The notes beneath the pieces are model-generated. The model searched no databases. It was not told where the DNA came from and was given only the letters and a program-made list of their open reading frames with translations. The position numbers and the translations under genes are program-made. A DNA stretch of 64,000 nt from the NCBI GenBank assembly GCA_027487685.1, contig JAIYDC010000091.1, positions 1 through 64,000 of the forward strand. The letters run 5' to 3'. The stretch comes from Pseudomonadota bacterium. Lineage in GTDB: Bacteria; Bdellovibrionota; Bacteriovoracia; Bacteriovoracales; Bacteriovoracaceae. Below, piece after piece: positions 1 through 64,000 of this stretch (the stretch's first letter is position 1; each line of letters starts with the position of its first letter).

Positions 1-89
1 CAACGATGAGTGCCGTAGGATTGATTTCTCGACCACCGAAGGGGGCAAAGCCGGAGACTAAAATGCGCATGTCTTAATCATGCCGGCCC

Positions 90-1160
90 TTAACGCGCAG
101 TCAAGGGCCCGTTAACTCCGAAGCGGGTGTTAAGCTGACCGCAGGCGGCAAGGATCTCGTCGCCTTTAGTCTTTCTGATGACAGTGGGAATACGGTGGTG
201 ATCCAAATGGCGCTTAAATCGTTCGACCTTTTCGGCGTCAGGTCGCTGGTAGCTCGTCCCTGGAAAAGGATTAAATGGAATGAGACTTATGAAAGCGTTG
301 CGTCCGGCCAGGTAGAGACCCGTAGCCTCCGCATCTTCTTCAGAATCGTTGAAGTCCTTTATCAGCAGGACCTCATAGGTCACGAAACGGGCACGACCCT
401 CCGGGATCGCCTCTGCAAAGGCCACCACCTCGTCGATGGGGTAGCGCTGATTTAAGGGAATCAGTTGGTCCCGTTTTTCCTTCATGGGAGAGTGGAGCGA
501 GACAGCGATGTTAACTTTCGGCATCTCCTCTTTCCAGCGCCGAAGTCCCGGAAGATAACCGGCGGTCGAAATCGTAATCTTATGGGGCGCCAGACCTAGA
601 CCGCGACGCTCCAAGAGAATCTCCGTTGCGGTTTTCACGGCATCGAAGTTGTGCAGGGGCTCCCCCTGGCCCATAAAGACCACGTTCAAGATCTTATCGT
701 CCTCGGGACGCGCCTGAGTGAGCCAGGAGGAGGCACCGATGAACTGGCCGATGATTTCTTCAACAGCGAGATGGCGCGTGAGGCCTTGAGTGCCGGTGTG
801 GCAAAAACTGCACTTCATAGCGCAGCCGACCTGGGAAGAAAGGCATAGCGTATATTTGTTATTAAACGGGATAAGAACCGACTCCACTGTTAACTCGTCC
901 CTAAGCCGGAAGAGGAACTTCACTGTCCGGTCTGCTGATTCCTGGACCGTCTGGATGACCGGGAGCTGGAAGTCGAAGTATTCTTTGACAAAATTTCGAC
1001 TGACTATGGCCAGGTCCGCAACACAGGGGTCCGTGCGCTTTTTCTTATGGTGCCAATTATAGAGCAGAGCTGGACCGGACTCGGGGAGCCTATGTTGATG
1101 GAAGAGCTCGCCAAGGGCCTTTAGGGTATAGCTGTAAAAGGAGACATTCCGGTCAGTCAT
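90..1160 (-). CDS. rlmN: 23S rRNA (adenine-C2)-methyltransferase RlmN (radical SAM)
   Basis: CAMKCSFCHTGTQGLTRHL radical-SAM CxxxCxxC motif, VFMGQGEPLHNFD, KITISTAG; RlmN family layout. Confidence 0.95.
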   Translation of the reverse strand: MTDRNVSFYSYTLKALGELFHQHRLPESGPALLYNWHHKKKRTDPCVADLAIVSRNFVKEYFDFQLPVIQTVQESADRTVKFLFRLRDELTVESVLIPFNNKYTLCLSSQVGCAMKCSFCHTGTQGLTRHLAVEEIIGQFIGASSWLTQARPEDDKILNVVFMGQGEPLHNFDAVKTATEILLERRGLGLAPHKITISTAGYLPGLRRWKEEMPKVNIAVSLHSPMKEKRDQLIPLNQRYPIDEVVAFAEAIPEGRARFVTYEVLLIKDFNDSEEDAEATGLYLAGRNAFISLIPFNPFPGTSYQRPDAEKVERFKRHLDHHRIPTVIRKTKGDEILAACGQLNTRFGVNGPLTAR

Positions 1161-1221
1161 AGCGGTGGGATTTGTACCACATTACCTTGAAATCTCAAAG
1201 CTCGGGTCATAGAATCATCAG

Positions 1222-1647
1222 ATGACCGATAAAAAATGGCCCCTCCTCTTTTGCGCCTGGCTCGTCGCCTGCGCCTCGACTTTGGGGAGCCTCTTCTTTA
1301 GTAATGTCATGAACCTTCCACCCTGTAGCCTTTGTTGGTACCAGCGGATCTTCATGTATCCTCTCGTTGCGGTGTTTTTTATGGGGCTCTTCCCTTTCAC
1401 TGCGTCGGTGCTAAGGTTCTCGTTTCCTCTCGTCATCGCAGGCCAGCTCACGGCCGCCTACCATAATCTTCTCTACTATAAGATTTTGCCGGAAAGTGCG
1501 GCCCCCTGCCAGCAGGGGATCTCATGCACCTCGGTTCAGATCGAATGGTTCGGCTTCGTGACGATTCCGTTCCTCTCCTTCACCGGTTTTTCATTGATTC
1601 TGCTTCTCCTGGTCATTTTAAAAAAGGAAGTTTCTCGTGAAAGCTAA
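1222..1647 (+). CDS. dsbB: Disulfide bond formation protein DsbB-like
   Basis: Multi-TM protein with CSLCWYQR motif and a second Cys pair (CQQGISC). Confidence 0.88.
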   Translation: MTDKKWPLLFCAWLVACASTLGSLFFSNVMNLPPCSLCWYQRIFMYPLVAVFFMGLFPFTASVLRFSFPLVIAGQLTAAYHNLLYYKILPESAAPCQQGISCTSVQIEWFGFVTIPFLSFTGFSLILLLLVILKKEVSRES

Positions 1648-2302
1648 GCTCATGATCATCGGCATTGCCCTCATGTCACTTGCTACCGTTTATTTGGTCG
1701 CGACAAAGTTGTACCGAAGTGAACAATCGCAAAAACTCGCAGTGATGGCGACCGAGGATTTAGCGCGGTTTGTTCCTGAGCACGCGCCGAGACTCGGTAC
1801 GGCCAACCCAAAAGTCTATTTGGTTGAGTTCCTTGATCCAGAGTGTGAGAGCTGCCGCGAGTTTTATCCGTTTGTTAAGTCCCTTCTGAAAGATTACGAC
1901 GGAAAACTCCAGCTGGTGGTCCGTTTTGCCCCCTTTCATCCGAACTCGCGCCTAGCGATCAGGATCCTGGAGGCGGCAAGAAAGCAGGACAAATTTTGGG
2001 AGACCCTCGAGGTGTTGTTCAAGCATCAGCCAGAATGGGGAAGCCATCATGCTCCACGACCGGATCTCCTGTGGTCGTTTTTACCCGAGGCCGGAGTTGA
2101 CGTGGAGAGAGTCAAGGCCGATATTCTGGACTCGGACATTGAGCGCAACCTCGAGCGTGACGTGGCCGACCTGAATGCCCTGGGAGTAAGAGGCACACCC
2201 TCATTCTTCGTCAATGGCAAACCACTTGAAGTCTTCGGCCAGGAATCACTCCGCCAATTGATTGAGCGTGAGCTCAAGGCCGTGGAAACCGCCACGCCAT
2301 AA
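1637..2302 (+). CDS. DsbA-family thioredoxin-like oxidoreductase, N-terminal TM/signal
   Basis: FLDPECESCREFYPFVK CxxC and GVRGTPSFFVNG cis-Pro loop; overlaps the dsbB-like gene. Confidence 0.88.
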   Translation: MKAKLMIIGIALMSLATVYLVATKLYRSEQSQKLAVMATEDLARFVPEHAPRLGTANPKVYLVEFLDPECESCREFYPFVKSLLKDYDGKLQLVVRFAPFHPNSRLAIRILEAARKQDKFWETLEVLFKHQPEWGSHHAPRPDLLWSFLPEAGVDVERVKADILDSDIERNLERDVADLNALGVRGTPSFFVNGKPLEVFGQESLRQLIERELKAVETATP

Positions 2303-3128
2303 TCCGGCCCTTCTTCTGGCCATGCGCTAGGGGGAGGATCCGAACTTCTGCTTCGAGAAGGGCGAGCCTCTTCTCAAAGACGGAGAGGTTCCGCTCTTTT
2401 GAGACCAGTGTGGAGAACCAGCGCACTTGTGCCGCAAAAATGCGGGACTCAGTGATGAGTTTTAGGACGAACGCTCTCTCTCCTCCAGGATACCAGAGCT
2501 CATTTGAACGCCCACCAAAGTTGCGTGTCGCCGCCAGCTCTTGCCGGCCCAGGTTCTTCCATTTCCGGAGAGTCCCGGCCTGTGCGTCCTCTTCGTTGGC
2601 GTGAAAGGGTGGATTACAGATCGTGAGGTCAAAGGCCTCGGCGGGGTGGAGGACATGGGTCAAGGTCTTGGTCTTGTCTCGCTGGTGGCGGAGAGTGATG
2701 GCGTTCGAGAGAGTGTTTTTATCGATGATCAGCTGAGCACATTTAAGTGCTCTCTTACTTACATCACTGCCGACGACGCGCCAGCCATATTCTTTGTGAC
2801 CTAAAAGGGGGTAGATGCAATTGGCCCCGACACCCACATCGAAGACCCTCAGGTTCCGTGGTTCCTGGAAGAGGTCTGCAACGGTATGGATATAGTCAGC
2901 TCGACCGGGCACCGGTGGACAGAGAAATTCTTCTGGAAGCTCCCAAAAACGAATCCCGTAGCAAGTTAAAAGCAGGGCCCGATTCAAGGCACGAACGGCC
3001 TCCGGCCGGTAATAATCGATGGTCTCGGTTCCAACCTCGTTCATGACAACGAAGCCTGCGAGATCTGGAACAGCGGCGACCAGGGCCTTAAAATCGTAGG
3101 GGTCACGGTGGCGGTTTTTCAGGTGCAT
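2274..3128 (-). CDS. rlmF: 23S rRNA (adenine1618-N6)-methyltransferase RlmF
   Basis: MHLKNRHRDPYDF start, ICNPPFHANEEDA NPPF motif, full RlmF-like architecture. Confidence 0.92.
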   Translation of the reverse strand: MHLKNRHRDPYDFKALVAAVPDLAGFVVMNEVGTETIDYYRPEAVRALNRALLLTCYGIRFWELPEEFLCPPVPGRADYIHTVADLFQEPRNLRVFDVGVGANCIYPLLGHKEYGWRVVGSDVSKRALKCAQLIIDKNTLSNAITLRHQRDKTKTLTHVLHPAEAFDLTICNPPFHANEEDAQAGTLRKWKNLGRQELAATRNFGGRSNELWYPGGERAFVLKLITESRIFAAQVRWFSTLVSKERNLSVFEKRLALLEAEVRILPLAHGQKKGRIMAWRFPRP

Positions 3129-3178
3129 AATAGTGGGAAGAGTAGACCTTCTCCTCTCCCTTTGGCTATAGTTGCCTT

Positions 3179-3538
3179 ATGAGAAACATCGACCTTGTAA
3201 AACTTCACCAGGAGATCGAGGCCTTCGTGGCCGAACGCGACTGGGATCAGTTCCATTCTGTGAAAAATCTGAGTATGGCCCTCACGGTTGAGGCTTCAGA
3301 GCTCCAGGAAATCTTCCAGTGGATGGGCGAGGCGGAGTCGAATCAGGTCCAAGGTGACGAGAAGCTGCGCGGGCGGGTTTCTGATGAACTCGCCGATGTT
3401 TTTGTCTACCTCCTCCGGATCGCTGGAAAGACGGGGATTGACCTCGAGGCTGCGGTTCGAAGCAAGATGCAGCAGAACGCGAAGAAATATCCGGTAGATC
3501 TTTCGCGGGGCAACTCGCGCAAGTACGACCAGCTCTAG
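3179..3538 (+). CDS. MazG-like nucleotide pyrophosphohydrolase
   Basis: ALTVEASELQEIFQW ... DELADVFVYLLRIA (EExxE ... ExxD pattern of all-alpha NTP-PPase). Confidence 0.85.
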   Translation: MRNIDLVKLHQEIEAFVAERDWDQFHSVKNLSMALTVEASELQEIFQWMGEAESNQVQGDEKLRGRVSDELADVFVYLLRIAGKTGIDLEAAVRSKMQQNAKKYPVDLSRGNSRKYDQL

Positions 3539-3676
3539 GCCAAAAATCGAGGCATTTTCACCTATTCTTTGGTTTTTTCTGCTACATCTGGCAGGGAAGC
3601 TTCCTTCTTATAATGGCTTACAAGATTGACCTTTTCTCCTCTAGAATGTGGCCTACCTGAACCTACAGGATGAAAT

Positions 3677-4636
3677 ATGGTTATAGAGACAGAGGTAGGA
3701 CGTCTTGTAAAAATGGATGTCGTTCATCTCTTAAAGTTTAGAGACAACTTTATTGGGGTCGAGGTGCACGTTCACGTTTCAGGCAAATACCTCAAGCTCA
3801 ATTACGCTAACGATGTGTTTGTACAGATTCTTAAAAAGCTTCAAGATAAAGGAGTGAATGAGGTCTTCATCAACGAGGATGACTGCAAACGAATTATCGA
3901 GGAGGTCAAACAGTCCCTCTCGGATCAATCGTTAAATGACACTAAGATGGAAAAGGCCAGGAGAGTTGAGGTGGTAAGCGCGGCCTTCGAGACTGTGAAG
4001 GGTGTCATAAACCAACTTGGCGTTGAGCCAGAAACTGTGCAACTTCTAAAAACCATCAATACTCGGGCGATGGCACTTCTTCAGGACTCTCCGTCGCTGC
4101 TAGCTTTCATCAAAGAGTTTAAGAAAAACTGTTCTGAGGAATTTCTCCTCTGCATCCTTACTAACTACGTGATGTCTTTGATAATTGATAAGTTCCCCTG
4201 GAAATCCGCTCAGGTCAAAGAAAAGGGGGCCCTCGCTTCGCTCATGTGCGACATGACACTTAAAGCGGATGACTTCGCTCAGTTAAGAGCATGGAATCGA
4301 AATGGCGGTGAGCTTGCGGAACGCCTCAAAAGGCACCCCGTGGATATCGCGGAGAAGCTCAAAAAAGACAAACTTCTCATCCCGATTGAGACGATTACGA
4401 TCATCGAACAGCATCATGAACTCCCAGATGGCTCAGGATTTCCTTACGGTATCTCGGCCAATCGCTTTAATCAATTGTCAGCGATCTTTATCGTCAGTCA
4501 GCAGTTCACTGAACGGCTTCATGATTCTCGCTACGACTATGACAAGCGTGTGGAAATTATAACTGAGATCCGTAGGCGGTATTCATCGAAGGTGTTTGAT
4601 AAGGCCGTTGATGCTTTGGCACTTGTTCTTGCTTAG
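3677..4636 (+). CDS. HD-GYP-like domain protein with degenerate HD site
   Basis: C-terminal HHELPDGSGFPYG matches HHExxDGSGYP; the expected HD position reads MCDMTL. Confidence 0.7.
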   Translation: MVIETEVGRLVKMDVVHLLKFRDNFIGVEVHVHVSGKYLKLNYANDVFVQILKKLQDKGVNEVFINEDDCKRIIEEVKQSLSDQSLNDTKMEKARRVEVVSAAFETVKGVINQLGVEPETVQLLKTINTRAMALLQDSPSLLAFIKEFKKNCSEEFLLCILTNYVMSLIIDKFPWKSAQVKEKGALASLMCDMTLKADDFAQLRAWNRNGGELAERLKRHPVDIAEKLKKDKLLIPIETITIIEQHHELPDGSGFPYGISANRFNQLSAIFIVSQQFTERLHDSRYDYDKRVEIITEIRRRYSSKVFDKAVDALALVLA

Positions 4637-4700
4637 AATGAGGATCCTCTCAAACCCTGAGATGTTTTCATTGAGCATTGCTTGTCGTATTCTTTTTGTC

Positions 4701-5591
4701 ATGATGAAAATCTTTCTTGTCGTGACCATCTGTTTATTAAGCTCACTCACTTACGCCTGTAAAATTAATTGGAAGAGGCTTCCTCAGAAAGTTCCTTCTT
4801 TTGCTGAGAAGGTCCGACCTCAAGGGTTAACGGTTTTTAAAAATAAACTAGTTCTTACAAATCACTTTAAAGATACTCCAACTTCAGGGCCCTCTGAGTT
4901 AGCTTTCCTTGACATAGAAAATTTCGCCGTGGAGAAAAAATTTTATTTCCCTAAAGACTTTTCCCATGTCGGAGGTTTAGCTTCTGATGAACATTACATT
5001 TACGCGTCAGATTTTGATAACCAAGACCTGTTACGAATTGATGTTGATGCGAGTTTTTCAAGTAATGCGCTTGTCTCAAAAAAGATCATGACCTTGGCTG
5101 CTGCTGGGGCCTCTGGTTTAAGTGTCTCTAAAGGCCTTCTCGCGGTTTCCTATTATATTGTTCCCCATAGGAGTCCTTACTTCAGTGATCGCCTGGTGCA
5201 GTTTTATGATTTAACTTCAGGTAAGAGAGTCTCATTTGAAGGGAAGATATTAGGCAGTAATTTTTCTCAGGGATTAACTTTTATCAACCACAAATCGAAG
5301 CTTTATTTGATCGAGGCAATAAATGTATTTTCGAGTGTCATGAGGTACTGGCTGACAGGCCTGGATGATGCTCCTGATCTGATTCGTGTTTATGCCGTCG
5401 ATATTGCTGCTAAGAAAATTACTCATCTAAAGGACGACTTGATTCCATCTCTCATGGTTGAAGACCTGGCATTTGATGGTGACAAGTATCTTTATACTAC
5501 TGATGAGCAGGACTTCCATTTTTACCGTGGGACCTTTCAAAGTGACTGTTTATTAGAGAGTGGCACAGACAAAAATGCTAAAAGCATCTAA
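4701..5591 (+). CDS. Secreted hypothetical protein, possible beta-propeller
   Basis: ORF with signal peptide MMKIFLVVTICLLSSLTYAC; start moved to ATG 4701. Confidence 0.6.
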   Translation: MMKIFLVVTICLLSSLTYACKINWKRLPQKVPSFAEKVRPQGLTVFKNKLVLTNHFKDTPTSGPSELAFLDIENFAVEKKFYFPKDFSHVGGLASDEHYIYASDFDNQDLLRIDVDASFSSNALVSKKIMTLAAAGASGLSVSKGLLAVSYYIVPHRSPYFSDRLVQFYDLTSGKRVSFEGKILGSNFSQGLTFINHKSKLYLIEAINVFSSVMRYWLTGLDDAPDLIRVYAVDIAAKKITHLKDDLIPSLMVEDLAFDGDKYLYTTDEQDFHFYRGTFQSDCLLESGTDKNAKSI

Positions 5592-5650
5592 GTATCCTTA
5601 CTCTATTTATAAGGAATCATTTATCCCTGGCTCCCTTCTTAAAGCTGATC

Positions 5651-6157
5651 TTCATCGTCTCACCCAGGGCCCTAGAACTCTCACAAGAACATCGAGTGAA
5701 ATTCCATAAGTATCACTTTTAAGAATCTTGGTGATTCGCCCTCTGGATGTTCCAGAGAGGGCGGCCAGGTCAGTTACAGTTAGTTCACTGGCCTTGGCGC
5801 TTGAGATGATTTTATTAGTGACCATCAGCCGGACTTCCCATTCGATCGCATCAATGGGGGAGAGTCCAAGTCATCCCGCAAGTTGTTTCGCATTTTTATT
5901 CACGACAACTTTGCTCTTTTTCAGAACATATCCTTTAGGCTTTTTTGCCTTGATCGATATCTTTGGACGACGTCTTCTCCCTTTACTCTCAATTCAGAGC
6001 ATCCTTTTCTTAGAGAGGGCATAGGCCTTGATTGTGGCACGCTAAGAGATTCACCTCTTTGGAGTTTAAAAAGAAGCTAGCCGAGCTTCTTTTTAATTTG
6101 GTCGGGGAAAGCTTGAACTTCCTTTAGTGTCTTTTTATTCCAGACAATTTTGTTCAT
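5651..6157 (-). pseudogene. Decayed RelE/HigB-like toxin and XRE-type antitoxin pair
   Basis: Minus strand: SD then ATG at 6157 gives MNKIVWNKKTLKEVQAFPDQIKKKLG*LLFKLQRGESLSVPQ...ELRVKGED, frameshift, ...KQLAG*LGLSPIDAIEWEVRLMVTNKIISSAKASELTVTDLAALSGTSRGRITKIL; in-frame stops and a frameshift in both partners. Confidence 0.8.
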
Positions 6158-6291
6158 AAATCTCCTCGAGGAGGAGTGTACCATATCCGGTATATTGATG
6201 CAGTTGTAAGTTATTTCATTGAGATCCTTTCTATGGCGAAGGACCTGCCAATTTACGACATACTGTTTAGAGTGAAAGGGTGAGGTCTGCC

Positions 6292-6852
6292 TTACATCAA
6301 AGGCGCGTCAGTATAACCACTCGTATTCATCACCGCTCTTAGCTGTTCGACTAAATCCGTAATGAGGACACCATTCAGATGGTCATACTCATGCTGTGCG
6401 ATGATTGCTCCGAAGCCTGAGAACTCTCCCGTCACAAACTGGCCTGAGCGGTCAAAATAGCTCATCCTGATTTTACGGTAGCGCTTGACCCGAAGTGAAC
6501 TTCCCGGGATTGAGAGGCAGCCTTCTGTGGACCAACTTTGCCCCGCCTCATTAACATACTCAACCCGGGGGTTTACGACGATGGTCAAAGGAACTCTGGC
6601 CCCACTCTTCATCACGAACAGTCGGATGGACTGGTTCACTTGGGGGGCGGCCAGGCCCACGCCGCGGGCCCTGTCCATGGTCAAAATCATATCATCGATG
6701 AGCTTCTGAAATTTCGGGTCTTCGAAACTCGCCAGCGGGACCTCACGGGCCTCTGCTCTAAGTGTCGGATGCCCAATCTTTATAATCTCCAGCTGGTCGG
6801 CAGCGGCCACAGGAAATGAGAATAGAAGGCATATCAGGAGCATGGTTTTCAT
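6292..6852 (-). CDS. def: Peptide deformylase with N-terminal signal peptide
   Basis: GVGLAAPQ, EGCLSIPG and QHEYDHLNG motifs 1-3; N-terminus MKTMLLICLLFSFPVAAADQ. Confidence 0.9.
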   Translation of the reverse strand: MKTMLLICLLFSFPVAAADQLEIIKIGHPTLRAEAREVPLASFEDPKFQKLIDDMILTMDRARGVGLAAPQVNQSIRLFVMKSGARVPLTIVVNPRVEYVNEAGQSWSTEGCLSIPGSSLRVKRYRKIRMSYFDRSGQFVTGEFSGFGAIIAQHEYDHLNGVLITDLVEQLRAVMNTSGYTDAPLM

Positions 6853-6886
6853 GGTTATGAGTAAACCAGACTCCTGAGGGAACTAC

Positions 6887-6945
6887 AACGGCTTTAAAAG
6901 ATGTAACTAATCCCTGATCGCCTTTAACTCTGTTTGTGTCCGCTC
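6887..6945 (-). pseudogene. Duplicated 3' fragment of the cytochrome c gene at 7932-8489
   Basis: 6908-6939 matches 7957-7988 at 31/32 positions; reads TQTELKAIRD*LHLLKP versus TQTELKAIRDYLRLLKP. Confidence 0.75.
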
Positions 6946-6960
6946 TTTGTTGTCTGCAGA

Positions 6961-7545
6961 TCAAATCCGCTGCGGGCCTCTTGCCTGTCCTTCTTGAGAC
7001 TCCCCAGGGACATGCTGTTCTTGCGCTGGTAAAGCTCCCCTCCTCCGGAGATAGTCTCTCATAAGAGATTCCATCGTCCTAATACTTGGAGCGCTGTAGG
7101 CGGTATTTAACCCTCCTGTGTCGAAGACGCACCGGAGTTGGAGTTGTGTTCCAGCTCTTGTTTCTAGAATCAGCCCATGAAGTGAATCTTGTTGGTCAGT
7201 TCTGCCGTCGTAGGTGGTGTTAGAGCTGACGACTCTGAGAGTATCTCCTCTTTCGATGACGTAGCTAGAGGCAGATGGAGTGGGGCTCTTGGGGAGTGTC
7301 AATCTACACGATCTTGCAGGGTGCATATATACTGGGTCTAGGAAATCAAATCGATCTGTTAGAACTATGTCGCGTCTCACCCTATATTGGGTATTGATCG
7401 GCAACATAAAGTACAACGACTCGGTAGAGAATGTTTGGGACGCCGGTCCACGTTCTTTACTCTGGGCCATCACACCTGAGCTGTTGGTTAGGAGTGTAAA
7501 CATAAGGCCAAGGGCGGCCACTGGTCTATACTTTGAACTTGTCAT
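6961..7545 (-). CDS. Secreted hypothetical protein
   Basis: ORF 194 aa with signal peptide; SD GGAtctcctc before ATG. Confidence 0.55.
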   Translation of the reverse strand: MTSSKYRPVAALGLMFTLLTNSSGVMAQSKERGPASQTFSTESLYFMLPINTQYRVRRDIVLTDRFDFLDPVYMHPARSCRLTLPKSPTPSASSYVIERGDTLRVVSSNTTYDGRTDQQDSLHGLILETRAGTQLQLRCVFDTGGLNTAYSAPSIRTMESLMRDYLRRRGALPAQEQHVPGESQEGQARGPQRI

Positions 7546-7822
7546 GAGGAGATCCTTTTTTTTTTACGTCTTTACCAAGGTTGTTAAAGGTAATAATGCA
7601 TTTTGAATGCCAAGTTTACGAAGTCTTTCATTGACCAAGTTCCTGAATAGCTTTCTTGAAGAAGGTGTTTTTGTTTTTTTTTAGACAACAGTACACAATA
7701 CATGCAGCTGAATTGAACCGTTGACATGGCAGCGACATGAGTGGGGTAAATTCTAATCTTGGACCACGGTTTTCCTATTCTCGGTTTTTCATGTGGGAAT
7801 AGATGGATCGCAGTTAATTGAG

Positions 7823-7869
7823 AAGAGGTCCCACTTTGAGACTGAAGCACAATTCGGGACCTCTTTTTT
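7823..7869 (+). terminator. Rho-independent terminator-like hairpin
   Basis: 10-bp stem AAGAGGTCCC (7823-7832) / GGGACCTCTT (7856-7865) with T-run; large 23-nt loop. Confidence 0.55.
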
Positions 7870-7931
7870 AAGGAACTAAAGGTCTTTTTTTGCAGTTCAT
7901 CCAGAATCAGTGGTTTAGGCCCACCCGGCTT

Positions 7932-8489
7932 TTATTGCGGTTTTAGGAGCCTTAAGTAATCCCTGATCGCCTTTAACTCAGTTTGTGTTAGCCTGGGTCC
8001 CGTAGGAGGCATATTGCCGCTTTCTGCTTCAAGATAGAGATCAATCTCTTCCGGTTCCTGGTTCTTCACCATCCGCTTGAGACGTTCCTCATCGCTGAAG
8101 CCTTTGTGACAAGAGACACAGCGGTTAGCGAGGATGGTCTTACCTGAGACCACTGGTGCCGCTTGCTTAAGGTCCGAGAGGTAGGTCCGGAGCGCCTCAA
8201 GTTCCTCTGTTGTGAGTGCTGGTCCCGAAGGCGGCATAGTACCTTCTTTGGAGACTATAAAGATATTCGTCTCTTCAGGCTCCTTGTCTTTGACCATGCG
8301 CTTGAGTCTTTCCTCGTCCGAGAAGCTTTTGTGGCAAGTCACGCACTTTGCCCCCAAGACATCCTTCCCGGCCAGGGCCTGCTGTCTTGCCTGGGCCGGT
8401 TCAGAGAAGCGAAGCTTTGAGCGATCACCGCATCCACCCAGTAAAAAGAGTGCGAGAACTAGAAGACCTAACGTGCTACGTTCCACCAT
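7932..8489 (-). CDS. Di-haem c-type cytochrome lipoprotein, internally duplicated
   Basis: Two CxxCH motifs (CVTCH, CVSCH), each followed by (S/G)FSDEERLKRMVK...MPP; lipobox LLGGC. Confidence 0.85.
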   Translation of the reverse strand: MVERSTLGLLVLALFLLGGCGDRSKLRFSEPAQARQQALAGKDVLGAKCVTCHKSFSDEERLKRMVKDKEPEETNIFIVSKEGTMPPSGPALTTEELEALRTYLSDLKQAAPVVSGKTILANRCVSCHKGFSDEERLKRMVKNQEPEEIDLYLEAESGNMPPTGPRLTQTELKAIRDYLRLLKPQ

Positions 8490-9271
8490 ACATCCCCCGT
8501 TTGACCGTGTTGTTTAATGAAGCTCCAGAGCTTGGCATCGTAATAAAGATTGGAAGGAATCGCGGGCGGCTCAGGTGCCGCATCCCTAAAGGGAACCGGC
8601 GCCTCGAAGAGCTCCACCCTCGGATCGGCCATGACCGCTTTAAGGCGCTGGTCCTCTTGGGTGAGAATCCGAACGTTGACACACCTGAGCTTGACCTCTG
8701 GCGGGAGAACCGTCAGGAGGGTTCTTGCGAGTGTGCCACTACCGACAGGCATCCACATGGTACGAATCGGGCCACAGCGGTGCTCGATGTGCTTCAGGGC
8801 CTTCCGGAATTCGATGGCCAGGTAGTTGCGAAACACCGGGCAATCAAAGCCCAAAGGAATTTTAAGGGTTTTCTCATCCTGAAGCAGGAGGGTTTGCGCC
8901 TCAGCTTCCGCTAGGTCTTCAGTCATGATGAGTTTTGCGCCGTACTCCCTGGCCGTTAGGGAGAAGGGGTGGAAGGCGTATTCAGCGCACCTCTGGTCGC
9001 GCTCGCAAACGATGATGCACTCGACTTTCAGGGACTGGCATACCGAGGCAAGTGCGACCTGAGCGAAACCTGAAAAAGGGCTGGCATAAACGAAGCGCTT
9101 ATAACCTTTGCGGATCATGTCTCTAATGTAGGGGCCGGCCGCACGTTGCTTTGTTCCGCCTGGGAGGAGGTCATCACGAACCACATAAGTCTCCTTCTGT
9201 TCATATTTCAGAACACTCAGGACAGGACGGGGAGAGAGTTCTACGGGCTCTTGGAGTAAAAGCATGGGCAC
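8468..9271 (-). CDS. PLP-dependent ACC deaminase/D-cysteine desulfhydrase-like protein
   Basis: VVRDDLLPGGTKQRAAG Lys motif, fold-type II PLP layout, MPVGSGTLARTLL phosphate loop. Confidence 0.7.
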   Translation of the reverse strand: MPMLLLQEPVELSPRPVLSVLKYEQKETYVVRDDLLPGGTKQRAAGPYIRDMIRKGYKRFVYASPFSGFAQVALASVCQSLKVECIIVCERDQRCAEYAFHPFSLTAREYGAKLIMTEDLAEAEAQTLLLQDEKTLKIPLGFDCPVFRNYLAIEFRKALKHIEHRCGPIRTMWMPVGSGTLARTLLTVLPPEVKLRCVNVRILTQEDQRLKAVMADPRVELFEAPVPFRDAAPEPPAIPSNLYYDAKLWSFIKQHGQTGDVWWNVAR

Positions 9272-9354
9272 CTCGCTTACTTACTGTATAGCGCGGTGGG
9301 CGAATATATGCTAATTATGATATTGAAACAGGTGTTTATAAAAAAGGAACAGTC

Positions 9355-10257
9355 ATGGACGTTCAGGATATTAAGCTCGCGGAAATTGACCTTTTCCTGG
9401 CGATTCTGAAGGTGAAATCTATCCGAGAGGTGGCTCGGCAGAAAAATTTACAGGCCGGTCAGGTGTCCAAATGGATCGCGGGTCTGGAACGTAAGGTGGG
9501 TGCCCCTCTCCTGAACCGCGCTGCAACTGGCGTCACACCTACGGCCCGGGCGCTGGAGCTTCTGCCTGTCTTTGAGCGGATGAGTGCACTCACAGAGACC
9601 ATCGCCGGTGAGGCGTCAGAAGACGAATCCAGAGTGATTTCGGTGGCCTCTTCGTCCTTCCTTTCGACCCACCTTGTGCCCATGGTCCTTGGCGCCCTTC
9701 CGGCCTACCGGTTTCGTGTCATTGACCTTCCGCCGACGAGTCTGGTGAACGCTGGTTTGCGTGGCGCCTTTAGCTACTGCTTTCATTCCCAGATCCTCGA
9801 ATGGCCCAAAACCTGGACCACGAAGGCGGCCGTGCCCTTGCGCTGGAACCTCTACGCTCGGAAAGGGCATCCGATTCTGTCCAACCCAACACTCAAGTCG
9901 ATTGTAAAGTACCCCTTCATTATCCCGATCTACTGGACGAGCGAAGGAACGCAGTTTGGAAATGACCAGTGCCCAGTTCCGCTCTCTAAACGGATCCGAG
10001 GCCATGAAACCGCGACCGCCCAGAGTGCGGCCCAGATCGCGAAGGTCACTGATCAAGTGACGTTTCTTCCTGAGGTGGTGGGGGAAAGTGCTGGGCTCTC
10101 ACGTGTGGCCGCCCCCTGGAAGCAGGTGGAGACCATGCTCTTCCTGACTGTGAAGAATTCAACGGTAAAGCAGAACGACTTCAAACGCCTGCTCGAGGCC
10201 TGCTCCGGGGTGTTTCAGGGCAGTTCGACGAAGGCCGCATCGAGGTCGAAGTCGTAG
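9355..10257 (+). CDS. LysR-family transcriptional regulator
   Basis: N-terminal wHTH IDLFLAILKVKSIREVARQKNLQAGQVSKWIAGLERKVGAPLLNR. Confidence 0.85.
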   Translation: MDVQDIKLAEIDLFLAILKVKSIREVARQKNLQAGQVSKWIAGLERKVGAPLLNRAATGVTPTARALELLPVFERMSALTETIAGEASEDESRVISVASSSFLSTHLVPMVLGALPAYRFRVIDLPPTSLVNAGLRGAFSYCFHSQILEWPKTWTTKAAVPLRWNLYARKGHPILSNPTLKSIVKYPFIIPIYWTSEGTQFGNDQCPVPLSKRIRGHETATAQSAAQIAKVTDQVTFLPEVVGESAGLSRVAAPWKQVETMLFLTVKNSTVKQNDFKRLLEACSGVFQGSSTKAASRSKS

Positions 10258-11681
10258 AGTGTCCCACCAACCCCGAGTGAGCGTCCCTTGACGAACACGA
10301 AGTAGAGCACTGTCTTACCATTCACTGTCGCAAGCGTCGGTTCACCGACACCAAAGATCTTCTCCAGGCCTAGCTCTCCGGAGCGCAGAACGATGACTTG
10401 CGGGCCCCAGGAAGTATTCCGCTCAAATGGTCCACCGAGGTATTCGTGGTACACCACTGTGGTATTGCGGTTAAGGTAGAGGCGCTTCCCCGTAAAGAAG
10501 GGTTGAGATTCATCCGCCTTGGTATTGATCCGAGACGGGAGATTCAAAGTCTGCCACTTTCCTTTCGGGTATACTCCAGATGTCAGCACATGGACCGCGA
10601 GGTTGTGCGTAACCTGCTCATCGTCGGTCCAGATGGATCGAACTAAGCCGGCGTCGTCAGCGTAGAGGTGCGGGTTACCTTGAACTCCTGCGTGAGAAGA
10701 GAACGACACAGGAGCAATTTTCGGTTGAATCGCTTTGAAAAAGCCGTCCTCGTTGTAGGTCACATTACCAAGGTTCTTACTCCGACCTGGGATGAGTGAC
10801 CCATAGTAGATGTCCTGAGATCCATCACCACCAAGATTATTGAAGTAGTTGGACCAAGCGACTGCAAAATTTAACGTGTTGTTGGGACCTTTAACAAACG
10901 AAAGACCGAAGGGACCGTTGGTTCCCCTGGCGTCGTTAAAGGCGACCTTAAATGGTTGACGGAATGAGCCGTCAGGCTGGCGCTTGAAACCGTAGAAAAC
11001 CGTGGGGAAAATAGGAATCTTATTCGCCACCCCTGGGATGACCAGGTTTAAGTGGGTGAGTTTTCCGTCACTGATGGCGCCGGTGGGGAAGCCTGGTCGA
11101 GTCGGTGCCTTGTACGGTCCGATAGTGTCGAAGACCCAGTTGCTGTTGTCTTTCGTCCCACAGTTGGCGATGTCAAACATCGACCAGTCAGGGCCGGAAC
11201 AAATCTGGCCGTGGTAGGCAATGCCACTAAAATAAAGAGGTGCATATTGGATGAAGAGATACTCTCCATCAGGTGAAATGGTAATTCCGTCCTCATAGCC
11301 CTCGGTGTTGACGTCACCTTCGACTGCCATGGGCTGGCCCGCACCTTTGAGGACGTCATTAAGGACGAGTGCCTTCCTCGACACCGTTGCCGTTGGAGTG
11401 CTCACCGTGATGGGGTAGACGCCAGTTGAATCTGGCGTAACGATGAAGGTGTAGTTACCGTCCCTGTGATTCTTGACCGGAGTCACTTTACCCTTTGGAA
11501 TATCCAAGCGCAGCTTCGCCGCTCGGTCGGGTGCTCCCGCTTTTGTAACCCTCACCTTAACATGAACTGGATCCGGCCCCGCTGCGTGAATGCGTCTGAA
11601 AGTGAGCTCGATTTCAGGTGAGGAGGCCAGGGCAGTAAGAGTGGCGGTCAGGGCCCCGAATGAAGAGATTATATTTTTCAT
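10215..11681 (-). CDS. Secreted hypothetical protein with Ig-like and probable beta-propeller regions
   Basis: Signal peptide MKNIISSFGALTATLTALASS; repeated short beta-rich segments. Confidence 0.55.
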   Translation of the reverse strand: MKNIISSFGALTATLTALASSPEIELTFRRIHAAGPDPVHVKVRVTKAGAPDRAAKLRLDIPKGKVTPVKNHRDGNYTFIVTPDSTGVYPITVSTPTATVSRKALVLNDVLKGAGQPMAVEGDVNTEGYEDGITISPDGEYLFIQYAPLYFSGIAYHGQICSGPDWSMFDIANCGTKDNSNWVFDTIGPYKAPTRPGFPTGAISDGKLTHLNLVIPGVANKIPIFPTVFYGFKRQPDGSFRQPFKVAFNDARGTNGPFGLSFVKGPNNTLNFAVAWSNYFNNLGGDGSQDIYYGSLIPGRSKNLGNVTYNEDGFFKAIQPKIAPVSFSSHAGVQGNPHLYADDAGLVRSIWTDDEQVTHNLAVHVLTSGVYPKGKWQTLNLPSRINTKADESQPFFTGKRLYLNRNTTVVYHEYLGGPFERNTSWGPQVIVLRSGELGLEKIFGVGEPTLATVNGKTVLYFVFVKGRSLGVGGTLYDFDLDAAFVELP

Positions 11682-11928
11682 GGGACCATTATCGAACAAT
11701 CGAGGCGGATTCTTGAGTGTTTTGGTCGCTTCGGGAACCTCATCTCTAAGCCATTGATGTTAGATGTATTACCGGAAGGCTCACTTCCAACGGGCGAAAG
11801 TGACTGCCTTGCTTCTGGGGCAGAACCGATTGTTTTAGTCGGGCGTAATTTCGTACTCCTCCTATAGGCAACGGCCCTCATACTGTATTACCGTTTAATT
11901 TTGATCTTATTTTGAATGAGGAAGAACC

Positions 11929-13404
11929 ATGACGGTGATGATTCCAGAGAATGTAATTTCGTGCTCCAATTTTATCAACGGTGCTTGGCTCAAAGGCACC
12001 GACGGTCACCTCGCTGTGGCCTCGCCCTATACCGGTCAGAAGATCGGCGAAGTTTCCCTCCCGTCTTCGGGCCAGATCCGTGAGGCGCTCATTGCCGCCC
12101 AGTCCGCTCAGGTCGAGTGGGGCCGAACTCCGCTTAAGGAGCGCGCTCGGGTGCTGTTTAACTTCCGGAATATCCTCCTAAGGGATATCGATCGGATCGC
12201 GCACTTGAAGTCGGCCGAGTCCGGTAAGACCTTTGAGGAAGGGAAGGCAGGTCTTATGAAGGGGATTGAGGTCCTCGAGTATGCTCTTTCGCTCCAGAAT
12301 AGTGACACCGGTGGAAAGCTCGAGGTCTCCCGCGGTGTTTTCTGTGAATACCGCCGAATGCCTTTGGGTGTAGTCGTCAACATTACGCCTTTTAACTTCC
12401 CGGCGATGGTTCCTCTTTGGACGATTCCGATAGCTCTGGGGCTGGGGAATGCCTACGTTTGGAAGCCGTCGGAGAAGACTCCACTGACCTCAATTGAAAT
12501 CGTCAATGCTCTCGCGGAAGCAGGTCTCCCCAAAGGCCTTATGACCGTCCTTCACGGAGGATCCGAAACCGTGAACCAGATCATCGAGGCCCCCGAAGTC
12601 CGAGCGGTAGGTTTTGTTGGTTCCACTAAAATCGCGCGGCTTGTTTACACTAAGGCCACCGCACTTGGTAAGCGTGCTCTTTGCTTGGGTGGAGCAAAGA
12701 ACCACATCGTGCTTCTTCCTGATGCAACTCCAGAGCTCGCCGGAATCGGTATCTCTGATTCTTTCACCGGCTGCGCGGGCCAGCGCTGCATGGCCGCTTC
12801 TGTCCTTCTAGCGGTAGGCAACGTCGACGCGCACATCGGAAAAATTATTGAGAGGGCCTCGTCGCTTAAACTTGGTAAAGATATGGGAGCACTCATCACC
12901 CGGGCCCAGCGAGATTTCCTGGTAGAGGCCATCAATCGCGCGGAAAAGAGTGGGGCCAAGATCCTCCTCGATGGCCGTCGGGAAAAGGCACCTCCAGGCT
13001 TCGAGGGCGGCTATTGGCTTGGCCCCACGATCCTCGATCATGTGGAACCGGGCTCCGAGGCCCAGGCAACGGAACTCTTTGGCCCTGTTCTCTCCATCGT
13101 GCGCTGTAAAGATATCACTCATGCGCTCTCTATTCAGAATACTTCCGAGTACGGGAATGCCTGTTCGGTCTTCACTAACTCTGGTGCCCTCGCCGAGCGC
13201 GTGATCGCCGGTGCCAAGGCCGGCATGGTGGGTGTGAATGTGGGTGTCCCTGTACCACGAGAGCCGTTCTCATTTGGCGGAGTTGCCGCCTCCAAGTTTG
13301 GTCACGGTGATATCACGGGGGATCACGCACTGGATTTTTGGTCCGACGTGCGAAAGATCACTGTGAAATGGGAAAAGCAAAACGATTCGAACTGGATGTC
13401 CTAA
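11929..13404 (+). CDS. Methylmalonate/malonate-semialdehyde dehydrogenase (acylating)-like
   Basis: NFINGAWLKGTDGHLAVASPYTGQ, NITPFNFPAMVPLW, FTGCAGQRCMA catalytic Cys; MmsA subfamily features. Confidence 0.88.
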   Translation: MTVMIPENVISCSNFINGAWLKGTDGHLAVASPYTGQKIGEVSLPSSGQIREALIAAQSAQVEWGRTPLKERARVLFNFRNILLRDIDRIAHLKSAESGKTFEEGKAGLMKGIEVLEYALSLQNSDTGGKLEVSRGVFCEYRRMPLGVVVNITPFNFPAMVPLWTIPIALGLGNAYVWKPSEKTPLTSIEIVNALAEAGLPKGLMTVLHGGSETVNQIIEAPEVRAVGFVGSTKIARLVYTKATALGKRALCLGGAKNHIVLLPDATPELAGIGISDSFTGCAGQRCMAASVLLAVGNVDAHIGKIIERASSLKLGKDMGALITRAQRDFLVEAINRAEKSGAKILLDGRREKAPPGFEGGYWLGPTILDHVEPGSEAQATELFGPVLSIVRCKDITHALSIQNTSEYGNACSVFTNSGALAERVIAGAKAGMVGVNVGVPVPREPFSFGGVAASKFGHGDITGDHALDFWSDVRKITVKWEKQNDSNWMS

Positions 13405-13414
13405 GGAGGGCAAG

Positions 13415-14668
13415 ATGCAAAACGGTGAACGGAAGGACCACGTTGTCCTCGCGACCCACGCCAATTTCAAGTATCCCGAGTCCCTCGCCCTGGATTGGGG
13501 AAACTCCGATCCTTTAAAGCGGGGAGCTGTGGTGGCCTCTCAGACTAACCCTCGCGCGCGGAATGCGATCGGGACCCATTCTGGATCCTATTCGGTGTAC
13601 CGAGCACTTTCGATCGCCAGCGGGAAGTACCTCTCGTCCCATCGGCCCGATCTAAATAATACTCATTCTCCCGTACAGATCGGTCCTTTCCCGGCCTGGT
13701 TCGATCAAACCAAAATCGTCTCCCTCGACCCCTGGGGCCTGGATCCCCAAAAGCACTTCAGTTCCCTCTACGAGCGCGGCTATGATATTCGTCCTTCCAT
13801 CGCCGTAACCCAAGCGCACTTGCAAATCCCTGAGATCCAGGAAGCGATCCGTGCAGGACGACTTAAGACCGACGGCAAAATCATCAAAGACAACATGGAC
13901 GTGAAGGTCACGAAGGTAGCGATCGAACCTGTCTGGTTTCTTCCGGGCATGGCCAAGCGGCTGAACGTCGAAGAGGGAGTTCTGCGGCGGATTCTATTTC
14001 AAGAGTCTGGCGGCATGTTCCCAGAGCTTATCACAAGGGCCGACCTTAAGGTCTGGCTTCCGCCTATTGGCTCGACGACAGTCTATATCTTCGGGGACCC
14101 CAAAGATCTCGCCAATCCCGCCATTGAACTCTCCTGCCGAGTCCATGATGAGTGCAACGGCTCGGACGTTTTCGGCTCAGACATCTGCACCTGCAGGCCC
14201 TATCTCATGTACGGAATCGAACATGCTGCTGAGACGGCGCAGAAGGGCGGCGTCGGGCTCATCGCTTATTACCGGAAGGAAGGCCGTGCTCTGGGTGAGG
14301 TGACGAAGTTTCTCGTGTACAACGCTAGAAAACGGCAGGAGGGTGGTGACTCAGCCGCTACGTATTTTAAGCGCACCGAGTGCGTCGCTGGCGTCGAGGA
14401 CGCGCGCTTTCAGGAGTTCATGCCAGACGTGCTTCACCTCTTCGGCATTCAGAAGATTCATAATCTTCATTCCATGTCCAATATGAAGTACGACGCTATC
14501 GTCGGGAGCGGCATCGAAGTCGTCAACCGTGTCTCCATTCCGGCCGAGTTGATTCCGGCAGACGCGCAAGTGGAGATGGAGGCGAAGAAAGCTGCGGGCT
14601 ACTTCACCGAGGGCGCCGTGAAGACGGGGGACGACCTTAAAAAAATTAAGGGGAGAGACATCACGTGA
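13415..14668 (+). CDS. GTP cyclohydrolase II-like protein, URC1 type (uracil catabolism)
   Basis: HDECNGSDVFGSDICTCRPYL zinc site of RibA fold; 417 aa long form next to DUF1688. Confidence 0.85.
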   Translation: MQNGERKDHVVLATHANFKYPESLALDWGNSDPLKRGAVVASQTNPRARNAIGTHSGSYSVYRALSIASGKYLSSHRPDLNNTHSPVQIGPFPAWFDQTKIVSLDPWGLDPQKHFSSLYERGYDIRPSIAVTQAHLQIPEIQEAIRAGRLKTDGKIIKDNMDVKVTKVAIEPVWFLPGMAKRLNVEEGVLRRILFQESGGMFPELITRADLKVWLPPIGSTTVYIFGDPKDLANPAIELSCRVHDECNGSDVFGSDICTCRPYLMYGIEHAAETAQKGGVGLIAYYRKEGRALGEVTKFLVYNARKRQEGGDSAATYFKRTECVAGVEDARFQEFMPDVLHLFGIQKIHNLHSMSNMKYDAIVGSGIEVVNRVSIPAELIPADAQVEMEAKKAAGYFTEGAVKTGDDLKKIKGRDIT

Positions 14669-15846
14669 GTACCATCGATACTATTTTTTCACCGGCATTC
14701 GTCAGAACCGGAGCGAAGACGATCTTCGAGGAGACTCGCGCTGGCAACACGCATTTCCACTACCACGAAGCGAAACTCCCCGGTACGGTAGACTTCGTGA
14801 TGCAGACGATCCGCGAAAACTACCCGGACTTAAATATCCCCTTTCACTCCCGATGGGGCCACTTTAGGCCAGGGAACGTCGACCGTTCACTCTGGCTCAA
14901 GGCCCGCATAAAAGATCTTGATCCTCTCGAGCAGGCGCGCATCAAGTGGGATCTGGTGATTCCTTCGGTCCTCCTTGACGCCGGTGCCGGCCCCTCCTGG
15001 AAGTTTCGGGAAAAAGAAACATCCCGTGAGTACACGCGCTCAGAAGGTCTTGGCGTGGCGAGTTTTCACCTCTTCCTCTCCGGGGCCTTTGCCAGTGATG
15101 GAAAATCCCTTCGGTCAGATGCCCAAGGCTTAAACAGGGTCACGCCGAAGCTCATCGAAGAGGCCTTTCAGGTCACTCCGCTCAACCCTCTGGTGGGAGT
15201 CGAGGGCCGGGCGATGTTGCTCCGAAACCTTGGGAGCGCTCTAGAGAATAAGGTATTTTTCACTGATGGCCGCCCCGGTAACCTCATCGATTATCTCGTC
15301 GGGCGTTTCGGAAAAACCATACCTGCCACTGGACTCCTGCGGGCCGTTCTCGATGCGCTTGGGCCCATCTGGCCAGGTCGGGAGTCCATGGATGGCGTGA
15401 ACCTCGGGGATGCCTGGCGGCACTCACGCTATGGGCTCATCGCTTTCCACAAGCTCTCTCAATGGATGACCTATTCCCTCGTGGAGCCACTTCTTGAAGC
15501 CGGCCTTTCAGTGACCGGGGTTGAAGAACTCACGGGGCTTCCCGAGTATCGAAACGGAGGCCTTCTCCTTGATACAGAAGTCCTGACCTTTAAGAACCGG
15601 CGGGATGGTGAACTAACATGGGGAGCAGAGAGTGACCTCATTATCGAATGGCGTGCGCTGACGGTGCATCTTCTGGACACGATGGGGGCCGAGATTCAGC
15701 GCCGGCTAGGAAAGACACCCCAGGATTTTCCACTGGCCAAGGTCCTCGAGGGAGGAACCTGGTGGGCGGGCCGAAAGATCGCGGCCACCCTGCGGGCCGG
15801 CGGAGTTCCTCCGCTCAATATTAAAAGTGATGGAACGGTATTTTAG
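14665..15846 (+). CDS. URC4/DUF1688 family protein
   Basis: FHYHEAKLPGTVDFVMQTIRENYPDLNIPFHSRWGHF... recognised as URC4; operonic context. Confidence 0.85.
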   Translation: MSTIDTIFSPAFVRTGAKTIFEETRAGNTHFHYHEAKLPGTVDFVMQTIRENYPDLNIPFHSRWGHFRPGNVDRSLWLKARIKDLDPLEQARIKWDLVIPSVLLDAGAGPSWKFREKETSREYTRSEGLGVASFHLFLSGAFASDGKSLRSDAQGLNRVTPKLIEEAFQVTPLNPLVGVEGRAMLLRNLGSALENKVFFTDGRPGNLIDYLVGRFGKTIPATGLLRAVLDALGPIWPGRESMDGVNLGDAWRHSRYGLIAFHKLSQWMTYSLVEPLLEAGLSVTGVEELTGLPEYRNGGLLLDTEVLTFKNRRDGELTWGAESDLIIEWRALTVHLLDTMGAEIQRRLGKTPQDFPLAKVLEGGTWWAGRKIAATLRAGGVPPLNIKSDGTVF

Positions 15847-16489
15847 AGGAGAACGTATGCATAAGAACCTGGTTGAATTGAACCATCCGCTCCTCAGGCA
15901 CAAGCTTGGGCACCTGCGCGACAAGAACACCAACTCCGCTGATTTTCGAAATCTCATGACTGAAATTTCAAAACTCCTCGCCTACGAGGCCCTGCGCGAC
16001 TGGACCGACCTCGGCACTGTTTCGGTGGAGACTCCCATCGCCCCAGCGAAAGTCGATCGCATCATCAACCCTCCGGTAGCGGTAGCGATCCTGCGCGCCG
16101 GTAACGGTATGCTCGATGGCGTTCTCTCGATGATTCCCATCGCCTCTACGGGATTCATCGGGATCTACCGCGATAAGTTCATCCAGAACACGGTGGAGTA
16201 CTACTTCAAGCTTCCGGCCGATGTGCAGGGTCGTCCCATCCTCATGTGCGACCCATTGATCGCCACCGCCGACACCATGATTGCGGCAGTTGACCGTGTA
16301 AAAAGTTACCACTGCGGGGCCGTCAAAGTTCTATCTGTACTTGCCAGTACCCATGCGTTAGAACGGCTGCAACATTTTCATCCTGACGTGAAGGTTTACG
16401 CTCTCTGTGTAGAAAAAGAAATGAGTGAAAATGGATACCTGATTCCAGGATTAGGTGACGCCGGTGACAGGCTTTATCAAACCAAATAA
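15827..16489 (+). CDS. upp: Uracil phosphoribosyltransferase
   Basis: ILRAGNGMLDGV, IYRDK, MCDPLIATADTMIAAVD PRPP loop. Confidence 0.88.
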   Translation: MMERYFRGERMHKNLVELNHPLLRHKLGHLRDKNTNSADFRNLMTEISKLLAYEALRDWTDLGTVSVETPIAPAKVDRIINPPVAVAILRAGNGMLDGVLSMIPIASTGFIGIYRDKFIQNTVEYYFKLPADVQGRPILMCDPLIATADTMIAAVDRVKSYHCGAVKVLSVLASTHALERLQHFHPDVKVYALCVEKEMSENGYLIPGLGDAGDRLYQTK

Positions 16490-17099
16490 GACTTTTATTT
16501 TAGGTGTGGCCGGGGGCTCTGGCTCCGGCAAAACCTATTTTGCTCAGGCGCTTAAAGACGCTCTTGGTGACGATGCTACCATCGTCTACCAGGATAATTT
16601 CTACATCGATCAGTCCCACCGTTTTGACCACGACGGTGGTGCAGTTAACTTCGATCACCCGGATAGTCTTGAACTCTCACTCCTGGCCAAGTGCCTGGGT
16701 GAACTCCGTCAAGGCCAGGGGACGCGGATTCCGCGCTATGACTTTAAGACCCACCGGCGCGAGAGCGAGGAGCTCTACGTCGCTCCCACGGCCGTCGTCA
16801 TCGTCGATGGTATTTTGATATTTCATCCTGAATTCCTTCGGGCGCAGTTCGATGAGATGGTCTTTTTTGATCCCCCCGAGGAGCTGCGCTTTGAGCGTCG
16901 GCTCGAGCGGGACGTTAATGAACGAGGAAGAACGCCAGAGGGTGTACGGGCCCAGTTCATGAAGCAGGTCAAACCGATGCACGATCAGTTCGTGGGGCCC
17001 TCGAAGGCCTTTGCAGACGTCGTCGTCCGTGACCTTGGGGATTACCATGAGCACTTTGAGGCCTACCGGGACCGGTTGATGCGACTTGCGCGGAGGTAG
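16455..17099 (+). CDS. udk: Uridine kinase
   Basis: GVAGGSGSGKTYFAQ P-loop, YQDNFYIDQSHR, NFDHPDSLE. Confidence 0.9.
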   Translation: MTPVTGFIKPNKTFILGVAGGSGSGKTYFAQALKDALGDDATIVYQDNFYIDQSHRFDHDGGAVNFDHPDSLELSLLAKCLGELRQGQGTRIPRYDFKTHRRESEELYVAPTAVVIVDGILIFHPEFLRAQFDEMVFFDPPEELRFERRLERDVNERGRTPEGVRAQFMKQVKPMHDQFVGPSKAFADVVVRDLGDYHEHFEAYRDRLMRLARR

Positions 17100-17120
17100 A
17101 TCCTCTGACAAAATTGTTGC

Positions 17121-18347
17121 ATGAAAACACTACTTCTTTTTGCTCTTAGCGTAGTTTCTGTTAACGCCGCCGTCTTAGGCCCCATTTCCACTTCCTATAA
17201 CTTTGACCAGGCCCCAGAGTATCAGGCCATCTTGGGTGAACTGAAGGCCTCAGGGGGGGATTTCGAAGCTAAGGTTCGTCCCGAACCTGCGGCTCCTAAG
17301 ACCCTCTCCCGCGGCGAGCAGCTGGTGGAGGAGGCGAAGGCGCGCAACCGCGCTCAACTCAAAGAGATCTACGCTAAGGATAAACGCGACGCCGAGTCAG
17401 CTCCCTCGCGCTCCACACTTGATGAGTGGAAAAAAGAAGCCAAGTCCACGCAGAAGCAGTGGAAGGAGGAAACCCGCAACATCCTCGCCACCTGGAGGGC
17501 CGAGCAGGACGCGTTCCTTGGTCGCATTAAGGTGTACAAGGAAAATACTTTCACTCTACCGGTCAAGGCCCAGAAGATAGTGGAAACACCGATTCCGGCG
17601 GCCGCTATCCCCGAAGTCCACATCGTCAATGGGACCTTTGCTGTGCCGATGAAGGATCAGGCGGCCAGACCTACCTGCGTCGCCTTCGCTGGTATCCGCG
17701 CGATTGAGATTCTCCTCGCGCAAAACCAAGTCGTGCGCGACCTCTCGGAGCAGTACCTCTACTGGGCCGGTAAGCCCAACTGCCAGAAAGCTCCCTGTGC
17801 TGAGAAGGGCTCCTGGATCCGCGAGTCCTACCGCTTCTCCCGGGAGCGTCCGGTGGTCGATATTCCTACCGAGAGTGACTGTGCCTACCGGAGCGAGGGG
17901 ATAGAAAAAAATGAAACTCAAATTCCTTTGCCACCCTCTTGTCAGGAGGGGAGTGTGAAAATCACCGCAACTCAGGAGGCCCGGACCCTGGCCGAAGTGG
18001 TTGACCTCGTGAAGCGCGATGTTCCGGTGGTGGTAGCGGCCCGTTTGACGGAAAATTTCTATCGAAATAAAGGTGTCATCACACTCGCAGCATCCGCTTC
18101 TAGCGGCGCGAAGCTCGATCAGCATGCCCTGGGCCATGCCTTCCTGGCCGTTGGTGTTATTGAACTCCCCAAGCAGATGAAGGAAACGGAGGGGAACTAT
18201 TGCCTTCTCGTGGCCAACAGTTGGGGCAAGGGGTGGGGCGCCGGTGGTTACGGTTGCGTGACTGAGAAATGGCTCATTAAGCAGCGCCAGCCGTCGCCGT
18301 TCGTTGCTGCGACCGCAGTCGAAACCCGCTATCCCTCTTCTCCTTGA
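17121..18347 (+). CDS. Secreted papain-family (C1) cysteine peptidase
   Basis: VPMKDQAARPTCVAFAG Cys site, HAFLAVG His site, VANSWGKGWGAGGYGCV Asn site; signal peptide. Confidence 0.85.
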   Translation: MKTLLLFALSVVSVNAAVLGPISTSYNFDQAPEYQAILGELKASGGDFEAKVRPEPAAPKTLSRGEQLVEEAKARNRAQLKEIYAKDKRDAESAPSRSTLDEWKKEAKSTQKQWKEETRNILATWRAEQDAFLGRIKVYKENTFTLPVKAQKIVETPIPAAAIPEVHIVNGTFAVPMKDQAARPTCVAFAGIRAIEILLAQNQVVRDLSEQYLYWAGKPNCQKAPCAEKGSWIRESYRFSRERPVVDIPTESDCAYRSEGIEKNETQIPLPPSCQEGSVKITATQEARTLAEVVDLVKRDVPVVVAARLTENFYRNKGVITLAASASSGAKLDQHALGHAFLAVGVIELPKQMKETEGNYCLLVANSWGKGWGAGGYGCVTEKWLIKQRQPSPFVAATAVETRYPSSP

Positions 18348-18416
18348 AGAATCAAGTAAAATCCGTCATGAAGCTCACTACCTGTTGACCTTCCCACCAA
18401 AAAAATTGTTAAGAGC

Positions 18417-18866
18417 CTATCCCAAAACCGTTCTTAAGGTAATCCACGCTGCCGCGATATGAAGAACCGCCATATAGTTCTCTTCAGATTTTTCCGTGCG
18501 TACCCTCGCCTTTGCAAATCGATTGATCCAAGAAAAGCCCCTCTCGACTTGCCATCGCATTTTACCAAGATTCCATGGACGCCCTCGGCGTGGGTGGCGC
18601 CGTGGGATTATTGCTTGAACACCAAGCAATGAAAACGCCTCTCGGATGTGCTCACTATCATAACCCTTGTCGAGTAAGACTCTCGATCCATCGATAAGGT
18701 CGCCTGGGCATAACCCGTCGAGAAGTTCATCTATGGTTGTTGAGTCGTGCTGGCCAGCAGGGTGAACCGCGAGTGCCAGGGGAATTCCTTCGCAGTCACA
18801 AAGGAGAGAGCGCTTAGTTCCGATTTTACCTCTGTCTACGGGGCTTTTGCCGGTTTTTTTCCCCAC
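18417..18866 (-). CDS. IS5-family transposase OrfB (DDE), probably made by frameshift at A7
   Basis: LLDKGYDSEHIR, RRGRPWNLGKMRWQVERGFSWINRF; overlaps OrfA at a run of seven A (18854-18860, minus strand). Confidence 0.9.
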   Translation of the reverse strand: MGKKTGKSPVDRGKIGTKRSLLCDCEGIPLALAVHPAGQHDSTTIDELLDGLCPGDLIDGSRVLLDKGYDSEHIREAFSLLGVQAIIPRRHPRRGRPWNLGKMRWQVERGFSWINRFAKARVRTEKSEENYMAVLHIAAAWITLRTVLG

Positions 18867-19206
18867 CCAAAGGTGCCTTGGCCTGAGACGAATCGATGTT
18901 CAACTTGCTCCAGTCGATGCCAAATTCCTCGTCATACCTTGCCAGACACTCTGCCCACGCCATCTGGAAAACACCCTGTTCTTGCCACTCCTGGAAATAG
19001 CGATGAGACGTTGACGACGAGGCGTAGGCCCGTGGCATATCGTTCCATGGAATACCGGTTCGGATGGCATAGAAGATTCCATCCACTACTTTCCTTAGAT
19101 CCGCCGACGGACGCCCGCCTTTGGGAGAGACTTTTTTCACGGGAATAAAGGCCTCTAGGATTTTCCAGAGAGGCTCGGGGCATTCTAGGCGCGATGATTT
19201 TTTCAT
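18826..19206 (-). CDS. IS5-family transposase OrfA
   Basis: LWKILEAFIPVKK...GGRPSADLRKVVDGIFYAIRTGIPWNDMP. Confidence 0.92.
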   Translation of the reverse strand: MKKSSRLECPEPLWKILEAFIPVKKVSPKGGRPSADLRKVVDGIFYAIRTGIPWNDMPRAYASSSTSHRYFQEWQEQGVFQMAWAECLARYDEEFGIDWSKLNIDSSQAKAPLGGEKNRQKPRRQR

Positions 19207-19404
19207 AAGAAAATCTTCGCTCTAGCGGAATTAAAGGCCAAGACGCAGGGCCGTATTTATGGGTTTTGGGATAGGCTCTAAGTGTCTTAAAGAGAAAAAC
19301 TTAATGTAATTTTGTTTTGATCCGATTAGTGAGTGCAATAAGACAACCCGGCCTACATGTGATCAAGGGTCTGTAATAAGGGATCGAGTAATAAAGGTGG
19401 AAAG

Positions 19405-20304
19405 ATGATACTTCGTAAGCTACTTAGTTTGTCACTATCTTTAGTAATTGCTTTTCCAGGCCACTCAAGAACGCAGATCAGTGATGATAAAGATCCGGTC
19501 TCTGGTATTCTAAAACGGATTTCTCAAGCAAAGAGCATGAACGAAATTGTTAACATGGTTAAGGAAAAGACTCCGTCGAAAGTTGATGAGGTTGTAACCT
19601 TTCTAAAATCAAACAATCTCGAGGCTTCAGAGATCCCTCAACTTAAGCTTTACGGGCGAACGCTGGTTTTCAATGAAGAGCAAAACATTAAGATTACCGT
19701 GAGTGAAAATAACCAAGTCATAGTTAGATGGGGAGATAAGGAAAAGCAGATGCTACAGACAATGAGCATGAAAGAGGTTATGGACGAAGTTAAAAACTTG
19801 TCGCCAACGAAACAGTTTAGTTTATTAGATCTTTTCATCTCGAATGCCTATGCCAATGACGACCTTAAATTTGTGGGCCTAGTCGCCCTTATAACTTCAC
19901 TTGCTTTGTTAATCACCGCGCTTCCCTTTGCAGCTCCACTCGCTGTAGTCGGTGGAGTAGCGTTGGGAGCAGGAACTGCACTGGGAATCCGAGAAAGTAA
20001 CCAAGTAGCACATGCCCTAGCACTCCTGGAGATTTGCAGGACCTCTCAAGGACTGACTGCAGAAGAACTTGCTGAATCGTATAACCAAGTTGCAGGAGTA
20101 CATACAAGAATGCGTTGTACTCTGGAAACTAGGGATCCAGAAAAGGCAGGTGTTTGCGCTGCGCTACGTCAAGCTATTAGATGTTTTCGAGGAAAATTGG
20201 AAGAAGCACGATTATCAAATAATGGCGCTCGCTCATCTGGAAAAGAAATTATTTTCAATTCTGAACAAAATCGATACCGCGTTACTCCTGCGAGTCCGCA
20301 ATAG
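19405..20304 (+). CDS. Hypothetical exported/membrane protein
   Basis: ORF 299 aa with signal peptide and one hydrophobic segment. Confidence 0.6.
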   Translation: MILRKLLSLSLSLVIAFPGHSRTQISDDKDPVSGILKRISQAKSMNEIVNMVKEKTPSKVDEVVTFLKSNNLEASEIPQLKLYGRTLVFNEEQNIKITVSENNQVIVRWGDKEKQMLQTMSMKEVMDEVKNLSPTKQFSLLDLFISNAYANDDLKFVGLVALITSLALLITALPFAAPLAVVGGVALGAGTALGIRESNQVAHALALLEICRTSQGLTAEELAESYNQVAGVHTRMRCTLETRDPEKAGVCAALRQAIRCFRGKLEEARLSNNGARSSGKEIIFNSEQNRYRVTPASPQ

Positions 20305-20449
20305 TCGAGTTTTGCCCCTCACAAGCATGAATGAGAATTTCTTCAATTTGACCGGGGAGACAAGTATGTTCTCGGTTTGTTCCCAATAAGATGCAGTGGG
20401 ATCATTGGCCTGCTGCTTGAAGAAATGCTGCCGGAGTGAGTTATGACAT

Positions 20450-21940
20450 GACCCTCTCCCGCACCGATGCTCATCGGGATATCCCGAACTAGGATCACTG
20501 CTTGTGGCATCGCTGGAACGCCATCGTATCGGAGGATATCCCCCTACACATTAACAGCAGCGTTTCGTACCTCGTCGAGCGTTCAATCCAGGGCCACATC
20601 GGTTACTTGGGCCAGGACGGCGCACTTTGTGTGAGCTACGGTAAGTAGACGGGCCACCCGGCCGACGATAAGTACGCCATCTACGATGAGGGGAGCGCCA
20701 CTGACATGGACTAGACCGGGAAGATCCGTAAGCTCGGGCCCACGGTCTAGGACCAGCTCAGGGCCTACCCCCTCGGCGTAAACCTCTTTACGACCTCGCT
20801 GGTCCAAGCGCTCTATGATGCGCCCCCGGAAGGAGAAGATCTCCTCGCCCCCAAACGATACGGCCTCCGGAAGCCGAATGTTATCGCCATGAACTGCAGT
20901 TGGGAGGAGATCCTGATAGGCGGCACCACCTGTTACGGCGAGATCAAGAAGGCGATCTTTACCGTCATGAACACGATCCTTTCTGACTACGGGGTACGCC
21001 GGGGCAAGCGGCGACCCGAAATGGCAGGTCGCGGTTTTCTTCGGCCTCTGCGGAGCTTGTAAGACAACACTCTCCACGCTTATGCGCATGCGGATCATCG
21101 GCGCCTATGATCACGGTCTCTCGGGCAAGGGAATATTTTATTTTTGAAGGCGGCTGCTATGCCAAGACTTATAATCTACGTCAGGACCTTGAACCAGAGA
21201 TTTTTCAGGCCACAAAACGCTTTGAAAACATGACCGAATATGCTTCTCTTGATCCTGAAGCCCGCTCTCTAGACTTCGCTGACAAATTAGTGACTGAAAA
21301 TGGGCGCAGCACCTATTCTATCTCGGCCCTTCCTCATATTGTAGGCAATGGTCGCGGGTCTGTTCTGAGGCACTTCTTTTTCTTCGCGGCAATTGTGCTC
21401 GGACTCCTGCCGCTTATAGCGAGGCTCGACCATCAAGACGCGACACGCTATTTTCTCATAGGTCTTACCGTAAAAGTGGCCGGGACTGAGATGGGGATGG
21501 AAGGGATCACGGCGACATTTCCCCACTACTTCGGGGCCTTTTTATGATGCGAAGACCTGAAGACTACGGATACCTTCTGCGTGAACTTCTCGTGGGGCAT
21601 GAGATCAAGGTCTGGTTGGTGAACACCGGCCAGTATGACGTATCCTATGGGGTCGATAGACGCTATGATCTTCATCTTACCCGGGATTGTATCCGCGCGG
21701 TTAAACGCGATGGTGCTCAAGGTGTGCGCTTTACCAAAGATTCGGTTTCTAATCTCTCTACCCCGGATGGCATCGGAGACATCGAGTCTCTTTACTTTCA
21801 TCCAGAAACGTTATGGGAAAAGCAGAGCGACTATTTCACGGCCGCCCAGCAGCTTAAGGATCTGATCTTCGATGAGACCTACCGAAAGCATCTCGGCTCC
21901 GGGCCAGGAGTGCAGGAAAATTTCACGCTGTTGTCAGCGT
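20450..21940 (+). pseudogene. pckA: Decayed phosphoenolpyruvate carboxykinase (ATP)
   Basis: Plus strand in several frames: NVIAMNCSWEEILIGGTTCYGEIKKAIFTVMNTIL, WQVAVFFGLCGACKTTLS (P-loop GLSGTGKTTLS), FEGGCYAKTYNLRQDLEPEIFQATKRF, KVWLVNTG; many stops and frameshifts. Confidence 0.9.
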
Positions 21941-21980
21941 TTTCTTGTATACTAGGAGCGATCTTTTCTAAGGAGTTCCT

Positions 21981-22367
21981 TTGTTAGTGGTTAAAACGAA
22001 GCTTGAGTATAGTTCCATTCATGGCCTTGGTTGTTTTGCGGGAGAGGATATTCCAGCGGGGCAGCTTGTCTGGCGCTTCGATCCTGGGATTGATCTTGTC
22101 TTTACTGAGGGCGACCTTGCCCGTCTCCCCGAATCCTTTAGAGATTTCCTACGGATATATGCCTATAGTCCTGTCGCTGAAACTGAGAAGACCTATGTCC
22201 TCTGCATTGACCACGCTCGGCATATGAACCATTCGGATTCGCCCAGCCTGCTCGAGACCCCCGACGGTCAAAATATCGCCGCCCATGATATCAGGAAGGG
22301 AGAAGAGCTGACCTGTAACTACTTGGAGTTCGACCGCACTGCCGGTGAAAAACTGGGAGCAGAGTAA
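21981..22367 (+). CDS. SET-domain protein (putative lysine methyltransferase)
   Basis: HGLGCFAGEDIPAGQLVW, HMNHSDSPSL, AAHDIRKGEELTCNY; TTG start. Confidence 0.85.
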   Translation: MLVVKTKLEYSSIHGLGCFAGEDIPAGQLVWRFDPGIDLVFTEGDLARLPESFRDFLRIYAYSPVAETEKTYVLCIDHARHMNHSDSPSLLETPDGQNIAAHDIRKGEELTCNYLEFDRTAGEKLGAE

Positions 22368-22423
22368 AAGGCTCAAGTAATGAGGCCTGTTGACCGATGA
22401 GGATAAAAACTCAGAGGTAAGCT

Positions 22424-23149
22424 ATGAAATCCTTGATTGTCCCGCTCTTATTCCTTGCTGCCTGCGCCTCCCAGAAGAACCTCCACCGGACACCGGCGTC
22501 CAATTCCTATGGTTCCTGGGAAGAGTATATTCAGCGCGAGGTCTTGAGTACCAGAAACCTTGATGCTTGGTACCCGGACTCTCAGTTCTTGAAAATTCCC
22601 TGGCGGAAAAGTAACGATGTGGCCTACGATAGCAACCCGCGGGAACCTTCGGCATTAAATATTAAATCTTTGCGCTGTGGGGACCGGACCCTCTGGCCCA
22701 CGCATCCACAGCAGACGACTAAGAACTATCTCTACGGCATCTTCGCTAGCTACGACCACACAAAGCTCCCTCCGACTTCCGATGCTTGTAATCGTCCTGC
22801 CCCCAACGGTCGCTTCTGTCTCACGGCAACTTTGGCGTACCTCTTTGTCATGTCTGACACCTACCAGGACAGCTGTGGAAACTATTACCGCGGCTATTGG
22901 ATGGTGAACTTCCTGAAAAAGTACGACAACATGGGGACACTCTTATCGAAAGGTCGAACCGTTTATCAGACTCCAGGATCACAGTTTCGAGGAGATTATC
23001 AGACGGCCCAGACCTACGGTGTGGAGGCGGCAGATTTTCTTTTTCTAACGGAGCTCGACTCTGGGGACATGGCAAAAATCCGCCGGGATAGTGAAGCTGC
23101 ACTTCGAGGCGGTTTCACGAAGCGAGGCCTCGCTTTCGAACCGCGGTAG
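22424..23149 (+). CDS. Lipoprotein, hypothetical
   Basis: MKSLIVPLLFLAACAS lipobox, SD upstream. Confidence 0.65.
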   Translation: MKSLIVPLLFLAACASQKNLHRTPASNSYGSWEEYIQREVLSTRNLDAWYPDSQFLKIPWRKSNDVAYDSNPREPSALNIKSLRCGDRTLWPTHPQQTTKNYLYGIFASYDHTKLPPTSDACNRPAPNGRFCLTATLAYLFVMSDTYQDSCGNYYRGYWMVNFLKKYDNMGTLLSKGRTVYQTPGSQFRGDYQTAQTYGVEAADFLFLTELDSGDMAKIRRDSEAALRGGFTKRGLAFEPR

Positions 23150-23494
23150 CGCGGGCCCTCATGCCTCAAAGATACAGTGATAAGTCGTTCTTCCAAAAGA
23201 TTGTTAAGTTTTCGAAAGAGGCTGGGTTCGATGTCATCGAATACGCCCTTATTCTTCTGCTTAAAGAATGTGTCGTATACTGTGATGGATCTTGAATTAA
23301 TGTGTATTGATGCGGGGTTGCCTTTAGTGCCTGAACTCTGAGGGCGATACAAGTAAAAGATCTCCATCTGATACTGTTTAGGTATGACGGATAAAACGCT
23401 CAATACTCCTTCTTTCTCTTCAATTAACACCAATCGCAGTTCACAGCGTATGAGTGGGAAGAGATGAATAATGCAAGAAGAAGAAGAACTTTCA

Positions 23495-23833
23495 TTAATT
23501 TAAAACAAGAACTGTTTTTAAACAGGCGTCCACTTTGAGCATGTCAGCAACTGAAAGTTGAACAAGTCTTTTCGTGAGTGATGATCTTTCTATCGTAAAA
23601 ATAGAAGAACTTCGAATAATCGTCGGTTTTTTTAAAGTGATCACAACATCTTCAGAAGGATTTATCGGTTTATCTTTTCCATTGGAATTCTGCAGTGACG
23701 TAAGTTTCACCACGTTTATATCGAGCAAATAAAGAGCTCGATTACGCAAATTATTGCTGACAATAAGTAGGGGCCTTGGTTTTTGTTCTGGATCGTTAGG
23801 CCATACTCCCAACCATATTTCACCTCTTAACAT
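23495..23833 (-). CDS. MazF/PemK-like toxin
   Basis: MLRGEIWLGVWPNDPEQKPRPLLIVSNN...; PemK fold pattern; TAATG overlap with upstream antitoxin. Confidence 0.8.
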   Translation of the reverse strand: MLRGEIWLGVWPNDPEQKPRPLLIVSNNLRNRALYLLDINVVKLTSLQNSNGKDKPINPSEDVVITLKKPTIIRSSSIFTIERSSLTKRLVQLSVADMLKVDACLKTVLVLN

Positions 23834-24105
23834 TAGAAGAAGTCCTCAGTTTCATCTTCTGGCTCAAAAGCTCTTGAAGACATCATCATAGTGGAGGAAA
23901 TGCCTTTCTTGTTTTTCTTGCGAGTCTGTTGCTTCGCGATCATTTCATTAAAGCGTATATAGTCCTGCTCCACCTTCATTTGGTTTTCTAGAGCTAAACC
24001 TTTAGAGATAAGTTCATTGATTCGGCTACTCAGCTGACCTTTTGGTATGCCTTCAAGGAAGAGCTCAATTTCTTCTGTTGGATAGAATGCTTTCTTTAGG
24101 CCCAT
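23833..24105 (-). CDS. Cognate antitoxin-like protein
   Basis: Small charged ORF immediately upstream of and overlapping the MazF-like toxin. Confidence 0.7.
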   Translation of the reverse strand: MGLKKAFYPTEEIELFLEGIPKGQLSSRINELISKGLALENQMKVEQDYIRFNEMIAKQQTRKKNKKGISSTMMMSSRAFEPEDETEDFF

Positions 24106-24276
24106 AAATCACCTCGTTGGTGTAATTATATGCCCGGTGTCGTTATTTTTGTCAACTAAATTAGAGATAATTATAGAGATAAAAAAGGAGACAAAAGTGT
24201 CCCTTAGCGTATGTTAGCTAGATCCTTTATTGGGGCCGGAAGTCGGTTCCTATTCAGAAAAAAGGCCCTAAATTAA

Positions 24277-24306
24277 AAAACCCACACCGGTTAAGGTGTG
24301 GGTTTT
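24277..24306. terminator. Bidirectional terminator
   Basis: AAAACCCACACC / GGTGTGGGTTTT perfect 12-bp stem, 6-nt loop, A and T runs. Confidence 0.85.
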
Positions 24307-24359
24307 AGTTAGGCCGTTAGGCAGGCCTTCAGATTTACAGTGATAAAATCGTCTTGGTC

Positions 24360-24962
24360 TTAGCGGCAACGTCTCATCTGAACTTGGTAGATGATACCGG
24401 CGTTGAAGTCAGCCGAATCCACTGTCGCCAGGGCGTCCTGACGGGTTGTATTCCGAACCATCATACTCGCGTTCACTCGAAGATTCACGTCCGCCCCACA
24501 TGGTGACCAGACCATGGCCTGGACACCCAAGGTGTTATTGAACGTGTAGTCTTGATCAATCCGACCTCTGAAATCCTGAGCAAACCGTGGGCCCTGCATT
24601 CCAGCGAAGAAGTATTCTGCTTGGAGCCGGGCCGATGCACCCGCTGGAAGTCCCACAAAGCCACGGTAGTCGACAGCAAGAATGGATACGCTAAACCCAC
24701 CCGGGACAAAAACCGGAACTGCGATGTTACAGCTCTTTCGGTCCAGTGTACGACCAGAGGCGGGCCCTGCTTCCGTGACGAATTGATCGAAGATAACTGA
24801 GAGCGATTTTCCATCTGGTGAGAGAGTCGCGGACGCGGAGCCGTTCGGGCAGCCGTTTCCTCCGTAGGCAGGTTGACCTAGTTGAATGGTATCCTGGGCG
24901 AAGGCATTAAGGCCGAGTGTAAGAAGAGCTGCAGTAGCGATGGTCTTGGCAAACGAAGTCAT
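24360..24962 (-). CDS. DUF4360-like secreted protein
   Basis: GGNGCPNGSASATLSPDGKSLSVIFDQFVTEAG...RKSCNIAVPV; signal peptide. Confidence 0.75.
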   Translation of the reverse strand: MTSFAKTIATAALLTLGLNAFAQDTIQLGQPAYGGNGCPNGSASATLSPDGKSLSVIFDQFVTEAGPASGRTLDRKSCNIAVPVFVPGGFSVSILAVDYRGFVGLPAGASARLQAEYFFAGMQGPRFAQDFRGRIDQDYTFNNTLGVQAMVWSPCGADVNLRVNASMMVRNTTRQDALATVDSADFNAGIIYQVQMRRCR

Positions 24963-25171
24963 GTTGGCTCCTTTGAAGCTAGCGTTGTGGGCATCCTGAC
25001 CCGGGTACGATTAAGACCAAGGTACCTAAATCCATCGTCGTTCGAGAACCCCCAAAAACAAGTCGTCTCATCAAAGATGCCCACCTGGTCGGGCCCACAA
25101 ACCAGGTGGGCGCTAAACTTTTCTTGCTACTGGCGCCCGAACTTTGAACTTGGTAATTGGTAAGGAAAGGA

Positions 25172-25891
25172 GACCACCACATGAAAAATCTTCTCTTCAT
25201 TGCCTCTCTCTGTCTTGCCTCTGTTGCTCACGCACAGGTTAGCTTTAACAGCGTGACCCACGCTGGGACGGGCTGTCCTCAGGGGACAGTTTCTTCGGTG
25301 ATCTCACCTGATGGATCTTCCATCTCCATCCTCTTTGATGAATTCCGCGCGGAAGTTCCGCAGTTTGACGGGAACAATGACAATGGTGAAATCCCGCGAG
25401 GTCCAGGAGCTCCTCGAGGTCGAAATACTCCTTCGATTCAGCACCGGAGCTGTTCCTTGAGTTTCACCGCCTCTCTTCCGCCGGGAGTCCGGGCGGAATC
25501 CCTCGAGGTGAATCTGCAGGCCCGAGGAGCGACAATCTTTGATCGAGGAGTCGATGGCTACTTCTCATCTATCCTCGTCGGATTCAATGGCCTTGCCCGC
25601 TCACGAGGAAATCCGACGGTCGTAGCTCGGCGCTCATTCCGGACGAGGACGGCCGCCATCGACGAGTCATGGGTGGAGAGTCCACGAGCGGTGATTCCTC
25701 TCGCCTCAGGTTGTTCCGGGGCCCAGGGCCGTGACATCCGGTTTGATCTTAAGAATCATATCCACGCAGAAATTGCATCTGGCGACACGAGCCGCCGGGG
25801 TCTCATCACTGTAGATTCCAATGATGTGAATGGCTTGTTGCGTTTCACCGTCAGAACAGCTCCTTGTGCCGGTGGCAGATTGTCCCCTTAG
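25172..25891 (+). CDS. DUF4360-like secreted protein (divergent paralog)
   Basis: GTGCPQGTVSSVISPDGSSISILFDEFRAE...HRSCSLSFTASLPPG; signal peptide; start at MKNLLF. Confidence 0.72.
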   Translation, partial: DHHMKNLLFIASLCLASVAHAQVSFNSVTHAGTGCPQGTVSSVISPDGSSISILFDEFRAEVPQFDGNNDNGEIPRGPGAPRGRNTPSIQHRSCSLSFTASLPPGVRAESLEVNLQARGATIFDRGVDGYFSSILVGFNGLARSRGNPTVVARRSFRTRTAAIDESWVESPRAVIPLASGCSGAQGRDIRFDLKNHIHAEIASGDTSRRGLITVDSNDVNGLLRFTVRTAPCAGGRLSP

Positions 25892-25995
25892 TGGTGCCAT
25901 TAGGGGACCGTCGCTCTACTAAATTCTTTCATGGCCTTTTACTAATTTCGAAAAATCTCCCCCTCTGTTACATAAGTAAGGGGGGGGCAATTCGA

Positions 25996-26778
25996 ATGCA
26001 GGAAACCATTGAGCATGACCTCATTCAAAGTTTACAGATCATGATCGCAGGCCATCTCGAGCGCCATCCGCAGCTCACCTTGAATGCTCTTGCGAGTCGC
26101 TCGAACGTCCCGGTGACCACACTCCGGCGGCTGGCCGGAGGGCAGCAGAAAAACGATATCGCTCCTCACTCCGTGCTCAACCTCGTGAGTTACGTTCTGC
26201 GAGAGAAGAATCTTGCTCGGCTGCTCGAACGCGTGGCCCCGACCGTCGCCGATTTCCTCCGCCGGCATTTCGGAAATTTTATCTTCGAAGCCCCAAAGGC
26301 AACCTACAGTACGGACCTTAATTGCGAGCTTCGTGATGAGACCAAGTACCTGATTTACAAACTCGCAGCGAACCACGACGGAACCGATCTGATAACGGTG
26401 GTAGAAAACTTTGGGGCCCAGGGCCTTAAGAAAGTCGAAGAACTCAAGGCCCGAGGCCTGGTGGAGGAACACGCAGGCAAGATCCATGCTCGCGATAAAA
26501 ACTTCTCTCTTGATCTGACCGTGGCCGCGGCCCATCTGCCGGCGCTGGTTGGCCTTTATAAGCCTCAGACCATGGGGAGAGGACTTAACACCATGTTCAG
26601 CATGAGCGAAGCTTTAACAGCTGAAGCTATCGCCGAACTCAAGGCGCTTCAGCGCGAATGTGTCATGAAAATGAATGCCGTCATGAATCGACCCGAGAGC
26701 CTGGGTTCGATTCCCTACTTTACCATCAACCTCGCAGAAACACTGTTAGCAGACACCACACCGGGAGACCTGCAATGA
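25996..26778 (+). CDS. HTH protein similar to TIGR02147-type regulators
   Basis: LTLNALASRSNVPVTTLRRLAGGQ HTH, long alpha-helical C-terminus. Confidence 0.5.
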   Translation: MQETIEHDLIQSLQIMIAGHLERHPQLTLNALASRSNVPVTTLRRLAGGQQKNDIAPHSVLNLVSYVLREKNLARLLERVAPTVADFLRRHFGNFIFEAPKATYSTDLNCELRDETKYLIYKLAANHDGTDLITVVENFGAQGLKKVEELKARGLVEEHAGKIHARDKNFSLDLTVAAAHLPALVGLYKPQTMGRGLNTMFSMSEALTAEAIAELKALQRECVMKMNAVMNRPESLGSIPYFTINLAETLLADTTPGDLQ

Positions 26779-27110
26779 GAATCTTATTCCTTCTTATGTT
26801 CTTCCTCAGTGGTCTTTCGGCCCACGCTATGACGAGACCAGAACTCGAAGCTCTATTAAAGGAAAGGGGTCTTACGGTTTCTGCACTGGAGCTTCAAGGA
26901 CTCAAAGTGGTGATGGGGGAAGTGACCGGGCATCTCACGGCCTTGCCGTTCAAGCGAGTGGCGATGCTTATAACAAGTGACGACGCCATCCTCCGCTCGG
27001 AGATTGAGGTCATTGAGGGGGGACGCACCATAGGGGAGCTCGTTTCCGCACGATTTAAGGGGCAATATTTTTTACTCAAAGATGTTCGTGCGACGGTCAT
27101 CACTCCTTAA
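26775..27110 (+). CDS. Small secreted protein
   Basis: Signal peptide MRILFLLMFFLSGLSAHA; ATGA overlap with upstream gene. Confidence 0.6.
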   Translation: MRILFLLMFFLSGLSAHAMTRPELEALLKERGLTVSALELQGLKVVMGEVTGHLTALPFKRVAMLITSDDAILRSEIEVIEGGRTIGELVSARFKGQYFLLKDVRATVITP

Positions 27111-27701
27111 TGATTGAGGACCATACCCAGAAGCTCGCATAATACGAGCTATGCGGTGTCCCCTAGAGAACAGGATTAATCCTACAACTGGAAAAAACAT
27201 AAACCAAATCAACCCTGCAATAAAAATCGGGACATTGCTAGACTCATTTTTAACGAGATTGTTAATTTCATCGTTTATGGTTGGATCACGTTCTAAGTAA
27301 ACAACTTTAATAACGCTTCCTGGAGGCAGATTCCAAGGTGATAAACTTAATACTTCTCCGCGGACATTATCACCTTTTGAGGTTTTAAACGTATAAGAAA
27401 GTTTATACTCAATCCGAATACGCTGACCGGTAGACAAAAAATAGGCTTTCTTCTGGGAATATTCTTCGTGAGTGATTTTATGCCTAAGATCACTCATTCT
27501 CATTTTGCTTCTGTCTATTAGCCGTATGTATTCAATAGTTTCAGATTCTATGATGGCCTCAACGGGAGGGCCTTTTTTTAGCCGGTATTGATCAATGAAA
27601 TGTTTCGATGGAAGATAGGCCACAATTATCCCCCACAACATCCATAAGATTGCGATGATTCTTAAATCTTTCAATGTAGTAATGATTATCTTTGCATTCA
27701 T
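27072..27701 (-). CDS. DUF3592-like membrane protein
   Basis: Two terminal TM segments with beta domain YTFKTSKGDNVRGEVLSLSPWNLPPGSVIKVVYLERDP. Confidence 0.6.
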   Translation of the reverse strand: MNAKIIITTLKDLRIIAILWMLWGIIVAYLPSKHFIDQYRLKKGPPVEAIIESETIEYIRLIDRSKMRMSDLRHKITHEEYSQKKAYFLSTGQRIRIEYKLSYTFKTSKGDNVRGEVLSLSPWNLPPGSVIKVVYLERDPTINDEINNLVKNESSNVPIFIAGLIWFMFFPVVGLILFSRGHRIARIMRASGYGPQSLRSDDRRTNIFE

Positions 27702-27839
27702 GAACTCAACGATACACGTGATGTAAAGTTAGGTCATAGCGGAAAAGCCTACCTCCCTTGCACGTTTAGCTTATCGCTTTAGATGATGGTGATACTCGTA
27801 TTTATCGTCTTTTACGAAACATAAAAGATGGCTAAGATA

Positions 27840-27930
27840 TGAATGGGGAGTAGCTCGCTCACAACGAGGCCCGGCGTCGTCAACACGGTAGTAACCTACC
27901 CGGTGCCAGGGTTAAAGAGCAAGACCGTAA
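27840..27930 (+). ncRNA. yybP-ykoY (manganese) riboswitch-like RNA, copy 1
   Basis: GGGGAGTAGC-CTCG/CGAG stem-GTCGTCAACAC-GGTAG/CTACC stem-CGG-TGCC...AGAGCAAGACC; same order of conserved elements as remembered yybP-ykoY aptamers. Confidence 0.82.
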
Positions 27931-27945
27931 AACATGGAGGGCTTT

Positions 27946-28098
27946 ATGCCACTTTTTACGATTCTTGTAGGGTGTTTTTTTCTGCAATCTTGTGCGAATT
28001 TTCTTGTTTCCCATTCACCGCGGATTGAATCTCCTGGGTATCTTAATACAAGACAAATGGATCCTGGATTGATGCGGGAAAGTTTCTTGAATCGTTAG
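27946..28098 (+). CDS. 50-aa micro-lipoprotein, copy 1 (riboswitch-associated)
   Basis: MPLFTILVGCFFLQSCANFLVSHSPRIESPGYLNTRQMDPGLMRESFLNR; SD GGAGG; paralog of 30249-30401. Confidence 0.72.
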   Translation: MPLFTILVGCFFLQSCANFLVSHSPRIESPGYLNTRQMDPGLMRESFLNR

Positions 28099-28276
28099 GG
28101 ATTCTAGGTATTTTTGTCCGCTTTTCCCAGCAACACATAGCTCCAAACTCTGGGAGGACTGACGACCACGGAGTAGTTTTTGAAGTTAATGACTTCAGTT
28201 TACGACTTCTGTGGTATCAATCTTTTCCTTCGAAGGACTTTTACGAATGTGATGCATTTTATGTAACAACCCCAGT

Positions 28277-28756
28277 ATGAATGGAGATAAGTTTTTTATG
28301 AACATCCCTTTTTTATTCTCACTTTTATTCTTACTCATTGTCAGTGGCTGTACTCATGGCGTTCAGGTCGATGAACTCAGCGAAGAAATAAACAGACACG
28401 AGGCCAGGAGCCTTGCTGAAATTCGTGCCGAGTTGAAGATTATTCTTGAGGCCCACCCTGATCTTTCCAAAGAGGTACAAGATGGGATCACTCAAACGGT
28501 AGAAAAGGGGTTGGCGAAGCACCAAGTTCTTAGAGACCAGGAATCAAAAGTGATACATCATATTTTGTCTCAGGCCGTTTCACCAATCTCAGAAAAGGAA
28601 GGGACCATCGCTCAGAAGGATATTCTCAGAAAGATATATTTAGAGAAAAGTGACAACGTGTTCGAGCTTGTCATGGATGTTAAGAAACTCGTTGGTCCGT
28701 CACCCAAAGATGGCATTGATCAGGAGATGAAGTTGTTGATTCGCGAGATAAGATAG
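28277..28756 (+). CDS. Small lipoprotein
   Basis: NIPFLFSLLFLLIVSGCTHG lipobox. Confidence 0.65.
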   Translation: MNGDKFFMNIPFLFSLLFLLIVSGCTHGVQVDELSEEINRHEARSLAEIRAELKIILEAHPDLSKEVQDGITQTVEKGLAKHQVLRDQESKVIHHILSQAVSPISEKEGTIAQKDILRKIYLEKSDNVFELVMDVKKLVGPSPKDGIDQEMKLLIREIR

Positions 28757-28794
28757 TTTTTTTTCTAGGTGATATAACTCAACCAATTAGCTGC

Positions 28795-28834
28795 TTGCAT
28801 TGGAGGTGTTGCTTCGGCTACTCCTCCAATGCAA
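28795..28834. other. Strong intergenic hairpin with TTCG loop
   Basis: TTGCATTGGAGG / CCTCCAATGCAA 12-bp perfect stem, inner GTtGC-TTCG-GCtAC. Confidence 0.75.
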
Positions 28835-29044
28835 ACTGGTTAAGGCCTGGTGGCGAGGTTCACGTTTAATGCCCTTAGATCATAGGTTTAGATTGACTAG
28901 CATGACCTTGCTGATCAACTGGTTTTAACTTTTTCCTAATTCACATACAGGATGATTGCTCTGTTTAAGTGATGAGAACAGACCTTTTAATCGATTTAAT
29001 GAAATAGGCGTGTGCGTCGATAAAGCTCCTATCAAGGGAGCACC

Positions 29045-30058
29045 ATGAAGAATAGTATTCATAGAAACTTAGATCGACTCCTTCACGACCGAGTTCCAGG
29101 CACGAAGATATCAGTCTACATACCTATCCGTGGTGATCTGCCGGCCCATCTCCTCTTTACGAGCTTGAGGGAATCGGGAGTGAAGCTAATCCCGGAATTA
29201 TTGTTCGCCAAAAGTTTTCGAAAATGGCTCCAAGGAGTTTATGACACCCACCGGGGCGGTAAAAGTACTCGAACGTTAGCATGTTTTTATTCTGATGGTG
29301 TTAGAGAAGTCATCGCTCTTGACAAAGAAATCCCTCCCCGTGTGGTCGTTGCTCAGTCCTGGCACGTAAAGCCTCTCATGTACGTCGCAGACTTAAAGCC
29401 CTGGGGCCATATAATAGACTTCAACGAGAGTGGTGTTTCCATTTTACGTACCGATGGTGAATCAGTCGATGATCTGGGAACAATCGTTCCCATGGTTAAT
29501 TCCACACTCCCTTCCAAATTCTGGCACGATGAGCTTGATCGAGAGTCGTTGAGGAAACTCGCTTGCCTTGTTGCAAGCCGAGTTTCGGAAGGATCGGTGG
29601 TTCAGATTCTTGGTGCGCCGGATGGGTTTATGCAAAGTCCTAAGTTCTGGCAGGCCTACTGGACTAACGTCAGTGTTGATACTAAATCCACCGGGAGCAT
29701 AGACCGGCAGACATGCCTACGTAACTTCGGCCTCCTTCTCTCTAATCAGATGTTACTTGAGGAGCCTCTCGATATGCTTAAGATTTTTAAGGATTCTACG
29801 CCGATCTCAGACCCTGAGAAAATTACGAGACTTATTCTTGAGAGGAAGATATTCCGGATCTATATTTCTCTTGAGGCAATTCGATGGGGGGTTCTTAATG
29901 AGAACTCAGGAGATATTAGCATGAGTAAGTTTCAAAAAAATCACCACGACGAGGATATTCTCGACGACATAGCGGAACTCGCGTTACGGTACGGATTAGA
30001 AGTGAGGGTCTTACGTCAGAGCTCATTCCCCGAAAATTGCGAAATTCTCGCTCTCTGA
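29045..30058 (+). CDS. BaeRF-like (bacterial aeRF1-related) protein, copy A
   Basis: VIALDKEIPPRVVVAQSWHVKPLMYVADLKPWG; C-terminal DDIAELALRYGLEVRVLRQSSFP; paralogous to 30429-31448. Confidence 0.7.
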   Translation: MKNSIHRNLDRLLHDRVPGTKISVYIPIRGDLPAHLLFTSLRESGVKLIPELLFAKSFRKWLQGVYDTHRGGKSTRTLACFYSDGVREVIALDKEIPPRVVVAQSWHVKPLMYVADLKPWGHIIDFNESGVSILRTDGESVDDLGTIVPMVNSTLPSKFWHDELDRESLRKLACLVASRVSEGSVVQILGAPDGFMQSPKFWQAYWTNVSVDTKSTGSIDRQTCLRNFGLLLSNQMLLEEPLDMLKIFKDSTPISDPEKITRLILERKIFRIYISLEAIRWGVLNENSGDISMSKFQKNHHDEDILDDIAELALRYGLEVRVLRQSSFPENCEILAL

Positions 30059-30139
30059 TATGTTCTGAATCAAGATCGCTTTCGATGATCGTTCTGTTCG
30101 TATTTATAATCTTTCATCCAATGGGAATCGTTGTTAAAA

Positions 30140-30230
30140 TAAGGAGGGGAGTAGCTCGCTCACAATGAGGCCCGGCGTCGTCAACACGGTAGTCACCTAC
30201 CCGGTTCCAGGGTTAAAGAGCAAGACCATA
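30140..30230 (+). ncRNA. yybP-ykoY (manganese) riboswitch-like RNA, copy 2
   Basis: GGGGAGTAGCTCGCTCACAATGAGGCCCGGCGTCGTCAACACGGTAGTCACCTACCCGGTTCCAGGGTTAAAGAGCAAGACC; a few changes from copy 1, P1 can form with TTGTTA/TAATAA. Confidence 0.82.
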
Positions 30231-30248
30231 ATAACTTCGGAGTTCCGT

Positions 30249-30401
30249 ATGCCGGTTTTATGGGTTCTTCTTGCTTCTTTCTTCTTTCAATCTTGTAGCA
30301 CTCTGCCTGATCCACCGGGACCGTTGATCGAGTCACCGGGATATAACGGATCCCGGCAACTCGATGAACGCACTCTTCGTGAAGGTTTTTTCACAAGATA
30401 G
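30249..30401 (+). CDS. 50-aa micro-lipoprotein, copy 2 (riboswitch-associated)
   Basis: MPVLWVLLASFFFQSCSTLPDPPGPLIESPGYNGSRQLDERTLREGFFTR; same length as copy 1. Confidence 0.72.
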   Translation: MPVLWVLLASFFFQSCSTLPDPPGPLIESPGYNGSRQLDERTLREGFFTR

Positions 30402-30428
30402 TTATCCTCTCACCATTTGTGGTCTGAA

Positions 30429-31448
30429 TTAACAGGCCACAAACATTCGGCCGGGTGGTAAAAATGCCCGTGGAACAACACTCACTGGAATATCGTTTCG
30501 TAGTGCCAGCTCGATCAGATCGTCCAGGACATCATCGTCCTGGCAATCTCTCTGGGCCCTGCGCAACCCTACGGCCCCTGAACTAGAGTCGATTACGCCA
30601 AACTGCATGTCTTCCAGGGACACGCAGAGAGATCTGATCTCTCGATTTAAAATTCGAGGTCCCAGCTCTTCAACCTGGGCGATGCCATGATTTTCATCGT
30701 AGATGATCTCTTTTACCCTCCGGCGGTATCTCTCAGTAATTATCCGTCCGACACGCAGTCGAAGGATGGAAATCGCATTCTGGGGTAGCTGGCCACGGGT
30801 CTGTTCTTCCACTTCTATGACTTCGAGTCCAAGGCCCCGCCAAACCTCTGGCGACGAGAGAAGTGCATCTCCTTGGTTTGAGATCCCGATGAATGCGACT
30901 TCCGGTGTTCGTAGACCCCGGACCTCGTTAGAAAGGAATTTCAGAAAATCTTTCTTCTCGAGTCGTGAAAGTTTGTTCCAGTCCACAGGAATTTTTAATC
31001 GCGAAGGCAAGTAAGTCTCAAGGAGCACTTCATCTCCGGTGCTCACGTTATAAACAGTCGCTCCCAAATCTGAAAAATGCACCAGTAAGGCACCCACAGC
31101 GTACTCTCTTGCGGCCACCAATGGCTTTATATGGAATGAACTTGCGACGACGACCCTTGGGGCAAGCCTTATTGGTAACGGGATGACAGTTGTCACTCCC
31201 CCTCCGATGAAGAGGGCCAGGGTGGCCGATCCTTGTCGCTCCCATCTTCTCCAATCCACTGTACTGACGGTCACGGGCGGGTGTCCTTCATTGGCCAGGA
31301 GACCGTTGGCCACGCGCAGAAGCGCCGCCAGAATTTTCACTGATGGTACTTCGGCCGATATCAGGGGAACGAAGATGGAGACGACGGGGCCATGGCCGTT
31401 TGCTAGAGTGGTAAGATTCCTAATATGTGAGTCATATTGATTTAACAT
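30429..31448 (-). CDS. BaeRF-like (bacterial aeRF1-related) protein, copy B
   Basis: TTVIPLPIRLAPRVVVASSFHIKPLVAAREYAVGALLVHFSDLGATVY; DDVLDDLIELALRNDIPVSVVPRAFLPPG; start overlaps the HPF stop. Confidence 0.75.
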   Translation of the reverse strand: MLNQYDSHIRNLTTLANGHGPVVSIFVPLISAEVPSVKILAALLRVANGLLANEGHPPVTVSTVDWRRWERQGSATLALFIGGGVTTVIPLPIRLAPRVVVASSFHIKPLVAAREYAVGALLVHFSDLGATVYNVSTGDEVLLETYLPSRLKIPVDWNKLSRLEKKDFLKFLSNEVRGLRTPEVAFIGISNQGDALLSSPEVWRGLGLEVIEVEEQTRGQLPQNAISILRLRVGRIITERYRRRVKEIIYDENHGIAQVEELGPRILNREIRSLCVSLEDMQFGVIDSSSGAVGLRRAQRDCQDDDVLDDLIELALRNDIPVSVVPRAFLPPGRMFVAC

Positions 31449-31801
31449 GATTGATCCCTTTGGTTCATCCATTTACTCTGGGTCTTCCTGGGTTTGCGTT
31501 TCATTTTTTCCGTTGACCTCCTAAGAGCGAACTCCGAAGTGCCGGCCAGAAGGGCTATCGAGTGGTAAAGGTTTTCAGCAGCTTCCTTGAACCTAAGAGT
31601 GCCCCTGGCCCCAGTGCCAATCATGAGGGTTGTCGTGTAGTGATCTGGCCCGGCCTGGGTTGGAGAATTCTCTCTCTCGACTGTGACAGTCACTGGACCT
31701 TTCCGCCAGTAAGGAATTTTATCTAGAATGGGTGCGAGTCTTTCCTGGATAGCATTTCGAATAAGGGCAGACGAGGATAGATTCTTGAATACGATCTTCA
31801 T
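31442..31801 (-). CDS. Short HPF/RaiA (S30AE) ribosome hibernation factor
   Basis: GPVTVTVERENSPTQAGPDHYTTTLMI...LRFKEAAENLYHSIALLAGTSEFALRRSTEKMKRK; basic tail. Confidence 0.72.
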   Translation of the reverse strand: MKIVFKNLSSSALIRNAIQERLAPILDKIPYWRKGPVTVTVERENSPTQAGPDHYTTTLMIGTGARGTLRFKEAAENLYHSIALLAGTSEFALRRSTEKMKRKPRKTQSKWMNQRDQSC

Positions 31802-31895
31802 ACCGAACTCCTTGTTGGTTGAGTTTATGGTACGACATCTTTAGTAATCGATTAAATATATAAAAATTAGGTTTGAATTTGGATTAATCGATGGA

Positions 31896-32687
31896 TTATG
31901 GGGAGGGGATGGTGAGGAATGTCCTACTCACTTCTCCATCTATGAATAGCAGAAGTGTCCCGGGATCATGGATGGTCCAGGATTCATTCTCCGTCAGCGG
32001 ATTAGTGGCGATAACAGCGACTCGATCATGGCCAGTGGTGACTTCGCTGAAGTCGACCGTCACATCCTGATCCTTGAGATGTGCCACTGTAAACGGAGCA
32101 CGGCGGATAATACTCGCGAGTTTTGTTGAGCAATGAGCGAGGAGAAACTCACCATGAGAGAGTAGATAGTTAAAGGTTCCAAACCCAGCGAGGTTGAGAG
32201 TCAGGGCATGGAGTTTATTGGCCAGGGCCTCAAGCCCCGGGTAGCGGTCACCGAATGTGCGCTCAAGTTCCTGCAGGATAAAGCAGAAGGCCTGCTCAGA
32301 ATCCGTGTCTCCGACAGGGCGGAAACGTCCATCGAGAACAGGAGAGAAGTTTTTAAGGTCTCCATTATGAGCAAAGGACCAGTAATGGCCCCAGAGTTCG
32401 CGTACAAAGGGGTGGGTGTTCTCGAGCCTTACATCCCCTTGGGTCGCTTTCCGGATGTGTGCAATGACGTTTTTTGACTTTATCGGGTATGACTTCACAA
32501 AGTCTGCTACCGGAGAATGTGCCGAGGCATTGGGATCTAGAAACTGTCGGACTCCTTTGCCTTCGAAGAAACAAATTCCCCAGCCGTCGGTGTGGTGATC
32601 CGTGAGTCCACCCCTGGCGCGGAAGCCGGTGAAGGAGAAGCAGATGTCGGTGGGGACGTTGCAGTTCATGCCGAGGAGCTGACACAT
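31896..32687 (-). CDS. Class II glutamine amidotransferase (YafJ-like)
   Basis: MCQLLGMNCNVPTDICFSF N-terminal Cys; HTDGWGICFFEG; AHIRKATQG; FAHNGDL. Confidence 0.88.
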   Translation of the reverse strand: MCQLLGMNCNVPTDICFSFTGFRARGGLTDHHTDGWGICFFEGKGVRQFLDPNASAHSPVADFVKSYPIKSKNVIAHIRKATQGDVRLENTHPFVRELWGHYWSFAHNGDLKNFSPVLDGRFRPVGDTDSEQAFCFILQELERTFGDRYPGLEALANKLHALTLNLAGFGTFNYLLSHGEFLLAHCSTKLASIIRRAPFTVAHLKDQDVTVDFSEVTTGHDRVAVIATNPLTENESWTIHDPGTLLLFIDGEVSRTFLTIPSP

Positions 32688-32706
32688 GGGTTAATATTAG
32701 CATAAA

Positions 32707-33390
32707 ATGCCACCCATGAATGAACAAATGATGAACCGGGAAGTTTTTTGCGACGACGCGCTCGCTTGGCTTGAGAGCTTTCAGGAGAGGGGAGGGACAT
32801 CTTTTTTAGGCTCGCTTCCTGATTTTTCAGAGTTTCAGACTTTGACCCTCGGGGAATGGAAAGATTGGTTCGAGACCACCGCAGCACTCATCCTCACGAA
32901 GACCTCTCCGGAAGGAGTGACAATTTTTTTCCAGTCCGATATCAAGCATGAAGGCCTCTGGATTGATAAGGCCTTCCTGATTCAAAAGGCAGCAGAACGC
33001 CTCGGTCACGGACTCTTGTTCCACAAAATCTTCTGCCGGGCCACACCTGGAACTGTGATGTTCGGAAGGCCCGCGTACTCACACATGCTGGCCTTCTCCC
33101 GGACCGTGGTGCCTGACCTTGCCCGTTCAACCGCCGACGTTCTCCCTGATCTAGGTGATAAGACCTGGGTGCGCGGCATGGGTCTTGAGGCCTCGCTGTT
33201 TGCGGCAAACTTCATCCTTAAGCACACCACCACCCGCACTCTCGTCAATCCCTTCTGCGGCGAAGGGAGTGTCCTGGCGGCCGCTAACTACGTTGGGCTC
33301 AGTGCGGTCGGGATCGAACGGAGTCCAAAGCGTGCGGAGAAGGCACGGATTCTGCGGGTTGCTCAGGATGGAAAGTCCTGGGACCGGTAA
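32707..33390 (+). CDS. Amino-methyltransferase-fold protein, DNA/RNA MTase-like
   Basis: NPFCGEGSVLAAANYVGLSAVGIERSPKRAEKAR motif I-like; AYSHMLAFSR; motif IV position SLPDF. Confidence 0.65.
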   Translation: MPPMNEQMMNREVFCDDALAWLESFQERGGTSFLGSLPDFSEFQTLTLGEWKDWFETTAALILTKTSPEGVTIFFQSDIKHEGLWIDKAFLIQKAAERLGHGLLFHKIFCRATPGTVMFGRPAYSHMLAFSRTVVPDLARSTADVLPDLGDKTWVRGMGLEASLFAANFILKHTTTRTLVNPFCGEGSVLAAANYVGLSAVGIERSPKRAEKARILRVAQDGKSWDR

Positions 33391-34063
33391 CCTGTGTGTC
33401 GTTCAACATTTCCTCGAACCCGTCGTAGTAATCATCTTGGTAGATTTCTTTCACCACTTCGTACCGGTCGAAGGATCTGATGTTTTCTCGGAAAATGAAA
33501 TAGTAGAGAAGTCCCGCTGGCACACCGAACGCAAAGCCGAGGCCATGGGCGAGATAGCTCACTTGGGATTCGAAGACTTGGGGGAAGAGAAAAATGAGCG
33601 AAACAGCACCCGCGTGAAGAAAGCGGACGATGATCTTTTGCCGGCGCTCGATCAGAAGATAGTTCGTGAGCCAGAAGGACGCCATAAAGTAGATGACGCC
33701 AGAGACCCCAACGAGATGGACTTCGGGAGGGTACCACCAAAGGGCCACAAGGTTAATCGCTGCACCAGCAAAAAGACTTAGCACGGGAAAGACCCAGAGA
33801 CCAAAATAAGTTGTAAGAAGGCCTGAGAGACCAGCGAAGAAAAATGCATTGTGAAAAAAGTGCACCAGGTCCGCATGGAGGAGAGTCGTGGTAAAGAGAC
33901 GCCAGTATTCTCTTCGCTCGAAGACCAGGTGCCCACTGGCCGAGAGGAACTCCCGGTCAGCGCCGAAGAACAGCGCTAGCGCAGAGAGTCCCATGAGGCC
34001 CGTCATAAAGCTCCAGGTGGTGGGTCTTTTTGAGAGAAAGGTTCGGGTAAGTCGTGCTTCCAT
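33299..34063 (-). CDS. Rhomboid-family intramembrane serine protease
   Basis: YWRLFTTTLLHADLVHFFHN, GVSGVIYF (GxSG), YLAHGLGFAFG. Confidence 0.85.
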   Translation of the reverse strand: MEARLTRTFLSKRPTTWSFMTGLMGLSALALFFGADREFLSASGHLVFERREYWRLFTTTLLHADLVHFFHNAFFFAGLSGLLTTYFGLWVFPVLSLFAGAAINLVALWWYPPEVHLVGVSGVIYFMASFWLTNYLLIERRQKIIVRFLHAGAVSLIFLFPQVFESQVSYLAHGLGFAFGVPAGLLYYFIFRENIRSFDRYEVVKEIYQDDYYDGFEEMLNDTQVTGPRTFHPEQPAESVPSPHALDSVRSRPH

Positions 34064-34231
34064 CGGTTTCCTTTCATCAAAAGATAAGACCGAGGCAAGA
34101 GATGTCAAGGTCCCATGACAGTCACGAGCCGTCGGCAAATCCCCCGGAGTAGAACACGCAGGTCTGGTGAATCACTTAGAGTATGAATTTTCCCCCGTCA
34201 AAAAATTACTGAGTTTTGAAATGACGAAGGC

Positions 34232-35161
34232 TTATCGAGCTGTCCTCCCTCCCTCGCCATCAGACACTGGGCCCTCGCCGTCATCGGATTCATTAGAGCC
34301 CGTCTCGGATGAACCTCCTGCCGTTGATCCGTCTCCGCCAGTTGTATCCTCATCTTCCGGTGCTGGTTGATCTTGTCCTGGCCCTACCTCTGCGACTGGA
34401 CCGGGAATCTCACCCTCAGCGTGGGTTGTTCCTGGCCCCCCCGTGACTTCTTCGAAGACGCCGCAAGCGATGGGAAAAGTCTGAAAAGTTTTGAAGTTGC
34501 CTTTGGAGGCCACTGTCTCTGGGAATACCACGGTCTCAACAACTCCCTGAATCAGCACTGTTCTTCCGGCCAGGTTCAGGCCGGTGTTCGGATCGAGTTT
34601 AGTCACGTCGTCGTCGGGATCCTGATCTGGTTCTTGCAAATCCGCCAGGAAGCGTCGGAAGTTGGTAATCCGCTCGTAGTGGTAGTAGCCGGAGAGGTCA
34701 CCCAGAGGGAAGAAGCGCCGTCCGGCCTTTTGAGAAGTGATATCTGAGTCGAGGGGAATAAGAATTTTGCCCAAGACGGCCTCGGCTTCGACGATATCGA
34801 TGAGGCCATCTCCATTGGTGTCATCGTTAGTCGTCGGACACCTTCCGCCGGTGTAGACGTGCTGCGGGTGCCAGGCCTCTACTCCTCCGGCGAAGAGCCG
34901 GACATAGGCGATGATCCGGTCATCTTGGCGGTAGAAATTAGCAGAACCCGGGATCGTTCCATTAACCTGTTGATTGAGTGTTGTGAACATCGCGCGAAAT
35001 TGCCCCTGGATGTTTGATCCATCGGTCGGTGCTTGCCTCTCGATCTGCTCCGCCGGTCTTGCTTGTGAGGGCCCTCCCTTTGAGGAATCTCCACCGCTGC
35101 AACTAACAACGGCGGTCAGGATAGTTAGTGGTAGCGCCCTGCTTTTCATTTTATTTTTCAT
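34232..35161 (-). CDS. Lipoprotein, hypothetical
   Basis: MKNKMKSRALPLTILTAVVSCSGG lipobox; low-complexity acidic C-terminus. Confidence 0.65.
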   Translation of the reverse strand: MKNKMKSRALPLTILTAVVSCSGGDSSKGGPSQARPAEQIERQAPTDGSNIQGQFRAMFTTLNQQVNGTIPGSANFYRQDDRIIAYVRLFAGGVEAWHPQHVYTGGRCPTTNDDTNGDGLIDIVEAEAVLGKILIPLDSDITSQKAGRRFFPLGDLSGYYHYERITNFRRFLADLQEPDQDPDDDVTKLDPNTGLNLAGRTVLIQGVVETVVFPETVASKGNFKTFQTFPIACGVFEEVTGGPGTTHAEGEIPGPVAEVGPGQDQPAPEDEDTTGGDGSTAGGSSETGSNESDDGEGPVSDGEGGRTAR

Positions 35162-35173
35162 TTTGTTTCTCCT

Positions 35174-36016
35174 TCAAATTTGCTCGTCGAAGGCTTCTAG
35201 GTAGGCCTGCCGAACTTCAGTCATATTCCAGTTCGTCTTTTCATAACCCCAGGCCTCGTTCATCTGGAGGTCTGCTGGCTGGTAGGTGTACATATTGGTC
35301 CGCTGGAAGTAGCACTCCCCAGTGTAGGGATTATCCGCATATTCGGAGAATTTTGTGATCACTGGGCAAGAAGCATCATTTCTAAGAAATATATTCGCCC
35401 AATCCTGGAACTTTTTAGGATCTCGGGTGTACTTCACATCGAGAACCCTCTCTACGACTTTCCCATTATCCATCACGTGGACATAGGGGGCGATGTGAAA
35501 CCACCACTCAAAGTTGTAACGGCGGATGTAGTTTCGAGTGAAATAGATCAAGAGTTTATTCGAACGAAGGCTGTGCTTGCGCCACCATTCATAGGTCCAG
35601 ATCATGGCGCGATTAAAACACTGGGACTCTTTTGGGTTATAGCGGGCCTCTTTTAAATAGCGCTCGGCGAGGTCGATGCTCTCCACCGTAGTGGGGAGGT
35701 AGCTCATGGGTGCCTGAGAGAGAGTCTGTGAGGTAGGATTTTTAAGAGGCGCTGCCGTGGGTACTATCCTCGTGATGAGGCGATGATCATCCATGCGGAT
35801 CCGGTACCAGTCGTTCCGGCGGTGGGAATTCATGAATTGCGGATTGAGAATGGGATGTGTGCCGCGGAGCTTGGCCACTTGTCCGCTGGCCAGGAACACC
35901 AGGACTTCTTCCTGGTCCGAGTGACCGTAGTCGATATCGTGGATTTGAGTCGTGATCTCCGGGCCCGCCAGAGCAGGGGTGCTCAGAATCAGGATCAGAA
36001 GTCCGAAAGCGCGCAT
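35174..36016 (-). CDS. Secreted hypothetical protein
   Basis: Signal peptide MRAFGLLILILSTPALAG; 280 aa. Confidence 0.65.
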   Translation of the reverse strand: MRAFGLLILILSTPALAGPEITTQIHDIDYGHSDQEEVLVFLASGQVAKLRGTHPILNPQFMNSHRRNDWYRIRMDDHRLITRIVPTAAPLKNPTSQTLSQAPMSYLPTTVESIDLAERYLKEARYNPKESQCFNRAMIWTYEWWRKHSLRSNKLLIYFTRNYIRRYNFEWWFHIAPYVHVMDNGKVVERVLDVKYTRDPKKFQDWANIFLRNDASCPVITKFSEYADNPYTGECYFQRTNMYTYQPADLQMNEAWGYEKTNWNMTEVRQAYLEAFDEQI

Positions 36017-36245
36017 AGAACCCTCCGTTGTTTTTCTACGTGACGAACCGTCGGTTGTATCATGGTGAAGATCACCTTTTCTTGTCTACTAAAGCTCTCT
36101 CTTAAGGATGTGAGCGGGATTGCGTAAGGCCAGGGACTGCGCGGCTTAGCGCAGAGGGGAATTCATCAGGTTCCTCACCTCCACGACTGGACATCGGCTG
36201 CTTGAGTTTCTAAGATTGATGCTTAACACCTATAAAGAGAGAGCC

Positions 36246-37592
36246 ATGTCTAAAGATCTTGTTCGCGGTTTGTCACTTGTCGATGCGGCCTCCATTGTCG
36301 TAGGCAGCATCATCGGCACCGGCGTTTTCCTTAAGACCTCAACCATGTCGATTCTGGTAGGAAGCCCGGGAACTGTGCTCCTGATCTGGGTCGTTGCAGG
36401 TCTTCTTTCCCTCGCCGGGGCGCTGGCCTACTCTGAGCTAGGAAGTCTCATGCCCGACGCCGGCGGTGAGTACGTTTATCTCAAACGAGGATACGGAGAC
36501 CTTTGGGCATTCCTCTACGGGTGGATGCGTTTTTGGATCGGTTCTCCCGGATCGATTGCTGCTTACGCCGTGGGGGCCATGACCTTCCTCGGCGCCGCGG
36601 TCGACCTGACACCTTTCGGCGGCAAAGCGGGAGGCGCGGTCATTGTGATCGTCATCTTTTCTTCGATCAACTGCCTGAGCATCGCTGTTGGGGGGCGATT
36701 GAATTCGATTCTCACTGGGCTTAAGCTCCTCATGATCCTGGGCCTCTCTGCCGGGGTTTTTCTCTTTGGTAAAACCGGGAGTGTCACTCATTTTACCGAA
36801 ACAGCACCGGGGCTGGACGGTTTCGCTGGCTGGGCGGCCTTCGGTTCGGCAACTCTCGCCGCACTCTGGGCCTATGATGGGTGGAACAACCTTCCCATGG
36901 TGGCCGGGGAAATTAAGAATCCTCAGAGCAATATCCCTCTGGCCCTAGGGCTTGGAATGCTCGCCATCCTAGGCATCTATGGATTGGCGAATGTGGCCTA
37001 TTTCTATGCTCTTCCTTTTTCAGAAATCCTTTCCTCAAACTCCAATATCAATCCGGACGCTCTTCCAGTCGCCACGAAGGCGGCGATGACGTTCCTGGGC
37101 GATGCTGGTGTCACCGTCCTATCTGCCGCCTTTGTCTTTTCTGCCCTTGGTGCGATGAACGGCTCGATCATGACCGGGGCCCGGGTTCCCTATGCTATGG
37201 CACGGGATGGCCTGTTTTTTAAAAAACTCGCCAATGTTAGCGACGCTACTCTAGTCCCGGTTTCATCGGTGGTCGTTCAGGGGGCGGTGGCGATGCTACT
37301 CGCCCTTTCTGGAACCTTCGACCAGCTCACCAATTACGTGGTTTTTTCCTCATGGATCTTCTACGCCATGGTTACAGGAGTCGTGTTCGTTCTGCGGAAG
37401 CGCTTACCCGATACGCCGCGGCCCTACAAGGCCCTGGGTTACCCGGTGATACCTGCGGTGTTTATTATCCTGGCCGTGCTCCTCCTGATTAATACCCTGC
37501 TTGAGAGCCCTCAGGAGTCAACGATAGGGCTTCTCTTCATCTTGGCAGGGGTACCAGTCTACTTCGTCTTTAAGAAGTTCAACCGGCGCTGA
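36246..37592 (+). CDS. APC-family amino acid permease
   Basis: VVGSIIGTGVFLKTS, GGEYVYLKRGYGDLWAFLYGW, about 12 TM segments. Confidence 0.9.
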   Translation: MSKDLVRGLSLVDAASIVVGSIIGTGVFLKTSTMSILVGSPGTVLLIWVVAGLLSLAGALAYSELGSLMPDAGGEYVYLKRGYGDLWAFLYGWMRFWIGSPGSIAAYAVGAMTFLGAAVDLTPFGGKAGGAVIVIVIFSSINCLSIAVGGRLNSILTGLKLLMILGLSAGVFLFGKTGSVTHFTETAPGLDGFAGWAAFGSATLAALWAYDGWNNLPMVAGEIKNPQSNIPLALGLGMLAILGIYGLANVAYFYALPFSEILSSNSNINPDALPVATKAAMTFLGDAGVTVLSAAFVFSALGAMNGSIMTGARVPYAMARDGLFFKKLANVSDATLVPVSSVVVQGAVAMLLALSGTFDQLTNYVVFSSWIFYAMVTGVVFVLRKRLPDTPRPYKALGYPVIPAVFIILAVLLLINTLLESPQESTIGLLFILAGVPVYFVFKKFNRR

Positions 37593-37708
37593 CCGCTGGC
37601 GGGTGGATTGAATTTTGCAGGTCATAAAATAAGGTGCGCTCTGCGTGACGCGGTAAGATTTTTGGTTCATACTTTAGTAAACAGATCTTCGATCCTCGGG
37701 AGGTTTTT

Positions 37709-38215
37709 ATGAAAATGACAGTCGTTGCTTTATTTATTCTTCTGACTAATCTGGCTTACGGCAAAGTTGTCCGAATGGCGGTGATTACATCCGAGTTTGA
37801 CAAGAATTATAGCGAATACTTCATCGAAACTGATGATCTCACCAACGAACTCCTGACCGTTCGTTTTGTTACGACCATGCCCAATGGAGGGATCTTTGAG
37901 GACGTCACCCTCCCGGCCCAACAGATCATTACCCAGGGCGCAGTTTTGGTTGAGCGCAACGGTTATGAGGTTGTCCGGCTTGAACTTGAAAATTTTGACG
38001 TTTTGAAAGGCGGCACTTTTAAGCTCAACCACCTTTATAATGGCGTCACCGGTTCACGCGTAGTGAAGCGTTTCGTCCTGAACCTCGTAGGTACGGAGTA
38101 TCAGCTTTTTGATAACGGCAAGAGGGCCAACCGTATGTACCTTGTGGCCAATGATCACCGAGTTTTTGGCATCATCGGAGTCCGTTCCATTAAGTCGTCT
38201 TACGTCCAGGAGTAG
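37709..38215 (+). CDS. Secreted hypothetical protein
   Basis: Signal peptide MKMTVVALFILLTNLAYG; SD GGGAGG. Confidence 0.6.
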   Translation: MKMTVVALFILLTNLAYGKVVRMAVITSEFDKNYSEYFIETDDLTNELLTVRFVTTMPNGGIFEDVTLPAQQIITQGAVLVERNGYEVVRLELENFDVLKGGTFKLNHLYNGVTGSRVVKRFVLNLVGTEYQLFDNGKRANRMYLVANDHRVFGIIGVRSIKSSYVQE

Positions 38216-38221
38216 GGAAGG

Positions 38222-38338
38222 CTATCGCCCCATATAGGATGAAAGAAATTGAATGTGCACGGCGAGAATTCCCATCGCCAGCATGATGACTCGGTATAAC
38301 CAACCGGGATTTGAAATCTTATCTAGAACCTTTTCCAT
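38222..38338 (-). CDS. 38-aa small membrane protein
   Basis: MEKVLDKISNPGWLYRVIMLAMGILAVHIQFLSSYMGR; amphipathic N-term plus one TM; not in ORF track. Confidence 0.4.
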   Translation of the reverse strand: MEKVLDKISNPGWLYRVIMLAMGILAVHIQFLSSYMGR

Positions 38339-38400
38339 AGCGTCAGTACATATGAGATATTTCGATCTTTTACAAGATCAAAAGTAATATCTACATACGG

Positions 38401-39681
38401 CTAGGGCAGGTAGTTCTTCGACCGGTACCCAGGCTTACTGAAGACTAGCTGCGACAGGCCAATGGCCCGCTCGCGGAAGCCCCCTTCGCAGTAAGCGAAG
38501 TAATACTGCCAAAGGCGGTGCAGGAATTCCGGGTAACCGAGCTTCGTAATCTCGTGTTCATTCCTTCGAAGGCGTACAGACCAGTGCCGTAGCGTCTCGG
38601 CGTAATCTTCCGAGAAGTCTTCCTGATGGATCAGGGCAAGGTCTGTTTGGGAGGTAACGGCGTTCATCATGGCGTGGATCGAAGGAATGCCACAGCCGGG
38701 GAAAATGTGGCGCTGGATGAAGTCCACCGACTTTCTTGCGGCCTGGTAGTTTTGGTCCCGGATGGTGATGGCCTGAAGCACGACCAGGCCATTTGCCTTA
38801 ACGAGAGAAGAGCATTTCTGAAAATAAGTCTCGAGGTGATCAAGGCCTACGGCCTCGATCATCTCCACACTTATGAGGGCATCGTAAACTCCCGTGAGCT
38901 TGCGGTAGTCTTCAAACAACACAGTCACGCGATCCTCGAGTCCCGCCTCCCGCACCTGGTTCAGCGCAAAATCGAATTGCTCTTGGGAAATAGTCGTTGT
39001 TGTCACCCGACAGCCGTAGGTCTTCGCCGCAAAAATGGCGAGAGTTCCCCAGCCTGTGCCGATCTCGATCAGGTGGTCCGTCGGTTTAAGCTGGAGCTTT
39101 GCCACCACTGTGGCCACCTTATTCAGCGAGGCTTCATAAAGTGAGGCGTCCTTTCTAGGAAAGATGCCCGAGGAGTACATCATGGATTCATCGAGAAACA
39201 GTTTAAAGAAATCATTACCGATGTCGTAGTGTGACCGGATATTTTCACGGGCCCCTTCAACCGTATTCCTATGCAGGCCATGAAAGTATTTCTGAATGGG
39301 CTGGAGTAAACTACCGATGCCGTCGTCGATCCCCTGCAGCACATCGCGGTTTAAAACGAAGAGTCGAACCAGGTCGGCGAGCTGCTCCGAATCCCAGTCT
39401 CCATCGACGTAGCTTTCAGCGTTACCAATGCTGCCGCCCAGGAGTGTGCGGGAATAGAAGCGTGAGTTATGGATAATCACTCTGACTCGAATCGCCGCGC
39501 CTCGGTCTCCGAAGATCTCGCTTGTGATGCCGTGCCCGGACCTATCTTCTAGTTCCAGGGAACCGAAACGGAGCTCGCGAAATTTTTTCATGAGAATGGA
39601 GCGGCAGAAGTTATCGACGACTGGGAATTTGGCCACGAGTTTACTGAGTGAGCGGTCTTTAGGTAACGGATGGGTTCTCAT
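38401..39681 (-). CDS. cfa: Cyclopropane-fatty-acyl-phospholipid synthase
   Basis: NIRSHYDIGNDFFKLFLDESMMYSSG, LIEIGTGWGTLAIFAA, FIQRHIFPGCGIPS. Confidence 0.92.
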   Translation of the reverse strand: MRTHPLPKDRSLSKLVAKFPVVDNFCRSILMKKFRELRFGSLELEDRSGHGITSEIFGDRGAAIRVRVIIHNSRFYSRTLLGGSIGNAESYVDGDWDSEQLADLVRLFVLNRDVLQGIDDGIGSLLQPIQKYFHGLHRNTVEGARENIRSHYDIGNDFFKLFLDESMMYSSGIFPRKDASLYEASLNKVATVVAKLQLKPTDHLIEIGTGWGTLAIFAAKTYGCRVTTTTISQEQFDFALNQVREAGLEDRVTVLFEDYRKLTGVYDALISVEMIEAVGLDHLETYFQKCSSLVKANGLVVLQAITIRDQNYQAARKSVDFIQRHIFPGCGIPSIHAMMNAVTSQTDLALIHQEDFSEDYAETLRHWSVRLRRNEHEITKLGYPEFLHRLWQYYFAYCEGGFRERAIGLSQLVFSKPGYRSKNYLP

Positions 39682-40056
39682 TGGGAACTCCTCTGGAGTT
39701 TATCGTTCTTCTGATTCTCCCTCGGCAGAGGAGGGGACGCATTAAAAAAACGACAGCTTATGTTTCTGTTCATCCAAAGATAGAAATCTTAGGATCAGAG
39801 CACTAAGAGTTGTAACTTCTTTTGCATCAAACCACACTGAGTTAAACTAAGCCTATGGTTTTTTGTAATCTATTAAATTTTTACCTTCATGAAGAACTTT
39901 CTCCAGATGAATGGCCAAAGAGGTGGCCTGGCATGCTGGAAAATAGTTGGACAGAAAGGAAACCTAATTTTGAGCTTGAAAAGGTCCTGCCCGTATTTGT
40001 CCCAATCCCACTGTATCTGAATCCTGCCAGAGGAGGTAGTGGGAGTAACTAAAAAA

Positions 40057-40074
40057 GGCCTCCCGAAGGAGGCC
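40057..40074 (-). terminator. Rho-independent terminator of the metalloprotease gene
   Basis: GGCCTCC-cgaa-GGAGGCC followed by T6 on minus strand. Confidence 0.85.
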
Positions 40075-40097
40075 CCTTGTGTATCGATCAATCGTTC

Positions 40098-42422
40098 TTA
40101 TTCTTCAACAACAATTACCGGGGCAGGTGCGCAGTCTAGGTCCTGTGCCGTATAGATTCCCAGTGCAGTCGTTTTCTCAGTCACAATCTTTTTGAGCTGG
40201 TCAAGGTTTGCCTGGGCCAGCTGCGTGGCTTCTGCGGACTCCTTACTTTTAATGATCGCATCGAGACCTGAGTTACAGAGGCGGCGCTTCAATCGCTCTT
40301 GTACAAAAGACTTCACCTGAGACTTATGCTCTGGGCGACCATTCTTTCCGAAGAAGTTCGTCCACGAGTCGGCAGTTGCGTCGGCCGAGAGGGCGTAGGC
40401 ACTGATGCCCTGAACAATGCTATCGATGCGAGACCTTAGCTCTTCCGTTTTATAGACCGGAGCTGCTGGGGTCTTCATGTCAAGGATCAGGTCGAGGACA
40501 CGGTTTAAACGCGACTCAAGGAATGAGAATGGATCGCTGGTGGCGTCTTCCTTCGAGCACTCTGGAGACTTGGTCTTCAGAGTTGCAGCATCGTCACCCT
40601 GATCTTCGTCGGTACAGAACCAGTTCAGGTTGCGCGGTGTGAGTCCCCGGTAACCGTAGTTGATCGCCATACGGTCATATGAGCCGATAATGTTCAAGTG
40701 ACGGAAAGGACGACCTAGGTATTCCATGACTGAGCGAGAGACTGAGCCTGGCTCCTGAGTGCCTTCGTAAGCGCCGAGGTTGCCCTTGAAGTTGTGGCGT
40801 AGACCAAGGTTATGTCCCATTTCATGGGCGAGGATTTCGAACATGTAGCCATCCATATACTGCTCGTAAGTGATACCAGCAGGAATGATCTCGAAGTCTG
40901 GCTTCTTGATACTATCCTGGAGTTCAGGTCGCTGGGAATGGACGGTCATATCAAGATGCTTTCCGAGTTTGAGCTGATACTTAGTCTTCGCTGGTGCCTC
41001 GAGTTCTTTTGATGCCCGTGCTTCGAAGGCCTTCATGAGTGAATTGGCCTCATGGTTCTTGCCTTGAGCGATGAGGTTCCGGGCCTGCTCTGAGATCCCG
41101 AACCATTCCTTGTAGAGTTTAACAATGGTCGGCCCCTGGATCAGGACGTTGGCCGACATAATTTCCCCGGTGAACTGGTTGGCAACTGAAGGGCCAAGAC
41201 CTCCGTAGCCGGCGCGGTTTACGAGATCCCACTCTATGATGTTGAAGCGGATGTCGCCTGGAACAAGGAGCTCTGCGCGTGGATCGCTCGCGTCAACGAA
41301 TTCATAAGAAAGAACGTCACGACCGATGCTGGCCTTGAATTCTGTGTTCCATGAATCCATAGCTCGTGCAAAGACGGCCTTGAACTCTTGAGGAACGTTC
41401 TTGATGAAGTACTTCACTGGGGCCTGACCTGAGCCATTGGCAGCGGTGGAGAAGCGAGTGATCTTAGTTTCGCCCGAACGTTGAGTCGTGAAGAATCCCA
41501 CTCCCGGAGTTGCATTACGTGGCTTGAATGATGGATTAAAACCTGAGCCTAGTTTCATATACCAACGGACCGTGAAATCCGTCGTCTTCACTGTTGCATC
41601 AGATGGATCAGACGCAATCGGAATCATTTTCGTCTTCACGTCAAAGACTAGCGTCTTCAGATCGAAGTCGACGGACACTGTATCGGAGGCAACAGTTTTA
41701 AGCTGGGTGTATTCGCCGGCAGGATCGAGCATGGCGATGAGGTTAAGCTCCTTACCTAGAGAAGAGAGATCGAGGATGATCATGCCGGATTGCTGATCAA
41801 AGCCCACGATCGGGAGGTTAAGAAGCGGGCTAAGATCTGTGTCCTCAGAGCAGTAGGCGGCGCAACCGACGAGGGTCACAGTTGGATTTCCGTCTGGGAG
41901 ACGGGAGATAACTGTCCTTACGTGAAGTGGGGCGAGGTCAGTAAGCTTAAGAGTTCCGAGAGACTCGCTTTCTTTGTCTGAAACTTTAGTGATGACCCCA
42001 CCAAAGACGCTCTGTTCACCGATGAGGCTCAGTGGGAATCCTACTAGAAGAGACTCTTGGTTGATTCCGAGTTCCTGGTTGCTTTTGATGGTGCTCTCGG
42101 CCGCTTGTCCTTGAGGAAGAGTGCTGAGGATGCTCATGACTTGTGGGTTAGTGATGGAGAGGATCGATTTCCTCAAGGCCGCCTCGCGAAGGGCGCTTTC
42201 AGAAATGACTTGAAGTTTTACACCATCGTTTTCTATGATCTGATTCGTGTTCCGGGAATTCGTGACCCGGTTAGACTTTTTCTTCTCTTTCTTCCCCTGA
42301 AGAGCACTGCCGACATCCATGCAAGATGTTGCTAGGGCCGAAAGGGCGACCAATGAAATAAGGCTGTTTATTTTTTTCACACTCACTCCGTTTGTTTGTT
42401 GTGCGACGCGACAATAACTCAT
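40098..42422 (-). CDS. Zinc-dependent metalloprotease lipoprotein
   Basis: EILAHEMGHNLGLRHNFKGN (HExxHxxGxxH); lipobox ALATSC. Confidence 0.85.
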   Translation of the reverse strand: MSYCRVAQQTNGVSVKKINSLISLVALSALATSCMDVGSALQGKKEKKKSNRVTNSRNTNQIIENDGVKLQVISESALREAALRKSILSITNPQVMSILSTLPQGQAAESTIKSNQELGINQESLLVGFPLSLIGEQSVFGGVITKVSDKESESLGTLKLTDLAPLHVRTVISRLPDGNPTVTLVGCAAYCSEDTDLSPLLNLPIVGFDQQSGMIILDLSSLGKELNLIAMLDPAGEYTQLKTVASDTVSVDFDLKTLVFDVKTKMIPIASDPSDATVKTTDFTVRWYMKLGSGFNPSFKPRNATPGVGFFTTQRSGETKITRFSTAANGSGQAPVKYFIKNVPQEFKAVFARAMDSWNTEFKASIGRDVLSYEFVDASDPRAELLVPGDIRFNIIEWDLVNRAGYGGLGPSVANQFTGEIMSANVLIQGPTIVKLYKEWFGISEQARNLIAQGKNHEANSLMKAFEARASKELEAPAKTKYQLKLGKHLDMTVHSQRPELQDSIKKPDFEIIPAGITYEQYMDGYMFEILAHEMGHNLGLRHNFKGNLGAYEGTQEPGSVSRSVMEYLGRPFRHLNIIGSYDRMAINYGYRGLTPRNLNWFCTDEDQGDDAATLKTKSPECSKEDATSDPFSFLESRLNRVLDLILDMKTPAAPVYKTEELRSRIDSIVQGISAYALSADATADSWTNFFGKNGRPEHKSQVKSFVQERLKRRLCNSGLDAIIKSKESAEATQLAQANLDQLKKIVTEKTTALGIYTAQDLDCAPAPVIVVEE

Positions 42423-42710
42423 TCCGGGATTTATTGGGATTGGCCTGAAAATATTACATTTAAACTGCCCTACTAAATTGGTGTTGATGGGTGTTGAGTT
42501 CGTCTTTGCGGGCAGTTAAGGTGAGAGAGTCATACTTATAATGCTTCAAACTTTAATGATCTAGATTGAGAGAATCTCTGGAAGGATTGAGATAAGTTTT
42601 CGAAATTATTATTCTTTTCTCAGGGCCATCACCAATTGTTGAGGCCAGTTCGAAACTTAAGATTTGGAAGGGCCGTTAAGGTCGGGCGCTTGGTTTCCGT
42701 TAAGTAGGAC

Positions 42711-42971
42711 ATGAAAGATAATCGCTGTTTCATATGCAAGTTTCGCCAGCAAACGACGACGATCGCATTTTACGACACCATTTATGACGGTGAGGGGAAC
42801 GGTCGTTTAATCGGTTTGTGCTACTCACACTCGGTTGAACTTTTTAAGGTTGGTCAGCGCAATTTCATCCTACGTCACAGGAATGTTCTCGCCAATACCT
42901 TTGGCTTTGAAGAAGACTCCGCTCTGGTTAGCGCTTTCAAACAAGGTCGGAAGGACATTGCCTGGTACTAG
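42711..42971 (+). CDS. Hypothetical protein
   Basis: 86-aa ORF; CFICKFRQQ N-term. Confidence 0.45.
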   Translation: MKDNRCFICKFRQQTTTIAFYDTIYDGEGNGRLIGLCYSHSVELFKVGQRNFILRHRNVLANTFGFEEDSALVSAFKQGRKDIAWY

Positions 42972-43162
42972 TCTGATTGCTTCGACGATTCTTCGTTGGC
43001 TTCCAGCGCCTTTGAGGAGCCTGCTCCCATCTCGAAGCGCTCTCGGGCATTAGGTCTGTTTGGGAAATTCTGCTCTCTGCTGGGATCTTGCTGCTCTTGG
43101 CCCCGATTACAGCCGAAGCTCGACAAGGCCAACACCGAAAGTATGGCAAATAAGATTTTCAT
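42968..43162 (-). CDS. Small lipoprotein
   Basis: MKILFAILSVLALSSFGCNRG lipobox. Confidence 0.55.
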   Translation of the reverse strand: MKILFAILSVLALSSFGCNRGQEQQDPSREQNFPNRPNARERFEMGAGSSKALEANEESSKQSD

Positions 43163-43350
43163 AAATACTCCGTTTTAACATTCATCCCAAACTCTAAAGA
43201 GGGCCTTGTACGTCATAAAAGTTTTATCATCCTGAAGCTAGACCAACGCTCTTACACGGTTCACTAAATCAAGGCCTGAATTTGGATTCGACTTTTCTCA
43301 AGGGTGTTAAGCTTCTCGCTGAGCTGTGGATTTTTCCAGGAGAGTTATCT

Positions 43351-43596
43351 ATGGGCAGTACCATTGAAGTCGTCTTCACCATGATTGGGATAAGCTTCTG
43401 GTTTTTATTCCCTGTTGGCATGTTTCTTTCAGTAAGCCGCCTAGACAAGGATACTGACCAGCTGGTCCGACTCCACCATGACCAGCATCATGAGGAAGAA
43501 GAGGAAGCTGTTCAAACTCGGCCTCCCTTCCGACCCGTTCCCTTTGACTGGCACCATCCGATCCATGTTTTTTGGGCGTGGATGCAGCACGAGTAG
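43351..43596 (+). CDS. Small membrane protein
   Basis: SD caggagag before ATG 43351; one TM then His-rich linker. Confidence 0.5.
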   Translation: MGSTIEVVFTMIGISFWFLFPVGMFLSVSRLDKDTDQLVRLHHDQHHEEEEEAVQTRPPFRPVPFDWHHPIHVFWAWMQHE

Positions 43597-43671
43597 GATT
43601 GGTGAGCACGGGTCACCGCACATTGTGGTCTTAGCATACGCTTCCTATGATTGGACCCAAAGGAGTGCACC

Positions 43672-44781
43672 ATGAAAACTCACCTTCTGGTCCTTTCCTC
43701 TATCTTCTTCGGCTGTGCCTTTCGACCGGATACACCTTTGGTCCTCGATAAGAAAACAGTGGGACTCCTTCCAACTGAAGAGCAACCAGAGCTTATAGAG
43801 GTCGCACGCTTCCCCGGTGCCCAGGTGACCGGGGTCACGGTCACGGACGATGGACGAATGTTCGCGAATTTTCCGCGCTGGCGAGATAACGTTCTTTACT
43901 CAGTGGTCGAAGTGATGGCCGACGGGACTCACCGTCCCTACCCAGACGAGAACTGGAACCTCTGGACCGGAAAACCAGAAAAGAATAAGTTTACTTGCGT
44001 GCAATCGGTCTTTGCTCAAGGTCAACACCTCTACGTCCTTGATCCGAGTTCTCCCGAAATGAAAGGCGTGCTGGGGAGAGCGAAGCTCTTTCGTTTTGAT
44101 TTGCGATCTAATCAGCTAGATAAAACTTGGGAGTTTCCGGAGGAGGTGGCGCCGGTGAGGTCTTATCTCAACGACCTTCGCATCGATGATAAGAGAGGAA
44201 AGATCTACATCACTGACTCGGGCCTTGGTGGGATCGTTGTCCTAGACACAGCATCAGGAGAGGCGAGACGCTTCCTTGATAAGCATCCATCGACGAAATC
44301 AGAAAATGTCACACTGACTGTCGACAAGAAGGTTTTTGATCAGAGGATTCATTCCGACGGCATCGCCTTGTCTCCCATCGACGATAAACTGTATTATCAC
44401 GCTCTGACCGCCTATACTCTGTACCGCGTTCCCACCGACGCCCTTGATACGGCGGTACTGGATGAAACTAAACTCGTCAAGAGAGTGGAGAAGCTCGGAG
44501 TGACCCCGGCGCCGGATGGGATGATCTTCGACGACGCTGGTAATCTCTACATGGGCGACCTGGAGCGAAACGCCGTGTCTTACCGGACTCCGAACGGGGA
44601 GATGAAGATTTTGGTTCAGGATGAGAGGCTCAAGTGGCCCGACAGCTTTAGTATCGATCACAAAAGGCGGAATCTCGTTTTTACTGATTCGCTGCTGCTG
44701 GAGGCCGGAAGAGGAAGACCTGTGAATGAAATGACGTTCAAGATTTATAGGGTAGCGTTACCACCCCAGCGGTCGTTCTAG
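43672..44781 (+). CDS. Major royal jelly/yellow-like beta-propeller lipoprotein
   Basis: NFPRWRDNVLYSVVEVMADGTHRPYPDENWNLW...CVQSVFAQGQHLYVLDPSSP; lipobox SIFFGC. Confidence 0.78.
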   Translation: MKTHLLVLSSIFFGCAFRPDTPLVLDKKTVGLLPTEEQPELIEVARFPGAQVTGVTVTDDGRMFANFPRWRDNVLYSVVEVMADGTHRPYPDENWNLWTGKPEKNKFTCVQSVFAQGQHLYVLDPSSPEMKGVLGRAKLFRFDLRSNQLDKTWEFPEEVAPVRSYLNDLRIDDKRGKIYITDSGLGGIVVLDTASGEARRFLDKHPSTKSENVTLTVDKKVFDQRIHSDGIALSPIDDKLYYHALTAYTLYRVPTDALDTAVLDETKLVKRVEKLGVTPAPDGMIFDDAGNLYMGDLERNAVSYRTPNGEMKILVQDERLKWPDSFSIDHKRRNLVFTDSLLLEAGRGRPVNEMTFKIYRVALPPQRSF

Positions 44782-45050
44782 TGGTCGGCTTCAGGCGAGA
44801 TGGCGGGAGCTACCGAAGGCCCAGCGACAGGGTCGGTAGAGCTTTTCTCTCTATTAGCATTCGGGGAAGAGCTCAAAGAACGTTCCATCACTTTGTTGGT
44901 ATCACGTGTACCCTCTTCTATGGGCCGGAGGTACGAAGTTTGAATCGCAGGGCCTCGGCCCTGGCAGTTGGCGCAGTCTTTACCTTGCACCAACTCGGCG
45001 GACACTATCATGAGCAACAGTGGCACAAGGTAAATGCTTTTCATCATCAA
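44778..45050 (-). CDS. Small secreted protein
   Basis: Signal peptide; overlaps upstream gene stop. Confidence 0.45.
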   Translation of the reverse strand: MMMKSIYLVPLLLMIVSAELVQGKDCANCQGRGPAIQTSYLRPIEEGTRDTNKVMERSLSSSPNANREKSSTDPVAGPSVAPAISPEADH

Positions 45051-45598
45051 TAGTATCCTCTTCTAGATGACGGATAATATCCTCTTCTTGAAGACGGATA
45101 ATACTCCCTTCTTGAAGACGAATACTGAATGGGAGTTTCGTACTCCGATCGAACGTGAGATCCTCGAGATGAAGGATTAGGGGTCGGCCAAGGGTTCGAT
45201 GGTCTGGAGGATGGTCGAGGTTTCTGCCCGAAATGAGTGGAGCGAGAAGAGGTGTAAGTTGTTTGGCGCTGGTTTCTAGATGAGCTATAGGCGACTAGTC
45301 CCCGCAGATCACCCTGTATTCGTCCTGCTTGGAGGCACCTTTCCATATCATGTCTGATTAGATTTCCTTGGTACATTCGAATGAAACAGCCCATTCCCGT
45401 AGTCGTCTGTCGAGTGAAATACTGGCCTTGAGGAGGTTCTGCTACCGCGCTAATCGATTGAAGATTTTCCGTCAGAACACTCAGCGTTTCTGGTGGACAA
45501 TCATCGTCTTTCAATTCCGCCCGACTCTCGAAAGCGATAACAAGAGAGAAGAGTGATATCGCTCGCGCAAAGTTTTTAAACAGCATATGATCCTCCAT
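45047..45598 (-). CDS. Secreted protein with C-terminal YYPSSRRG repeats
   Basis: ORF 183 aa with signal peptide and repeated tail. Confidence 0.55.
   Translation of the reverse strand: MEDHMLFKNFARAISLFSLVIAFESRAELKDDDCPPETLSVLTENLQSISAVAEPPQGQYFTRQTTTGMGCFIRMYQGNLIRHDMERCLQAGRIQGDLRGLVAYSSSRNQRQTTYTSSRSTHFGQKPRPSSRPSNPWPTPNPSSRGSHVRSEYETPIQYSSSRREYYPSSRRGYYPSSRRGYY
45054..45125. repeat. Three 24-bp tandem repeats within the preceding gene
   Basis: TATCCTCTTCTAGATGACGGATAA / TATCCTCTTCTTGAAGACGGATAA / TACTCCCTTCTTGAAGACGAATAC. Confidence 0.8.
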
Positions 45599-45628
45599 AA
45601 GACATTTCGGTGACTTTGTTCTTTTTAT

Positions 45629-46792
45629 TTAACGCTTTCGCGGGGCGGACGTCTTTTCAGGGACCTTCGTGATCATTACCTCGTTACAGCCTTTGGCCAT
45701 CAGGTCTTTTTCACACGTTTCTAGGGTCTCTATGGTCCTGACTATTCCCGCTCCCACTTCCCTGGCCCACTCTTCTTCGGTATGGCCCAAATCCTGGTTC
45801 ATTTCCCGGAGGATCGGAGCCGGGAGACCGAGGCTCATCAGGAACTCATCCATCATGAGGCGAGAAGTCCGACCGTTGCCAGTGTCGAAGGGATGAATCG
45901 CTACCAGCCAGCGCTGCGCCCTGGCCGCGAGAAGAATGGGGTCCTGCTCTTTTTGGCCACTTGCTAAGAAGCCTATCTGGACGTTAGTCTCACTGACCCA
46001 GCTGTCGACGAGACCTGGCAGGGCAGCGGCGTCAGGGTATGTAATGTAGCCACACCGGTAGCGTTTTCCATCGGCCTCGTAGCTCTGTTGAGGATCCTTC
46101 GTCACTGGCCAGAAGGCGGGGTCTGAGTAGTGATAGAGATCCTGTCGGAATTTTTTCTGAAAGCTCGCTGGCCGCTCTTCAAGGCACTGAGTGTTGCGCC
46201 AACCGATGATCTTCGGTATCTCGAAACTTTCAATCGTCCGTGCCTGCTTGTCATCAATAGCGTATCGCTTTTCCATCGCCCGACCGATCTCTTGGGATGA
46301 ACGGCGAAGTGCACCGGAAGCGGGGCCAGGGGTGCTTTGGGCGTTAAGCTCCAGGAGTTGCTCCATCGATAAATGGGGGAGGACCTCCGCTGCGAGATTG
46401 TGATTGGCACTGATCATTGTTTTAATCGCCGCCCTGGCCCAGCTGTCCCATGTTTCAGGTGCCGGTTCATAGATCACGGCCGGATTGACTACGGTGCCTT
46501 GAGATTGCGCCACCTCTTGCTCCCAATCGTAACGATCAATAAAGCGCGGGGCGAAGACGTTGGCAATCAGGTCCGGGTTTGAGACGCCTTTTTTGACTAG
46601 CTGGTAACGAACCCGGTGGTAGCGCCGGGAAAGGTCGCACAGGTTATTTTTAGAGTCAGGCAGGTAGGTACTCGTTGGTGAATTACGCAGGAACGGGGAG
46701 CAGGGCACAGTCGTCCCACTTGTGCGTGGTGCCTGAGAGCAGGCGGAAATGACAAGAAGGCAAAGACCCGATGAGACAAAGGTTTTTTTCAT
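45629..46792 (-). CDS. Fic-domain lipoprotein
   Basis: LVAIHPFDTGNGRTSRLMMDEFLMSLGLPAP Fic motif; MKKTFVSSGLCLLVISACSQ lipobox. Confidence 0.85.
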   Translation of the reverse strand: MKKTFVSSGLCLLVISACSQAPRTSGTTVPCSPFLRNSPTSTYLPDSKNNLCDLSRRYHRVRYQLVKKGVSNPDLIANVFAPRFIDRYDWEQEVAQSQGTVVNPAVIYEPAPETWDSWARAAIKTMISANHNLAAEVLPHLSMEQLLELNAQSTPGPASGALRRSSQEIGRAMEKRYAIDDKQARTIESFEIPKIIGWRNTQCLEERPASFQKKFRQDLYHYSDPAFWPVTKDPQQSYEADGKRYRCGYITYPDAAALPGLVDSWVSETNVQIGFLASGQKEQDPILLAARAQRWLVAIHPFDTGNGRTSRLMMDEFLMSLGLPAPILREMNQDLGHTEEEWAREVGAGIVRTIETLETCEKDLMAKGCNEVMITKVPEKTSAPRKR

Positions 46793-46836
46793 AGGCGAGG
46801 TATCCTCGATTAAAGCGGTTGATTTAACTATTATGA

Positions 46837-47883
46837 ATGAATTCTATAAATCCTGTTATTATTTTGGGGCAGAGTATTTCTTTTATTGTTCCGAGGTGGA
46901 GCTTGAAGTACCGAGTCCTGGCCTTTCTTTATTTGCGCTCCACGCACTCTCTCGAAGCCTTACTTTCCCCTATACAGAAGCGCCGACAAAAACAATCAAC
47001 TATTTCTGACTGGGAAATCTTCCGCTCGATACCTACGGACGTCTTCATTGGCGACGTCGGATCGGTCCCTAAATATGCTGACCGCGAGGCCACGGACACA
47101 CCACCGGAGGTGCAGGGGCATGTGGCCTTCTTGGCGCGAAAGAAGACTTCCGATTGGCCTGGCCATGGAGCATTCTGATCCTAATGAGCTCGAGAAAGCT
47201 CTGGTCTTTCTCCACGATGCCGGAGTTCAGCGCTTTATTCTGCTGCTAGACCTTCCAGGTGAAGACAAGGCAAAGAGTAAAGTTCTTCTACCTTGGCCGC
47301 CCTCTGCGGAAAGTTCAGCTTTTGGTTTCGTGAACCATACCCGAAGTTTTTCATGGGGTAATCTTCCATTTAGTACTTCCCCACTTGTTCAGAGTGAGCG
47401 CGGACGTCGCTTCGTGACTTTTTTCGAGGGTAGGTCCGCGCTGGAGACATCACTTTTTGAAGCGGCCGGCAGCACCTCACGCATGGAGCGTTTAGTCTCC
47501 ATTATACAAAGGAGTGACGATGCGCTTAACCGGAAGGACAATCCTACCTCCTTCGGACTTTGTCCTGCGAACGGAGCGTGCCTCGGTAATCAAGTTATCG
47601 TGAGTGCAGGGCCAAATCTTAAGGGGGGACGAGTTCTAGGGCCGGGGTTCCCAGGTGACGAGACAAGATCTACCGTGAGCCTCCAGATCGCTGTCGAAAA
47701 GCCTCGCCTCTCAGAACATCAGTTCTTCCTCAAGCAGGAGGTTGCCGAGTGATTTTCGATATCGTGATAGATGGCCAGCCCTTTACCCCGCTTCGCCAGA
47801 TTAACGGTCTTCGACTTCACGTCGCTCTGGTTTTACGAAAAGAGGGGAGTATTTTTGTAAATCCTGAAATGGCATCGGAATAA
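46837..47883 (+). pseudogene. Frameshifted, internally deleted paralog of the 47943-49928 protein
   Basis: DVFIGDVGSV... (frame 1) then LAMEHSDPNELEKALVFLHDAGVQRF... (frame 2) aligned to RVFIGASETV...GELHDLLNMLYQRGARRF; tail FDIVIDGQPFTPLRQINGLRLHVAL...GSIFVNP aligned to FGIVTDHRPFTQRHLIQALKLQLDL...GQVFLNP. Confidence 0.75.
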
Positions 47884-47942
47884 AAACTACGTCAAAGTCA
47901 CTTCCATACCCATGGGAGAAGTTTGTTTTCTACGGAGATAAC

Positions 47943-49928
47943 ATGAGTTTAAATTGGTTTTACCTGATGATTTTGGCATCAACCTCTTTGAGGGTCGGTT
48001 TTGTTCATAGTTCTGTGTCAAATCTCAATGATCTGACCCTCATGGGTCGGGTTTTCATCGGGGCTTCGGAAACGGTGAAGCGTCTCACCGCTGCCAATGA
48101 TTCCTATTATCCTCCGGACATAATTGCTCCGGGCGCCACTTATTTTGCTCACCGTAAGTACGATGACTGGCGTTTAGTCGTCGATGCTAAGAACGCTGGA
48201 GAACTCCACGACCTTCTTAATATGCTTTACCAGCGGGGAGCGAGGCGCTTCGTTCTCTTCACAGAGATGCGGGGAAGCCTGCGGAAAGACCAATACCATT
48301 TACCGATGCTAATGCAGTCCAGGGTCCCCTTCCTTGCTGTTAACCATAGCGAGAGTTTTACCTGGAAGGGAGCGAAATTTTCTCGTGCTCAAGTTTCATT
48401 CATCAATGATCAAATACGAGTGTTTAAGAATTTTGCAGAAACACACGCCGTGATGGAGACCTCGGCGATCGCTGCATCCGATCTGAGTTCTGGGGTAGAC
48501 GATCTCGTCCGCGTCGCCCTAGATGGACCATCAATGACGGATCCGAATACATTCCCCCCCTCTTATGATCCTTGTACCCAGTACGGCGCTTGCGTTGGAG
48601 ATGAGGTTCTTGCAATTTCTGGCGGTGAGGTAGTTCAAGGGAAAGTGGCCCTCATAGGCTTCCGCGGGGCAAAGAAAAAAGATGAAGTGATGTTAGGAGT
48701 TGCTCTCCGGAATCAAAAGACCGGCGGGCTTGAATGGCATTCTCCCGGCGATGTAGCCGAGTCCACACCGGGTATTTGTCGTCCCATGCTATCCCCATAC
48801 TGTGTGAATGCAGAAGTTGCAGTAGGTCTTGAGTCCGATGTTCATGCCCGAATCAAAGGTGTCTTCTCTGATTCTGATCGAGTTATTCTCGAACAAGCAG
48901 GTAAGTATCAAATCGCTGAAAGAGGTTCGCTGAAACCTCTCACACCTCTACCGATTCTCCCAAAACTGATGAGCGGTCAGGTTAAAACGATTCTTCCGCG
49001 TGAGGATCTTAGTCTCAGGGAGCTTTTGGTTGAATGGGTCCCTCGTGAGATAAAACGAAAGGGAGAATTCCTCAATCCATGGGCCGCTTGCTCCGAGCCG
49101 CGGCTTCAGGATCACCCGCAGCCTCTTACTGCAGACGGAACTCCTGTGAACGCCTGTGTCGCCGATACTCTTTACTACTGGGGAGAACCGGCCTATGTGG
49201 ATTCTTTGAAGGAGCGATCTCGGGCGCGAGATTGGCGGCAACTCATTGATGGAGATCCTGGACTCTATCTTGTGACCTCACCGGCCTCAACCTTTGGTTA
49301 CGGATCTGTAGATGGATCCGGAGGTCTGGCCGTTCGTATCAAACTGCGGCCAGGAGTTAAGTACAAATTGACTCACTACGATCCCAGTGTGTTTGAGCCA
49401 GTTCCCTTCCGTGCCGTCACGGTTGATACGGTTGAGATTCGACAGTTAAATAGGCCTGGGTGCTCTCAGTTTCCGGCAAATGAGGTGCACGATACAGTCT
49501 ATCTTCGCTACTGGAGCTACCGAGAACCGCCTCGGAAGGAGCATCCCAAGGGGGTCCATGACGGAGGTCTTGAGTACGTCATTTGCTCGATGAATGTGAT
49601 CGAGTCCTGGAGCTATGGGACACGGGACTTCTATGACGAATTTGTACGGGACACCCGGCGCTTCGTTGAAGGATGGGATCTACCCGGAGCTCCGAGTTAC
49701 ATCCGCCGACGAGAGAGCGACGGAAAGACCCGACCGATACTTTTTGGTATAGTGACCGATCACCGTCCCTTTACCCAGCGCCACCTGATCCAGGCCCTTA
49801 AGCTCCAGCTGGATTTAGCAGCAACCGGGCGGGGACAAGTCTTTTTGAACCCTCATGGGGGTAACAGTAAAGAGCTTCGGAGACGGCACTTTAAAACAGC
49901 TACCCCTAGTTGGTTCAATCCGCGCTAG
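47943..49928 (+). CDS. Large secreted hypothetical protein (661 aa)
   Basis: Signal-like N-terminus; paralog of upstream pseudogene. Confidence 0.65.
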   Translation: MSLNWFYLMILASTSLRVGFVHSSVSNLNDLTLMGRVFIGASETVKRLTAANDSYYPPDIIAPGATYFAHRKYDDWRLVVDAKNAGELHDLLNMLYQRGARRFVLFTEMRGSLRKDQYHLPMLMQSRVPFLAVNHSESFTWKGAKFSRAQVSFINDQIRVFKNFAETHAVMETSAIAASDLSSGVDDLVRVALDGPSMTDPNTFPPSYDPCTQYGACVGDEVLAISGGEVVQGKVALIGFRGAKKKDEVMLGVALRNQKTGGLEWHSPGDVAESTPGICRPMLSPYCVNAEVAVGLESDVHARIKGVFSDSDRVILEQAGKYQIAERGSLKPLTPLPILPKLMSGQVKTILPREDLSLRELLVEWVPREIKRKGEFLNPWAACSEPRLQDHPQPLTADGTPVNACVADTLYYWGEPAYVDSLKERSRARDWRQLIDGDPGLYLVTSPASTFGYGSVDGSGGLAVRIKLRPGVKYKLTHYDPSVFEPVPFRAVTVDTVEIRQLNRPGCSQFPANEVHDTVYLRYWSYREPPRKEHPKGVHDGGLEYVICSMNVIESWSYGTRDFYDEFVRDTRRFVEGWDLPGAPSYIRRRESDGKTRPILFGIVTDHRPFTQRHLIQALKLQLDLAATGRGQVFLNPHGGNSKELRRRHFKTATPSWFNPR

Positions 49929-50210
49929 GCCTTAAGCACCAAAACACCACCTTCGGTGCGCCAGGTACCGGTTCCATCTCCGAGGTTTGGCAAGTCGTAA
50001 TAGAACCGGCCATCCTGATAGAGTGCTAATTGGATAGGGTAAGTGCTGTTGATAATTGACTTATCCAGCGTGAGGTTTGGATCTTCTAGGAGCGCCTTTT
50101 GATTTATGTATCTTGGCATGGCCTCAGGTGCCAGCTGGTAGAGCTTTCCGGAGGATATTTTGCCGCAACCGGCAACGAAAACTAAAACAAGTAACGACGA
50201 GTATCTTCAT
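49925..50210 (-). CDS. Lipoprotein, apparently frameshifted near its start
   Basis: ATG 50210 frame gives MKILVV; +1 frame gives RYSSLLVLVFVAGCGKISSGKLYQLAPEAMPRYINQKALLEDPNL... Confidence 0.5.
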
Positions 50211-50223
50211 AAGAAAAGGGTAG

Positions 50224-51243
50224 CTAATGTGACTGGAAATAGGCAAGGACGTCTTTTGGACTTCCCTGGAAAACAACTTTGTCCTGATTGTTTCGAAGGT
50301 CCTTTCTGTAGAGCGGGTCATAATACTCATGAAGGAGAGTTCGAATCCAGGTTTCATGCCAGCGCAGCTCTGCGCCTTGAGCGAATGCCCGACTTATCTC
50401 ATTGGCGAGAAGTCCTGTCTTAGAGGCCCCGAGCTTTTTCTCGATCCGCGCCAGGTTGGTTAGAAAAAAAACGGCGCCAGCGTCTTTAACGTAATCCTCG
50501 AAGATGTTCTGGAGCCGCTCCTCCTCAGATACTTCTAGGATGACAAGAGGAGAGCTTCTGAGGTGGGCAAAAAAACGCCTTGGCAATCCCAGGCGACCTA
50601 GTGTCACGCTCTCATCTTCTACCACGAGCCGTGATCCTGCCGCTTCCAGAAGGTGCAGAGCAATGTTGTTCTCGAAGGTAATCTGTGCTGGTTGATTGCC
50701 TCGAGGGCCGAAGGCCGAGCCCCGGTGATTCGCAAGGCCCTCCAGGTCGAGAAATGAATCTGTTTGTATTAAAACGCGAGTCTTACCACTGCCAGTCAGG
50801 CCGCCGATGCGCACGAGGGGAGGCAGAGGCGCCTCATCGAGCCACGAGAGAAAAAATTTTCTTAAGTTCTTATAACCCCCAGGTATCGGACGCTTGGTGA
50901 TCCCTCGCTCCTGAATCCACTGGCAGCTGATCTGAGAGCGAAGTCCACCCCGGAAGCAGAAGACCTCTGCCTCTTTGTGTTCAGTCAAAAACTGGCACCA
51001 GCGCTGGATACGATCCTCTTTCACCTGGCCGGAGACCAGCTCATGGCCTAAGTGGATTGCCGCTTCCTGACCTTGTTCTTTATAGGTCGTTCCGACTCGC
51101 GCACGCTCCTCATCGGTCATGATAGGAAGATTGACGGAATAAGGAATAGATCCTTCCGCAAACTCCACCGGTGATCGTACGTCGATTAGGGGAGTCTTTC
51201 GAAGGAAAAGCTGCTGCAGCTCGGTGTCACTCCAAGTAGACAT
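50224..51243 (-). CDS. selU: tRNA 2-selenouridine synthase
   Basis: Rhodanese domain TPLIDVRSPVEFAEGSIPYSVNLPI, CFRGGLRSQ, then P-loop GLTGSGKT. Confidence 0.92.
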   Translation of the reverse strand: MSTWSDTELQQLFLRKTPLIDVRSPVEFAEGSIPYSVNLPIMTDEERARVGTTYKEQGQEAAIHLGHELVSGQVKEDRIQRWCQFLTEHKEAEVFCFRGGLRSQISCQWIQERGITKRPIPGGYKNLRKFFLSWLDEAPLPPLVRIGGLTGSGKTRVLIQTDSFLDLEGLANHRGSAFGPRGNQPAQITFENNIALHLLEAAGSRLVVEDESVTLGRLGLPRRFFAHLRSSPLVILEVSEEERLQNIFEDYVKDAGAVFFLTNLARIEKKLGASKTGLLANEISRAFAQGAELRWHETWIRTLLHEYYDPLYRKDLRNNQDKVVFQGSPKDVLAYFQSH

Positions 51244-52270
51244 CTATGGAACTTTTGGCGAAAACTTCGCCGATCACAGAGGTGCCGGGGAAGCGGGTGC
51301 GAAGGGCCTCGACGATGGTCTCCGCGCTCGCGGAGCTCACGGAAAGAAGGAGACCCCCGCTGGTCTGTGGATCAAAGGCCAGGAGCTTTTGGAGTTCCGT
51401 CACGGTCGGGGCGAAAGAGACTTTTTGGCGTGTGTATTCATCGTTCGATCGATGGGCCTTGGTGAGGAAGCCCCGTTCGAGGCACTCATAGGTCAGGTCA
51501 AAGACTGGTAATGCTCGGGGAGAAATATGAAGTGTAACGTTCGACGCCCTCGCCAATTGAGAACCGTGGCCAAGAAGGCCGAAGCCGGTGATATCGGTGG
51601 CGGCATGGATGTTTTTTAAATCACGAGTGGTTAAAAAATCCTGGACGTTGTTAAGGCGCTTCATACTGGCAATGGCCTGTTGGGCCCTTTCTTCATCGAT
51701 TTCCTGGCGCTTCATCCCCGCGCAAATCGTACCGGTCCCGAGGGGCTTAGTTAGTATGAGCTTATCGCCCATTCTGGCGTGAGAGTTGATCCAAACCTTC
51801 TGGGGATGGATCACTCCGGTGACCGAGAGTCCGAACTTCAGAGTGTCATCATCGATGGAGTGGCCACCAACGAGAGAGGCGCCCGCCTCGGCGATGACAT
51901 CGGAAGCCCCCTGGAGCACAGCTTGAATGACGGCCGGTTCAAGAATGGCGAGAGGTGCTGCAAGGATCGCCATGCAGGTTTTGGGACTTCCACCCATGGC
52001 GTAGACATCGGAGAGCGCGTTCGCGGCAGCGATGGCACCGAAGTCATAAGGAGAGTCTACAATCGGGGTGAAGAAGTCGAGAGTCTGGACTAGAGCTATG
52101 TCCTCGTTGATTTTATAGATTGCGGCATCGTCGAAGTTGGCCCCGTCAACTATAACTCCGGGAATGACTGGTGGGAAACGAAGGCCTCCCAGGATTTCTC
52201 GTAGGATGAGGGCGGGAACTTTTGCGGCACAGCCGCCTTTCTTAACAGTCTGGGTCAGTTTGATGGTCAT
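51227..52270 (-). CDS. selD: Selenide, water dikinase (Cys form)
   Basis: TVKKGGCAAKVP, ANALSDVYAMGG, LTKPLGTGTICA; codon at catalytic position is TGT. Confidence 0.93.
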   Translation of the reverse strand: MTIKLTQTVKKGGCAAKVPALILREILGGLRFPPVIPGVIVDGANFDDAAIYKINEDIALVQTLDFFTPIVDSPYDFGAIAAANALSDVYAMGGSPKTCMAILAAPLAILEPAVIQAVLQGASDVIAEAGASLVGGHSIDDDTLKFGLSVTGVIHPQKVWINSHARMGDKLILTKPLGTGTICAGMKRQEIDEERAQQAIASMKRLNNVQDFLTTRDLKNIHAATDITGFGLLGHGSQLARASNVTLHISPRALPVFDLTYECLERGFLTKAHRSNDEYTRQKVSFAPTVTELQKLLAFDPQTSGGLLLSVSSASAETIVEALRTRFPGTSVIGEVFAKSSIDVYLE

Positions 52271-52280
52271 GCCTGGGATC

Positions 52281-52937
52281 TTACAGCGTCCCCTTCTTCT
52301 TTCCAATCTCTTTGTAGAAGGCAATGTAGCGCTTCATGACGTGGATTGGGTAATCTTTTGGGTAGACGTCCCGGGAGACGGCCTTCTTCACGGCCCTGGG
52401 TCCCATGTTGTAGGCAGCGACATAGAGCTGGCCATGACCCTGGAACTTCGTCCGAAGCCATGAGAGGTAGGCAACGCCGAGTTTGATGTTTTGAACCGGA
52501 TCCCGAAGTGTTTCGTCGCCTTTCCACTTCGACTTTGTGATGCCAGACATCCACTTCCCGGTCATGGGACGGATTTGCATCAGGCCGAGCTCGCCCACAG
52601 GCCCAATCGCGAGAGGGTTAAAACTTGACTCCCCGGATATCACGGCCATGACGAAGTAGGGATCTAGAGAGTGCTTTGCAGACTCGTCTATAATCGCGCG
52701 AGCGATGGGTGAAGCTTTGCTTTTATATTTCTTTGGGAGTCGCTCGCCAACGATTTTAAAAATGTTCTTTTCAAGATCTTTCATTTCAAACTGAGAGACG
52801 ATGCTCTTCTTGTAGCTTTCTCCCATCAGCTCTCGAGCGTGCTCGATCCGGAGGTTGTGACGAACACTGGCCATAGAGCGGGTGTTCGCGACAGAGTTAA
52901 GGCTAACAAGAGCGGTGAGAAGGATGAGTGTTTTCAT
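52281..52937 (-). CDS. Lytic transglycosylase (SLT domain)
   Basis: HSLDPYFVMAVISGESSFNPLAIGPVGELGLMQIRP. Confidence 0.9.
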   Translation of the reverse strand: MKTLILLTALVSLNSVANTRSMASVRHNLRIEHARELMGESYKKSIVSQFEMKDLEKNIFKIVGERLPKKYKSKASPIARAIIDESAKHSLDPYFVMAVISGESSFNPLAIGPVGELGLMQIRPMTGKWMSGITKSKWKGDETLRDPVQNIKLGVAYLSWLRTKFQGHGQLYVAAYNMGPRAVKKAVSRDVYPKDYPIHVMKRYIAFYKEIGKKKGTL

Positions 52938-53430
52938 ACCTAGAGATGAGCAAGGTAGATGCCAAGAAAGGTCAGAATAAGTACCTGAAACCTAATGCCT
53001 GTGGGCGATAGTTTTTAATCAGTGACTAATTGGTTGATGACAAGAACGCCTAAGGTCTTGGATTTTAGGGATTGAAGGATTTCGGGGTTTTAATGCCCTC
53101 GGAACTTTAATGTGACGGGTGTGTGACGGGGACGGAATAATCACCAACCTCATTTTAGGGCAGGCGATCTTTGAGTTGAGTTAAGGGGTGATGGTAAGAA
53201 GAGGGTCATCGAGCTCAAAATTTGTTAAATCAGATCCAGTCTCCTCCGTTAGCACTCAGGCAAACCCTGCTTTAGCAAATCTAACTATCATACGGTTACA
53301 AACTAAAGATGAGAGAGATCATCTTTTCCTTAAGTCGCTAAAATTATTCTCAAAAATTATCAAAGCTATTGCGAGAATTCTCCGAAGAAAGGGGTGTCTT
53401 TCGGATTAAGTGTTTGGAGAGAGGTCCCCG

Positions 53431-56415
53431 ATGAATGACGAGGTAGAAGAGTTTAAAATCGAGATTCTCGAAACATTAGATCGTGCGGAACGTGCGCTAT
53501 TAGAGTTCGACAAGTTACCGGACAACCAGTGTTCGAATACACTTTACGATGAGGTTTTCCGATCGTACCACAACATCAAAGGGGCTGCCGGCATGATGGA
53601 ATGGGAGGACCTTCAACATCACGTTCACCAGCTTGAAAACATTTTGATGCAGACGAAGTCAACCGCCTCAATCCCTAAGCACTTGATTGGATGGTTCCTT
53701 AAAGGAAACGACGTGACTCGATTGATCCTCAATGGGGAAACCCACCAGTTTGACTATATAACACCTGGAGTGAGGGAGGAGCCTATGGGCGAGACCTCAG
53801 GTCCGGCATATGCAGAACCTGCTCTGACTATGGAAGTCGCGGCCCAAGAGTCTCAGGAACAGCTTCCGGATGAGTTTTTCGCTGAAATCAGCGAAGGTCT
53901 TGACCGCGTCTCAGCGGCGCTCATCAAGATGGAATCTGATCTGGGTGACAAGGCCCTCAGGGATGCTCTCTACCGAGATATTCACTCGATCAAGGGCGCA
54001 GTTCAGCTGTTTGGTCTCTCAGAGGCATCCCTCCTTGCCGATGCGATGGAAACAAGTCTTGAACATGTCCGTGCCCTGCAGGATTTTTCTATCGATAAAG
54101 CTCATGTTAGTACACTACTTCTTTGCGTCGACCTGATGGATACCGCTGTTCATTCCACTCGGGATCAGGAGACGTTGAAGGAAGTGAATTTTATGAAGAA
54201 CCTTCTGCAACCCTTCAACCACCACCGGCAGACACCTGCGGTGGTCAAAAAACTGGAGTCACCGGCCATGAAGAACTCCGAAGAAATTGAAAATCTTATT
54301 CCTCAGTCTAAATCCAAAGTCAGTGCGACTGCTAGGGCATTGGTGCCCTCCCATGAGAGCGAGAAGCCTGACTCAACTATTCGAGTCCAGGTCTCACTCC
54401 TCGACAGGCTTATGACTCTCATGGGTGAAATGGTTCTCGTCCGGAACCAGGTCCTTCAGTATTCGAACAAGACCGATGATCTCGAGTTCTTAAATCTGTC
54501 AAAGAAGCTAGATGTCGTTACGAGCGAGCTTCAGGAAGAGACGATGAAAACTCGTATGCAGCCGATCGGTAACGTCCTTTCGAAGTTTCAGCGTGTCGTA
54601 CGCGATCTGTCCGGGACTCTAAGTAAGAAAATTACCTTGAATCTTTATGGCATCGAAACAGAGCTCGACAAAACTCTCATCGAGGCAGTCAAGGACCCTC
54701 TTACACACATCGTTAGAAACGCCTGTGATCACGGCATTGAGACACCAGAAATCCGCTCCCGATCCGGTAAGCCTGAGGCAGGTTCGATTACGATCAAGGC
54801 CTACCATGAGGGAGGTCAGGTGGTTGTTGATATCCTTGATGATGGCAAAGGTCTCTCCCGTTCGAGTCTTCTGAAAAAGGCCATTGAGAAGGGAATCGTG
54901 GATGAAGCCCAGGCCAGTCGCATGACCGATCGTGAGGTTTATGCACTAATTTTTGCTCCAGGTTTTTCAACAGCGGAAAAAGTGACCAATGTCTCAGGTC
55001 GCGGCGTCGGTATGGACGTCGTAAAAAGTAACATCGAAAGAATTGGTGGTGTTGTTGACATTGCCAGTGTCGAAGGCTCCGGTACCACGATCACCCTCAA
55101 AATCCCGCTTACCCTGGCGATTGTCCCGGCAATGATTATCCGTTCAGGCCACGACCGCTTCGCCATTCCCCAAGTGAAGCTGGTTGAACTTGTCCGCGTC
55201 GATCGAAACGCTATCGAGTATGTTCAGGGTCGTCCTATCATTCGCCTCAGGGGAAATCTCCTGACTCTAATCAATCTTAAAGAAGTTCTCGAAACTGGGG
55301 CAAGTGATGAATTCCCAGAGTCGATCAATATCGTGATTCTTAACTCGGAAACACAACTTTTTGGAATGATCGTCGACGAGATTCTCGACACCGCGGACAT
55401 TGTTGTCAAGCCGTTGGCGCGATTCCTCAAGAACACAAGCATCTACTCTGGTGCAACGGTCTTAGGAGACGGTTCTGTCGCCTTTATCATGGATGTTCAT
55501 GGGATCGCACAGAAACACTTAGGCCCGGCGGCAATTGATGACCGAAAAAGTGACTCTGATAAATACGGACATCCTAGCGAAGAACTCGAACTTCGGGAGT
55601 TTGTTCTAGTAGGTCTAGGTTCTAAGACGAAGCATGCGATTCCTCTTGCCGTTGTAGGCAGAATGGAGGAAATCAAAACCAACGCGATCGAGCTTTCGGG
55701 ACATCAACGCGTGATCCGTTACCGCGGCAGTATCCTTAAGATCGTAAACCTCAATGAGATCCTTGGCTACCCGAACACTAATCTTGACCGTGAGATTACT
55801 CAGGTCATTGTTGTTCAGGTTGAGGATCAGCTCTTTGGGCTTGAAGTCGATCAAATTATCGACGTTCTCTCCACTCGAGACTTCCTGGATGAATCCCTCT
55901 CCAGTCACGAGGCGATTTTTGGGAACCTGGTGACTCAAGATGAGATCGTGGTTGTCGTAGACGTGGCCAGAGTTGTCGATTTTGCCTTTCCAACCAAAGG
56001 AGGGGTGTCTGCTAGCATTGAGGCGAGGGCCAAGAAAATTCTTCTCATCGAAGATACGGAGTCGATCCGAAATAAAATTGCAGAAGAGCTCGTTGAAAAC
56101 GGGTTTGATGTAGTGGTTGCCTTCGATGGGATCGATGGCCTAAAAAGAATCGCAGAGAAAAAGGGTGTGTTCGATTTGATTATCTCCGATATCGAAATGC
56201 CCCGTATGAACGGATTTGATTTTGCCAAGAAGGTCCGGACGATCAGTGCCCTCAAAAGTACGCCGTTGATCGCCTTTACAACGAAAAACTCGCCGGCCGA
56301 CGTTCAGCAGGCGAAGGATTCCGGGTTTACCACTTACCTCGAGAAAAGTAAGGGTAAGCTCCTGCCTCTTTTGGTGAATGAATGTCTGACCAATAACAAG
56401 AGGAAGACCGCATGA
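53431..56415 (+). CDS. cheA: CheA-family hybrid histidine kinase (2 Hpt, HATPase, 2 CheW-like, REC)
   Basis: SYHNIKGAAGMM and DIHSIKGAVQLFG H-boxes, DPLTHIVRNACDHGIE, GRGVGMDVVKSNIE, C-terminal LIISDIEMPRMNG. Confidence 0.93.
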   Translation: MNDEVEEFKIEILETLDRAERALLEFDKLPDNQCSNTLYDEVFRSYHNIKGAAGMMEWEDLQHHVHQLENILMQTKSTASIPKHLIGWFLKGNDVTRLILNGETHQFDYITPGVREEPMGETSGPAYAEPALTMEVAAQESQEQLPDEFFAEISEGLDRVSAALIKMESDLGDKALRDALYRDIHSIKGAVQLFGLSEASLLADAMETSLEHVRALQDFSIDKAHVSTLLLCVDLMDTAVHSTRDQETLKEVNFMKNLLQPFNHHRQTPAVVKKLESPAMKNSEEIENLIPQSKSKVSATARALVPSHESEKPDSTIRVQVSLLDRLMTLMGEMVLVRNQVLQYSNKTDDLEFLNLSKKLDVVTSELQEETMKTRMQPIGNVLSKFQRVVRDLSGTLSKKITLNLYGIETELDKTLIEAVKDPLTHIVRNACDHGIETPEIRSRSGKPEAGSITIKAYHEGGQVVVDILDDGKGLSRSSLLKKAIEKGIVDEAQASRMTDREVYALIFAPGFSTAEKVTNVSGRGVGMDVVKSNIERIGGVVDIASVEGSGTTITLKIPLTLAIVPAMIIRSGHDRFAIPQVKLVELVRVDRNAIEYVQGRPIIRLRGNLLTLINLKEVLETGASDEFPESINIVILNSETQLFGMIVDEILDTADIVVKPLARFLKNTSIYSGATVLGDGSVAFIMDVHGIAQKHLGPAAIDDRKSDSDKYGHPSEELELREFVLVGLGSKTKHAIPLAVVGRMEEIKTNAIELSGHQRVIRYRGSILKIVNLNEILGYPNTNLDREITQVIVVQVEDQLFGLEVDQIIDVLSTRDFLDESLSSHEAIFGNLVTQDEIVVVVDVARVVDFAFPTKGGVSASIEARAKKILLIEDTESIRNKIAEELVENGFDVVVAFDGIDGLKRIAEKKGVFDLIISDIEMPRMNGFDFAKKVRTISALKSTPLIAFTTKNSPADVQQAKDSGFTTYLEKSKGKLLPLLVNECLTNNKRKTA

Positions 56416-56891
56416 AAACCTATCTTTCAGGCCGGCCAGCAGGCGACCAAAAAAGTCAATCCCGACAGTTCTCCACCTTCATTGTCGATGGCCGGCTCTA
56501 TGGTATCGACGTCATGAAGGTGCAAGAAGTGACGAAGCCACTCCAGGTAACCTTGATGCAAACGGCCCCACCTTTTATCAAGGGTCTTATTAACCTACGT
56601 GGTCAGATTGCTACGGCGATAGGTCTGCGTGAACTCTTTGGACTAAGTCTGGATGAGTTGAATGAAAAAATGACTGTGGTGTGTAAGATTGAGGATGTTC
56701 TGATTTCTCTTCTTGTGGATAACATCGGGGACGTGATGGAAGTTTCTGAGCATAATTTTGAACCCACGCCTCAAACGATAAACCCGGCGATTCGTACCTT
56801 TATGCAGGGTGTGTATAAGACTGAGGAGGGGATTCTTTCGGTGATTAGCCTCGACTCCATTCTCCGTGAACTCGATAAACGCTGCGCTTAA
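56412..56891 (+). CDS. cheW: CheW coupling protein
   Basis: YGIDVMKVQEV, FIKGLINLRGQIATAIGLRE. Confidence 0.9.
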   Translation: MKTYLSGRPAGDQKSQSRQFSTFIVDGRLYGIDVMKVQEVTKPLQVTLMQTAPPFIKGLINLRGQIATAIGLRELFGLSLDELNEKMTVVCKIEDVLISLLVDNIGDVMEVSEHNFEPTPQTINPAIRTFMQGVYKTEEGILSVISLDSILRELDKRCA

Positions 56892-56909
56892 GTCGCACAA
56901 AGGATCAAC

Positions 56910-57983
56910 GTGACCATTCCTCGGAAAATCAAAATTTTGATTGTTGATGACTCCGTTATCTTTCGTTCGCAGATTCAGCTTGCACTTAAGGATGCGCCTG
57001 GATTAGAGATTGTGGGCACGGCACCTAATGGCCGCAGTGCCATTGAGCGAATGAAGGAGTTGGAGGTTGATGTTTGTATTTTGGATATTGAAATGCCCGT
57101 CCTCGATGGCCTCGAAACGCTTAAGGAAATGCACAGGTTAAATCTCCGAACTCGCGCCATCATGTTTTCATCACTCACCGTCTCGGGTGCGGAGAAGACA
57201 CTTGAGGCCTTGCGCCTGGGTGCTGTGGATTTTGTTCCGAAGCCCCGCGCTGAGGACGGCACAATTGACTCTCCCGCTCAGCGGATCCGGGATGTCCTTG
57301 TGCCTAGGATCTTCTCCATTTTTCCCGAGGCGGTTTGTCCGATTCCGAGACGTACTCAGTTGCCATCCAAACTGGCCTGGGATCGCTTTGTTCCGGAAGT
57401 TCTGGTCATCGCTTCCTCAACCGGTGGACCCAACGCACTGATAGATTTCTTTTCGCTCCTAAAAGCACCACTTCCGTATCCTGTCCTGGTGACCCAGCAC
57501 ATGCCACCGATTTTTACCGCCTCGCTGGCCGAGCGGATCGGCGGTCACAGCGGAAAGATAGCTCTTGAGGCCGTTCACGGCGAGCCGCTTCTCCCTAACA
57601 GAGTCTATGTCGCTCCTGGGAACTACCACCTTTCTATAGGTGGATCGAGAACATCACCCCTTGCGGTCCTCGACCAGAACCCTCCTCGTAATTTTGTCAG
57701 ACCATGCGCTGATTTTCTGTTTGAATCAGCTGCTTCGATCTTCGGCCGTAATACACTGGGAATTGTCCTTACAGGAATGGGGCGTGACGGGGCCGACGGT
57801 GCAGCGGCGATAAAGGCGGCCAATGGGGCCGTTCTGGTTCAGGATGCTCAATCTTGCGTCGTCTTTGGAATGCCGGGTGCTGTTACCGAAGAGGGGAATT
57901 TTGATTACGCGGGCCCTCCGTCAGACCTGGCGCATAGGACGATCACTCTCTCTTCAATGCGGAGGACTGGCAATGTCGCCTAA
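56910..57983 (+). CDS. cheB: CheB methylesterase response regulator
   Basis: REC domain with DIEMPVLDG; ASSTGGPNAL; TQHMPPIFTASLAERI. Confidence 0.94.
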   Translation: MTIPRKIKILIVDDSVIFRSQIQLALKDAPGLEIVGTAPNGRSAIERMKELEVDVCILDIEMPVLDGLETLKEMHRLNLRTRAIMFSSLTVSGAEKTLEALRLGAVDFVPKPRAEDGTIDSPAQRIRDVLVPRIFSIFPEAVCPIPRRTQLPSKLAWDRFVPEVLVIASSTGGPNALIDFFSLLKAPLPYPVLVTQHMPPIFTASLAERIGGHSGKIALEAVHGEPLLPNRVYVAPGNYHLSIGGSRTSPLAVLDQNPPRNFVRPCADFLFESAASIFGRNTLGIVLTGMGRDGADGAAAIKAANGAVLVQDAQSCVVFGMPGAVTEEGNFDYAGPPSDLAHRTITLSSMRRTGNVA

Positions 57984-58803
57984 CCCATTGGACTTTTTTG
58001 CAAACGTCATCGAGCGCGAGACCGGGATTATTTATTCTGGGACAAATCTCTACCAGCTGCAGATGCGTCTCGAGGACATCTGCCGGAAGGAGGGTGTAAA
58101 GTCTATCGATGAATTGGCGCTGCGTTTTCAGGGCCCGGGTCCCGAACTCCAATTAAAGCAAAAGCTTCTCGATCTCGCGACGAATAATGAGACTCTTTTC
58201 TTCCGGGATCCCATCTATTTCACCACGATCGGATCGTTCCTCCAGGAACTTTGTGATCGTGAGCGGATTCCGGAGATCCGTATCTGGTCAGCAGCTTCTA
58301 GCACTGGACAAGAGGCACTTAGTATAGCGATGACTCTTGACGAGCTTTCCGAAAAGAAAGCGCTACCGCCGGTGTCGATTCTTGCGACGGATATCTGTGA
58401 GCGGGCTCTCGCGAGGGCAAAGGCAGGCCTGTATACTGAGTTTGAGGTCATGCGTGGCCTCTCCGAAGAGCGTCGCAAAAAGTATTTTACGAAGGAAGGA
58501 GATTCCTGGCGGGTTAGGCACTCAATTCATTCCCGGATCCAGTATGGGTATAACAACCTTATTCGCTCGGCCGTTTATCAGAGGTTTCATCTCATCTTCT
58601 GTCGTAACGTGCTGATTTATCAAAAAGTTGATATGAAAAGATCCGTTATTGAGGCGCTCTACCGGCAGCTTGAACCCTCAGGTGCAATTCTCCTCGGGGC
58701 GGGAGAAACTATGGTCGGCCTAAAAGAAACAGTGGAGTCCGAGGTCAGAAATACCGTTACGTACTATATGAAACCAAGAGAAGGCGCTAAACGAGCTTCT
58801 TAG
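57973..58803 (+). CDS. cheR: CheR methyltransferase
   Basis: NNETLFFRDP, IWSAASSTGQEALSIAM, FHLIFCRNVLIY. Confidence 0.93.
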   Translation: MSPNPLDFFANVIERETGIIYSGTNLYQLQMRLEDICRKEGVKSIDELALRFQGPGPELQLKQKLLDLATNNETLFFRDPIYFTTIGSFLQELCDRERIPEIRIWSAASSTGQEALSIAMTLDELSEKKALPPVSILATDICERALARAKAGLYTEFEVMRGLSEERRKKYFTKEGDSWRVRHSIHSRIQYGYNNLIRSAVYQRFHLIFCRNVLIYQKVDMKRSVIEALYRQLEPSGAILLGAGETMVGLKETVESEVRNTVTYYMKPREGAKRAS

Positions 58804-58817
58804 AGAGGAGAAAAAAT

Positions 58818-59219
58818 ATGTTTGATCCAATGACAAAAGTACTGGTTGTAGATGACATGCTGACGATGAGGAAAATCGTGACCAAGATCCTGAAGGAGCT
58901 TGGTTTCTCAGATATCCACGAAGCTCAGGATGGTGTGGAGGCATGGGATAAAGCACAGACTGGCGGGTTTGGTCTCATCATCTCGGATTGGAACATGCCA
59001 AATTGCACGGGTCTTGAACTACTGAAGAAGGTGCGTGCTGATCAAAAGTTGGTTAAAACTCCCTTCCTGCTAGTGACAGCTGAAGCCGAACAGAGTCAGG
59101 TTGCTGAGGCGATCAAGTGCGGCGTCGATCAGTATGTCGTGAAACCCTTCTCCAAAGACGCTCTCAAGGCGAAACTAGAGTCGACTTACAAAAAGGTGTC
59201 CGTTCGGTTGGCAGCATAA
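58818..59219 (+). CDS. cheY: CheY response regulator
   Basis: VLVVDDMLTMRKIV, LIISDWNMPNCTGLELLKK, VKPFS. Confidence 0.93.
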   Translation: MFDPMTKVLVVDDMLTMRKIVTKILKELGFSDIHEAQDGVEAWDKAQTGGFGLIISDWNMPNCTGLELLKKVRADQKLVKTPFLLVTAEAEQSQVAEAIKCGVDQYVVKPFSKDALKAKLESTYKKVSVRLAA

Positions 59220-59222
59220 TTC

Positions 59223-60053
59223 ATGAACGTTTTTGCAAGGCCCTGCTACCAGATAGATAAACATGAGGGTTATACGGTCGTGAAGCTTGAGTCCAACCTC
59301 GACTTCACGAACTGCAAAGTCTTTGATGGACAGGTGGATGAATTATCTTCCAATGTCTTCGTGGTTATCAACTGCGATTCCTTGCCTGAGCTTCCGAAGG
59401 ATTGGCTTCGCTGCCTTCTGAAAATTCACCTTAATACCAAACGAGACAATAAGTTTCTTAAGCTCATCCATGTTAACGGGATACTGTTGTCCAATCTTAA
59501 GCGCGAGGGTATCGACACGACTTTCCGTATCGCCAAGGACCTCAGGGATGCACTCCAGGAGACGGGTCTGGCGCCCAAACGCCAACTCAATACTGAGTTC
59601 ATCAATCCGTTCCTGGCCGCCACCATTCACGTACTCAAAGTGCAGGCCCAGGTCGAGGCAAGTTCTGGCCAGATTTACATGAAAAAGCCCGGAGAGGTCA
59701 TGACCGGAGACGTTTCCGGAGTTATCGGAATCGTCTCCGATTCTTTCAATGGCGCCGTTGTTATAAGCTTTCCCGAGAAGACATTTTTGATGGTCATGTC
59801 TAGCATGCTAGGTGAAGAGTACACGAAGATCACCCAGGAGATTGTGGACGGTGCCGGTGAGCTTACGAACATGATTTTTGGCCAGGCGAAGGTTGTCCTC
59901 AACGATAAAGGCTTCGGGATTAAGACGGCCATTCCTTCAGTCATCTCCGGAAAAGACCACTCCCTATCGGCGATGACGAATGGCCCCGTCGTCGTGGTTC
60001 CTTTTACGACGCCCTACGGGAAGTTCTTCGTGGAGATCTGCCTCTCTCAATAG
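59223..60053 (+). CDS. STAS-like/CheX fusion protein
   Basis: N-terminal STAS-like fold; C-terminal VDGAGELTNMIFGQAKV (CheX ExxN). Confidence 0.78.
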   Translation: MNVFARPCYQIDKHEGYTVVKLESNLDFTNCKVFDGQVDELSSNVFVVINCDSLPELPKDWLRCLLKIHLNTKRDNKFLKLIHVNGILLSNLKREGIDTTFRIAKDLRDALQETGLAPKRQLNTEFINPFLAATIHVLKVQAQVEASSGQIYMKKPGEVMTGDVSGVIGIVSDSFNGAVVISFPEKTFLMVMSSMLGEEYTKITQEIVDGAGELTNMIFGQAKVVLNDKGFGIKTAIPSVISGKDHSLSAMTNGPVVVVPFTTPYGKFFVEICLSQ

Positions 60054-60306
60054 TGTTAAATCCTGAAAACCGTGCCACCATCGCCTCCACATCTGGGGCA
60101 GCGGTCCAAGGCCTACCCCGATTTGGTCTTAATCCAGACGAGGAAGATCCGGTTTGTTGCAACCCGCAGGCTCGAGCTACGCGATCGTCCGAACCGCTTC
60201 CTGGGTCAGAGCATGTTAAGGCGATCATAATTAATTTCACTCTGATGAATTAGCATTGCATTTTTTTTGAGGTGCCGTTATCTTCGCTTCAATCTTGGAG
60301 TTTGAT

Positions 60307-60510
60307 ATGAAGTACCGCTTTCGGAATCCGCATCCTTTTGACATGAGCAATTACTTTTCTGGTCTTACCTGCGTGGTCGGGGGGCGGGACTTTGAGCTTG
60401 AAGAGAAAGAGGCTAGGCGTGAGCATGAGTTGCCAGAGGTCAAGAACGATGAGCAGTTCAAGCTCGACTGGTCATTCCTGAAATCCTATCCGAAACCCCG
60501 TCCCCATTAA
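60307..60510 (+). CDS. Small hypothetical protein
   Basis: 67-aa ORF with SD cttggag. Confidence 0.4.
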   Translation: MKYRFRNPHPFDMSNYFSGLTCVVGGRDFELEEKEARREHELPEVKNDEQFKLDWSFLKSYPKPRPH

Positions 60511-60802
60511 TAACTGCCCTCTTTAAATGGTGTTGGGTGAGGTGTTTTGGCCCTTAGTTCAAATGAAGCACCATGGGAGGAAACTCTTCCCTAAGATTTA
60601 ACCCCCCGATCCATGCTAGAAAGACCCTTGAGAATACGCATTAAGTCTCAGAAATAATTGAATTTTATTTCAACTCACCACCATTCTTCTAGGGCAGTTT
60701 AGAAACTGTATTAATGCGGATTGAAACCCCCATACTTTGCTCTGCCTACCCCTCGTTCTAGCATTTGTGAAAGAACGTCACCCGGGTGACAAAGGAGTGT
60801 TT

Positions 60803-61648
60803 ATGGCCAATGTACAGATTAGTCGGGACCGCGGTCCCCTTGAGTTCGATTCCAACATGCATGCTCTCATCAGCTTCCGCGCGATCGTCGCAGGACTCCT
60901 CATCGCTATGTTTACCATGATCGGTCTGCTCGGTCTGGGTCTCGCCTTTGGCGGCATAGGGCTCCACGAGGACACCACCGCCCAAACTGCCGGTGTCTTC
61001 ACTGGTATGTGGTTCCTTGCCTCTGTGCTTGTCTCTCTCTTCGTTGGCAGTTACTTCGCAGCGAGGGTCTCGAAGTTTCGTACCGGTCGCGTGGGTTCGG
61101 TCCAGGGACTGGTGATCGCGGCCCTCTTCCTCGGCTTTTTCCTCTATCAAACAGTCTCAGGTATCGGGGCCGCCGGCTCTGCCATCCAGGGCCTGATCGG
61201 GAAGTCGGGGAGTGCCATATCACTCGGAGTTCGGATGGCCGCTGATTCTGAAGCCGCCACGAACACGATTACGAACTTTGCCGAGGACGCCCTTGGAGAC
61301 CTCAATCTGCGCTCAGAACCCCAGGTCGTCGCCCAAGGTCTTGGTACTCGGCTCCTGCGCGGTGATACCGATGGAGCAAAGAACTACCTTGCACGGCAGG
61401 CCGGGATCACACCCACTGAAGCCGATGCTCGCATCGCCCAAGTTAAGGCCCAGGTTGATAAGTACGTAGGCGAGGCCAAGGAAGGAGCCGCGACTGCACT
61501 CCGATCAACTGGCTGGACCCTCTTTCTTCTTGTCGTCCTTGGAGCATTGGCCTCGGTTGGCGGCGGGGCCCTCGGGTCGGTTGTGAATTTTCGTAAGCCT
61601 CTTGTCAGGGATATTGATGGTCATTACCCCGAGGGGCAAACCGTTTAA
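60803..61648 (+). CDS. Membrane protein with glycine-rich TM segments
   Basis: SD aaaggag, about 4 TM segments, long helical loop. Confidence 0.65.
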   Translation: MANVQISRDRGPLEFDSNMHALISFRAIVAGLLIAMFTMIGLLGLGLAFGGIGLHEDTTAQTAGVFTGMWFLASVLVSLFVGSYFAARVSKFRTGRVGSVQGLVIAALFLGFFLYQTVSGIGAAGSAIQGLIGKSGSAISLGVRMAADSEAATNTITNFAEDALGDLNLRSEPQVVAQGLGTRLLRGDTDGAKNYLARQAGITPTEADARIAQVKAQVDKYVGEAKEGAATALRSTGWTLFLLVVLGALASVGGGALGSVVNFRKPLVRDIDGHYPEGQTV

Positions 61649-61781
61649 GCATTTTACGATGGCCGGCGCGAGATTGCCTCTTGCTCCGGCCCTCTCTGCT
61701 AGCCTCCGGTGGCATTCTGACTCCAGGTAAAGTCTGAAATGTCAGTAGCTTTGAGCAGGTAATTGATCTATATCAAGGCCC

Positions 61782-62693
61782 ATGATCATTGAACGTAAGA
61801 GTGCTGTCTTTATTCTGTTTGCTTGCCTTCTCTGGGGCGTCGACCTTGTAGTCCGATACCCGGTAACGCTGAAGATGGGCTTTACGACCATCGTATTCCT
61901 CGAGAGCCTTCTAGGTCTTTTGCTTCTCTTTCCGTGGGTCCTTAGGCAGCGCAGAGAGTATCTGGCAATGACGTGGACTGATTGGCTTGCTGCCGCTTTC
62001 ATCGGGGGAGTTGGCATGACTGTCTGTGGCTACCTTCAGATTGTCTGTATTCAGAAAGGCACTCCCGGACTTTTCTCATTCTTCCAGATCTTTCAACCGC
62101 TCTTTGTGATCTTCGCCGCCTGGCTATTTCTGAAGGAGCGCGTGGATAATCTCTATTACTTCTGGGGAGTTTGGGTGATTCTGAGCGCACTTATGATGTT
62201 CTCCGTCGACTTGGCCTTGATGTACGATTCGGAAATCGTTCCGGAGGATATTCTCATCGCTCTTTCGACGATGCTCATCTGGGGCCTTTGCACGGTACTC
62301 GCCAAGCGCGTCCTTTCCCGGCACTCTCCCATGGTTCTTGTCTCACTCCGCTGGGGCTTTGCCTTTATCTTTTCGTTAGGGCTTCTCGTCTATGAGGGAG
62401 GTGCAAACTTTGAACCACTTGCACAACTCGAGGTTGGCATGCGATTTTTCTATATGATCGCAGGAGGCGTCGCTTCGATGGTCTTGTACTACTCGGGGCT
62501 CAAGAATATCCTCGCCAGTAAGGCGACATTGATTGAAATTTCCTACGCGGCCTTTGGTATGATCTTTTCGGCGATCTATACCTTCGAGGCACTGAGTCTC
62601 CTTCAGATCCTAGGCGCCGGTTCCTTCTTCGCCTTCATGACTTTGCTCTTATCTAAAGATGAGTCAGTGGTCCCCACCGTAAGAACAAGATAG
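61782..62693 (+). CDS. EamA/DMT-superfamily transporter
   Basis: About 10 TM segments; two EamA-like halves. Confidence 0.83.
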   Translation: MIIERKSAVFILFACLLWGVDLVVRYPVTLKMGFTTIVFLESLLGLLLLFPWVLRQRREYLAMTWTDWLAAAFIGGVGMTVCGYLQIVCIQKGTPGLFSFFQIFQPLFVIFAAWLFLKERVDNLYYFWGVWVILSALMMFSVDLALMYDSEIVPEDILIALSTMLIWGLCTVLAKRVLSRHSPMVLVSLRWGFAFIFSLGLLVYEGGANFEPLAQLEVGMRFFYMIAGGVASMVLYYSGLKNILASKATLIEISYAAFGMIFSAIYTFEALSLLQILGAGSFFAFMTLLLSKDESVVPTVRTR

Positions 62694-63599
62694 CTTAGCG
62701 GAGCGACCGAGGGTCAGAAGGCAGGGAGTATTAAACGGCACAGGAAAGTTCGTCTCCGTATCATGGCCCGCCGGTAGTCCACGCAGCACGGGGTAGGGGA
62801 CCCGCTGGGCAAAGCGTTCCAGGGCCAGACTTACGAGCTCGGTACCATCCTTTTCCCGACCTTCTGTGAAGTCACCGAAGACAAGCGCCTTCAGGCCTTT
62901 ATCGATGATTTTCGCCTGGATGAGCTGCTCTAACATCCGATCGACACTGTAGCCTCGTTCTCCAACGTCCTCGATGAAGAGGATCTTGCCACGGGCCCGG
63001 AGCTCCCAACTGGTTCCGAGGGATGATTGAAGAATCCGCAGGTTTCCGCCGGTGATGGTACCCTGGATCTCACTCCGAATACGGGCAGCTGCATTCATGG
63101 GGATGAGTCCTCTGAACGTATGCTCGCCCTTCCTGCCTAAGATCAAGTCAGCGAGAAGTTTCCGGTCCGGGGTGTGGGCCAAATCCGGGTGCATCTGACT
63201 TATCGTGCGACCATGGATCACAGGCCAGTTCCATTGCTGGGTGAAGAATAAGTGCAGAGCTGTAATATCACTGAAGCCGATGAAAAGTTTGGGCCTCTTC
63301 GGAGGCACTTGTTTAATCAGGTGGGGGATCAATCGCATGCTTCCATAACCGCCGCGCAGGCACCAGATGGCGCGGGATTCAGACAAAAGGGCGGCCCGCA
63401 AGTGGGAGAGTTGAACCTCTAATGGTGAGGCGAAGAAGACGTCTGGACGTATCAGGTCAGGTGGGACTCGCGCCCCAAGTCCCAATTGGTGGATCCAACG
63501 CACGCCAGGTAGGAGTTTCTCTGGGGGAGCATGGGAGGCCGGAGCGATCACATCGACCAGGTCTCCGGGGCGAAGGAACGACCAAGACTTTTTTCTCAT
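62664..63599 (-). CDS. LD-carboxypeptidase (peptidase S66)
   Basis: LRPGDLVDVIAPASHAPPEKL, CLRGGYGSMRLIPHL, FIGFSDITALHL. Confidence 0.92.
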   Translation of the reverse strand: MRKKSWSFLRPGDLVDVIAPASHAPPEKLLPGVRWIHQLGLGARVPPDLIRPDVFFASPLEVQLSHLRAALLSESRAIWCLRGGYGSMRLIPHLIKQVPPKRPKLFIGFSDITALHLFFTQQWNWPVIHGRTISQMHPDLAHTPDRKLLADLILGRKGEHTFRGLIPMNAAARIRSEIQGTITGGNLRILQSSLGTSWELRARGKILFIEDVGERGYSVDRMLEQLIQAKIIDKGLKALVFGDFTEGREKDGTELVSLALERFAQRVPYPVLRGLPAGHDTETNFPVPFNTPCLLTLGRSAKLSCSYGGDH

Positions 63600-63613
63600 G
63601 GCTTCTATTCTAC

Positions 63614-63994
63614 CTATTTCACTCCCCAGGTCTCAAAAATTTTACTGCGGCGGAAGAAATCTCGATACTCACAGGCACGTTCGTTCATGTCCAAGACAAA
63701 TGTCTCGGGTTTGATCGTGATGGACTCAGGCCCTCCTGAGATCACTGCCCCGAGCTTAAGGCCTTGGCACAGTCGCGCATCCACGTAGCGGTCAAGCTCC
63801 GGAACCGCCAGGAGGAGAAAGCAGAGCTCGGTCCGGGCGTAGCGTTTAGAACGGGCGATGGACCCGCTGCTGGCCTGTTCTTCGCGCACGAGCTTCGCTA
63901 GAATACGTTTCACGTTATCTCCGAAGGTATCCATGAAGGAATTAAGGTTTGAGATCGTAATCGGTTGCGCGCGATTGATGTCGGCGCGGATCAA
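63614..63994 (-). CDS. Hypothetical protein, possibly running off the window edge
   Basis: 126-aa ORF near the window end; no recognised family. Confidence 0.5.
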   Translation of the reverse strand: MIRADINRAQPITISNLNSFMDTFGDNVKRILAKLVREEQASSGSIARSKRYARTELCFLLLAVPELDRYVDARLCQGLKLGAVISGGPESITIKPETFVLDMNERACEYRDFFRRSKIFETWGVK

Positions 63995-64000
63995 GGCAAG

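Follow-up and report, generated by a model that had tools for sequence, protein, structure and literature searches.

The stretch of DNA analysed here (the window, 64,000 nucleotides) is part of a draft genome, and the relatives named below are mostly Bacteriovoracaceae MAGs. All the evidence is computational and comes largely from draft metagenome-assembled genomes, so that the absence of a gene may reflect the incompleteness of a genome. The locus consists of two overlapping genes on one strand and a third gene that converges on them:

31442..31801, minus strand: HPF/RaiA-like (S30AE) gene, a short form of 119 aa whose tail is basic
30429..31448, minus strand: BalA, a Balon/baeRF-1 homologue, 339 aa
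31442..31448, minus strand: 7-nt overlap in which HPF stops and BalA starts, based on the sequence and on the overlaps seen at orthologous loci
29045..30058, plus strand: BalB, a second Balon paralogue, convergent with BalA

Re-reading both minus-strand open reading frames from the sequence returned the coordinates given in the first-pass annotation, which had missed BalB, and an overlap of 7 nt. The longest reading frame of BalA is 31472..30429 (347 aa). The ATG at 31448 is the likely start (339 aa): a syntenic orthologue with 79% identity, in genome G006, begins at the equivalent position, and an AAGGGA stretch stands upstream. The overlap makes it likely that the translation of HPF and that of BalA are coupled. 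Both are genuine genes, since the genus retains the overlapping pair at nine loci, while protein identity at orthologous loci is about 38–45%, the closest relative excluded.

The HPF of the window, taken alone, matches PF02482 with E 1.5e-4 and 22.9 bits, narrowly below the Pfam cut-off of 23.7; the same model is matched by 12 of the 12 members of its family (E up to 1, best E 5.3e-7). When the family profile is compared to the PDB, the matches are RaiA, PSRP1 and HPF (PSRP1 E 1.3e-6, RaiA 8rd8_D E 3.5e-6). The structural model (pLDDT 82.8) has the S30AE fold: the matches ranked 1 to 36 in the PDB are all of the HPF/YfiA/PSRP1 type, including PSRP1 (E 5e-8) and RaiA 8rd8_D (E 1.2e-6). The S30AE identity proposed for this gene is therefore borne out by the family profile and the model. 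The C-terminal dimerisation domain of long-form HPF (100S) was sought in the 119-aa protein and is absent, so the protein is of the short form. It resembles RaiA, short HPF and chloroplast PSRP1 in its fold and in its top profile and model matches; it differs from RaiA and PSRP1 by an ENS...D motif that is invariant in its subfamily, and by a score that is, for the window copy, just under the Pfam cut-off.

The sole significant NCBIfam match of BalA is NF052287, the Balon family (E 5.1e-7), which is also matched by all 16 aligned members of the BalA family (best E 3.4e-28). The score of BalA against this model (29.5 bits) is far under the equivalog cut-off of 330, and BalA is therefore a very divergent Balon/baeRF-1 homologue rather than an equivalog of the tested Balon. 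Relatives in the BalA alignment match baeRF_family3 of Pfam (best E 1.2e-14), to which more distant loci link as well, but a Pfam search of BalA itself returned no family at E<=10, hence no baeRF model. Regarding the PDB, a profile of 11 BalA relatives gives a single match, Balon 8rd8_B (E 0.0022). Searches with one sequence were less informative: phmmer with BalA as the only query gave nothing but chance allantoinase matches in the PDB, a Bdellovibrio-type Balon, run in the same way so as to locate the HP motif, had no match there, and a first single-sequence scan of the genome contigs with BalA gave none either.

An AlphaFold model of BalA (16 family sequences as input, mean pLDDT of 86.9) has a three-domain aeRF1-like fold, nearest to Balon. 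In a fold search of the PDB, ranks 1 to 5 are all Balon chains (E 2.8e-14 to 1e-13, TM 0.61–0.62, identity 13–17%), followed by archaeal and eukaryotic RF1 (aRF1, eRF1) and Pelota. The comparison with Pelota and Balon suggested in the first-pass annotation thus places Balon ahead, and the position of 30429–31448 in the aeRF1 superfamily is confirmed by NF052287, the profile match to 8rd8_B and the fold ranking. BalA nevertheless remains remote from the tested Balons, since its identity to them does not exceed 17% in the fold search, so that the HP motif, bL27 trap and EF-Tu contact of Balon, like the lasso loop and the beta-hairpin of its C-terminal domain, can be no more than presumed for BalA. 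The two peptides quoted for it earlier, PLPIRLAPRVVVASSFHIKPL and DDVLDDLIELALRNDIPVSVVP, are found in the sequence; GGQ is absent, as had been noted, and so is NIKS. Where the glycine/glutamine loop would stand, before the long helix of the middle domain, BalA has instead a conserved Y-x-P...DW.

BalA and HPF thus lead, by profile, to chains B and D of a single structure, 8RD8, a ribosome that carries Balon and RaiA at the same time (PMC10901736). Balon binds the A site of ribosomes, with or without mRNA, along with RaiA and is devoid of GGQ and NIKS; its genes most often adjoin raiA, and several copies may occur per genome (PMC10901736). Before that, Burroughs and Aravind (2019) had described HPF neighbourhoods and operons of baeRF-1 families and proposed a joint translational shutdown (PMC6514570). 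The linkage between HPF and baeRF is thus known (it was published in 2019, and experiments gave it an anchor in 2024), and the idea that the two proteins of the window are partners, although correct, had already appeared in general form (PMC6514570, PMC10901736). New at this locus are a divergent member, two neighbouring Balon genes, the pairing with two lineages and the NhaR-like lead discussed below; we found no study of a Balon–HPF partnership in Bdellovibrionota in the literature searched. Like the Balon of Psychrobacter urativorans (AOC03_06830; PDB 8RD8, 8RDV, 8RDW) and Msmeg1130, BalA has a three-domain aeRF1-type fold without GGQ, belongs to the same length class and adjoins an HPF/RaiA gene. 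Unlike them, it forms a deep clade of its own (13–17% identity), found here only in Bacteriovoracaceae-type genomes, its gene overlaps that of HPF, and a second Balon with a shared candidate operator is adjacent. The baeRF-1 families of Burroughs and Aravind are, similarly, predicted inactive aeRF1-like proteins in HPF operons; BalA departs from them in that it matches no baeRF Pfam model, the link being through its aligned relatives that match baeRF_family3.

The adjacency recurs in related genomes, as the first-pass annotation had suggested should be surveyed. BalA and the window-type HPF are present in the same 7 of the 26 genomes of the genus, a co-occurrence that has a probability of 1.5e-6 under random placement, uncorrected for shared ancestry. 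All nine window-type HPF genes in the genus adjoin a BalA, and the overlap is 4–8 nt at the nine loci (with starts chosen by alignment). Outside the genus the linkage is looser: one genome (G029) has a BalA-type gene without HPF, and two (G045 and G028) have HPF without Balon. In a sample of the phylum, the HPF profile has matches in 57 of 291 genomes (E<=1e-6); among 30 HPF loci that were fetched, a Balon gene is present within about 1.5 kb at 18, an NhaR-like LysR gene within the same distance at 17, and only one locus has neither nearby (manual count). The Balon gene is downstream of HPF in the BalA clade and upstream in other lineages of the phylum. In a tree of 74 sequences, in which the tested Balon group was named after the tree was seen, a single clade of the HPF-linked Balons of the phylum is rejected (p-AU 1.4e-5); therefore, two Balon lineages adjoin the same HPF subfamily, in opposite gene orders. 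That one HPF subfamily is paired with two lineages of Balon is evolutionary support for the two proteins acting jointly, and the partnership now also covers a highly divergent lineage of Bdellovibrionota, the phylum to which some predatory bacteria belong. Collections of viral contigs and plasmids gave no matches, hence no sign there of a phage or plasmid carrier.

We consider it very probable that HPF and BalA form a ribosome-hibernation operon, whose products jointly inactivate and protect idle 70S ribosomes. HPF would occupy the mRNA/tRNA channel of the 30S subunit, as short HPF/RaiA proteins do, while BalA would enter the A site, reaching from the decoding to the peptidyl-transferase centre, and would release no peptide. 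Between them, they would shield idle 70S ribosomes and keep them inactive until growth returns, and the stop/start overlap would provide both from one mRNA at a fixed ratio. What the computations show is the family and fold of both proteins, the lack of GGQ in BalA, and an adjacency and overlap that are conserved; the binding sites, the joint occupancy, the induction under stress and the protection are those that we infer for HPF–BalA by analogy with Balon and HPF in other bacteria.

The first-pass annotation had left room for rescue next to hibernation, and one may ask whether BalA is a rescue or alternative release factor, acting by Pelota-like splitting or by release of the peptide, and assisted by HPF. 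BalA does belong to the superfamily of release factors, with aRF1, eRF1 and Pelota next after Balon in the fold search, and the 2019 review listed rescue among the options for baeRF-1 (PMC6514570). However, the lack of GGQ and NIKS and the Y-x-P...DW in place of the glycine/glutamine loop argue against this function, the fold scores prefer Balon (TM 0.62) to aRF1 (0.47) and Pelota (0.33–0.41), and the partner HPF is itself a hibernation factor. We therefore judge a role in rescue very improbable: it is unsupported, since GGQ is missing and the structures closest to BalA are those of hibernation complexes, whereas the hibernation part of the earlier proposal is well supported.

A refinement of the hibernation reading is that HPF–BalA is specialised to one condition, such as salt or pH stress or an arrest of the life cycle, everyday hibernation being ensured by other genes: the genome of the window has a second S30AE gene (on contig C39) and a third Balon gene, BalC (on contig C19), and BalC-type genes are matched in most genomes of the genus, compared to 7 of 26 for BalA–HPF. 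The linkage to an NhaR-like regulator goes in the same direction, as does the observation that in E. coli the deletion of nhaR leads to higher rmf expression and more 100S ribosomes (PMC10003395). On the other hand, the organism is known from a draft genome alone, and the NhaR-like name comes from a score under the cut-off (142 vs 219 bits), so that we regard such a specialisation as conceivable but would not favour it.

BalB lies about 400 bp from BalA, to which it is 26% identical (E 2e-27), and matches NF052287 with E 4.3e-4. Its orthologue in genome G014 (59% identity) is beside two BalA-type genes. As a matter of fact, three Balon genes stand within 7 kb there (L037:8426-15146), namely a BalA with HPF, a second BalA-type gene without adjacent HPF (L037:12934-13899) and the BalB orthologue; contig C118 of the same genome has a further HPF–BalA pair.

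The regulator of HPF–BalA would probably switch on this second Balon as well; the suggestion is a weak one, and the sites concerned are three:

31847..31855, minus strand: palindromic TTAATCGAT(TA) site, candidate operator, 46 nt ahead of the HPF start codon, conserved in G006
31884..31892, minus strand: another ATCGATTAA site upstream of HPF, inverted, not conserved in G006
28987..28996, plus strand: TTAATCGATT site, candidate operator common to BalB and HPF–BalA, some 50 nt ahead of the BalB start codon

The rare TTAATCGATT site is present 45–58 nt upstream of both the HPF–BalA operon and BalB, and TTTATCGATTTA is found at the same distance upstream of the BalB orthologue of L037. The window contains three copies of ATCGATTAA, two upstream of HPF and one upstream of BalB, for 0.55 expected, and 2 of 100 shuffles reach three. 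Genome-wide, TTWATCGATT occurs 18 times, vs 9 for the reversed control; four of the 18 sites are intergenic according to simple ORF calls, and two of these four precede HPF and BalB. The upstream region of the NhaR-like gene has two ATCGAT cores, one of which is retained in G006. The core is absent from the HPF upstream regions of the NhaR-linked loci in G017, G014 and G013, and a scan for consensus promoters and terminators gave nothing above chance. It is important to note that the site was spotted on inspection and that its statistics are post hoc; the ATCGAT operator is for this reason a lead, not a result.

Regarding the putative regulator, the top NCBIfam match of the linked LysR proteins is NhaR, with 142 and 137 bits, under the cut-off of 219. 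The NhaR-like gene is present in 8 of the 26 genomes of the genus, including six of the seven that have the HPF–BalA pair (hypergeometric p 7.8e-4); in the genome of the window, the closest copy (67%) is on contig C141, unlinked to HPF–BalA. The situation is reminiscent of NhaR and rmf in E. coli, where a regulator of this type is also tied to a ribosome-hibernation gene (PMC10003395). There, however, NhaR is one of several metal-responsive regulators and its target gene is distant, whereas here the NhaR-like gene neighbours HPF/Balon in many relatives. It may be that an NhaR-like LysR protein runs a hibernation regulon of Bdellovibrionota, made of a coupled HPF–Balon and a separately promoted second Balon behind an ATCGAT-centred operator, and that the HPF subfamily gained different Balons more than once; we put this forward tentatively and, as a whole, hold it to be rather doubtful. 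The NhaR-like link, if real, would give a concrete entry to how bacteria time ribosome dormancy. In G045 (L045:8662-11650), two genes stand after the NhaR-like gene and HPF that look, by eye, like those of a carbonic anhydrase and a bestrophin-like membrane protein, with no Balon nearby.

Last, a small gene upstream of BalB (28298-28756) is predicted to code for a lipoprotein (lipobox ...VSGC). Relatives of this gene stand behind BalA in two genomes (G014, G013) and behind an NhaR-like gene in G025. We considered it as a third hibernation partner and rejected this candidate, because four of its six other strong matches (in G005, G001, G017 and G021) precede an operon for export of the ABC-permease/HlyD type, and the stretch read there has no Balon; the gene is therefore treated as part of an export operon. 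A strong hairpin (28783-28845, z -3.8) stands directly after it, before BalB, and may separate the two transcription units.
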